Positions 1 to 46,031 of a stretch of 46,031 nucleotides of DNA are shown piece by piece. The translations under genes and the position numbers were made by a program. The notes under the pieces were generated by a model. The model did not search any database. It saw only the letters and a program-made list of their open reading frames with translations, and had not been told where the DNA came from. How positions within the stretch are numbered: the stretch's first letter is position 1; each line of letters begins with the position of its first letter. The stretch comes from Candidatus Peregrinibacteria bacterium (GTDB taxonomy: Bacteria > Patescibacteriota > Gracilibacteria > UBA1369 > LOWO2-01-FULL-3), in NCBI GenBank assembly GCA_016206505.1, contig JACQRJ010000024.1, positions 1 through 46,031 of the forward strand, written 5' to 3'.

Positions 1-53
1 CCCCCAACCCATAAACAATTGATTTCTGTATACAATTGATATAAAATGTATAC

Positions 54-350
54 ATGACTAAAATAATCAGTGTCCGTATAGATTCCGGCTTGGCCGCAAG
101 GCTGGATAAGACAAGCAAAAAGCTCAATCTCGATAAAACCGGCTTTGTTAGAATCGTTTTGACAAAGGGATTGAAAGAGCTTGAAAAATCGGATGCCCTT
201 GATAGCTACAAACGCGGCGAGATCTCACTCGGCAAGCTCTCCGAGTTGGTAGATATGAATTATTGGGATACCCTCGATTTGCTAAGTTCCGAAAAAATAC
301 CTCTAAATTATGGCAAAGAGGACTTTAAAGAAGATACTGAATATTTATAA
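54..350 (+). CDS. antitoxin-like protein (ribbon-helix-helix-like N-terminus, UPF0175-like C-terminus)
   Basis: 98 aa ORF starting MTKIISVRIDSGLAARLDK; C-terminal YKRGEISLGKLSELVDMNYWDTLDLL resembles UPF0175; ends directly against the PIN-like ORF. Confidence 0.65.
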   Translation: MTKIISVRIDSGLAARLDKTSKKLNLDKTGFVRIVLTKGLKELEKSDALDSYKRGEISLGKLSELVDMNYWDTLDLLSSEKIPLNYGKEDFKEDTEYL

Positions 351-821
351 ATGAAATTTGTTGCAGATTGTTCACCGCTGATTTTTCTGGCAAAACTTGA
401 TGTTTTTGATTTGTTGAATAAAGATGAGATCTTGATCACTTTTGAAGTGCAAGAAGAGCTGCTTATAAAAGAAAGCCCGGAAAAAGATAAAATCGTGAAA
501 TTTTTATCTCAAAAAAATGTCAAAATCGCAAAAGTGTTAAAGCCCGATAACTTCAGCGAAGTCCTTGGCAAGGGCGAACTGTCTACTATAAATCTGGCTC
601 TGGAAAAAAAGATTCCCAACGTTTTGATGGATGATCGCCGCGCCCGCTCACTTGCAAAAATACGTAATTTAAAACCCCGCGGAACTTTATGGCTAATTCT
701 GCGCGCCTATAAAAACGGCCTTTTAAACAAAACACAAACGCACGACTTGATCTACGATCTGCCATCAATAGGATTTCGCATCGATCAGGAATTTTTGTTC
801 ACAATTCTGAAAAATCTTTAA
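351..821 (+). CDS. PIN-like toxin, DUF3368 family
   Basis: MKFVADCSPLIFLAKL start, GKGELSTINLAL and LMDDRRAR motifs typical of DUF3368; immediately follows a UPF0175-like ORF. Confidence 0.7.
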   Translation: MKFVADCSPLIFLAKLDVFDLLNKDEILITFEVQEELLIKESPEKDKIVKFLSQKNVKIAKVLKPDNFSEVLGKGELSTINLALEKKIPNVLMDDRRARSLAKIRNLKPRGTLWLILRAYKNGLLNKTQTHDLIYDLPSIGFRIDQEFLFTILKNL

Positions 822-861
822 ATTCCCTTCCCCTCCCCACCTTTTATGCTAGAATCCGGCC

Positions 862-2316
<1,455 letters not shown>

Positions 2317-2329
2317 ATTTCCCTTTTCC

Positions 2330-3340
2330 ATGCAAAAAATCCGCTTCGGTATCGTCGGCTGCGGCAAAATTTTCGATCGACACGCGGAAGCGATCAAAGC
2401 AAACTCTGAAAATGCGGAGCTTTTTGCAGTCAGCGATAAAAATATGGAACGCCTCGAAGAAATAAAAAATCTTTACCCGACGGTCAAAACCTATGATTCA
2501 TATGAGGCTTTTTTGAATGACTCCGATGTCGACATGATAGTGATTTGCACCCCCTCCGGCCTCCATGCCCAAATGGCCAAAGCCGCATTGGAAAAAGGAA
2601 AGCATGTCCTCTGCGAAAAGCCCCTGGCCATGCACCCCGATGATTTAAAAGAACTAAACGCACTTGCCAAAGAAAAAAATCTTCACCTTTTCGAAGTCAA
2701 ACAAAACCGCTACAGCCCTGCCATCAAAATTCTCAAAGAAGCCCTACAACAAGGCCGCCTTGGCCGCATTCTCCTCGGCAATGCCACGGTCCGCTGGAAT
2801 CGTACTGAAGAGTATTACAATCAGGCCGACTGGTTCGGCACTTTAAAAATGGATGGCGGAGTTATTCTCAATCAGGCCATTCATCACATTGATCTGCTTT
2901 GTTTTATGATGGGAACGCCGAAATCCGTTATGGGCATCGCCGAAGTTTTGAATCATGATATAGAAGCCCCCGACACGGCGCTTGCCATTGTGCGATTTGA
3001 AGGAGGCAGCCTTGGAAATCTCGAATTAACCACCTGCGCCGCTCCTACAAACATCGAAGGTTCCATCACGATCATGGGCGACAAAGGCACTATAAAAGTC
3101 GGCGGCAAATCTTTGGACAATTTCGACATCTGGCAGGTTGAAAATTATGAAAAACCGCAAATCCCGGATGCCCAATTTTCCAATCACGCACTTCTCTACA
3201 AAGACATTATCTCTCTTTTCGCCGGTGAAAATATTGGCAACTTGATTAACGCGGAAGAAGCCCTAAAATCATTACAACTCGCTCAGGCGATTTTTGATTC
3301 CGCAAAAGAACATCGCGAAATAAATATCAATCCGGCATAA
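2330..3340 (+). CDS. Gfo/Idh/MocA oxidoreductase, WbpB-like (UDP-GlcNAcA 3-dehydrogenase candidate)
   Basis: MQKIRFGIVGCGKIFDRHAEAI, CTPSGLHAQMA, CEKPLAM; start set at 2330 rather than the 2255 start in the ORF track, which overlaps the upstream gene. Confidence 0.82.
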   Translation: MQKIRFGIVGCGKIFDRHAEAIKANSENAELFAVSDKNMERLEEIKNLYPTVKTYDSYEAFLNDSDVDMIVICTPSGLHAQMAKAALEKGKHVLCEKPLAMHPDDLKELNALAKEKNLHLFEVKQNRYSPAIKILKEALQQGRLGRILLGNATVRWNRTEEYYNQADWFGTLKMDGGVILNQAIHHIDLLCFMMGTPKSVMGIAEVLNHDIEAPDTALAIVRFEGGSLGNLELTTCAAPTNIEGSITIMGDKGTIKVGGKSLDNFDIWQVENYEKPQIPDAQFSNHALLYKDIISLFAGENIGNLINAEEALKSLQLAQAIFDSAKEHREININPA

Positions 3341-3352
3341 AACCATCTTATC

Positions 3353-3973
3353 ATGCAAAACGATCATTCCCAAATTCACAACGTCGATTTTGCAAAAGCC
3401 GAAGCCACACCTCCGCAAATCGGCCATTTTTGTCTGATCGGCGATGAACAAGGCGGAAAAAACGCCATCGGCAAAAACGCCAAAATCCGCTCACACAGCA
3501 TCATCTACGGCGGCAACAAAATCGGTGACAATTTTCAGACCGGACATCACGTCATGATCCGCGAAAACAATATCATCGGCAATGATGTGAGTGTGGGCAG
3601 TTACTCCAATATCGAACATCACGTCACCATCGAAGATGGCGTAAGAATCCACTCCGGCTGCTTTATTCCCGAATATTGTCATTTAAAAAAAGACTGCTGG
3701 ATCGGCCCGAAAGTTTGCTTTACAAATGCCAGATATCCGCGCTCAAAACGCGTCAAAGACGAATTAAAAGGTGCAATAGTCGGCGAAAATGCCAAAATCG
3801 GCGCCAATACAACAATTCTCCCCGGAATCAAAATCGGCAAAAATGTTCTCATCGGAGCCGGTTCTGTAATTACCAAAGATATTCCCGATGACTCTGTCGC
3901 TTGTGGCAACCCGGCCAAAGTGGTAAAAAAAACCAGTGAATTATTTTATGAAGACGGTGAAAGTGTTTATTGA
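3353..3973 (+). CDS. hexapeptide-repeat N-acetyltransferase, WbpD-like
   Basis: left-handed beta-helix hexapeptide repeats (IGDNFQTGHHVMIRENNIIGNDVSVGSYSNIEHHVTI ... IGANTTILPGIKIGKNVLIGAGSVITKDIP); between WbpB-like and WbpE-like genes. Confidence 0.82.
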   Translation: MQNDHSQIHNVDFAKAEATPPQIGHFCLIGDEQGGKNAIGKNAKIRSHSIIYGGNKIGDNFQTGHHVMIRENNIIGNDVSVGSYSNIEHHVTIEDGVRIHSGCFIPEYCHLKKDCWIGPKVCFTNARYPRSKRVKDELKGAIVGENAKIGANTTILPGIKIGKNVLIGAGSVITKDIPDDSVACGNPAKVVKKTSELFYEDGESVY

Positions 3974-4047
3974 AATTTTTAGATTTTTATCTTCCGCCCT
4001 TACCATCTACATACGCAGACCACTTATCCTAACTTCTAATCCTCCCC

Positions 4048-5226
4048 ATGATCCCCTTCGTCGATCTGAAAACCCAATACCAAAGCCTCAAGCCCGAAAT
4101 AGATGCAGCTATTCAAAAAGTCATTGATGATTGCGCTTTTGTCCATGGTAAATATTGTGAGGAATTTGAAAATAATTTTGCCCGAGCTTGCGAAAAAGCG
4201 ATCTGCATCGGCACCAGCAACGGCACCACAGCTCTCGAACTTGCTTTGCGCGCCTACAGCATAGGTCCTGGCGACGAAGTTATCGTCCCCTCTCACACTT
4301 TTATTGCCACCGCCGAAGTCGTTTCCATCCTCGGCGCCACTCCTGTTTTCGCCGAAATAGACGAATCGACTTACACGATCGACCCAAAAGACATCGAAAA
4401 ACGCATTACGCCAAAAACCAAAGCCATTATCCCCGTCCATCTCTACGGCCAGGCCGCCGATATGGACAGCATTCTGGAAATTGCTCAAAAACACAATCTG
4501 AAAGTAATCGAAGACTGCGCCCAGGCTCATCTTGCAAAATACAAAGGCAAAACGGTTCCTGTAGGCGAAATCGGTTGTTTCAGTTTCTTCCCCGGTAAAA
4601 ACCTTGGCGCATACGGCGATGCCGGCGCAGTTGTCACCGACAATCCCGAACTCGCCAAGAAAATCTCGCAATTCCTGAATCACGGCCGCGAAAAAGGTGA
4701 AAAATACAAACATACCTCCATAGGAAACAACTACCGCATGGACGGCCTGCAGGGAGCAATTCTCAATGTAAAACTCAAATATCTGCAAAAATGGACCGAT
4801 CATAGACGAGCCGCAGCCCAAAAATACCGCGATGGCCTTTCGGCGCCAACGTCGACAAATACTGCTCTGCCACAAGGCGGATCCGTCCCTTCATCAGCGG
4901 CAGCACCCACTTTTGCGGCAAACTCGGAAGCCAACCCCCTTCTCCTGCCCTTCGAAGCTGACTACGCTTATCACGTCTATCATCTCTTTGTCCTCCGTTC
5001 TCCCCGCCGCGACGAAATCATCAAAAAACTCCGCGAAAATCAGATCGAATGCGGCATCCATTACCCAATCCCTCTACATCTCCAGCCAGCGTACGCAAAT
5101 CTCGGCTACAAAGAAGGAGACTTTCCCGTCACCGAAAAAATCGTCAAAGAAATCTTCAGCCTGCCGATCTGCGGGGAGGTCACCGATGAGTCAATAGAAA
5201 AAGTCATATCCGCCATCTCCATTTAG
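4048..5226 (+). CDS. DegT/DnrJ/EryC1 aminotransferase, WbpE-like
   Basis: MIPFVDLKTQYQSLKPEIDAAI, GTSNGTTALELAL, IEDCAQAHLAKYKGK, CFSFFPGKNLGAYGDAGAV; about 25 extra Ala/Ser/Pro-rich residues before YAYHVYHLFV. Confidence 0.88.
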   Translation: MIPFVDLKTQYQSLKPEIDAAIQKVIDDCAFVHGKYCEEFENNFARACEKAICIGTSNGTTALELALRAYSIGPGDEVIVPSHTFIATAEVVSILGATPVFAEIDESTYTIDPKDIEKRITPKTKAIIPVHLYGQAADMDSILEIAQKHNLKVIEDCAQAHLAKYKGKTVPVGEIGCFSFFPGKNLGAYGDAGAVVTDNPELAKKISQFLNHGREKGEKYKHTSIGNNYRMDGLQGAILNVKLKYLQKWTDHRRAAAQKYRDGLSAPTSTNTALPQGGSVPSSAAAPTFAANSEANPLLLPFEADYAYHVYHLFVLRSPRRDEIIKKLRENQIECGIHYPIPLHLQPAYANLGYKEGDFPVTEKIVKEIFSLPICGEVTDESIEKVISAISI

Positions 5227-5334
5227 GCAAAAATATTTATTCCCTCGACTCTCGATTTCAACATTTCAAGCCGCATATTTGGGGAACTCATTATTTTATG
5301 ATTTGCGTGAATTTATCCTGAATGCAATTTTTAC

Positions 5335-6501
5335 CTATGCGCTTTTGTACTCGAGGAAAAAATTGTCAAATTGCGATCTAGCCGCTTGTATGTTGAGCCG
5401 CCAGCGATTTGGTTCGTCCAGTTCGTGGCGGATTACTCCGTGGTGGCAAAACTCGTGGTGAACTTCGCAGAGACCGACTAGCGATTCATGGCTTCTATTG
5501 AATGAAAATGGTATTTTGTGATGATAGTTTTCGATGGGTTTTACACAGTTTGGATAGGCGCATTTGTGATTTTGTTTGATGTCGATTTCGCGCTTTTTGT
5601 CGCGCGGGATGGTGTGGGAGGGAAATTTTGGCGGTTTGGTTGGAGTGGCTTTGGAAGCGGCGGGGAGGGGCGCGGCCGAGTGTTTTCTAATTTTGCACGG
5701 CCAATGTGTCGTGTTTACAGATGCTGTTTTTGAAATTTGATTTTCGGTAACTGGTGTGGTTGCCTGATTTTGAGAAACGTTCCCGGGAACGTCTTTAGAT
5801 TTCGATTTTTGGCTTGCTGATTGGGTTTTGCCTGACTCTTTCAACTTTTTCAAAATCATCCTCAATGCTTCTTTATTTGATAAATTTTCGCCATATTCCT
5901 TTTTCAACTGATTGAAGATGATCTGCATTTCTTCGTCAAGTTCAATGCTCACTTTCGGTACAACCGCACAGCATTTTGCCTCAAATTGCGCTGCGTCTTC
6001 AGCATTTTCGCCACTCGCTTCTTGCTTCACCTCTTCATCATTCCCCATTTTGCCGCTTTTCCTCACCTCCTTCGCAAACTCAAAAAGTACCGGTTTTCGC
6101 ATCCTCTGGACATGATCGGCGTAGAATTTTTCAGTTTCCGGCGTAGCCAATTTGGCCACCATCGCCACTTTGTAGATTCCTTTGCTTTCGATCTGTGCTC
6201 GAAGTAACGGTTTATCTTCAGTGTTTCTCAAAGTGCGCAGCGCCAATTGCACCGTTTCTTTTGAAAGTTTTGCGTATTTGAAGGCGTATTCATAGATTGT
6301 TGAGCAATTGTGTTTTTTGTAAATTTCCTGTTCATAAATTTCGAGAAGCAGCATCATCAAGCGGTTTTTCATCTTGTGAATGTCAAAAACGAGGGCGCGG
6401 AACTGGCGGTGGAGATCGGGCGAATTGTTCGCATTTGCGATCATTGCAGTGCCGATTTCATTTGCCGGTTTTGTCCTTTCTTTTTCAGCAATTTTTTCCA
6501 T
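5335..6501 (-). CDS. HNH endonuclease-domain protein
   Basis: C-terminal HNH core CAYPNCVKPIENYHHKIPFSFNRSHESLVGLCEVHHEFCHHG; helical N-terminal region. Confidence 0.75.
   Translation of the reverse strand: MEKIAEKERTKPANEIGTAMIANANNSPDLHRQFRALVFDIHKMKNRLMMLLLEIYEQEIYKKHNCSTIYEYAFKYAKLSKETVQLALRTLRNTEDKPLLRAQIESKGIYKVAMVAKLATPETEKFYADHVQRMRKPVLFEFAKEVRKSGKMGNDEEVKQEASGENAEDAAQFEAKCCAVVPKVSIELDEEMQIIFNQLKKEYGENLSNKEALRMILKKLKESGKTQSASQKSKSKDVPGNVSQNQATTPVTENQISKTASVNTTHWPCKIRKHSAAPLPAASKATPTKPPKFPSHTIPRDKKREIDIKQNHKCAYPNCVKPIENYHHKIPFSFNRSHESLVGLCEVHHEFCHHGVIRHELDEPNRWRLNIQAARSQFDNFFLEYKSA
5777..5792. repeat. 16-bp perfect palindrome acgttcccgggaacgt
   Basis: read directly; inside the HNH gene; its core cgttcccgggaa recurs at about 6703-6714. 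Confidence 0.6.
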
Positions 6502-6690
6502 AGAATTTTTATTAGAAATTGCTACAAATCTAGCACAAATCCTTTAATCGAAACAGCTTAAACAAGCCGCAAAACATGATTATGACACATTTTCCCGGCC
6601 AAATTTATCACCCCGAAAATTACTCTCAAAACAGCCCTCAAATCGAGTTCGCTTTTTGTCCGAAAAGGGCGTCAAGTCGAAGTTGGCGCC

Positions 6691-6728
6691 GTTCTAAGAT
6701 TCCGTTCCCGGGAATGCAATCTTAGAAC
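6691..6728. terminator. 38-bp inverted repeat gttctaagatt...aatcttagaac around a ttcccgggaa core; possible terminator or operator
   Basis: 11-bp perfect arms, overlaps the stop codon of the minus-strand oxidoreductase (6722-6724). Confidence 0.5.
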
Positions 6729-8110
6729 CTGCGGTCATTTAAAAAAACAGACTCCAAAGCTTCATTCCTCGATCTCAATAAACCAAGGCATCCTTCATTC
6801 TGCAAACGCTCCATCACAAGCCGCGTATACGCCGGTGCGCCGGTAGCTCCCGGGGAATTGTAATTCAAAATATGCAATGAATTTTCACCAAAAACCTGCA
6901 AAGCTTCCGGAACAAATTTCCCTTCTTTATCGACCAATGTACTGCGCACGCCGGCCTTTCCCGGCCCGCTTAAAAATTCATTTTTCACCGCCGGCATAAA
7001 TTGCTTAAGTCTCCCAACCATCATTTTATGCGAAATCGAACTGCGCCATTCGCTCCATGACAATTTCAAAAATTCCGGATTCAAAAGCAGCCTCATTTTA
7101 TTTCCTCGCGGCATCTCAAAAATCTTTTTCATAAAATCCGCAAAACTGTCGCTAAAACCCTTATATTTATAAGGCCCGATTACCGGCACCGCATTTGGCC
7201 CGATGATGACCTCACCGTTACTGCAAACCACCCAATGCGGATCAAGAAAAGGAAAAGCGCTGTTTTTTGGGACGGAATAAATATTGCGCCCGGACAAATT
7301 GGCATGTTCCGGCTTGATAACCCAGTATTCCCCACGAAAATTCAGATCACTATAATCCAAAGCAACCTTCATCATGTGGGCAAATTTCAAAGCATTTCCC
7401 CCTGCGCAATTCACCAAAAAATCAGTCACAATTTTCCGCCCGTCTTTGGCAACAAGCAGTCCTCCGTCATCCAAAATTTCCTCCACCTCAAAATCGGTCA
7501 CAAATCTTACGCCGTTTGCCTGTGCATCTGCTCGCAAAGCTCTTGTAAAAGCCCCAAAATCCACCGAAGTATCGGTCTTGCAATACAAAGCCGCCGGTGC
7601 TTTCACATTGGGCTCCAGCTCTGTCAATTGCTCATGCGATAAAAATTCCAGCTCACCATCCGACATGCCATTGTCCACTGCCCACTTTTGATATTTATGC
7701 AAAGTCGCTATTTGTTCATCATCCATAGCCACTTCCACAGTCCCGCATTCTTTCCAGGGAAGACCCCGAAAAGCGGCATATTTTTTCCACATATGATAAG
7801 ACTGCTCTGCCGCTTTTGCTATGGCGGCCTTGGCTATCGGATTCAAATAAAAAGGCCGATGAATCACTCCGGTGTTTCTGCCGCTCATATGCATCGCCAC
7901 GTCGGGCTCCTTTTCGAGTACTACGATATCTTTTCCCTCATAAAAAACCGAAAGCCAGTAGGCCAAAGTCGTCCCAAAAATTCCACCGCCCAAAATCACC
8001 AATGGGGACTCTGAAATTGATCGCAACCCGCCTAAGGCGGGTGGAGAATCAAACTTTTTCGACAACGCCATAGATGGTACTTTTTCAAAGTCCCCAAGTT
8101 TGCTTTGCAT
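6722..8110 (-). CDS. FAD-dependent oxidoreductase (L-2-hydroxyglutarate oxidase / DAO-like)
   Basis: LVILGGGIFGTTLAYWLSVFYEGKDIVVLEKEP FAD-binding motif, HMSGRNTGVIH; start placed at MQSKLGDFEKVPS (8110); MALSKK (8071) is an alternative; the 8191 start overlaps the divergent gene. Confidence 0.78.
   Translation of the reverse strand: MQSKLGDFEKVPSMALSKKFDSPPALGGLRSISESPLVILGGGIFGTTLAYWLSVFYEGKDIVVLEKEPDVAMHMSGRNTGVIHRPFYLNPIAKAAIAKAAEQSYHMWKKYAAFRGLPWKECGTVEVAMDDEQIATLHKYQKWAVDNGMSDGELEFLSHEQLTELEPNVKAPAALYCKTDTSVDFGAFTRALRADAQANGVRFVTDFEVEEILDDGGLLVAKDGRKIVTDFLVNCAGGNALKFAHMMKVALDYSDLNFRGEYWVIKPEHANLSGRNIYSVPKNSAFPFLDPHWVVCSNGEVIIGPNAVPVIGPYKYKGFSDSFADFMKKIFEMPRGNKMRLLLNPEFLKLSWSEWRSSISHKMMVGRLKQFMPAVKNEFLSGPGKAGVRSTLVDKEGKFVPEALQVFGENSLHILNYNSPGATGAPAYTRLVMERLQNEGCLGLLRSRNEALESVFLNDRRF
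8004..8095. repeat. in-gene palindromic element, copy C (rearranged left arm)
   Basis: outer arms ggggactctgaaa / tttcaaagtcccc; right half cgacaacgccatagatggtactttttc matches copy A (cgacaacgcggtagatggtactttttc); left arm carries acccgcctaaggcgggt. Confidence 0.7.
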
Positions 8111-8166
8111 CAGCGTGGATTGTAAGGCATAATCCGCCACAACTACAACTCTTTTTAAAACAACAA

Positions 8167-10566
8167 ATGCAATCACAATCCTCTTCAACAAACTTTGGCC
8201 CTTTTGAACTGCTCACATTATTTGTCGTCAACACGGGACTGGCTGGAGTTTTTTTGCTTACCCTGAATCATTTTGATTCGCTTTACAGCCTGCTTATCGG
8301 AGCATTCCTCACGGCCATTGTGATGAAATTTTTCAAATGCAAATTTACCCTAAAAGATGAACGCTTCGATATTTTTTTGCTGATAATATTGTTGATCGCC
8401 GCTTTTTTCCTGGCAAAACCGTATCTCTATGTCATGGGCGGACAGGATGAAGGCCTCTATGTAAACATGTCTACAACCTATGAAGCAACCGGTAGCACCT
8501 TCATTAAGGACTACTTTCGAGAGAGCCTGCCCGAAAACTACAAAATTATCTATGACGAAAACAATATCCTCAATAGAGTGGATATAAAAGCAGGAGAATT
8601 CGAAGGAAGTCATCTTCCAGGCATATACGTCAGAAACTTCGCCAATTCCGAGTATGTTTATCAATTTTATCCGACACATCCGGTATGGATGGCCATTTTT
8701 GCGAAAATTTTCGGCTCCGATAACAGAGTCTATTCTTTGGTATTCTTTGCACTGCTTTCTATTGTGACTTTTTTCCTTATTGCCTATGAATTTTCAAACC
8801 GAAAAAAACTGCCCGGATACCTTGTTGCTCTATTCTTGGCCATCAATCCACTTTTTATCTTTTTCGGTAAATTTCCCGTTTCCGAAATGGTTTCAGTCGC
8901 TTTTTCCAGCCTCGGTTTTTACTATCTCCTCAAATATTATAAAACCGCGCAAGAAGACTCCGAAAGCGCCAAAAATCCTCTCTACCTCCTCTTTTCATCA
9001 TTGGCTTTCTTGAATCTCTTTTTAAACCACATTTCCGGATTCCTTTACATTCCTTTTTTCTATCTGCTGTTATTAATGACCGTAGTTTTCATTAACGAAA
9101 AAAATCTCAAAAAAAATCTGATTATCTATTACCTTTCGATTTTCACAGCATATCTTCTCTCTTTATGGTACGGCCTGCATTACTCCTGGCCATATTCCTA
9201 TGACATCTACCGTCTGGAATTACAAAGATTTGCCATCATTGATTGGAAATTGCAACTGACGATTATGGTGACACTTATGACCGCACTCCCTTTTGTATTA
9301 TCCCGTTTCAAATCAAAAATAGTAGAATTGAAAAATCGCTTTCAGCCACACGCCTTGTCCATAATGGTTTTATTGATAATTTTGATGATTCCGCGAAATC
9401 TTTACATCCTCTATCAGCAGGGAATAGCCGAAAATAATCTTTTCTATTATCTTATCACTTCCACCAGTTACATCACCATGCTCTATCTGACACCGTTTGG
9501 CGCTTTGTTGTTTTTGCTTGGCCTCAACAAGCTCAGAAAATCAAAAGATGCTGCCGGTTTTGCCCTGCTGGCTTTCCTTTTACTGGTTTGGGCTATGAAG
9601 GTACACTTTGGAGTACGCATAAATTATCAATTCTACGCTTCACGTTATCTTTTTAATGAAGTGGTCGTTTATTCGCTACTTTTAATCGGAATTTACGGAG
9701 GATATTTACTTGAAAAAACGAATTACAAAAAGTATTTGGCCGCCCTATTCATAGCCGGAATGTCACTTTATTCCGTCTACTATACAGCCTATCAATTGCA
9801 GGGCCAGGAAGCTGACGGTGCAAATCAGGCACTCTCGCAGGTAGCGGCACATGTCAACGAAAAAGATCTCCTTTTGCCTACCTCTCTCGGGCATGAAATT
9901 CTCACTCCATTGCGCTATTACTATAGTTTGCCTGTTTTCGCTTTCAATCGTTTATCTCTCGACGATGCAGCTTTTGTCGAATATCTGATGGATACTTACA
10001 ACGATGTTTTCATCCTCGCTCCTGAACCGCTCTACAACACCAATTTGGAAATCATTGATATCATTGCTTACAAAGAGGGCATTTTTGAACATCCTGCTCA
10101 TAAAATCCCCACAGAATTTTTCTATCACAACACACTCAATCTCTACCTCTACAGAATCAACCGTTACGACTATTTCACCAAGAACAAAATCATTCGTCCG
10201 AAAAATTATCCGCTTACCAATTTTTATAATGATTCTTATTGGACTGACGGCAATGGCTTAATCGGCGGATTAAATTTAAAAATGCATCCCGATAACACAT
10301 ATCTCATTCTGAAAACCGGTGGCCATAACCCCTTGAGAGGTGATCTTGAAAGTCTTGGTCTGCAAATTTTCATCAACGATATCGAATTGAAATTCAGTAA
10401 AAAAGAAGGAGAAGATTATTATTTTGAAGTGAATCCCAAGATCAAGGAATTAAAAGAAATCAATGAAATTCGGATCAAATCATCAACATTCAAACCCAAG
10501 GATTTCGGCATCAATGATGACGAAAGACCGCTGGGCATAGATGTTAACTACATAATGATCAAATAG
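8167..10566 (+). CDS. multi-TM membrane glycosyltransferase-like protein (GT39/ArnT/PMT-like)
   Basis: about 799 aa, many TM helices, early loop GGQDEGLYVNMSTTY (acidic motif after first TMs as in GT-C enzymes) and soluble C-terminus; start chosen at 8167 (MQSQSSSTNFGPFELL). Confidence 0.65.
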   Translation: MQSQSSSTNFGPFELLTLFVVNTGLAGVFLLTLNHFDSLYSLLIGAFLTAIVMKFFKCKFTLKDERFDIFLLIILLIAAFFLAKPYLYVMGGQDEGLYVNMSTTYEATGSTFIKDYFRESLPENYKIIYDENNILNRVDIKAGEFEGSHLPGIYVRNFANSEYVYQFYPTHPVWMAIFAKIFGSDNRVYSLVFFALLSIVTFFLIAYEFSNRKKLPGYLVALFLAINPLFIFFGKFPVSEMVSVAFSSLGFYYLLKYYKTAQEDSESAKNPLYLLFSSLAFLNLFLNHISGFLYIPFFYLLLLMTVVFINEKNLKKNLIIYYLSIFTAYLLSLWYGLHYSWPYSYDIYRLELQRFAIIDWKLQLTIMVTLMTALPFVLSRFKSKIVELKNRFQPHALSIMVLLIILMIPRNLYILYQQGIAENNLFYYLITSTSYITMLYLTPFGALLFLLGLNKLRKSKDAAGFALLAFLLLVWAMKVHFGVRINYQFYASRYLFNEVVVYSLLLIGIYGGYLLEKTNYKKYLAALFIAGMSLYSVYYTAYQLQGQEADGANQALSQVAAHVNEKDLLLPTSLGHEILTPLRYYYSLPVFAFNRLSLDDAAFVEYLMDTYNDVFILAPEPLYNTNLEIIDIIAYKEGIFEHPAHKIPTEFFYHNTLNLYLYRINRYDYFTKNKIIRPKNYPLTNFYNDSYWTDGNGLIGGLNLKMHPDNTYLILKTGGHNPLRGDLESLGLQIFINDIELKFSKKEGEDYYFEVNPKIKELKEINEIRIKSSTFKPKDFGINDDERPLGIDVNYIMIK

Positions 10567-10571
10567 CCTAA

Positions 10572-11528
10572 ATGTACCGCGACAAAAAAATAGCCCTCGT
10601 CATCCCCGCCCACAATGAGGAAAAACTCATCAAGCCGACACTTGAAAGTGTGCCTGAAGTTATAGACACAATTTATGTCGTCGATGACAAAAGCACGGAT
10701 AATCAAAATGAAGTAGTAAGAGAATGTGCAAAGAAAGATCACCGGATTCACCTGATCGTTCATGAGAAAAATTTGGGGCCCGGCGGCGCTATCATTAGCG
10801 GCTATTTGCGATCATCCGAAGACAATAATGACATCACTGTCGTGGTCGGCGGAGATCATCAGATGCCCTTACACGAAGTTTCTCATTTCTTGGATCCCCT
10901 TATCGACGAAAAGGCCGATTACACCAAAGGAAACCGCTTTCTTCTAAGTAAATTTGAAGACACCCTCCGAAAAATGCCAAAGATCAGGCTGATCGGTAAC
11001 TGGATCATCACTGCGCTCACAAAAATCGCTTCCGGCTACTACAAAACCATGGATGTAGTCGACGGCTATACCGCAATCACCAAAAGAGCCATCGACATCA
11101 TAAACTGGAAAAGAGCCTGGAAAGGCTACGGCTATCCGATGGATTTTTTGATCCGCTTAAACGCTTACGGCTTCAAAATCATCGACATCCCACGCACGGC
11201 AATCTACCTTCCCGGCGAAAAACAATCGCAAATCAAAGGCTTCAGCTACATGATGAAAGTTTCTCCAATGCTTATACGAGGCTTCTTTTGGCGGCTGAAA
11301 TTCAAGTATCTTTATATCAATTTCCACCCGCTCGTTTTTTTCTACTATATTTCCTTCGTCCTTCTGCCGACAGGCCTGATTTACAGCACATATCTGGTTG
11401 TAGACAAATTGGCCTACGGCGGCATCGGAGTCACTTCTTCCAGAGCAATCTTCGCCGCACTGCTCATCATAACCGGACTGCTTTTTTTGCTTTTTGCAAT
11501 GCTTTTTGATATGGAAGAAGGCAAATAA
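10572..11528 (+). CDS. family 2 glycosyltransferase with C-terminal TM helices (DPM1-like)
   Basis: KIALVIPAHNEEKLIKPTLESVPEVIDTIYVVDDKSTDNQ, VVGGDHQM, two C-terminal hydrophobic helices. Confidence 0.88.
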   Translation: MYRDKKIALVIPAHNEEKLIKPTLESVPEVIDTIYVVDDKSTDNQNEVVRECAKKDHRIHLIVHEKNLGPGGAIISGYLRSSEDNNDITVVVGGDHQMPLHEVSHFLDPLIDEKADYTKGNRFLLSKFEDTLRKMPKIRLIGNWIITALTKIASGYYKTMDVVDGYTAITKRAIDIINWKRAWKGYGYPMDFLIRLNAYGFKIIDIPRTAIYLPGEKQSQIKGFSYMMKVSPMLIRGFFWRLKFKYLYINFHPLVFFYYISFVLLPTGLIYSTYLVVDKLAYGGIGVTSSRAIFAALLIITGLLFLLFAMLFDMEEGK

Positions 11529-11547
11529 AATCCTCAAATAATCAAAC

Positions 11548-12696
11548 ATGGAAGCCCATAAGCCTTTGAAAATTTGTTCCCGCTGCGTTTACGACATAAC
11601 AATTCCCGACATTGTCTTTGATGTAAACGGCATTTGCCAGTTTTGCAAAATGCACGATTTGATGGAGAAAAAATATCCCCACAACGCAGAAGGCGAAAAA
11701 AATCTGCAAAAACTGCTCGCAAAAATCAAAAAAACCGGCAAAAACAATCGCTACGATTGTGTCATCGGCGTAAGCGGAGGCACGGACAGTACCTACATGC
11801 TCCATTTGGCGGTCAAAGCCGGACTGCGTCCATTGGCCGTGCATTTCGACAACGGCTGGAATTCGGAAATAGCCGTGAGAAACATTCAAAATTCCACAAA
11901 CAAACTCGGCATCGATCTGGAAACTGTCGTCGCCGATTGGGAAGAATTCAAAGATCTGCAGCTGGCTTTCCTCAAGGCTTCCGTTTCCGACGCGGAAATC
12001 CCCACCGATGTGGCAATTCATGCGGTTTTGCACGACATCGCCGCCAAGGAAAACGTAAAATACGTCTTTTTCGGCCATTCCTTCCGCAACGAAGGTATTG
12101 TCCCCGTGAGCTGGACCTACATGGAAGGCAAATATTTAAACAGCGTCCACAAGAAATTCGGGCGCAAAAAAATCACAAGTTTTCCAAATATCACTTTAGG
12201 CAGTCTCTTCTATTATCGCTTTATCAAGGGCATAAAATCGATTCCCTTCATGAATTATTTTGAGTACGACAAATTGAAAGTCAAAGACCTTTTGGAAAAA
12301 GAACTAGGCTGGCGCTATTACGGCGGTCATCATCACGAATCGCTTTATACCAAATTTTTCCAGTCCTACTATTTGCCGAAAAAATTCAATATCGACAAAA
12401 GAAAGCTCGAATACGCCGCTTTTATCCGCAGCGGAATCATGACTAGAGAAGAAGCGTTGAAAGAAATCGCAGCCGAAGAATACCCCTACGACAAAGACCT
12501 GATCGGCTACGTGATCGAAAAATTGGGAATTACCAAAGAAGAATTTGATCAAATCATGAACGCAAAACGCAAAAGTTTTCATGATTATCCGACATATTAT
12601 CCGATGCTCAAACTTTTAAAACCTTTCCTTTTTCTCGGCTTTAAACTAGGCTTTGTACCGGAAATCATTTACTACAAGTATTTCTACAAAGCATGA
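11548..12696 (+). CDS. N-acetyl sugar amidotransferase (WbpG/PseA-like), set 1
   Basis: CSRCVYDITIPDIVFDVNGICQFC zinc-type cysteines and GVSGGTDSTYMLHLA P-loop; followed by HisH-like and HisF-like genes. Confidence 0.85.
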   Translation: MEAHKPLKICSRCVYDITIPDIVFDVNGICQFCKMHDLMEKKYPHNAEGEKNLQKLLAKIKKTGKNNRYDCVIGVSGGTDSTYMLHLAVKAGLRPLAVHFDNGWNSEIAVRNIQNSTNKLGIDLETVVADWEEFKDLQLAFLKASVSDAEIPTDVAIHAVLHDIAAKENVKYVFFGHSFRNEGIVPVSWTYMEGKYLNSVHKKFGRKKITSFPNITLGSLFYYRFIKGIKSIPFMNYFEYDKLKVKDLLEKELGWRYYGGHHHESLYTKFFQSYYLPKKFNIDKRKLEYAAFIRSGIMTREEALKEIAAEEYPYDKDLIGYVIEKLGITKEEFDQIMNAKRKSFHDYPTYYPMLKLLKPFLFLGFKLGFVPEIIYYKYFYKA

Positions 12697-13316
12697 TAGT
12701 TATCGTTGATTTTGGCATGGGCAACCTGCGCTCTATTTTGAAAAAATTTGAAATGATCAAAGTCGGCGCGGTCATTTCTTCAAAGCCGGAAGATATTTTG
12801 AATGCTGAAAAACTCGTTCTTCCCGGAGTTGGCAATTTCGGCCAGGGTATGAAAAACATCCGGCAATACGGCTTATTACCGGTTCTTGAGCGGGCCATTT
12901 TGATCAAGAAAATCCCGATTCTCGGCGTCTGCCTTGGTATGCAGCTTTTTGCACAGTTTAGTGAAGAGGGAGATTGTGCCGGTTTGGGCTTTATCAAAGG
13001 AAAAATTACCCATTTTAATTTTGAAAATTTACCGCAAACGCAAAATCTTCGTATCCCTCATGTCGGTTGGAATAATATAAAAATCAAAAAAGAAACCGAT
13101 TTACTCAAAAACATCCCTGAAAATACGCGCTTTTATTTCACTCATTCTTACCATTACACCAATGTCGCCGAAGAAAATATTATTGCCACCACCGATTACG
13201 GCTACGATTTTCCGTCAATCATCCGGCAGGAAAATATTTATGGCACACAATTTCACCCTGAAAAAAGCCATCTGCTCGGATTGGAAATCTACAAAAATTT
13301 TATCAACCACTGTTAA
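12693..13316 (+). CDS. glutamine amidotransferase subunit HisH-like (WbpG partner), set 1
   Basis: MIVIVDFGMGNLRSI, LPGVGNFGQGM, GVCLGMQLF, GTQFHPEKS: Cys/His/Glu triad intact. Confidence 0.9.
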   Translation: MIVIVDFGMGNLRSILKKFEMIKVGAVISSKPEDILNAEKLVLPGVGNFGQGMKNIRQYGLLPVLERAILIKKIPILGVCLGMQLFAQFSEEGDCAGLGFIKGKITHFNFENLPQTQNLRIPHVGWNNIKIKKETDLLKNIPENTRFYFTHSYHYTNVAEENIIATTDYGYDFPSIIRQENIYGTQFHPEKSHLLGLEIYKNFINHC

Positions 13317-13318
13317 AT

Positions 13319-14083
13319 ATGCTCCTTCCGCGCGTTATTCCATGTTTGCTTTTGAAAGGTCTTGGTCTGGTCAAAGGAGTGCAATTCAAAGATCATCGTT
13401 ATATCGGTGATCCGATGAATGCCGTTCAGATATTCAATACGATGGAGGCCGACGAAATGCTCTTTCTGGACATTTTGGCAACAGCCGAAAACCGCATCCC
13501 CGATCTTGATTTAATTCAAAAAATCGCTGACCAAAGCCTAATGCCCTTCGGTGTCGGCGGAGGAATCCAAAATACAACACATATACGCGATATCTTAAGA
13601 GCCGGAGCTGAAAAAGTCTGTCTCAACACCTACGCCTTAAAAAATCCGGATTTAATAACTGAAGCCGCAAATATTTTTGGCCGCCAAAGTTTAGTCGTTT
13701 CCATCGATATCAAAAAACACAAAAAAGGCCATTATGAAGTCTATACAAACTGCGGCAGCAAGCTGTTTTCCGAAGATCTGCAAGGCGTTTGTGTATTGAT
13801 GCAGGAAAAAGGTGCCGGCGAAATCTTGCTAAACTCCATCGATAGAGACGGCACAATGTCCGGCTACGCCTTGGAAATCATTAGCGAAATGTCAAAGTAT
13901 ATTAATGTCCCGCTGATAATTTGCGGCGGCGCCGGCACAATCCGGGATCTCAAAGATGGCATCCATATAGGCCATGCCAGTGCGGTCGCCGCCGGAAGCA
14001 TGTTTGTCTTCCATGGCCCGAGACGCGCGGTCTTGATCAGCTATCCAGATGCAAAGGAACTGGCGGAAATTAGAGGAGAGTAG
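13319..14083 (+). CDS. HisF-like cyclase/ammonia-channel subunit, set 1
   Basis: RVIPCLLLKGLGLVKGVQFKDHRYIGDP, GVGGGIQ, EILLNSIDRDGTMSGYALE, CGGAGTIRD. Confidence 0.9.
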   Translation: MLLPRVIPCLLLKGLGLVKGVQFKDHRYIGDPMNAVQIFNTMEADEMLFLDILATAENRIPDLDLIQKIADQSLMPFGVGGGIQNTTHIRDILRAGAEKVCLNTYALKNPDLITEAANIFGRQSLVVSIDIKKHKKGHYEVYTNCGSKLFSEDLQGVCVLMQEKGAGEILLNSIDRDGTMSGYALEIISEMSKYINVPLIICGGAGTIRDLKDGIHIGHASAVAAGSMFVFHGPRRAVLISYPDAKELAEIRGE

Positions 14084-14122
14084 TACTTTATTGAAAACAT
14101 TTTTCTTAAAACAGCACGCCCA

Positions 14123-15880
14123 ATGATTCACAATAAATCCGTTCTTGCACTCATCCTGGCTCGCGGAGGCAGCAAGCGCCTTCCGGGAAAAAATATCAAA
14201 AATATAGGCGGCAAGCCCATGATCGCCTGGTCTATCGAGGCAGCAAAAAATTCCAAATATCTCGACCGCACAATTGTTTCGACTGATTCGCAGGAAATCG
14301 CTGAAGTAAGCAAAAAATACGGCGCAGATATTCCTTTTGAAAGACCGGCCGAGCTTGCCACCGATACTGCCGGATCAATCGACGTTGTGCTCCACGCAAT
14401 CAATTGGCTCAAGGAAAATGAAAAAAAAGAATATGACTATATTCTCTTGCTGCAGGCCACTTCCCCTTTACGAACTTCCCAACATATTGATGAAGCGATC
14501 GAACATATTGAAAATAAAAAAGAAATGGATGCTGTAGTCTCTTTTTATCCATGGGACAAAAAGCCCGAGTGGGTTTATTGCAAAAATCAAAACGGCTTTC
14601 TTGAGGCTTGCCTGGAGACAAAAGAAGAGTTCAAAACAGTTTCGCCGATGCTCATGCCAAACGGAGCAGTCTACATCATAAAAACCGAATCTTTTTTGAA
14701 AGAGAAAACTTTTTATGCCAAAAAGCTGGATGCCTATCTGATGGACAGAGAAGACAGTGCCGATGTTGATGAGCAATATGATTTTGATCTGGCCGAATTT
14801 TTCCTGAAAAAAAGAGACGCACAAAAAGCCTCCGTCTTTATCAACAATATTGAAATCAATGAAGGCAAAAAAGTTTTCATCATTGCCGAAGCCGGAGTAA
14901 ATCACAACGGAGAACTGGAGAAAGCCCTGGCCCTTGTAGATCTGGCGGCGGATATCGGCGCCGATGCCGTAAAATTTCAAACTTTCAAAGCGCATCAGGT
15001 TGTTACTGCACAGGGTGAAATGGCACAGTATCAGAAAAAGAATCTCGGCTTTGAAAAAAGCCAGCTTGAAATGCTTCAGGACATTGAGTTGCCGGAAAAT
15101 TTTTATCCACCGCTGATTAATCGCTGCAAGGAAAAAGGCATTCTTTTTCTGTCAACTCCTCACGGCGGCATCGAAAGCGTCAAATTTTTGGAAAGCATTG
15201 ATTTGCAAGCTTACAAAATCGGCTCCGGCGATATCACCAATTATCTCCTGCTGGATGCCGTTGCGCAGACCAAAAAACCGATAATTTTGGCTACGGGAAT
15301 GTCAACTCTCGAAGAGGTCAAAAGTGCTGTGGAATTTATCAGATGGAAAGGTAACGACAAAATTATCCTTTTACACTGCACCTCAAACTATCCCTGTCCC
15401 TCAAAAGATGTAAACATGGCCGCCATGAAAACTCTCATGACCGGGCTGAACTTGCCCGTAGGTTATTCGGACCACACACAAGGAAACGAAGCGGCTATTA
15501 TGGCTACCGCACTTGGTCAGGCGCTTTATGAATTTCATTTCACTTTGGATAAAAACTTGCCCGGCCCTGATCATGTGGCTTCGACTAGCCCTGAAGAAGC
15601 CCGCGAAAGAGTAAAGGCGATAAGACTTGCCTCTTTAATGATGGGAAGTTCGATCAAAGAGCCGACAATTGATGAAAAACAATTTACTCTGCCTATTGCA
15701 CGCCGCAGTCTTGTGGCATCAAAGGATTTAAAAGTCGGCCAGGTTATAACAGTGCTGGATCTGGAAGCCAAGCGTCCCGCCAACGGGCTATCAGCACAAT
15801 ATTTTGAACAGCTTATTGGTAAAAAGTTATTAAAGGATTTAAAAAAAGATCAACAATTCTCGCTTACGGATGTCGGTTAA
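14123..15880 (+). CDS. bifunctional CMP-nonulosonate cytidylyltransferase (NeuA/LegF-like) + nonulosonate synthase (NeuB/LegI-like) fusion
   Basis: N-terminus LALILARGGSKRLPGKNIKNIGGKPMIAWSIEAA (NeuA); C-terminus FIIAEAGVNHNGELEKALALVDLAADIGADAVKFQTF ... HCTSNYPCP ... GYSDHTQG plus SAF-like tail (NeuB); one continuous frame. Confidence 0.92.
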   Translation: MIHNKSVLALILARGGSKRLPGKNIKNIGGKPMIAWSIEAAKNSKYLDRTIVSTDSQEIAEVSKKYGADIPFERPAELATDTAGSIDVVLHAINWLKENEKKEYDYILLLQATSPLRTSQHIDEAIEHIENKKEMDAVVSFYPWDKKPEWVYCKNQNGFLEACLETKEEFKTVSPMLMPNGAVYIIKTESFLKEKTFYAKKLDAYLMDREDSADVDEQYDFDLAEFFLKKRDAQKASVFINNIEINEGKKVFIIAEAGVNHNGELEKALALVDLAADIGADAVKFQTFKAHQVVTAQGEMAQYQKKNLGFEKSQLEMLQDIELPENFYPPLINRCKEKGILFLSTPHGGIESVKFLESIDLQAYKIGSGDITNYLLLDAVAQTKKPIILATGMSTLEEVKSAVEFIRWKGNDKIILLHCTSNYPCPSKDVNMAAMKTLMTGLNLPVGYSDHTQGNEAAIMATALGQALYEFHFTLDKNLPGPDHVASTSPEEARERVKAIRLASLMMGSSIKEPTIDEKQFTLPIARRSLVASKDLKVGQVITVLDLEAKRPANGLSAQYFEQLIGKKLLKDLKKDQQFSLTDVG

Positions 15881-15886
15881 AAATTT

Positions 15887-17035
15887 ATGAAAAAGAAAAA
15901 AATCGCCTATGTCACCTGCACTCGAACGGATTATGGCCTGATGCTTCCCGTGCTTCAGGCTGTGCAAAATAGTCCGGAATTGGAACTGAAACTTTATTAT
16001 TCCGGCCTCCATTTGATGAAAAAATTCGGCAATACTCAAGCCATGGTGAAGAAAGATTTTCCTGCGGCAAAACTTGTAAAAGGAACTTTTAAATCCGACA
16101 ATCGCTTTGGAGTTACGGAATTTATTGGGACATTTATCAAAAATCTTGCGGCAAGTTTTGCCGCAGATCGTCCGGATTTTGTATTGAATATAGGAGATAG
16201 ACCCGAAGTGCTTGCGATAGCAACTGTTTGTGTATATTTGGGCATCCCCAGTGGCCACTTGCATGGCGGAGACAAAAGCTCAACAGTAGATGAAATCGCC
16301 AGACACGCCATTACAAAATTATCACACCTTCACTTCCCGGCCACAAAAGACGCTGCAACCAGAATAAAAAAAATGGGCGAAGAGCCATGGCGTATTCATG
16401 TATGCGGCGCCCCCGCTCTTGACTACATCATGCAGGAAAAATTACTGACCCGAAAAGAGCTCTGCGCAGATCTCCATCTTGATCCAAAATCGCAATTCAT
16501 TTTGATACTGCAGCATCCTGCCAGCGAAAATTATTCGCAATCCGGCGAGCAAATGCGACAAACTATTGCAGCCGCTAAAACATTCAAGCTTCCCATAGTC
16601 ATAATTTATCCAAATGGCGACCCCGGAAGCCGGGCAATGATCAATATCATACAAAAAGAAAAAGACAATTCCCTATTTCGCATTTTCACTAATCTTGAAT
16701 ACAAAAAATTTCTCACTCTGGAAAAAGAAGCGGCCGTTTGGCTTAGCAATAGCAGTGCGGCCATGATCGAATCTTCTTCATTCAAAACTCCCGTTGTAAA
16801 TATCGGAAATCGGCAAGATGGCAGACTCCACGGTAACAACGTAATTCACGCAGCCTGTAAAAAGGATGAAATCATGAAGGCCATCGAAAAATCATTATTT
16901 GATAAGACATATTTAAAAAGTTTGAAAACAATCAAAAACCCCTGGGGGCAGGGCAAGGCCGGTAAGCGCATAGCTCAAATACTTGCTGAAATTGAATTAA
17001 ATCAGGAATTGCTATATAAAAAGATTACTTTTTGA
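15887..17035 (+). CDS. UDP-N-acetylglucosamine 2-epimerase, hydrolysing (NeuC/LegG-like), copy 1
   Basis: KIAYVTCTRTDYGLMLPVLQAV, HLHGGDKSSTVDEIARHAITKLSHLHFPAT, SNSSAAMIESSSFKTPVVNIGNRQDGR. Confidence 0.9.
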   Translation: MKKKKIAYVTCTRTDYGLMLPVLQAVQNSPELELKLYYSGLHLMKKFGNTQAMVKKDFPAAKLVKGTFKSDNRFGVTEFIGTFIKNLAASFAADRPDFVLNIGDRPEVLAIATVCVYLGIPSGHLHGGDKSSTVDEIARHAITKLSHLHFPATKDAATRIKKMGEEPWRIHVCGAPALDYIMQEKLLTRKELCADLHLDPKSQFILILQHPASENYSQSGEQMRQTIAAAKTFKLPIVIIYPNGDPGSRAMINIIQKEKDNSLFRIFTNLEYKKFLTLEKEAAVWLSNSSAAMIESSSFKTPVVNIGNRQDGRLHGNNVIHAACKKDEIMKAIEKSLFDKTYLKSLKTIKNPWGQGKAGKRIAQILAEIELNQELLYKKITF

Positions 17036-17058
17036 TCGCATATAAGCTTGCATAAGCT

Positions 17059-17688
17059 ATGAAAGACATATTTATCTTTGGAGCCGGCGGACACGGCAAG
17101 GTTATTTTGGACATCCTTATGGAATGCGATTTGAAAATCCAGGGCTTTATTGACGAAAATCCGGAAAAGGTGGGACAAACCGTAAGCGGATATCCCATAC
17201 TTGGAGGCTGGGAAGTTCTCGAAAAGAGCAAAAATGCCGCCTTGTCTTTGGGGATTGGTAATAATATAATGCGCGAGAAAACTTTTGCAAAAGCGCAAAG
17301 CCTGGGATGCGATATACTATCGGCTATTCACCCCAGGGCTACGATTTCAAGAGACACCAAAATAGGTGAAGGAAGTGTAATTATGGCAAATGCTGTTATT
17401 AACCCCGGAGTAATCATGGAAGAAGGAGTAGTCGTAAATACGGGAGCCACGGTAGACCATGACTGTTTTTTAAAAAGATTTTGCCACGTTCACCCTGGAG
17501 GCAATCTTGCCGGAAGAGTAATTCTTGGTGAATTTTCTTATGTCGGTACTGGAACAGCAATCATTCAGACATTGACTATAGGTAAAAACGTCATTATCGG
17601 CGCTGGCGCCGCCGTCGTCAAAGACTTGCCGGACAATGTTACAGCCGTTGGCGTACCTGCAAAAATCATTAAACATCACACAGTATGA
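17059..17688 (+). CDS. sugar O/N-acyltransferase (NeuD/LegH/PglD-like)
   Basis: MKDIFIFGAGGHGKVILDIL, hexapeptide repeats, GAGAAVVKDLPDNVTAVGVPAKII. Confidence 0.9.
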   Translation: MKDIFIFGAGGHGKVILDILMECDLKIQGFIDENPEKVGQTVSGYPILGGWEVLEKSKNAALSLGIGNNIMREKTFAKAQSLGCDILSAIHPRATISRDTKIGEGSVIMANAVINPGVIMEEGVVVNTGATVDHDCFLKRFCHVHPGGNLAGRVILGEFSYVGTGTAIIQTLTIGKNVIIGAGAAVVKDLPDNVTAVGVPAKIIKHHTV

Positions 17689-19091
17689 AAAATATTACAC
17701 TTAGTGACATTACCATTGGAGAAAATACGATTATTAAAGAAGCCATGAGGGTGATTGATCTACTCGGGCTGCGGCTTGTTTATATTGTTGATAAAGAAAA
17801 CAAACTGCTCGGAGTGGTAAGTGATAGCGAGATCAGGAAAGCCATCATCAAAGGTGTTGATATAAAAGAAAAAGTTACCGGCATATTAAATCCTGCTCCG
17901 CTTGTTTTGAAATCCGAAGATCTAAAAAACCCTTATCAAAGAAGCAGGATGGTGCGTGAATTGAGGAAAAAAATGCCTGGGAGCGAATACATCCTTGTGG
18001 TCGATAAAGATAATCATCCGACGGAATTGATCCCGCTAAAAAATCTTGATATTAAGCTGCTAAATGGAAAGCATAAAAATGGCGGCAACAATAAACATAT
18101 CCTCGTTGTCGGAGGTGCCGGTTATCTTGGCAGTGTTTTGACCGAAAAGCTTGTTGAAAGAGGCTACCGCGTAAGGATTTTGGATTTGCTGATGTACGGC
18201 GAAGAAAGTTTGAAAAACATTTCAAAGAATAAAAACGTGGAAGTCGTGAAAGATGATATGCGAAACATCTCCACCCTGGTAAAAGCGCTTGCGGATATTG
18301 ATGCAGTTGTAAATCTTGCGGCCCTGGTCGGAGATCCCATGTGCAAGGATAAGCCTGAAATGGCTATTGAAACGAACTATTTGGCAAACAAAGCTCTTGC
18401 CGACGCCGCAAAATATCATCAGATCAACAGATTCCTTTATGCATCAACATGCAGCGTTTATGGAGAATCCGATGACGATAAGGAGCTGGACGAAAATGCC
18501 TCTCTCAATCCGGTTTCTCTTTACGCAAGGTCCAAAATCCAATCTGAGGAAGCGCTTTTGGATCTTCAAGATGAAAATTTTGCACCGACAATCTTGAGAA
18601 TGAGCACTTTATATGGGCATTCACACAGGATGCGCTTCGATTTAGTGGTCAATACTATGACAAAAAACGCCGCGATCGATAAAAAAATCACCGTATTTGG
18701 CGGTGGTAAGCACTGGCGTCCACTGCTTCACGTAGAGGATGCGGCAGATGCTTATGTCAAATGTCTGGAGGCGCCATTATCAAAAGTGAAAGGCGAGATA
18801 TTCAACGTGGGCTCCAATCTGCAAAATTTTAGAATAATCGATATTGCCAATGCCGTTCATAAAATCATCCCCGATGCAGAGCTCTCTATCGAAGGTGAAA
18901 ATAACGATCCACGCAATTATGTTGTTTCATTTTCCAAGATAGAAAAAACGCTTGAATTCAAGGCCGTTCATTCGCTGGAATCATCAATTACCCGTATGCA
19001 CAGGGCTATTACACAGGGTGAAATCAAAGACACCAATGATCCATGTTATTATAATGTAAAATACAATTTTCATGCAAAAAGCGAAGAATAA
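17685..19091 (+). CDS. CBS-domain pair fused to NAD-dependent epimerase/dehydratase (extended SDR)
   Basis: N-terminal CBS-like LRLVYIVDKENKLLGVVSDSEIRKAI ... EYILVVDKDNHPTELIPL; from about residue 135 HILVVGGAGYLGSVLTEKLVERGYRV and YARSK SDR motif. Confidence 0.85.
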   Translation: MKNITLSDITIGENTIIKEAMRVIDLLGLRLVYIVDKENKLLGVVSDSEIRKAIIKGVDIKEKVTGILNPAPLVLKSEDLKNPYQRSRMVRELRKKMPGSEYILVVDKDNHPTELIPLKNLDIKLLNGKHKNGGNNKHILVVGGAGYLGSVLTEKLVERGYRVRILDLLMYGEESLKNISKNKNVEVVKDDMRNISTLVKALADIDAVVNLAALVGDPMCKDKPEMAIETNYLANKALADAAKYHQINRFLYASTCSVYGESDDDKELDENASLNPVSLYARSKIQSEEALLDLQDENFAPTILRMSTLYGHSHRMRFDLVVNTMTKNAAIDKKITVFGGGKHWRPLLHVEDAADAYVKCLEAPLSKVKGEIFNVGSNLQNFRIIDIANAVHKIIPDAELSIEGENNDPRNYVVSFSKIEKTLEFKAVHSLESSITRMHRAITQGEIKDTNDPCYYNVKYNFHAKSEE

Positions 19092-20274
19092 AGCCAAAAA
19101 ACAACTCCCTGCCATTCTTGGAGGCCCTCCCGCATTTGAAAAAATCATACCGATTACCTGTCCGACAATTCCTTCAACCGCAGACCTTTTCAAAGAGTAC
19201 AAAAAGATTTTCAAAAGCGGCATGTTGACCAATGCCAGTTACGTGGAGGCCTTTGAGGAGGCAGTCCAAAAATATACGGGTGCAAAATATGCAATTGCTA
19301 CAAACAGTTGTACGAATGGCATGATGCTCACCATCAAGGCGCTTGGTTTAAAAGGCGAAGTTATTTTGCCAAGCTTTACTTTCCACGCTACTGCCCATGC
19401 GGCTGCCTGGAACGGCCTTAAGCTGGTCTTTGTAGATTGTGATCCGAAAACTTATAACATTGATCCCAAAAAAGTTGAGGCGGCAATCACTCCTCAAACC
19501 TGCGCAATCATGGCAGTATATATTTTTGGTAATCCGCCCGATATTGAAAGCCTGGAAAAAGTCGCCAAAAAACACAAATTGAAATTGATTCTTGATGCCG
19601 CGCACGGCTTTGGAACAAAATATCAGGGGAAATCGGCGGGAGGCTTTGGCGACGCTGAATCCTTCAGTCTCAGTCCCACAAAATTGCTGACTTCCGGTGA
19701 AGGAGGTCTTGTGACAACAAATGATCCCGACCTGGCTCGCAAATTAAAAACCGGAAGAAACTATGGTGATCCCGGCACTTATGACAGCGAATTTTCCGGA
19801 TTTAATGCCCGCATGAGTGAATTGCATGCCGCCCTGGGTCTCACGAGTTTAAAAGTTCTCACAAAGAATGTGCAAAGAAGAAATCAGATGGTGACACTTT
19901 ACAAAAAATTGCTTTCGCAAATCCCCGGCATCGACTTTCAGCAAATCGAAAAAGGAAATATCAGCAGCTACAAAGATTTCTCTATTCTTATTGATGCAAA
20001 GGCATTCGGCCTTTCCCGCGACCAGGCATATCAGGCCCTAAATAAAGAAAACATCATGGTAAAGAAATATTTTTACCCTGCGGTTCACAATCAGATTGCC
20101 TTTAGGGGCTACCCAAAAAGAGATACCGGACTCAAAAATACTAATTTCATAGCTGAAAATTCTTTGAGCCTTCCTTTATTTTCCCATATTACTGAAGCAC
20201 AAATCAGGAAGATTGTAAAAACAGTGGAAGTCCTGCATGTAAATGCCAATGCCATAAAAAAAAATCTCAAATAG
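19072..20274 (+). CDS. DegT/DnrJ/EryC1 aminotransferase (LegC/PseC-like candidate), copy 1
   Basis: NSCTNGMMLTIKALGLKGEVILPSFTFHATAHA, ILDAAHGFGTKYQGKSAGGFGDAESFSLSPTKLLTSGEGG. Confidence 0.9.
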   Translation: MQKAKNKAKKQLPAILGGPPAFEKIIPITCPTIPSTADLFKEYKKIFKSGMLTNASYVEAFEEAVQKYTGAKYAIATNSCTNGMMLTIKALGLKGEVILPSFTFHATAHAAAWNGLKLVFVDCDPKTYNIDPKKVEAAITPQTCAIMAVYIFGNPPDIESLEKVAKKHKLKLILDAAHGFGTKYQGKSAGGFGDAESFSLSPTKLLTSGEGGLVTTNDPDLARKLKTGRNYGDPGTYDSEFSGFNARMSELHAALGLTSLKVLTKNVQRRNQMVTLYKKLLSQIPGIDFQQIEKGNISSYKDFSILIDAKAFGLSRDQAYQALNKENIMVKKYFYPAVHNQIAFRGYPKRDTGLKNTNFIAENSLSLPLFSHITEAQIRKIVKTVEVLHVNANAIKKNLK

Positions 20275-20275
20275 G

Positions 20276-21955
20276 TCATTTCTGACAGCACAAAATCAAT
20301 TCACTGCCCAGATTATTCCGGCGCAACCAATCAAGATGTTGATCAAGAACAGCCTCATTTTTTAGAAAGTCATTTATTATCTCAGCTTCTGCTCTGGCAG
20401 CCATGGAGGAACTACATTCCGCTCCATACTTATACCAACGATCTTTTGTTTTCATGCCAACGCATTCATGATGTTCCGCAATTATTTTAAATCCGCATTT
20501 CGCCAGGATCGGTTCAAGCACTTTTCTGGAAAATATGGAAATATGCTCGCCTGGAGTAATCGCCCAAAAATCAAGCGCGTGACAATAAGGATTATCAAAA
20601 TCCGGCGTAGAAAAGACATAAATCCCCCCTTCCTTCAGAGACTTATAGATTTTGTTGAAATAATCCTCAAGTTTTTCAAGTGGCAAATGCTCTATCACTT
20701 CCCAATTAGTCACCAGATCAAGCTCCACATTTCCAAAGGATTCATTGAGAAAATCCGACTGTTTCATGTCTATCCGAAAAGGAGCCAAACCATTCTCAAT
20801 CAATGGAGAAATGCGATAATCCCAAAGCATTATCTGAAAATCCGGAAAATTTTGCCTCAAAAAAACCACAAACTCCCCATCCCCTCCGCCAAGATCAAGG
20901 ACTTTGGCATTGGAACTAAGCTTTTTAATATATGGCAAAGCTGCGACATAATTGTAAAAATGACTGGTATTTAAATGGTTCAAATTTTCATAATGAACCC
21001 TTAGAGTTTCGTCAGTCCATTCGGAAGCATCATAAGAATATCTATCATAATAACGCCAAAGTTCCTTTTCCGGCATCCGCGGATTAACAAAAACAAGCCC
21101 GCATTCATGACACAAAAAATAATATTCGGAAAAACGCGTCAAAAATCCTGTTAAAGGCTGGGAAACATCGGCATATACCGGACTGGTTGCTTTTGGGGGT
21201 TCTGAAAAAGTACCAGATACAAGGCGGCAGGAAAAGTCCGACCGCAGTGTACTGGCTTGTACAAGAGGATCGGACTTTTCCGACAACGCGGTAGATGGTA
21301 CTTTTTCAGAACCCTCTTTTGCACCGCAGAGAGGACAGGCTTCAAGATATTCCAGCCGGACATCTTCGCCATAGGCCAAAATAAATTCCGTCCCTTCCTT
21401 GCCACTGAAAAAATCCAAAATATCCTCGACGCTTTTCAGATGCAGATCTGCAATTTTTTCCACCAAAGCCCTGAAAATTTTCACTCTTCGCAGCCTTGCT
21501 AAATTTAGCTGTGAATTGTACTTACGCTGTAATACAGAATGAACGTAATATGTCTTGGAACCATCGCCAAAAACACCGGCCTTTGAAACAAGGCTGACCG
21601 CCGTACCCGGCACCGCACCTTTGGCTTCAATCCTCACATTTCTTGCTGCAGCTTCTTCAATCATCGTTCTTAGCAAAGGCAAATCCAAAAGTGGATTTAT
21701 CAAGGGAGTGATTACCATTATCTGTTCAGGGTCTTCTGCGTTGGCAATAAGCTTTTCATCATCATCCGCCCCCATTTGCTGAAATCCCAATGAATAATCG
21801 GAGAAAAAATGCTCCAGCCTCTTTTGTATAAACTGAAATAAAAATTGATCAAACTGCTCCGCCTCAAGGTGCTGACTGCTTCTGCAATAAATTTTCAATC
21901 GCTTCAACATAGAATGGTCAAATACTACTTTGGTAAGAAAATTTGTCCAGCTCAT
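20276..21955 (-). CDS. class I SAM-dependent methyltransferase with N-terminal extension and zinc-ribbon-like CxxC...CxxC
   Basis: VLDLGGGDGEFVVFLRQNFPDFQIMLWDYR, LVTNWEVIEHLPLEKLEDYF; CPLCG...CHECGLVFVNPRMPE split by a palindromic element. Confidence 0.85.
   Translation of the reverse strand: MSWTNFLTKVVFDHSMLKRLKIYCRSSQHLEAEQFDQFLFQFIQKRLEHFFSDYSLGFQQMGADDDEKLIANAEDPEQIMVITPLINPLLDLPLLRTMIEEAAARNVRIEAKGAVPGTAVSLVSKAGVFGDGSKTYYVHSVLQRKYNSQLNLARLRRVKIFRALVEKIADLHLKSVEDILDFFSGKEGTEFILAYGEDVRLEYLEACPLCGAKEGSEKVPSTALSEKSDPLVQASTLRSDFSCRLVSGTFSEPPKATSPVYADVSQPLTGFLTRFSEYYFLCHECGLVFVNPRMPEKELWRYYDRYSYDASEWTDETLRVHYENLNHLNTSHFYNYVAALPYIKKLSSNAKVLDLGGGDGEFVVFLRQNFPDFQIMLWDYRISPLIENGLAPFRIDMKQSDFLNESFGNVELDLVTNWEVIEHLPLEKLEDYFNKIYKSLKEGGIYVFSTPDFDNPYCHALDFWAITPGEHISIFSRKVLEPILAKCGFKIIAEHHECVGMKTKDRWYKYGAECSSSMAARAEAEIINDFLKNEAVLDQHLDWLRRNNLGSELILCCQK
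21197..21314. repeat. in-gene palindromic element, copy A
   Basis: 19-bp perfect outer arms (gggttctgaaaaagtacca / tggtactttttcagaaccc), 12-bp perfect inner arms (ggaaaagtccga / tcggacttttcc), apical tgtac/gtaca; ORF stays open across it. Confidence 0.93.
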
Positions 21956-22037
21956 TTTTCAGCATATATAAGCGAACGTCGGCTTGCTTCGCGGTGAACA
22001 TTTCTTTAGAATTAGCCCGCTTAAACCAGAAATATTT

Positions 22038-22955
22038 ATGGCGAAACAGACAAAAGTCATGGTTACCGGTGCGGGCGGTTTTATAGGAGCGGAAATCTGT
22101 GATTTATTACTCAAAAAAGGGCTTAGGGTTTATGGCACGTATCATACTGATGCCAAAAGACTGAATCGGTTCAAAAAAAACAAGAATTTCAAAGCCTCAT
22201 CGCTGGATATCACTCATGCTGATTTGCTCAATCGTTTGATCAAAAAAATAAAACCACAAGCGGTATTTCATACCGCCGCCGCTCTCCCTGGCAAAGAAAT
22301 TGATGCGCAACTACTTTTCGGCAGCAACGTTCTTGGCACTTTAAACCTGCTTGAAGCCTGCCGCCTCAACAATGTCAAAAAATTCATTCATAGCTCTTCC
22401 ATGAGCATTTATGGCACAAACCCTAAATATCTCCCCGTTGACGAAAAACATCCGGCAAACCCCTACGATTTTTACAGCCTCAGCAAAAAAGCAGCCGAAG
22501 ATTTATGTGGATTTTACGCACAAAATTATAATTTGAATATTGTAATTTTGAGATATTCGGGCGTTTTCGGCCCAAGTCGCACTTCCGGCGCCGTCGGCCA
22601 ATTCATTCTCAATTCCCTTAAAGACAAGCCCCTAAACATAAATAACAATATCAGTTGGGACATAGTCGATGTTACGGATATTGCCAAAGCCAACTTCCTT
22701 GCTTATCAAAAAGCGGAAAAATTAAAGTATTCGGTAATAAATATCGGCCGGGGCCTGGATATCAATATTCTGGATCTGGCCAAAAAAATTCTCACACTGA
22801 GCAAATCAAAGTCGCAAATAAAGATCGGCCCCTCTTTCAATAAAAAGCCCTATCGCTTCTATTTTGATATTAAAAAAGCGGCAAAAATGTTAAATTTCAA
22901 ACCCGGCAGCCTTGATAGCAGCCTTAAGAAATACATCGATACTCTTAAAACATGA
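22038..22955 (+). CDS. NAD-dependent epimerase/dehydratase (SDR)
   Basis: KVMVTGAGGFIGAEICDLLLKKGLRVYGTYH, SMSIYGTN, YDFYSLSKKAAED; start at 22038 (MAKQTK) preferred over 21984. Confidence 0.9.
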   Translation: MAKQTKVMVTGAGGFIGAEICDLLLKKGLRVYGTYHTDAKRLNRFKKNKNFKASSLDITHADLLNRLIKKIKPQAVFHTAAALPGKEIDAQLLFGSNVLGTLNLLEACRLNNVKKFIHSSSMSIYGTNPKYLPVDEKHPANPYDFYSLSKKAAEDLCGFYAQNYNLNIVILRYSGVFGPSRTSGAVGQFILNSLKDKPLNINNNISWDIVDVTDIAKANFLAYQKAEKLKYSVINIGRGLDINILDLAKKILTLSKSKSQIKIGPSFNKKPYRFYFDIKKAAKMLNFKPGSLDSSLKKYIDTLKT

Positions 22956-23650
22956 TCGTTACAATCCACCAACCGGAATATCTGCCTTATCTCGGCTTCT
23001 TTGACCGGATTATAGAGTCTGATGTTTTTGTAATACTGGATCATGTTCAATTCCAGAAAAGCGGTTTTATACATCGCAACAAAATCAAAACCCACAACGG
23101 CTGGCGCTGGCTGACAGTAACAGTGGATTCTAAAATGAAAAACATGCCGATCAACACTGTAAAAATCAAAAATGAATCCGGCTGGAGCAGTGAGCATTAT
23201 AAATTGCTAAAAATTTATTACCAAAAAGCGCCTTTTTTTGAACAATATGAGCAACTGCTACAGGATATTTATAATCGTGAATGGGAATACATAGTTGATT
23301 TGGACATATATTTACTTGAGCGCCTTTTGGCAGTGCTTGGAATCAAAACGAAACTTTACAGATCATCAGAATTAGACCTGGCAAAAGAATCGGAAGACTG
23401 GAATATTGATATTTGTAAGAAATTAAACGGAAATACATATTTATCCGGGCCCGGTGGCAAATTATATATGGATATGGAAAAATACAAAAAGGCAGATATA
23501 AAAACCACGTTCAGAGATTTTATCCACCCTGAATACAATCAATTATATATGAATGAATCAGGATTTGTGCCCTACATGTCTATTCTCGACTTATTATTGA
23601 ATCACGGAGAAGGGAGCCTTAAAATAATTCAAAAATCATGCGCAAAATAG
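22952..23650 (+). CDS. WbqC-family protein
   Basis: MIVTIHQPEYLPYLGFFDRIIESDVFVILDHVQFQKSGFIHRNKIKTHNGWRWLTVTV is WbqC-family-like. Confidence 0.85.
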   Translation: MIVTIHQPEYLPYLGFFDRIIESDVFVILDHVQFQKSGFIHRNKIKTHNGWRWLTVTVDSKMKNMPINTVKIKNESGWSSEHYKLLKIYYQKAPFFEQYEQLLQDIYNREWEYIVDLDIYLLERLLAVLGIKTKLYRSSELDLAKESEDWNIDICKKLNGNTYLSGPGGKLYMDMEKYKKADIKTTFRDFIHPEYNQLYMNESGFVPYMSILDLLLNHGEGSLKIIQKSCAK

Positions 23651-24789
23651 CAGTTATCACTGGCATCAGGGCGGACTATGGAATCATCTATCCGGTCATC
23701 AAAGAGATACAAAAACACAGGGACCTGAAACTTGAATTGATTGTGGCAGGTACGCATTTGTCTCATGAATTCGGCTATACAATCAAAGAAATTGAAAACG
23801 ACAAATTCAAAGTTGCAGCAAAAGTTGACATGCTTTTGAGCGATAACACTGGCGCAAGAATGGGAAAATCAATAGGTGTCGGCATTTTGGGATTTACGCA
23901 GACTTTTGAAATTTTGAAACCGGATATTACTTTACTCATAGGGGATCGGGAAGAAATGCTGGCCGCCGCAGTAGCCTCTCTATGCATGGATATTCCGGTT
24001 GCACACATCCACGGTGGCGAAATTGGAACCGGAGGACACATTGATGAATCCGTACGGCACGCCATTACCAAATTTGCACATATTCATTTTGCTGTTACAA
24101 AGAAAAGCGCAGAAAGAATAAACAGGCTTGGTGAAGAAAACTGGAGAGTGCACTTTGTGGGAGCGCCATTTATGGATAATATCAAGCAAAAAAGATTTAC
24201 CGGATCAAACGAACTTAAAAAAAAAATCGACCTAGATCTTTCAGAACCCCTGATTGTTGTAATTCAGCACCCATTAACGCTGGAGTCAAAGAATTCAAAA
24301 ACCCACATGCAGATAACAATGGAAGCCGTTGCACATTTCAGATTACCGACAATAGTGATTTATCCGAATGCCGATGCCGGCAGTCAGGATATTATTCAGG
24401 TAATTAAACAATATGAAAGATACCCATACATTAAAGTTTTTAAAAATTTTACACCCCGGGATTATCTGGGAATACTCAAAATCGCCGGCGTTGTTGTGGG
24501 CAATTCAAGTTCAGGCATAATCGAAACTCCGGCTTTCGGATTGCCCGCCGTCAACATTGGAATACGCCAGCTTGGAAGAGAAATGTCTGAAAATATAATA
24601 AATGTAGGGTATGACAAAAAAGAGATTGAAAACGCTATAAGGCAATCGCTTTTCAACGAAGCCTTCAGAGTAAAGGCAAAAAATTGCCAAAATTTTTACG
24701 GTACCGGCGGTTCATCACAAAAAATAGTTAAAATTCTTGCCGACATAATCCTTGATAGCAAGCTATTACATAAAAAAATGACTTTTTAA
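23638..24789 (+). CDS. UDP-N-acetylglucosamine 2-epimerase, hydrolysing (NeuC/LegG-like), copy 2
   Basis: KIAVITGIRADYGIIYPVIKEI, HIHGGEIGTGGHIDESVRHAITKFAHIHFAVT, GNSSSGIIETPAFGLPAVNIGIRQLGR. Confidence 0.92.
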   Translation: MRKIAVITGIRADYGIIYPVIKEIQKHRDLKLELIVAGTHLSHEFGYTIKEIENDKFKVAAKVDMLLSDNTGARMGKSIGVGILGFTQTFEILKPDITLLIGDREEMLAAAVASLCMDIPVAHIHGGEIGTGGHIDESVRHAITKFAHIHFAVTKKSAERINRLGEENWRVHFVGAPFMDNIKQKRFTGSNELKKKIDLDLSEPLIVVIQHPLTLESKNSKTHMQITMEAVAHFRLPTIVIYPNADAGSQDIIQVIKQYERYPYIKVFKNFTPRDYLGILKIAGVVVGNSSSGIIETPAFGLPAVNIGIRQLGREMSENIINVGYDKKEIENAIRQSLFNEAFRVKAKNCQNFYGTGGSSQKIVKILADIILDSKLLHKKMTF

Positions 24790-24793
24790 AATC

Positions 24794-25918
24794 ATGGGGA
24801 AAAATCAACTTATACCATTAACAAGGCCTACACTGCCAAAAATTGAAAGCCTGACGGACAAAATTGCAGAAATTCTTAAGAGCGGCATGATAACAGACAG
24901 TAAATACGTCCGCCTTTTTGAAGAAGAGTGTGCGAAATATCTTGGCGTAAAATACGCAGTAGCAGTCAGTTGTGGTACAGATGCACTAATGATGGTACTG
25001 AAATGTCTCGACATAAAAGGTGAAGTTATTTTGCCCAGTTTCACTTATTCTTCAGGAGGACATGCTCTTTTATTGTCGCGTATCAAGCCTGTTTTTGTGG
25101 ATATTGAGGAAGAAACATTCAATCTCGATCCAAAAAAGATTGAAGCGAAAATTACAGGTAATACTGCAGCAATTATGCCTACTCATGTCTTTGGCAATCC
25201 ATGCGACATAGACAGAATTGAGGCTATTGGCCGTAAAAATAACCTCAAAATTATTTATGATGGAGCACACGCATTCGGTTCGTTATACAAAAATAAATCT
25301 GTAGCGAAATTCGGTGATGCAACGATCTACAGCTTCACGCCAACGAAAGTCCTTACAAGCGGAGAGGGCGGACTCGTCGTCACCGATGATAGAGAACTTG
25401 ATCGAAAACTTCGATTGGCAAAGTTAAACGGAGACAGTTTTAACCGTGATGAAGAATTTCTGGGATTCACGGCCCGTATGAGCGAATTACAGGCTATCCT
25501 TGGACTTGAGTCTTTAAAATTGCTTGATAAATCGCTACAAAAAAGATTCAAAATCATTGATTACTTTAAAAAAGTCATCAATTCTCTTGATGGCATCAGC
25601 TACCAAAAAATCGCACCGTCCTCAAAATCTGTCTACAAAGATTTTGCTATCATCATTGACGATAAAAAGACCGGATTTACCAGAAATGAGCTGCTTGCCG
25701 AATTCAAAAAAAACAATATCCAGTCCAAAGTCTACTTTGATCCTCCATTGCACAAAAAAAACGTATACGCAGCTTACAAATCACTGATACTGCCCAACAC
25801 CGACTATGTCTCAAGCCACATTCTGAGCCTACCGCTCTATTCGCACATGCCTCTATCTGAAGTGAAACGAGTTATCAAAGTTATTGTCAGATTATTCAAT
25901 AAAAACAAGAAAATATGA
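24794..25918 (+). CDS. DegT/DnrJ/EryC1 aminotransferase, copy 2
   Basis: VSCGTDALMMVLKCLDIKGEVILPSFTYSSGGHAL, IYDGAHAFGSLYKNKSVAKFGDATIYSFTPTKVLTSGEGG. Confidence 0.9.
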   Translation: MGKNQLIPLTRPTLPKIESLTDKIAEILKSGMITDSKYVRLFEEECAKYLGVKYAVAVSCGTDALMMVLKCLDIKGEVILPSFTYSSGGHALLLSRIKPVFVDIEEETFNLDPKKIEAKITGNTAAIMPTHVFGNPCDIDRIEAIGRKNNLKIIYDGAHAFGSLYKNKSVAKFGDATIYSFTPTKVLTSGEGGLVVTDDRELDRKLRLAKLNGDSFNRDEEFLGFTARMSELQAILGLESLKLLDKSLQKRFKIIDYFKKVINSLDGISYQKIAPSSKSVYKDFAIIIDDKKTGFTRNELLAEFKKNNIQSKVYFDPPLHKKNVYAAYKSLILPNTDYVSSHILSLPLYSHMPLSEVKRVIKVIVRLFNKNKKI

Positions 25919-26577
25919 AAGTTATCGTAATTGCTCCTCATGCCGACGATGAAACTTTAGGCTGTGGTGGAACTCTGCTCAAACATCGGGAACAAGGCGA
26001 TGAAATTTATTGGGTCATCATCACCACTCCCACTAAAGAATTCGGATATTCAAAAGAGCAATTGGAAAAAAGAGGAGAAGAAATAAAGGCGGTATCGCAA
26101 GCTTATGGATTCAGTGAAGTTGTTGAATTTAACTTACCTGTAACCAAAATAGATTTGCTCTACACCAGAGATCTGGTCTTAAAAATCAGAGAAGCTTTTG
26201 AAAAAATAAAACCGGAAATCGTCTACATTCCATTTTCACATGATGCTCACTCCGACCACAGAAAAACTTTCAGTGCCGCTCTCAATTGCATCAAGACTTT
26301 CAGATTCCCTTACATTAAGAAAATCTTCATGATGGAGATAATCAGCGAGACCGAATTTGCCGCACCAAATGATGCTGCTTTCGCGCCAAATTACTTTGTG
26401 GATATCACAAATTACATTGACAAAAAAACAGCGATCATGAAACTATACGAAAGCGAAGTTGATAAGAGACCTGCGCCTCGCAGCCTTGAAAATATTGAGG
26501 CCTTAGCCACCTTTCGCGGTTCGACGGCAAATTGTCAATATGCGGAAAGCTTTATGCTCTTAAAAGAAATATGGTAA
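25915..26577 (+). CDS. PIG-L family deacetylase
   Basis: VIVIAPHADDETLGCGGTLLKH and HDAHSDHRKTF metal-binding motifs. Confidence 0.92.
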   Translation: MKVIVIAPHADDETLGCGGTLLKHREQGDEIYWVIITTPTKEFGYSKEQLEKRGEEIKAVSQAYGFSEVVEFNLPVTKIDLLYTRDLVLKIREAFEKIKPEIVYIPFSHDAHSDHRKTFSAALNCIKTFRFPYIKKIFMMEIISETEFAAPNDAAFAPNYFVDITNYIDKKTAIMKLYESEVDKRPAPRSLENIEALATFRGSTANCQYAESFMLLKEIW

Positions 26578-27476
26578 ATCCAAAATTACTCAAGACATTC
26601 AAGGGCAAAAAAATCCTGGTCACTGGCGGAACAGGCTCAATTGGCAGTGAAATTGTGCGTCAGCTCCTCCAATTTGAACCCGCACAGATAAGAGTTTATT
26701 CGCGCGACGAGAGTAAGCATTTTTTCTTTCAGAAAGAACTGGAAAAAATTACTCACACATGCGAAGTACGCAACTTGATTGGAGATATCAGAGACAAGGA
26801 AAGGCTGGATAAAGCCATGGGCGGTATCGATATTGTTTTCCATGCTGCCGCGCTTAAACACGTTCCATTCTGTGAATACAATCCTTTTGAAGCGGTCAAG
26901 ACCAATGTCAACGGCACTCAAAACATCATTGATAGCGCTTTACAGCACAATGTCGAAAAAGTTATCGCTATTTCTTCAGACAAAGCCGTGTATCCATCGT
27001 CAATTATGGGCATTACCAAGCTATTGATGGAACGCATGATTATCAATGCCAATTACTACCTCGGCGAATCAAAAACTCAATTTTCCGCAGTTAGATTCGG
27101 CAATGTTTTACATTCCAGAGGATCTGTAATCCCCTTATGGATACATCAAATCCAAAATGGAGACCCGGTAACGGTAACCGATAAAAAGATGAAGCGATAT
27201 TTTATGTCTATTGCTGATGCGGTGAAGCTGGTCTTTATTGCCACTGCCAATATGAGCGGACGTGAGATTTTCGTTCTCAAGATGAAACAGAGAAATATCT
27301 ACAATCTGGCAAAAGAGGTAATTGCAAAATACAATCAGGGTCGAAAAAACGTTTCCATAAAAATAACCGGAGCCAGAGAAAGGGAAAAAATCTCCGAAAA
27401 GCTTTTTACCAAAGAAGAGCAAAGTATGATGGTGGAGAAAAAATCATATTATGTTGTTTATCCTGAAAAAGAATGA
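26571..27476 (+). CDS. polysaccharide biosynthesis SDR, UDP-GlcNAc 4,6-dehydratase-like (CapD/WbpM catalytic domain; LegB candidate)
   Basis: KKILVTGGTGSIGSEIVRQLLQFEPAQIRVYSRDESKHFFFQ, AALKHVPFCEYNPFEAVKTNVNGTQNII, SSDKAVYPSSIMGITK; start at 26571. Confidence 0.9.
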   Translation: MVNPKLLKTFKGKKILVTGGTGSIGSEIVRQLLQFEPAQIRVYSRDESKHFFFQKELEKITHTCEVRNLIGDIRDKERLDKAMGGIDIVFHAAALKHVPFCEYNPFEAVKTNVNGTQNIIDSALQHNVEKVIAISSDKAVYPSSIMGITKLLMERMIINANYYLGESKTQFSAVRFGNVLHSRGSVIPLWIHQIQNGDPVTVTDKKMKRYFMSIADAVKLVFIATANMSGREIFVLKMKQRNIYNLAKEVIAKYNQGRKNVSIKITGAREREKISEKLFTKEEQSMMVEKKSYYVVYPEKE

Positions 27477-28327
27477 GCCAAAACATCAGAGTTATTCCAA
27501 AGCTGGACATCAAAGGCCCTAATCTTGTCAAAGGGATCCATTTGGAAGGACTTCGTGTTTTGGGCAAACCGGAAGATTTTGCAAAATATTATTATGAAGC
27601 TGGAGCCGATGAACTCATCTACATAGATGTTGTCGCCAGTCTTTATGGTCGCAACAGTCTTCATGACATCGTTGCAAAAACCGCCAAAGAAATTTTCATA
27701 CCCCTAACCGTTGCCGGAGGGCTTAGGACTATCGAGGACATTCGCAGCGTATTGCGTGCTGGAGCCGACAAAGTATCGATAAATACTGCCGCAATCAATA
27801 ATCCCTCACTCATCAGGGAAGCTTCCCGCGTTTTTGGTTCATCCACTATTACTATTTCCATAGAAGCTATCAAACAATCAGATGGAAGTTATCTGGCATA
27901 CACCGATAATGGCCGCGAACACACCGGAGTCGAAGTCCTTACCTGGGCCAAAACGGTAGAGGAATTGGGAGCCGGTGAAATTATGCTTACATCCATTGAC
28001 CGTGAAGGGACCGGACGGGGCTACGATCTTGAGCTGACAAAAGCCGTTAGCGAAAAGGTCTCCATACCGGTCATAGCCTGTGGCGGCGCCGGAAATAGTC
28101 AGCACGTTTTGGAAGCAGTAGAAGCCGGAGCAAACGCGGTAGCCATGGCATCGATTTTACATTATGGCTTTATTGAAAAGCACAAAAATCTTTCCGGATA
28201 CCATGAAGAAGGCAATATCGAATTTTTGAAAAGCGGACGCGAATATCTACCCGGAATTGACAAAGTTGACATCGGTGATGTAAAAAAATATCTGCACCAA
28301 CATAATGTTCCCTGCCGATATTCATAG
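27473..28327 (+). CDS. HisF-like cyclase/ammonia-channel subunit, set 2
   Basis: RVIPKLDIKGPNLVKGIHLEGLRVLGKP, TVAGGLRTIEDIRSVLRAGADKVSINTAA, EIMLTSIDREGTGRGYDLEL. Confidence 0.9.
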   Translation: MSQNIRVIPKLDIKGPNLVKGIHLEGLRVLGKPEDFAKYYYEAGADELIYIDVVASLYGRNSLHDIVAKTAKEIFIPLTVAGGLRTIEDIRSVLRAGADKVSINTAAINNPSLIREASRVFGSSTITISIEAIKQSDGSYLAYTDNGREHTGVEVLTWAKTVEELGAGEIMLTSIDREGTGRGYDLELTKAVSEKVSIPVIACGGAGNSQHVLEAVEAGANAVAMASILHYGFIEKHKNLSGYHEEGNIEFLKSGREYLPGIDKVDIGDVKKYLHQHNVPCRYS

Positions 28328-28432
28328 GCTTCAATAAATTTTCAACAACTTGTCAACCAGTATCCTGATTGCGTCTTGCTGGAGACAATATCGTTATAGT
28401 AAACTCATGGCCGACCTGTATAGCCATTTTCA

Positions 28433-29074
28433 GTGATTACAATTATAGATTATCAAATCAGCAACCTTTTCAGCGTCAAACACGCCTGCGATTTCCTTGG
28501 CATTGAGGCTGAAATTTCTTCCGATAAAAACGCCCTTTTAAAGAGTCAGGGAGCGATTTTGCCCGGAGTTGGCGCTTTTGGTGATGCAATGCACAATTTG
28601 GAAAAACTCGATCTCGTCGGGCCGATTAAGGAATTTATCGCTTCCGGAAAGCCTTTTATGGGCATCTGCCTTGGCATGCAGCTTCTTTTTTCCGAAAGTG
28701 AAGAATTCGGCATCAATCAGGGCTTGAATATTATTCCCGGAAAAGTGATGAAATTCCCTGCAAAAAATCAAGAAGGCGAAATAGTAAAAATCCCTCAGAT
28801 TGGCTGGAATCAGATTTATGAACCATCGGCCGAAAAATGGAAAAATACTCCACTTCAGGCCATCAAAAATAATGAATTTATGTATTTCGTACATTCATAT
28901 TATGCCAAGCCGGACAGGGACGAATCGATCCTTTCTCTGACAAATTACAAAGGCTTGGAATATTGCTCCAGCATCCTCCATGAAAACGTTTTTGCCACAC
29001 AGTTCCATCCCGAAAAAAGCGCCAAAGAAGGCATGAAAATATATAGTAATTGGGCTGCCACTACATTAAAATAA
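28433..29074 (+). CDS. HisH-like glutamine amidotransferase, set 2 (GTG start)
   Basis: ITIIDYQISNLFSVKHACDFLGIE, LPGVGAFGDAMHNL, GICLGMQLLF, ATQFHPEKS. Confidence 0.9.
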   Translation: MITIIDYQISNLFSVKHACDFLGIEAEISSDKNALLKSQGAILPGVGAFGDAMHNLEKLDLVGPIKEFIASGKPFMGICLGMQLLFSESEEFGINQGLNIIPGKVMKFPAKNQEGEIVKIPQIGWNQIYEPSAEKWKNTPLQAIKNNEFMYFVHSYYAKPDRDESILSLTNYKGLEYCSSILHENVFATQFHPEKSAKEGMKIYSNWAATTLK

Positions 29075-29085
29075 CCGAAACTTAA

Positions 29086-29207
29086 GTAAGTGCTGAAAAA
29101 CGATTTAATGCAAGGAGATGAGGAGCTTGCGACGTAGTCGTATGAAGCTATACGGCGAGGAGAAAGGGACGAAATCGACACCGCATTAAACGTTTTTCAG
29201 CGCTTAC
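29086..29207. repeat. 122-bp intergenic inverted-repeat element
   Basis: arms gtaagtgctgaaaaacgatttaatgc (29086-29111) and gcattaaacgtttttcagcgcttac (29183-29207) pair with one wobble and one bulge; inner agctt/aagct and cgac-gta-gtcg. Confidence 0.85.
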
Positions 29208-29240
29208 CCACACCTAAATTAAATATTAACCATTCATTCA

Positions 29241-30473
29241 ATGAATAATACCCAAGAATTGGAAGCCAAATACGGGCTGCCATCGAAAGTGATTTTTTGT
29301 AAACGCTGCGTTATATCAAATCAACGTCCGGCTTCAGAAGTAGAATTCAAACACAATATTAAGACCAAGAAGGTCACCATGAACATCGGTGAAGACGGCA
29401 TCTGCGATGCCTGCAAATATGCCGAGAAAAAAGAAGAGATTAGCTGGGAACAGCGCGAAAAAGAACTTGTTCAACTGCTGGACAAACATCGCAAAAACGA
29501 TGGCAGCTACGACTGCATTGTCCCTGGCAGTGGGGGTAAAGACAGCGTTTATGCGGCGCATATCCTGAAATACAAATACGGCATGCACCCACTGACCGTG
29601 ACCTGGCCGCCAATCCTCTATACCGATTATGGCTATCTGAATTTCAAAAACTGGATTGAAGTGGGTGGATTTGACAACATCACTTTCAAACAAAACGGCA
29701 AAGTAATGAAGCTACTTACCAGATTGTCATTCGAAAATCTTTTCCATCCCTTCCAGACTTTCATTCTCGGACAAAAAAATATCGCTCCCAAAATCGCCCT
29801 TAAATATAACATTCCGCTAATTTTTTATGGTGAAAACGAAGCCGAATACGGCAACCCAATTAAAGACAACAAAAGCTCCCTTCGCGACAAAGCCTATTTC
29901 AGTATGCAAAATCTGGATGAAATCTATCTTGGCGGAGTTTCCATTGGTGAACTTCGGGAAAAACATGCTGTAGATCTTGCAGATTTACAATGCTTTTTAC
30001 CGCCCGACTATAAAGAGCTGGAAAAATCCGACATTGAAGTTCATTACCTGGGTTATTATCTCAAATGGATTCCTCAGGAAGCTTACTACTACGCTGTCGA
30101 GCACGCCAATTTCCAGGCCCGCCCATTCAGAACAGAAGGCACCTACAGTAAATACGTCAGCATAGATGATAAAATCGACGATCTAAACTATTACAACATT
30201 TTCATCAAATACGGTATCGGCCGCTGCACTTACGATGCTTCCCAGGAAATCCGCAACAAGCATCTTACTCGTGAAGAAGGCATGGCCCTGGTAAAAAAAT
30301 TCGATGGTGAATTTCCTCAAAAATACTTTAAAGAAGTTATGAATTATCTCGGCATGGATCAGGATTATTTTTATGAATTACAAGATAAATTCCGCTCTCC
30401 TCATCTCTGGAAAAAAGTTGATGGAGAATGGAAATTGCGCCATACGGTAAACAAAGACGGAGCTGACGATTAA
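29241..30473 (+). CDS. N-acetyl sugar amidotransferase (WbpG-like), set 2
   Basis: CKRCVISNQRPASEVEF...DGICDACKYAEKKEEISWEQREKEL, CIVPGSGGKDSVYAAHILKYKYGMHPLTVTWPP. Confidence 0.93.
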   Translation: MNNTQELEAKYGLPSKVIFCKRCVISNQRPASEVEFKHNIKTKKVTMNIGEDGICDACKYAEKKEEISWEQREKELVQLLDKHRKNDGSYDCIVPGSGGKDSVYAAHILKYKYGMHPLTVTWPPILYTDYGYLNFKNWIEVGGFDNITFKQNGKVMKLLTRLSFENLFHPFQTFILGQKNIAPKIALKYNIPLIFYGENEAEYGNPIKDNKSSLRDKAYFSMQNLDEIYLGGVSIGELREKHAVDLADLQCFLPPDYKELEKSDIEVHYLGYYLKWIPQEAYYYAVEHANFQARPFRTEGTYSKYVSIDDKIDDLNYYNIFIKYGIGRCTYDASQEIRNKHLTREEGMALVKKFDGEFPQKYFKEVMNYLGMDQDYFYELQDKFRSPHLWKKVDGEWKLRHTVNKDGADD

Positions 30474-30477
30474 AGCC

Positions 30478-31449
30478 ATGAATAATATTTGCATTATCGG
30501 TGCTGGTCAGCTTGGCAGCCGCCATTTGCAGGCACTTCAAGCTCTCTCTATCCCACTCAATATTACAGTGGTTGATCCTTCGCAGGCATCATTGCAAACT
30601 GCTCGTGAGCGCTTTGAAGCGGTACAGGGCTCCGCAAACCACAGTATTGAATATGTGCAATCGCTGGAAAATACAGCTCACAATTTTGATCTGGCCATAG
30701 TCGCCACGACATCAAATTATAGACGTCAGGCTGTGGAAAGTTTGCTGCAATATTGCACGGCTAAATTCATGATTTTGGAAAAAATACTTTTCCAAAAACG
30801 CGAGGATTATGAAGCGGTGGGTAAACTTTTGGAGCAAAAAAATTGCAAAACTTGGGTAAACTGCAGCATGCGCACCATGACTTTTTATGCGGATTTACCC
30901 TCAAAGATCAGCAAATGCCCTCTGACATATCTGGTAACCGGCAGTAATTACGGGATGATTACCAATATCATTCATTATATCGACCATATTGCTTATCTTA
31001 CCGGGTGCTACGATTACGAAGTCACAACCGGCGCTCTTGATCCCAAGCCGGTAGCAAGCAAGCGTCCGGGCTTTCTGGAGCTCAACGGGACTTTGACAGC
31101 GCATTTCAAGGATGGCAGCCACGCGACTTTCAATTGCTTTGAAGACGGCGATGTCCCGTTTCTTGTGGAAATACACAGCAAAGAATATCGCTGCATCGTT
31201 CGTGAAAATGAAAGAAAAGCCTGGGAATCTTCACCAAAAAACGGTTGGCAATGGCAGGAAGTTGAAGCGGTGATCCCTTTTCAAAGTCAAATGACGGCTT
31301 CCTTAACCGAAAATATTCTGCAAACCGGTAATTGTCCACTCGTGCCCTATGAAAAAGCGGCAAAACTCCATCTCACATTATTGGAAGCATTGTCGGAATT
31401 TTTAAATAACAAAAGCGGCCAAAAATTCGACCTATATCCTTTTACCTAA
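30478..31449 (+). CDS. Gfo/Idh/MocA family oxidoreductase
   Basis: NICIIGAGQLGSRHLQALQAL Rossmann motif, ILEKILFQ (modified EKP region). Confidence 0.8.
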   Translation: MNNICIIGAGQLGSRHLQALQALSIPLNITVVDPSQASLQTARERFEAVQGSANHSIEYVQSLENTAHNFDLAIVATTSNYRRQAVESLLQYCTAKFMILEKILFQKREDYEAVGKLLEQKNCKTWVNCSMRTMTFYADLPSKISKCPLTYLVTGSNYGMITNIIHYIDHIAYLTGCYDYEVTTGALDPKPVASKRPGFLELNGTLTAHFKDGSHATFNCFEDGDVPFLVEIHSKEYRCIVRENERKAWESSPKNGWQWQEVEAVIPFQSQMTASLTENILQTGNCPLVPYEKAAKLHLTLLEALSEFLNNKSGQKFDLYPFT

Positions 31450-31452
31450 ACT

Positions 31453-32415
31453 ATGCCTGCATCACCGATAATACTTGTTGGAACCGGACCGATGGCGGTA
31501 GATTACGCCAAAGTTTTAAAAGCCCTTAAATGCAAATTCTTGGCAATCGGACGAGGAGAGACTTCAACTAAAAAATTCACCGAAGAAACCGGACACGAAG
31601 CGCGCGCCGGAGGTATTGAAAAATGGCTTAAAGAAAATCCAAAAAAGTCAGTTACAGCCATAGTTGCCGTCACCGAAAATGAACTTGGAAAAGTCACACT
31701 GGCCCTCATGAAAAATGGCTATAGGAAGATTCTTGTAGAAAAACCCGGAGGCGCTTCCCTGCAGGAAATCGACAAAGTCGCGCACGCAGCCAAAACACAT
31801 GGTGCAAAAGTATATGTCGCCTACAACCGCCGCTTCAATTCTTCCACGCAAAAAGCCCGGGAAATTATCAGGAAAGATGGCGGAGTTAAATCTTTTAATT
31901 TTGAATTTACCGAATGGAGTCATGTCATAAAAGATCTCAAAAAAGCTCCGGGAGTGAAAGAGCATTGGTTTATTCATAACTCATCTCATGTCGTTGATCT
32001 GGCATTTTTCCTTGGAGGAAATCCTAAGAAAATTTCAAGCTACACGGCAGGCAAACTTCCCTGGCATCCCGCAGCCGCAATTTTTGCCGGAGCCGGCATA
32101 AGCGAAAAAGGAGCACTTTTTTCCTATCAGGCCAATTGGCAATCTCCCGGCCGCTGGGGCGTAGAAATTCTTACAAAAAAGCATCGCCTCATCTTCCGCC
32201 CTCTGGAGCAACTACAGATTCAGGAAATAGGCTCTGTAGGCATCAATCCGGTTGAGATCGATAACAAATTAGACCTCAATTTCAAGCCCGGCCTCTACAA
32301 AGAAGTCCAAAGCTTCCTTGGCAAAAACGAAGATCTTTGCATGATATCCGAGCAGCAAAGAAATCTCACCTTCTATAAAACAATTTGCCCGCCACAACGA
32401 CATTTGGGCCAATAA
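31453..32415 (+). CDS. Gfo/Idh/MocA family oxidoreductase
   Basis: IILVGTGPMAVDYAKVLKAL, KILVEKPGGASLQEIDKV, YVAYNRRFNSS. Confidence 0.85.
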   Translation: MPASPIILVGTGPMAVDYAKVLKALKCKFLAIGRGETSTKKFTEETGHEARAGGIEKWLKENPKKSVTAIVAVTENELGKVTLALMKNGYRKILVEKPGGASLQEIDKVAHAAKTHGAKVYVAYNRRFNSSTQKAREIIRKDGGVKSFNFEFTEWSHVIKDLKKAPGVKEHWFIHNSSHVVDLAFFLGGNPKKISSYTAGKLPWHPAAAIFAGAGISEKGALFSYQANWQSPGRWGVEILTKKHRLIFRPLEQLQIQEIGSVGINPVEIDNKLDLNFKPGLYKEVQSFLGKNEDLCMISEQQRNLTFYKTICPPQRHLGQ

Positions 32416-33796
32416 GCAAAACTCCGGCCAAAATCACCGCCAAAATCTTCAGCATAAAAGACGACCAAAATCCCAGCCCGATGACAAAATAATAAGCAAC
32501 CACAAAAGGCACCAATAAAGCTAAAATTTTCAGAATCGGCCAAAGCGGCACGCAATAAATTTTTAGAACTTTTTTACTCACAATAAAAGCAAAAACTGCC
32601 ATCGCAAAATACGACACAGCCGTGGTATAGGCCGCAGCGATATAACCAAAATCCGGAATAAACAGTGCATTTAAAATCACATTCAAAACTCCCGCGGCCA
32701 GTACCACCAGAGATAAATATATATTTTTTTTCTCGTATTCGATATTCCAACCGTAAAACATAAAAATTGCATTAAAGATTTACCCTATGACAATTATCGG
32801 TATCACGGGCAAAGCTTCATAAAAACTGCTGGAAGAAAGCAGCATGCCGATTTCCTGGCCGAAAAAAATCAATCCCAAAGCGCAAAAACTCACGATTTTA
32901 AAAATTCTGTAAGCATCGATATTTAATTGCTGATAGTTTTTCTCATCCATATATTTGAAATAATCCGGATTCCAGGCCTGAAACATCGCACTGCTAAAAA
33001 CGGTTAAAATCGAGCCTACGATGGCCGCAAAAGCATACAAACCTGCCATAGAACTTCCGAGGTACTTATTGACCATTATCTTGTCAAACTGTGCCAAAAT
33101 CACTCCACTCAACGAATAAAAAATCAGAGGAACTCCATAATGCAGAAAATACTTCATATGCTTCATTTGAAAAGACAGCTTCAAATACGCTTTCAAATCA
33201 AAAGCATAATAAGCAAAAAACAAACCTCCGACGATCATCATCGCATAAATCTGGCCCAAATATTTATTCTCATTCAAAATCAAAATCAGCACAACCGACA
33301 AAACAAATATCGCATAAGCTTTTACCACATTCCTCACGGCGATTTTCCGACTCTGTTTTTGAGGCACATATATTTGCTCAAACCATGAGCCGCTGACATA
33401 AATCAACACTGCCGGAACAATGTAAAAAATCGTATTCACCGGCAATCCCAAAAGCACCGCAGCCTCTTGTCGAAAGATGACAAAAAGCAAAAAAGCTACA
33501 AAAAGCATAAACAGTATGAAAATCAAAATGGTCCCAAAAAACTCCTTGAAATCTTCCTTTTTTTCATAATAATACCGCCCCAGAGCGACATAGCAATTTA
33601 GCGTCAGTAAAGCCACAAATACCCCCTGATAACCTGTAAAAACGGCCAGTATGCCATAGTCTGAAGTCGAAAGCATTCTTGTCAAAACCGGCAAAGACAA
33701 AAATGCCAGAGCGCCGGTTGCCATATTGCTCAGAAAATAATTCTTCGAATGTCTCAAAAACTCATAAAACTCACTTTTTTTGAAAGCTCTAATCAT
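32366..33796 (-). pseudogene. oligosaccharide flippase/repeat-unit transporter (Wzx/MATE-like) interrupted by one in-frame TAA at 32780-32782
   Basis: 32780-33796 and 32366-32761 are in the same frame; read-through gives PVIPIIVIG*IFNAIFMFYGWNIEYEKKN, continuous flippase-like sequence on both sides. Confidence 0.85.
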
Positions 33797-35310
33797 TCGT
33801 GTTTTTTTGTTAAATCATCTATAGCCTTTAGTAAGCGCAAATGCCCTTTGCTGTCAAGCACTCCCCATTTCAACGCCGCAACTTTTTGCATTTCAAGTAT
33901 CTTCGCATAAAATTTTTCATCATTTGCAAATTTCACCAAAAGATTCTGAAATTCCTTTTTTTCTTCTGTATAAACTATCCCTCTATAATCCTCGAAATCA
34001 CTATACCGATACCTGTAAACGTCATAATTCAAAACAGGTTTCCTGCAAGCCGTAGCCCAATAAATAGTCCCCGACATGGCCGAAACAAAAAGATCGCATA
34101 AAGGTATCAGATCGATACTTTTCTGCTTTGCAATCTTCACGCCAAAATCTTCAATATATCTGATTTCTTCATACTTAATGGCTGGATGAAGCGAAATAAC
34201 GACATTGTAATTCTTAATCGCAACAAGCGATTTTATCCAAAATATAACCAGATCATCATATTTCTTAAAATCACACTCCGGCCGTGAGTAGCCATACAAA
34301 ATATTCGGCGGCAGAGCGCAGAGCAAAATCTGCTTCTTTTTATCCAATGAGGACTCTGCAAAAGTACCAGATACAAGACGGCAGGAAAAGTTCGACCGCA
34401 GTGTACTGGCCTGTACATGAGAATCGAACTTTTCCGACAACACAGTAGATGGTACTTTTGCAGAGTCCTCCAATTTCAATTTTTCGCAAAGCTCATTGCG
34501 ACGTATATCAAAATGTCTGAGATGATCTGCCATGATATCGTTTGCCAGGGAACCGGTAAGCAATATCTGGCGCGCAGGAATCCCCTCTTTAATCATAAAT
34601 TCCTTCACCGCTTCGCATTCCACCATGATTTTATCTGCATGACTGCTGTTTACGATCCATGGCAATGGAGGCTTGAGACCAAAAATTTTCATTGCCAAAA
34701 TCTTAAAAGCCGGCCAACGCAGCAATTTTTTCCCCTTATGCTTATAGACCCATTTCGGCTCAAAATAAGCCAAAATTCGATTGCTAAATCTCCTGCAGTC
34801 GTGAGCCGGATTATAAAAATAGGCTTCAGCCGCTTCCACCGGACCGGTTGTGAACATCGGAATTATTGCGGAAGGCACGCCATATTTATGTCCGACTTTT
34901 ATCAAAATATCCGTATTGTGACCTGTATTGTCACCCGAGATTATGATTATAGCGGGCTTCACGTTCTTAATCAGACGTTTGATTTTTTTAAATTCCCTGA
35001 AATAAGCCAAAAATTCATATGCAAAACCGACAAAAAAGTTGCGATACACCATCAACAAAAACTTCTTCACGGCATTTTGCCGTGGATTTAATCTCGACGC
35101 GTCTGCGCCTTGAATATCGGCTTTTTCAAAGCCGCAAACATATTCCATCCCTTCTCTCTCACAAATTTTCAGATCCTGCCGATATTGAGGATAAGGTTGA
35201 GGGAAATAAAAAACCGGCTTATATCCGGATTCTTTCTTCAACATTCTCCCTATTTCCACCAGACCGATGAAATACGTCATTGTATTGACCGCCAGCAATG
35301 CTTTCTTCAT
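33793..35310 (-). CDS. GT-B-fold-like polysaccharide biosynthesis protein (specific function unknown)
   Basis: MKKALLAVNTMTYFIGLVEIGRMLKKESGYKPVFYF, ARQILLTGSLANDIMADHL, VVISLHPAIKYEEIRYIED; carries palindromic element copy B; ATGA overlap with flippase start. Confidence 0.6.
   Translation of the reverse strand: MKKALLAVNTMTYFIGLVEIGRMLKKESGYKPVFYFPQPYPQYRQDLKICEREGMEYVCGFEKADIQGADASRLNPRQNAVKKFLLMVYRNFFVGFAYEFLAYFREFKKIKRLIKNVKPAIIIISGDNTGHNTDILIKVGHKYGVPSAIIPMFTTGPVEAAEAYFYNPAHDCRRFSNRILAYFEPKWVYKHKGKKLLRWPAFKILAMKIFGLKPPLPWIVNSSHADKIMVECEAVKEFMIKEGIPARQILLTGSLANDIMADHLRHFDIRRNELCEKLKLEDSAKVPSTVLSEKFDSHVQASTLRSNFSCRLVSGTFAESSLDKKKQILLCALPPNILYGYSRPECDFKKYDDLVIFWIKSLVAIKNYNVVISLHPAIKYEEIRYIEDFGVKIAKQKSIDLIPLCDLFVSAMSGTIYWATACRKPVLNYDVYRYRYSDFEDYRGIVYTEEKKEFQNLLVKFANDEKFYAKILEMQKVAALKWGVLDSKGHLRLLKAIDDLTKKHE
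34349..34470. repeat. in-gene palindromic element, copy B
   Basis: 21-bp perfect outer arms (gaggactctgcaaaagtacca / tggtacttttgcagagtcctc), 12-bp inner arms (ggaaaagttcga / tcgaacttttcc), apical tgtac/gtaca; ORF stays open. Confidence 0.93.
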
Positions 35311-35315
35311 ATTTG

Positions 35316-36320
35316 TTATTTCAAAAACCACTTTTTAAGCCTACCGATAATCCCATCACCTTCGGAAAATTTCAAATAACGCCTCATCAAAGCTACTCGC
35401 CAATATTTCAAATACGGCTTCCACTCGGGATTCACCTCTGCGGCCCATTTTTTAAATTCCTTCCAATTAAGTTTCTTCATTTCCAGAAGTCTCGCCAGAT
35501 CCAGAGAAATCCACGCTGCCAGATATGGCGTCGGCTTAAGATATTTTACCACCCCATGTGCCTGCATCGTGCTTGCTCGTAGCAATTCTTCTTTACTCCA
35601 CTCCATCTCCACAGAAACCTTTTTAATCTTTCGCGCCCACGGACTGTTTTTATGAATCAATTGATGATAATGAAAAACTTCATCCACAAAGCCACACTTG
35701 CCTCCGCCTTTATTGACCACATTTTCAAAAACATAATCCTCCTGCCGATAAACATAATCATCATCGATTTCCCCCAAATGAGCCATAAAAGCCTCCTTTT
35801 TCCCAATCTGTGTTCCTGCAAAAGGACGTTTTTTCGTCTTATTATTTTCATCCGAAAATTCCAGCATCGCGGTTATCTGCATCTGGCAGCCAAACCAGTC
35901 ATATTGATTCCTATACTTTTTCATCACATCAAACCAGTCTTCCGGTATAAAAACATCCGAATGAAAATAAGCGAACCACCCGCTATCGACCTCCTCAATC
36001 AGCTTTCTGATGCTGAATCCCAAAGTTTTGTATTGCCTGTGATCGAAGAGCTCCACTCTCGGAAACTTTTTTACGATTTCTATGGAATTATCCACGCATC
36101 CTCCATCTCCGATTAAGAGCCTTTTCACAGGGATTTCGCGATAAATCGATCGCAAATTGGCCTCCCACATCTCATTTGTATGAATAATTGGTATAATAAT
36201 CTCCAAAGCATCCTTATCATCTTCCAAAAAACGGTCTTTGAACTCTTCCGGATTATAGTAACGGTAAAATATCGATACATCGCTTTTTGCAGAGTCATCA
36301 TTTTTATCTTTTGTATTCAT
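35316..36320 (-). CDS. family 2-like glycosyltransferase
   Basis: LEIIIPIIHTNEMWEANLRSIYREIPVKRLLIGDGGCVDNSIEIVKKFP, GWFAYFHSDVFIPEDWFDVM. Confidence 0.75.
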   Translation of the reverse strand: MNTKDKNDDSAKSDVSIFYRYYNPEEFKDRFLEDDKDALEIIIPIIHTNEMWEANLRSIYREIPVKRLLIGDGGCVDNSIEIVKKFPRVELFDHRQYKTLGFSIRKLIEEVDSGWFAYFHSDVFIPEDWFDVMKKYRNQYDWFGCQMQITAMLEFSDENNKTKKRPFAGTQIGKKEAFMAHLGEIDDDYVYRQEDYVFENVVNKGGGKCGFVDEVFHYHQLIHKNSPWARKIKKVSVEMEWSKEELLRASTMQAHGVVKYLKPTPYLAAWISLDLARLLEMKKLNWKEFKKWAAEVNPEWKPYLKYWRVALMRRYLKFSEGDGIIGRLKKWFLK

Positions 36321-36335
36321 TGTTTACATATTCAA

Positions 36336-37583
36336 TTAGACAACCTCCAATTTCGGCAATGGAAAAAACAAATGTCCGCCTCCAGCAAGATAATCCTGTT
36401 CTCTTCTCACTATATTATCGCGAAAATGCCAGGGCAAAACCATAAACAAATCCGGATTCATCTTTTTTGCTTCCGCTTCGGAAATAATCGGAATTTTTGA
36501 TCCCGGAGTAAAGCTGCCAAATTTATCTTCATTCACTTCTGCGATATATGGAATATCTTTTTCCGTAATGCCGCAATATTGCAAAATTACATTGCCTTTT
36601 GTTGAAGCGCCATAGCCAAAAATACTCTTTCCCGTCGCTTTTTGTTCCTGAATAAAAGCCAGCAAATCCGCTCGATGTTTTTCAATATTTTTCTGAAATT
36701 CCTGATAAGGCTTTAATATAGAAAGCCCTCTTTCCTCTTCCTGATGCAATATTTGATTCACCAAGTCTTCATTTGCCGGAATCGAAGAAGTATTTTTTGC
36801 AACCATCACTGAAAAACTCCCGCCATTGACCGCATTAAACTCAACATCGACAATTTTCAAACCGACCTTATCCATCATGTATTTGATCTGCTTCAATGCG
36901 TAATACTCCAGATGCTCATGGCAGATTGTGTCATAAGCGTTCATATCAAGCATCGTGGGCATATAGCTCTGTTCAAAAACCCAAACTCCCTCATCGTCCA
37001 GAGCGTCATAAATATTTTGTACAAATTCTATCGGCCGCTCCAGATCATAAAACATTGCAATCGAAGTGATAATCTTTACTTTCGCTCCGGCCAGCCTCTC
37101 GCGCAGACGCTCGCATGGGAAAAAATCCACAATCAAATCTATATGTTCCGGATAATAACGAAAAAATTTCGCTCCGGTCGGATCAACTCCTATAAGATTC
37201 ACCCCATCCTTCGGATATGCCTGAAGCAAAGTACTGTCATTGCTGCCAATATCGATGACAAAATCCCCGCTTTTCAAATCCACCCTTGCGAGAATTTTCC
37301 CCACTTTCGCATGCAGATGCTCCACCATCGACTTGTTCAAGCCTGATCTATAGCCATAGTTCAGCCCATAAAGCTGGTCCAGCGCAAAATCATGCTTCAG
37401 TTGCACAAGACCGCAACCACGGTCAGATCCCTCCTCCGCACATTTGCAAAGCTCAAGCGGCCCGCGGGAAGCAGATGCCCTTTCCTTAGGAAAAATTCCG
37501 GTCAATTCCAAAATTCCCAGATTGACCAGTGGTATCAAATTTTTGTTACCACAAATACGACATTGAGTTATTTCTCTATACAT
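36336..37583 (-). CDS. class I SAM C-methyltransferase (NDP-hexose C-methyltransferase type)
   Basis: N-terminal CRICGNKNLIPLVNLG zinc-binding domain, FVIDIGSNDSTLLQAYPKDGVNLIGVDPT, EHLEYYALKQIKYMM, IFGYGASTKGNVILQYCGI C-terminal domain. Confidence 0.9.
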   Translation of the reverse strand: MYREITQCRICGNKNLIPLVNLGILELTGIFPKERASASRGPLELCKCAEEGSDRGCGLVQLKHDFALDQLYGLNYGYRSGLNKSMVEHLHAKVGKILARVDLKSGDFVIDIGSNDSTLLQAYPKDGVNLIGVDPTGAKFFRYYPEHIDLIVDFFPCERLRERLAGAKVKIITSIAMFYDLERPIEFVQNIYDALDDEGVWVFEQSYMPTMLDMNAYDTICHEHLEYYALKQIKYMMDKVGLKIVDVEFNAVNGGSFSVMVAKNTSSIPANEDLVNQILHQEEERGLSILKPYQEFQKNIEKHRADLLAFIQEQKATGKSIFGYGASTKGNVILQYCGITEKDIPYIAEVNEDKFGSFTPGSKIPIISEAEAKKMNPDLFMVLPWHFRDNIVRREQDYLAGGGHLFFPLPKLEVV

Positions 37584-37656
37584 TGTACGACCAATATGTC
37601 AAAACTGCATGTTGCAGTCAACAACACTTTCCACTATCTTATAGCCCGTAAAAAAT

Positions 37657-38562
37657 ATGATGAAGCAAATCGGATATAAACTTTATAGATTCCTTGCATT
37701 TTATGCCGTCGCGGTCCCCAGCGTATTTGCAATCCTATTCAATAAACGCAAAGAACCGTTCTTTAGTCTCAAATGTCTTTGGCTTTACCTTTTGAAACGT
37801 GATTTTTTCCCTTTTTACAATCAGAAAAGTTTTCGGCATACTTTCAGTTTTCATGCCGACAAGGAATTTCCCTACATACTCCACAAAGGCGACAAATATA
37901 TTTATTCAAACAATTGGTCAAAAGAGCTTATCATCGACAATTTTAACAGCACTTTAAATGAGCAAAATGTCGGCTGTCCGCATCGCTATTTTACTGTTGA
38001 TGAGATCAGGCCGCAATGGGTGATCTATGATGTTGGAGCCGCCGAAGGTTTGCAGGCGAAAGAATGGGCGAAAAAAGCGAAGAAAATCATCATTTTCGAA
38101 CCGGATCAAAAACAATGCGAATCTCTTCGTGAAACTTTCGAAGCCGAAATCAAGCACGATAAAGTCAAAATTGTTCCCGAAGGTATTTCCGATAAATACA
38201 AAGAGCTGAAATATGGCAAACACACAATCATCGTCGATAGTCTGCCAAATCTTGTTAAAAAATACGATTTGCCAAGTCCGCATTATATAAAGGCGGATAT
38301 TGAAGGTGAAGAGATGCACATGCTGCAGGGGGCAAAAGATCTTTTCAGGCATGGACATTTTGAAGCCGCTCAAATTACGACTTATCACCGTCCTCACGAC
38401 GGCAAAAACATATCCGAATTTTTTTCCCAGTTCCCGGGCAAAGGAGAATTTAGCGAAGGAGTTACAATGGTAAATCGGGATGGCCTCCCTACGGTTATTT
38501 TCACTTTTTACCATCCCATTATCAGAAAAGCGCTCTACACCTATAGATTTAATCGTCCATGA
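37657..38562 (+). CDS. FkbM-family-like methyltransferase
   Basis: WVIYDVGAAEGLQAKEWAKKAKKIIIFEPDQKQCESLRETF ... HYIKADIEGEEMHMLQGAKDLF. Confidence 0.8.
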   Translation: MMKQIGYKLYRFLAFYAVAVPSVFAILFNKRKEPFFSLKCLWLYLLKRDFFPFYNQKSFRHTFSFHADKEFPYILHKGDKYIYSNNWSKELIIDNFNSTLNEQNVGCPHRYFTVDEIRPQWVIYDVGAAEGLQAKEWAKKAKKIIIFEPDQKQCESLRETFEAEIKHDKVKIVPEGISDKYKELKYGKHTIIVDSLPNLVKKYDLPSPHYIKADIEGEEMHMLQGAKDLFRHGHFEAAQITTYHRPHDGKNISEFFSQFPGKGEFSEGVTMVNRDGLPTVIFTFYHPIIRKALYTYRFNRP

Positions 38563-40001
38563 AGGCCGAAAAAATTATCGCCCTCTTAAATGAGATTGAA
38601 AAAAAGTTCGAAGTGGAGAACTGGATTGTTGATGATATTCATATTTGGCCACTTATCCGTCTGGATTTGATGATGAATTTGCACTTCAATGAATCGCAAA
38701 ATTTGCAGACAAAAATCAATCTGCTTTTCAAAATACGGCAGGTTTTTGGCATGATGAGAGGCTACGTCAAATATCTTTTCAAATTGCTTCTGGATTATAA
38801 AAAAAACGCCCGTTTACAGCAAGCCGATGCCGTTCTCCTCGGCGACGGAATATCCAGAGTTTTATTGAACGGCAAATGGTACGACCGTTTTTGCGATCCG
38901 CTAAGATATACACTCGAAAAAGAGGGCAAAAAAAGCTTAATGATCGAACCGCTGCATAATTATCTCATTCCGCGCTACAGTCCCTCGCTTTTCATCCAGC
39001 CATCCCTGGATTTTTCATTATTAAAAAATGTTCTCTTCTTTCATAAAAATTTCAAAAATATTCAATTAAACGGCTTCAGCGAATTCGTGGAATTTATCAA
39101 AGCCCGAAAATTAAACATCCCCATTCCCGATGAATCAAGATTGAAAACCATTGTTCTCGCCATCAAATCCTACTCCGAATATTACACAAAAATCCTCAAA
39201 ACCATCAACCCCACACAAGGCTTTGTAGTAAGCTATTACGGCCCCAAAGGACTCGCCTTCAATCTGGCATGTTATCGACTGAAAATTCCTTCGGTCGATG
39301 TTCAGCACGGTGTCGCCGGAGAATTCAATCCCGCATACGGACGCTGGAGCAAAGTTCCACAAAACGGCTACGAAACATTGCCATCGCTTTTCTACTGCTG
39401 GACAAAAGAGGATGCACAAGCGATAGAACGCTGGAATACAAAAGTGCAAAAATGGCACAAGCCGATTTTGAAAGGCAACATGCTTGTCGATTTTTGGAAA
39501 AACAATGCCGTAAATGACAAAAGTGCCGCCTCTGATCTTGAAGATAAAAAAGGCACGGCCAATATTTTGCTCACCCTTTCATCCGTAGAAGATCATAACG
39601 TAGTTCTCCTTTCAAAAATCATGAAAGTCATCAAACAATCGGATAAAGACTTACAATGGTGGATCAGATTGCACCCATGTCTGGCTGACAGAAAAAATGA
39701 AATAGAAAAGATATTTCACAAAGAAGACATAAGAAATATCGAAATTGATCAGGCTACAGATCTCCCGCTTTACGCACTTTTGGGACATATGAATCTCCAT
39801 GTCACATACGTTTCAGCTACCGTCACGGAAGCGCGCATGTTTGGCTTGCACTCAATAGTTACAGGCGAAGATGCTTTGCAATATTTTGCCGATGAAATCA
39901 AAACCGGCTGGGCGATTTATGCCACCACGACCGATGAAATTGAGAAAGCGATCAATAAATTTCTTAAACTTCGATATCATTCTTCGCCGACATCAAATTA
40001 A
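38559..40001 (+). CDS. polysaccharide biosynthesis / GT-B-like protein of unknown function
   Basis: IPSVDVQHGVAGEFNPAYGRWSKVP (QHG motif as in capsule synthesis proteins), WWIRLHPCLADRKNEIEKIF, HVTYVSATVTEARMFGLHSIV. Confidence 0.55.
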   Translation: MKAEKIIALLNEIEKKFEVENWIVDDIHIWPLIRLDLMMNLHFNESQNLQTKINLLFKIRQVFGMMRGYVKYLFKLLLDYKKNARLQQADAVLLGDGISRVLLNGKWYDRFCDPLRYTLEKEGKKSLMIEPLHNYLIPRYSPSLFIQPSLDFSLLKNVLFFHKNFKNIQLNGFSEFVEFIKARKLNIPIPDESRLKTIVLAIKSYSEYYTKILKTINPTQGFVVSYYGPKGLAFNLACYRLKIPSVDVQHGVAGEFNPAYGRWSKVPQNGYETLPSLFYCWTKEDAQAIERWNTKVQKWHKPILKGNMLVDFWKNNAVNDKSAASDLEDKKGTANILLTLSSVEDHNVVLLSKIMKVIKQSDKDLQWWIRLHPCLADRKNEIEKIFHKEDIRNIEIDQATDLPLYALLGHMNLHVTYVSATVTEARMFGLHSIVTGEDALQYFADEIKTGWAIYATTTDEIEKAINKFLKLRYHSSPTSN

Positions 40002-40653
40002 CGCCTGAAACACCTTTATTTTCACTTAAATTCAATACAAACTCTTCGCTCATATTTTTGTCTTTGAAATGAATATTAAATGTAAATTCAAGAGTATGGC
40101 CGTCTTTGATAGCCTGAACATTGAGCATGGAATGCGATTTGCAATATTTTTTAAACAAAGCTTTAAAAGCTTCGTCATCGCCGATTTTTCCATCAAAAAC
40201 AAATGTAAGAATATATCCATAGCGTCTTATTGAAGCAAAATTCATCTTATAAAAAAGATAGAAAAGCCCAATCATAAAAATCACCCCGATTAAAGCGATT
40301 TTATAACTTCCCGTCCCCACGCCAAGGCCGGCGACCAGCGCCAAAAAGATGTAAACCATATCTTTCACATCCTTTATCGGTGTTCTGAAACGTATAATTG
40401 CAAAAGTTCCCAAAAGTGCAAAAGCGCTCACGATATTATTGCCAATAATCATCATTGCGACTGTGGAAACAACCGGTATCAACGCTATAGAGATAACAAA
40501 AGACTGTGAATAAGAAAAACCTCTATGCGTTTGCTTGTAGAACCATGCCAAAGCGGCGCCAAGCAAAGCGCTTAGCAATATATTAAAAACTATCAATTCA
40601 ACGGAAAAATTTGAATGGGCAACATCCGTCAAGGCTTTCATCAATTCCTGCAT
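39964..40653 (-). CDS. DUF4956-family membrane protein
   Basis: N-terminal TM helices, FAIIRFRTPIKDVKDMVYIFLALVAGLGVGTGSY motif; next to a VTC-domain gene. Confidence 0.85.
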   Translation of the reverse strand: MQELMKALTDVAHSNFSVELIVFNILLSALLGAALAWFYKQTHRGFSYSQSFVISIALIPVVSTVAMMIIGNNIVSAFALLGTFAIIRFRTPIKDVKDMVYIFLALVAGLGVGTGSYKIALIGVIFMIGLFYLFYKMNFASIRRYGYILTFVFDGKIGDDEAFKALFKKYCKSHSMLNVQAIKDGHTLEFTFNIHFKDKNMSEEFVLNLSENKGVSGVNLMSAKNDIEV

Positions 40654-40677
40654 ATTTTAAAAGTTAGAAATATAAAA

Positions 40678-41400
40678 CTAAACAAATTGTGGATAAGAGG
40701 CCTCAACGCCTGCGCAATATTTTGAATAAGAATCCGCCTTAAGCCCGTACTTTTGTATAATATCATGCACCCAATTAGGCAAGACGTTATTAAATTTAAC
40801 CTCCATTATGAGCATGTCTTTCAATATCGGACGTGTTTTCTTGGCAAAATCTACATACCCCAAAGAAGTTGCCTGAATGTCATAATCAAATGTGATTCGC
40901 AGCTTATCTTCATTTGTGCCCACCAAAGCACGCCTTTTATAGGCCACGAGTGTATTTGGACGCATATTGAAATATTTTTTTTCAAAAACAAATTCTTCTA
41001 TCACTTCAAGCTCATCATTTGCGAAATGAAACTTCTCAAAATTTCCGGAAATAATCTCGGTAAAATCGCCACTGTCAACTATCAACCTGTCCTTTTTTAC
41101 AACCTGCCCATGTTTTCTTTTAATTTCAAAGAAAAGCCGCTCATCATCATTGCCATAAATTCTGATCCTCAATTTTTTCCTCTTTTCAAAGCCGTCAATC
41201 TTCTCATGATAAGCTCTGAAATCGATACTATCAAAATAAATTGATCTAACTTCATAGTACATTTCGTTATTCTGCAATTGTGCATTTTGATCAAATTTCA
41301 TATGTAGCAATAATGCCGGCACCAGCCTATCGGCGAGTGCCAAAGGAAGCTGATATTTCATTTCAAAACGCTGAAAATGTAATTTCGGATTTTTGTTCAT
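40678..41400 (-). CDS. VTC-domain polyphosphate polymerase
   Basis: RFEMKYQLP, YFDSIDFRAYHEKIDGFEKRKKLRIRIYG, FFEIKRKHGQVVKKDRL, AYKRRALVG, IMEVKFNN; basic/acidic tunnel motifs present. Confidence 0.9.
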   Translation of the reverse strand: MNKNPKLHFQRFEMKYQLPLALADRLVPALLLHMKFDQNAQLQNNEMYYEVRSIYFDSIDFRAYHEKIDGFEKRKKLRIRIYGNDDERLFFEIKRKHGQVVKKDRLIVDSGDFTEIISGNFEKFHFANDELEVIEEFVFEKKYFNMRPNTLVAYKRRALVGTNEDKLRITFDYDIQATSLGYVDFAKKTRPILKDMLIMEVKFNNVLPNWVHDIIQKYGLKADSYSKYCAGVEASYPQFV

Positions 41401-41406
41401 AATATT

Positions 41407-44400
41407 CTATTGCATAGAAAAATGTTTAGGCAAAAAAAGCAGGCCGATCCTTTGATCTGATATATCATCAAGCCAAAAAATGTCTTTTCCAATTTCTTCG
41501 GATACATTGCCGGAATTCCAGACAAAATATCCATCAATATTCGAGTCCAAAATATCAACCTTGCTTAAATCATTATAAATAACGTCAATTGAATCCGAAT
41601 CATCAATATTTCCAAAAAAGACATCATCAATATTATCATCGAAAATAGTTCGCATAACCTTACCGTCAGCCGGACCAAAATGCAGTTTTTTCTGAAATAC
41701 ATTTATGCCAACTTTATTATCCCTTATCACATCATTTGCTATCACGGCATAAGAAAGATCCTTAATTGCCACGCCGATTTTGCATTTTTGAAGCAGATTG
41801 TTGATAATCACCGGCCTGCTCGCCTCTCCCACGCTGATACATTTATCACCCGCGCCATCTATCAGATTATTTCGTATTACGATTTTGCTGCCGGACAAAT
41901 CGATTCCATCGCCGCCATTTTCAAGAAAACGATTATTAGAAATTTTCCCGTCGACAAAATCAAAATCAATCGCATCGGAAGAATTTTTTGAAAAAACAGA
42001 ATTTTTTATTTCGCCGCTTACGTATTTAAAATTCAAAGCATCATCGGCTTTGGCCAGATTAAAGCTCGAATTTTCTACGGAAATATCACCGGCATTATAA
42101 ACATCAAACATTCCGGAAAAAAATATTCCGTTAATATATGCCTCACTGCCGTTTTCAACATTAAAATAATTAAATCGGCTTCCACTCACTTCTTGCCCCG
42201 TCATCGCAAAAACTCCAAAAGGCTCATTTGAATTACTTGAAAAAACACTTATAGGCTGATTTCCATTGCCCAAAGCCATTACTGGAGAATATGAAACAAG
42301 CGAACTGCCCGGAGCAATAGCAATGGAAGTACCGGCTTTTATAAGCAACTTTGTATCATATGGAATAATAATTGTTTCTTGAATTTGCACTTCATCCTTG
42401 AGCACGAGATTACTACCTTCCACTTCAAAAATACCATAGCGCCTTGCCGTTTCTTCGGGACTGAAAAATTTTTCATCCTGAAAAAAGTCTTCACCGTTGC
42501 CGATTACATAAACAATATCTTCACTCGTGCTGAAGGCGCCGGTAACTATATTTTGGACTTCAAACAAAGCTGTCTGAAAACTTGGCACCTTCTGATTGCC
42601 AATGAAATCAACCACAATACGATATTTGGCTGGAATTAAAGACGTTTCCGACCGCTCACTGCTGAAGTCAAAATCGTCGAAAATGGAAGTTAAATTCAAA
42701 GCCGACCCACTGCTTGCAATTCTGATTGATCTTTCTTTGATAAGTTTTCCGGAAAGATCGTAAATTTTTAAATTCAAAAACTGCCCCTTGGGAATGACAT
42801 TATCAAAATTTAAAACAAATTTTGTAAAGCTCAGTTTTGCAAGTGTAATCGGCAAAATCTCAAATTCAATCACACTGCCTTTTCGCAGGATATTTATCCG
42901 GATTTTATTTGAAGATATTTCATATCTGGCCAAATCAATCTGATATGGATAATTTAGGGTGCCGGCATAATAACCGATCAAACTCGATAAGGCTTCCACA
43001 TTATCTGCTGCGAAAGAAGCAGCGTCCGTTATCTCTTCTTGCAGCTTTTGCCATAGCTCAGAATATAAAATTTCCAATCGTTCCTTCCGATCTTCATTTA
43101 TCGGTTCAGGCTTTGGCAAATCCTGACCGCTCTCGAAAATCATTTGATAATTAAAATTACGGCGCAAAAGATCATTGGCAAACTTTTTATAGTCATTCTC
43201 TTTTGGGAAAATATGAATATTGTCTTGCTCCAAAGCTTCTTCCGTAACTGTATTAAAAGCCGCAATTTCATCGATGTCTTTAATGGCAAATGCTCCTTTG
43301 ACAGTCACGGTCACCTCGTTAAAATTTGGGAACATACTGGAAGTCAAGCCAAGTGCCATCGGAAAATCAAAATATTTTGCCAGATCGAGTTCAGAGGTAC
43401 TTTTCTCAAAATTTATATTTTGAGAAATACTGTCTCCTCCCGCATCGATTTTCAAAGCTATAGATGAACCTGCCGCAATAGGTTTTTTAAAGCGAATTAT
43501 CATTTTTTCAACATCCAGAGCCGAAAGTGAAAGTGGATTCAGCTTAATCTGATACCCACCGGATACTTTTGTCATCAGCAACAGAAGATTCCCGCTTCCC
43601 AGCTTGTTTTCAAGCAAATTCAGATTATCGATTACCAGCCTACTGGAGATTCTGGAATTCTCGACTCCTGCATAATTCGCCACGTCCAATTTTTTCAGAC
43701 TCTTATGAAACAAATTCAACATGCTTCCAAGTCCTATGACATTATTTGGATCTTTGATTAATTTATACAAATATCTGTATTTTGCCTGCCTGAAATTCGA
43801 ATCCTGATTTATTTTTGAAAAAAATCTGAATAAATCGCCCACGCCCCCGGTTCTGTTTGCATTGCTTTCAAACAGATCGGTACCATACCGATAAACGATT
43901 TCACCCCCCGGAACGGGATAAATCTTGCCGGTCGATTCACTGTAAATCAAACTTAAATTATCTCCATCAACATCATGAAATGTTAATAATATATCTCTCA
44001 ATGCTTCAAATTTAGCCAGGTATTCAAAATCAAAAAAATCCAGCAATTTTTTTGTGTCAGCATCGGTACGAATAGCTTCTTCCAGTTTATAAAAAACATA
44101 AGCGGCTTTTTGCTTATCAACAAGGCCGTCCTGAATCTCCTGATTACTCATTTCATAGTCAATGAAGGTTCTGTGGCCTGGCACATGGCCTGTTGTTGTA
44201 ATCATCATTCTCAAAAGTGGATCATCAAAAAACTCTCTCTTAACATAAGCAGAATTTGAAAATTCATTATTTTCCAAAGTTTCAGAAGTTTTTGAATCAC
44301 GTAAATAGTAAAGATTGTAATCTCCACCATTTACAGATACCAAAACCAATCTATGTTCGAGCATCATTAAATCAAGCGCCTTACTGAAATAATAATTGAT

Positions 44401-45195
44401 AAGCGCATTGTATTCGCGTTCCGCAAAAAGGATTAATCTAAACTGCTTCTTGCCATCTATGGTTTTGTTATCTTTCAGTTTGATAAAATAAGATTGAAAA
44501 TGACTGTCGGTATCTCCATGTATTCTCAATTTTGCCTTCTGTAAAGGCAAGCCATTATAAGAAAGTTTTATTTTTCTCCAGTCGTTATATTCATATTGCC
44601 TGAATCCCGCTTCAGTGGTTTTTTCCTTAAACAGGTGTATTGCATTCAGATCATTTTGTGACAACTGCAAATCAAATTTATCAAAATCCAAAGTTTCCGA
44701 TTTCAAAGATGTTCCCTCGACCTCAACTGAAGCTTCGATTCTGTCTCCAAACCAGCGCACACCCTCCTGCACCATTTGAAAATTCAGATTATAACGACCT
44801 TTCTGATTTGGAGCTATAAGCAAAAATTTCAATTTAACCTTATCCCCCGCCATAACCATCTTTGGCACTGCTGCGCGATAAAGATAAAAATCAACAGCAT
44901 CCGACTCTGCTCCCAGAAAAAAATTATTGCCCACAAGCCATGGCTTATCGCCGGTATTTTTAAAAGTGAAAGAAACGATCAAAATCTCGCCGCCATTTAG
45001 TTCTTTTGGAATATCCGAATCCACAAACTCCGCATTATAGCCATCCATTGTTGCAGTTTTGATAATCTGCATTGAACCGTCATTTTGCGGATCATTTTGA
45101 AGTGGATCATAAAAAAAACTTGTATATACAAAAATAGCCACTATTCCAACAAATACCATGGTAACAACAAAATAATAAAAACTCTCAAATTTCAT
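41407..45195 (-). CDS. membrane-anchored CotH-kinase-like protein with C-terminal right-handed beta-helix
   Basis: N-terminal TM (FYYFVVTMVFVGIVAIFVYTSFFY), KLRIHGDTDSHFQSYFIKLKDNKTIDGKKQFRLI ... HDVDGDNLSLIYSESTGKIYPV (CotH-like), repeated beta-helix IKNSVFSKNSSDAIDFDFVDGKISNNRFLENGGDGIDL. Confidence 0.8.
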   Translation of the reverse strand: MKFESFYYFVVTMVFVGIVAIFVYTSFFYDPLQNDPQNDGSMQIIKTATMDGYNAEFVDSDIPKELNGGEILIVSFTFKNTGDKPWLVGNNFFLGAESDAVDFYLYRAAVPKMVMAGDKVKLKFLLIAPNQKGRYNLNFQMVQEGVRWFGDRIEASVEVEGTSLKSETLDFDKFDLQLSQNDLNAIHLFKEKTTEAGFRQYEYNDWRKIKLSYNGLPLQKAKLRIHGDTDSHFQSYFIKLKDNKTIDGKKQFRLILFAEREYNALINYYFSKALDLMMLEHRLVLVSVNGGDYNLYYLRDSKTSETLENNEFSNSAYVKREFFDDPLLRMMITTTGHVPGHRTFIDYEMSNQEIQDGLVDKQKAAYVFYKLEEAIRTDADTKKLLDFFDFEYLAKFEALRDILLTFHDVDGDNLSLIYSESTGKIYPVPGGEIVYRYGTDLFESNANRTGGVGDLFRFFSKINQDSNFRQAKYRYLYKLIKDPNNVIGLGSMLNLFHKSLKKLDVANYAGVENSRISSRLVIDNLNLLENKLGSGNLLLLMTKVSGGYQIKLNPLSLSALDVEKMIIRFKKPIAAGSSIALKIDAGGDSISQNINFEKSTSELDLAKYFDFPMALGLTSSMFPNFNEVTVTVKGAFAIKDIDEIAAFNTVTEEALEQDNIHIFPKENDYKKFANDLLRRNFNYQMIFESGQDLPKPEPINEDRKERLEILYSELWQKLQEEITDAASFAADNVEALSSLIGYYAGTLNYPYQIDLARYEISSNKIRINILRKGSVIEFEILPITLAKLSFTKFVLNFDNVIPKGQFLNLKIYDLSGKLIKERSIRIASSGSALNLTSIFDDFDFSSERSETSLIPAKYRIVVDFIGNQKVPSFQTALFEVQNIVTGAFSTSEDIVYVIGNGEDFFQDEKFFSPEETARRYGIFEVEGSNLVLKDEVQIQETIIIPYDTKLLIKAGTSIAIAPGSSLVSYSPVMALGNGNQPISVFSSNSNEPFGVFAMTGQEVSGSRFNYFNVENGSEAYINGIFFSGMFDVYNAGDISVENSSFNLAKADDALNFKYVSGEIKNSVFSKNSSDAIDFDFVDGKISNNRFLENGGDGIDLSGSKIVIRNNLIDGAGDKCISVGEASRPVIINNLLQKCKIGVAIKDLSYAVIANDVIRDNKVGINVFQKKLHFGPADGKVMRTIFDDNIDDVFFGNIDDSDSIDVIYNDLSKVDILDSNIDGYFVWNSGNVSEEIGKDIFWLDDISDQRIGLLFLPKHFSMQ

Positions 45196-45210
45196 AGATG
45201 TCGAAAACGT

Positions 45211-45224
45211 TTAAGAATTCTTAA
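45211..45224. promoter_or_regulatory. 14-bp perfect palindrome ttaagaattcttaa in a divergent intergenic region
   Basis: read directly; lies between divergent starts at 45195 (-) and 45301 (+). Confidence 0.35.
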
Positions 45225-45300
45225 TCTATCTTCCTATATCATATCCATTGTATAAAATACAAAATTTGATCTTTAGACTGCTAAATGCTACCTTTCGCAC

Positions 45301-46031
45301 ATGCAAAACCGCTCAGACATTCCAGTTATCATATTTTGCGGAGGCAAAGGCACCCGCCTCAAGGAAGAAACCGATTTCAAGCCGAAACCGATGGTAAACG
45401 TCGGTGGAATGCCGATTCTTTGGCATATTATGAAAATTTACTCCACTCTGGGCTTTAACAATTTTATCCTCTGTCTGGGCTACAAAAGCGAATATATCAA
45501 AGATTTCTTCCTTAGGCAGAAGCTGCGTGAAAATGACATCTCTTTGAGCCTCAAAAGCGGCCAAATTGATTACCTCACAAATCATTCGGAGGATTGGAAC
45601 ATTACATTTGCAGAAACCGGAGAGGATGCGCTGACCGGAGAACGCCTGCATAAAGTCGCAAAATACATTACGCACGACCGCTTCATGGTCACTTATGGCG
45701 ATGGCGTGGGAGAAATCGACCTTCATCAACTTCTCGATTTCCATGAAAAACAACGCACAATAGGCACGATTACCGGTGTTCATCCCTATTCCAAATGGGG
45801 ACTTGTTGATACCGATGAAAAGAACCTTATTCAGCTATTTAGACAAAAACCAAAGCTAAACGAATATGTAAATGGCGGGTTTATGGTCTTTGAAAAAGCC
45901 GCCCTGGGGCTTCTAAGAGAAAACACTATTATTGAAGATATGTTCGATAAACTCGTCGCCCAAAAACAGCTTTCACTTTATCGCCATGAGGGTTTTTGGC
46001 ATGCAATGGATACGTATCAGGACGTGGAGAC
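45301..46031 (+). CDS. rfbF: glucose-1-phosphate cytidylyltransferase (RfbF-like), truncated by window end
   Basis: manual translation MQNRSDIPVIIFCGGKGTRLKEETDFKPKPMVNVGGMPILWHIMKIYSTLGFNNFILCLGYK ... GFWHAMDTYQDVE; absent from the ORF track because no stop falls inside the window. Confidence 0.93.
   Translation, partial: MQNRSDIPVIIFCGGKGTRLKEETDFKPKPMVNVGGMPILWHIMKIYSTLGFNNFILCLGYKSEYIKDFFLRQKLRENDISLSLKSGQIDYLTNHSEDWNITFAETGEDALTGERLHKVAKYITHDRFMVTYGDGVGEIDLHQLLDFHEKQRTIGTITGVHPYSKWGLVDTDEKNLIQLFRQKPKLNEYVNGGFMVFEKAALGLLRENTIIEDMFDKLVAQKQLSLYRHEGFWHAMDTYQDVE

Follow-up and report, generated by a model that had tools for sequence, protein, structure and literature searches.

The window, by which we mean the whole stretch of 46,031 nucleotides analysed here, carries a short palindromic element in three places, designated copies A, B, and C. 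Two of these copies lie in frame within minus-strand open reading frames (ORFs), one of which encodes a methyltransferase, and the third is internally deleted.

Approximately 8003 to 8096, plus strand: element copy C, internally deleted, with a different central hairpin (CCCGCCTAAGGCGGG)
20276 to 21955, minus strand: host gene of copy A, encoding a SAM-dependent methyltransferase of 559 aa with Methyltransf_23/25 domains
21190 to 21194: left copy of the target duplication CTTTT of element A
21195 to 21315, plus strand in the family-consensus orientation: element copy A, an imperfect palindrome of 121 bp, read by its host ORF on the minus strand
21316 to 21320: right copy of the target duplication CTTTT of element A
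33793 to 35331, minus strand: host ORF of copy B, 512 aa
34344 to 34348: left copy of the target duplication CCAAT of element B
34349 to 34469, plus strand: element copy B, 121 bp, in frame in the minus-strand ORF
34470 to 34474: right copy of the target duplication CCAAT of element B

The palindrome of copy A is genuine and far exceeds what chance would produce. In the orientation of the family consensus, it reads CAGATACAAGGCGGCAGG..CCGCAGTGTACT-loop-GTACAAGAGGATC..CCGACAACGCGGTAGATG, and it has a perfect outer stem of 19 bp, an inner stem of 12 bp (GGAAAAGTCCGA/TCGGACTTTTCC), and an apex of TGTAC/GTACA, all of which had been recognized in the preliminary description of this DNA. Its minimum free energy, calculated by RNA folding, is -72.1 kcal/mol versus a shuffled mean of -31.7 (z -10.7), and none of 200 shuffles was as stable. 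The near-palindrome had been placed at 21197 to 21314 (118 bp); it does lie there, but its exact limits are 21195 to 21315, because they are set by the duplicated target CTTTT.

The methyltransferase ORF is uninterrupted across copy A. Genome G040, from the same order as the host, is the sole relative in the search set that encodes a clear ortholog of this protein, with identities of 78% over residues 257 to 559 and 54% over residues 13 to 211. The G040 protein reads CPLC-ESISFS-PVYAD, with CPLCESISFSPVYADV at the place where copy A adds 42 aa between CPLCG and PVYADV, whereas 48 residues separate CPLC from PVYAD in the window protein. The gain amounts to 126 bp (42 codons), which is the 121-bp element plus the 5-bp duplication, and since it brings in no stop codon, the predicted methyltransferase gains 42 residues. 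About 40 added residues had been proposed earlier; the frame is kept as described, and the exact figure is 42 codons once the duplication is counted. At the level of sequence comparison, the element-free ortholog and the perfect 5-bp target duplication show that the element entered a pre-existing methyltransferase gene, as the preliminary description had proposed on finding related copies in unrelated genes. An ancestral origin of the segment as part of the methyltransferase would agree with the open frame and with its position between two CxxC motifs. However, the G040 ortholog lacks the segment, and the same sequence occurs in RsmH, RecX, and intergenic DNA, so that this origin is ruled out by the element-free ortholog together with the other copies and its probability is negligible. 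Orthologs sharing the segment, or a genome devoid of further copies, had been named as observations that would speak against an insertion, and neither was encountered: the segment is missing from G040, and about 11 well-matched copies are present in the host genome.

Of these 11 copies, in an assembly of 1.15 Mb that is 84% complete, ten are strong BLAST hits, and the remaining one was detected with a covariance model (R1) built from copies of the host's bacterial family only. The genome size, together with the large number of small relatives, suggests that the host is a Patescibacterium. Two or three further copies are diverged and form a subfamily with GGAACCTCTGAAAAACG arms. Four copies in the host genome lie in frame in ORFs (the methyltransferase, the copy-B ORF, RsmH, and RecX, the last near the N-terminus and ahead of the first RecX domain), and the remainder, which is the majority, are intergenic or at gene ends. 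The 512-aa host ORF of copy B has no Pfam match. Copy C is situated at the 5' end of an FAD oxidoreductase ORF and overlaps the start of a divergent ORF (8074 to 10566); the oxidoreductase domain starts at residue 64, and since copy C is upstream of this domain it probably flanks the gene on the 5' side and is not part of it. Of the two unrelated window genes in which homologous copies had been reported, the 512-aa ORF does hold one in frame, but the other case is probably a flanking copy. Among 60 relatives, 11 carry the element, with at most 12 copies each. One copy in G004 is in frame in an O-antigen ligase gene, and in MnmA an in-frame copy occupies the same place in G002 and in G025, which are congeneric species, indicating that this insertion outlived the species split. 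No element was found among the viral contigs, phages, and plasmids searched.

Several further traces of these sequences were seen. The apical loop is replaced by a GC-rich hairpin (CCCGCCTNAGGCGGG) in two host-genome copies (8003 to 8040 of the window and L010). In MnmA of G002 (L030, approximately 1400 to 1540), some 25 G-to-A changes relative to G025 cover the upstream flank and, of the hairpin itself, only its 5' arm; the pattern looks like deamination of one arm in a single-stranded state, unless the assembly is at fault. The host genome (G000) also contains nine solitary 15-base arms (GAGGACTCTGCAAAA, at most one mismatch) outside full elements, against none for the reversed control; examples are at 36285 to 36299 of the window (minus strand) and in L224 to L230, some of them in ORFs, and the one in L227 reads GAGGACTCTGCAAAAGTCCTC, resembling a deletion scar.

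A structure alignment of 39 copies from the host's bacterial family and one from its order has 94.7% of its cells paired and two-sided changes in 35 of 41 pairs, and none of 500 shuffles reached any of these measures. The outer helix is the most variable part, its arms of 15 to 20 bp differing among copies but remaining complementary, while the asymmetric internal loops AAGGCG/CAACGCAG and CGCAG/TGAGG are the least variable. Because compensating arms sit beside conserved mismatches, the alignment suggests two zones under different forces. Hairpin-templated repair could be an alternative source of the covariation in the outer arms.

The element is short, encodes no transposase of its own, has terminal inverted repeats, and occurs in multiple copies, as is characteristic of miniature transposable elements (MITEs), and the target duplications of copies A and B are perfect. 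Perfect 5-mer target duplications flank 14 of 68 copies, significantly more than in 2000 shuffles (mean 2.1, maximum 8). A search for the element arm identified, in the sister genome G019, an insertion sequence (IS) of 1167 bp with terminal repeats GAGGCCTCTGCAAAAG, whose transposase scores above the NCBIfam IS5 cut-off, and a relative of this IS in G017 ends in GGAAGCTCTGAAAAAC. The G019 repeat differs from the arms of host-genome copies L003 and L007 by one mismatch in 16, and the G017 repeat differs by the same amount from the arms of copies L017 and L075; copy A's own arm has four mismatches to the IS5-family terminal repeat. Since each of the two IS repeats matches one arm type with a single mismatch in 16, these comparisons support the borrowing of arms from resident IS5-type elements. 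The core of the element has no counterpart seen in the IS. YTAR-like sites flank the divergent subfamily, and the G017 IS is flanked likewise (TTAG), whereas the 5-bp duplications of copies A and B (CTTTT and CCAAT) are not YTAR. A 5-bp duplication is not usual for IS5-family elements; the G019 IS has no clear target duplication, and a matching transposase was not found in the host genome (84% complete).

Relatives of the element extend well beyond the host lineage. Public genomes contain the exact core CCGCAGTGTACT-loop-GTACATGAGGATC in 107 stretches, which are labelled Melainabacteria/Caenarcaniphilales/Cyanobacteria, Holosporales or Alphaproteobacteria, and, in one case, an Oceanospirillales MAG; it is absent from viral contigs. 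A relaxed two-gap pattern matched 73 of 369 genomes of the Gammaproteobacteria, the class of the Oceanospirillales MAG, with up to 60 matches in one genome, and its reversed control gave one match among the matches listed. The same pattern was present in 4 of 142 genomes of an alphaproteobacterial sample that may include Rickettsiales. Model R1 found full-length matches in Caenarcaniphilales, Holosporales, and Gammaproteobacteria (E approximately 1e-15 to 1e-4).

The described family that most resembles the element is ERIC, also called IRU or RU-1, which has been known since 1990-91. ERIC targets TA, in contrast to the 5-bp duplication seen here. Both are imperfect palindromes of similar size (approximately 127 bp for ERIC and 121 bp here), and the ERIC core AAGGC..GGAGCTTAC-loop-GTAAGTGA..AACGCAG has the identical order and similar spacing. 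The outer arms differ: those of ERIC are of the TATACCC type (TATACCC/GGGTATA), and those of the element are GGGGGTTCTG and GAGGACTCTG, which places it outside enterobacterial ERIC in the strict sense. The superfamily pattern AAGGC..GSAGYNTAC-loop-GTAMRTGA..AACGC within an imperfect palindrome is present, copy A being one base off the strict form of the core (GTACAAGA). Model R1 gave only a weak signal for ERIC (best match in 18 kb, E 0.019). A second model (R2), trained on a wider set without ERIC, had three full-length E. coli ERIC elements as its top matches (E 8.7e-7, 2.6e-4, and 2.7e-4; next 0.73), although its gammaproteobacterial members, all of which also match R1, were gathered with a pattern written with ERIC in view. 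Because R2 ranks these elements first without having been trained on them, we conclude from model and motif likeness that ERIC is a member of the same superfamily as the host element. The comparison shows that the consistently imperfect core CAAGGC..CCGCAGTGTACT-loop-GTACATGAGGA..CAACGCAG is conserved across the host's family, Caenarcaniphilales, Holosporales, Gammaproteobacteria, and E. coli ERIC, and the full-length collinearity favours common descent over convergence on one recognition site. In enterobacteria, in-frame intragenic ERIC copies with a 42-aa translation have been reported (PMC2759123), and ERIC has been described from Enterobacteriaceae and Vibrionaceae (PMC10969869). Searches of the open-access literature yielded no paper that describes such elements from candidate phyla with small genomes, from Melainabacteria, or from Holosporales.

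The preliminary description had compared the element with Rickettsia palindromic elements (RPE), and the comparison holds for behaviour, with in-frame insertions in unrelated genes (methyltransferase, RsmH, MnmA, and O-antigen ligase). By model score the nearest described family is ERIC, and the element has relatives in several phyla. RPE are described from Rickettsia, and we know of no arm exchange among them. An RPE or its direct descendant, spread as coding palindromes among alphaproteobacterial endosymbionts, might have reached the host lineage; RPE are in-frame palindromes of approximately 120 to 150 bp in unrelated genes, with nearly half of their copies within ORFs (PMC10969869), and related Holosporales elements are in frame in AspRS and a Mur ligase. 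Such an origin is nevertheless unlikely, given that the superfamily pattern is rare in the sampled Alphaproteobacteria and common in the gammaproteobacterial sample, and that the Holosporales copies score below many gammaproteobacterial ones on R1.

Palindromic, non-autonomous sequences also include REP elements and REPINs, and the strong hairpin with conserved internal loops is what would be expected if a RAYT (Y1 HUH) transposase recognized and moved the element as a folded single strand. The element is larger than these (121 bp), its target is duplicated, and no Y1_Tnp gene was found in the host genome (84% complete), for which reason a RAYT/REP origin was rejected as very unlikely. We give equally little credence to a functional structured RNA or terminator that is kept for its RNA role and is at times read through as protein. 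The compensatory changes and the mostly intergenic or gene-end location of the host-genome copies are consistent with such a role, as is the finding that ERIC can affect mRNA stability (PMC10969869), but the insertions are in unrelated genes, on either strand, and with duplicated targets, and the arms have wholly different sequences. A known Rfam RNA was rejected, as no Rfam family matches within the window.

Copy A is most probably a non-autonomous transposable element (MITE) of approximately 121 bp. It would be a member of an ERIC-like superfamily, in which the asymmetric core is conserved and the outer arms vary but compensate each other. The arms would act as terminal inverted repeats recognized in trans by resident IS transposases, at least some of them of the IS5 family. 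The mismatched core may be kept by selection for contact with a folded strand or a double-stranded site, perhaps by the transposase or a host factor. Genic copies would survive because neither their length nor their stop content closes the frame and because the protein tolerates the extra peptide as a surface loop. With moderate confidence, we further propose that one palindrome superfamily, either ancient or spread horizontally, has ERIC as its enterobacterial branch and is found in at least Pseudomonadota, Cyanobacteriota (Caenarcaniphilales), and the host's small-genome lineage. In this superfamily, one asymmetric core would have been kept, terminal arms would have been swapped to suit resident IS transposases, and in-frame peptides of approximately 40 residues would regularly have been added to essential proteins. 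A core common to ERIC and other phyla, with arms that in two cases match nearby IS5 repeats, suggests a testable route by which one small core could move under different transposases.

The consequences for proteins are predicted from translation. The RsmH copy (contig 32) encodes an insert that is absent from all 20 of the other orthologs aligned. An AlphaFold model of this protein (24-sequence alignment) has a mean pLDDT of 85, with insert residues 100 to 131 below 50, which fits a tolerated disordered loop, although low pLDDT is no proof of disorder. Among the exact-core copies of Caenarcaniphilales and Holosporales, 40 of 97 distinct sampled copies lie within ORFs that are 120 aa or longer, and almost all of these are read in a single frame (RTSSRLRRTNDRSVLxVHEDHEDDENAEIGV or ARARKNAAQDRSVLDVHEDPSSGSDEANCEKE). 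Peptides predicted from inserts in the host organism or in Caenarcaniphilales include SEKSDPLVQASTLR and TNDRSVLxVHEDHEDDENAEIGV. By Pfam, the insert-bearing ORFs include GMP synthase, glutamyl-tRNA synthetase, aspartyl-tRNA synthetase, Mur ligase, DabA, a Radical SAM protein, an SNF2 helicase, and a GTPase, the two synthetase names (GluRS and AspRS) being our reading of Pfam domain pairs. These cases were identified by ORF spanning and Pfam, and ortholog comparison covers only the methyltransferase and RsmH. In Caenarcaniphilales, where genic and intergenic copies were compared by length modulo three, the core length hardly varies. With in-frame insertions so frequent in the essential genes of reduced genomes, it becomes possible to test outside Rickettsia whether mobile palindromes give rise to new protein segments.

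Some copies in these two groups are compound. In Caenarcaniphilales (L111, L145, L146, and L151), tandem copies are 123 or 126 bp apart, both multiples of three, and those in L111 and L151 are read through in frame. In Holosporales (L082, L083, L098, and L144) and in L040, small palindromes (e.g., AGACACTTGTGTCGT) are nested inside element copies at differing places.
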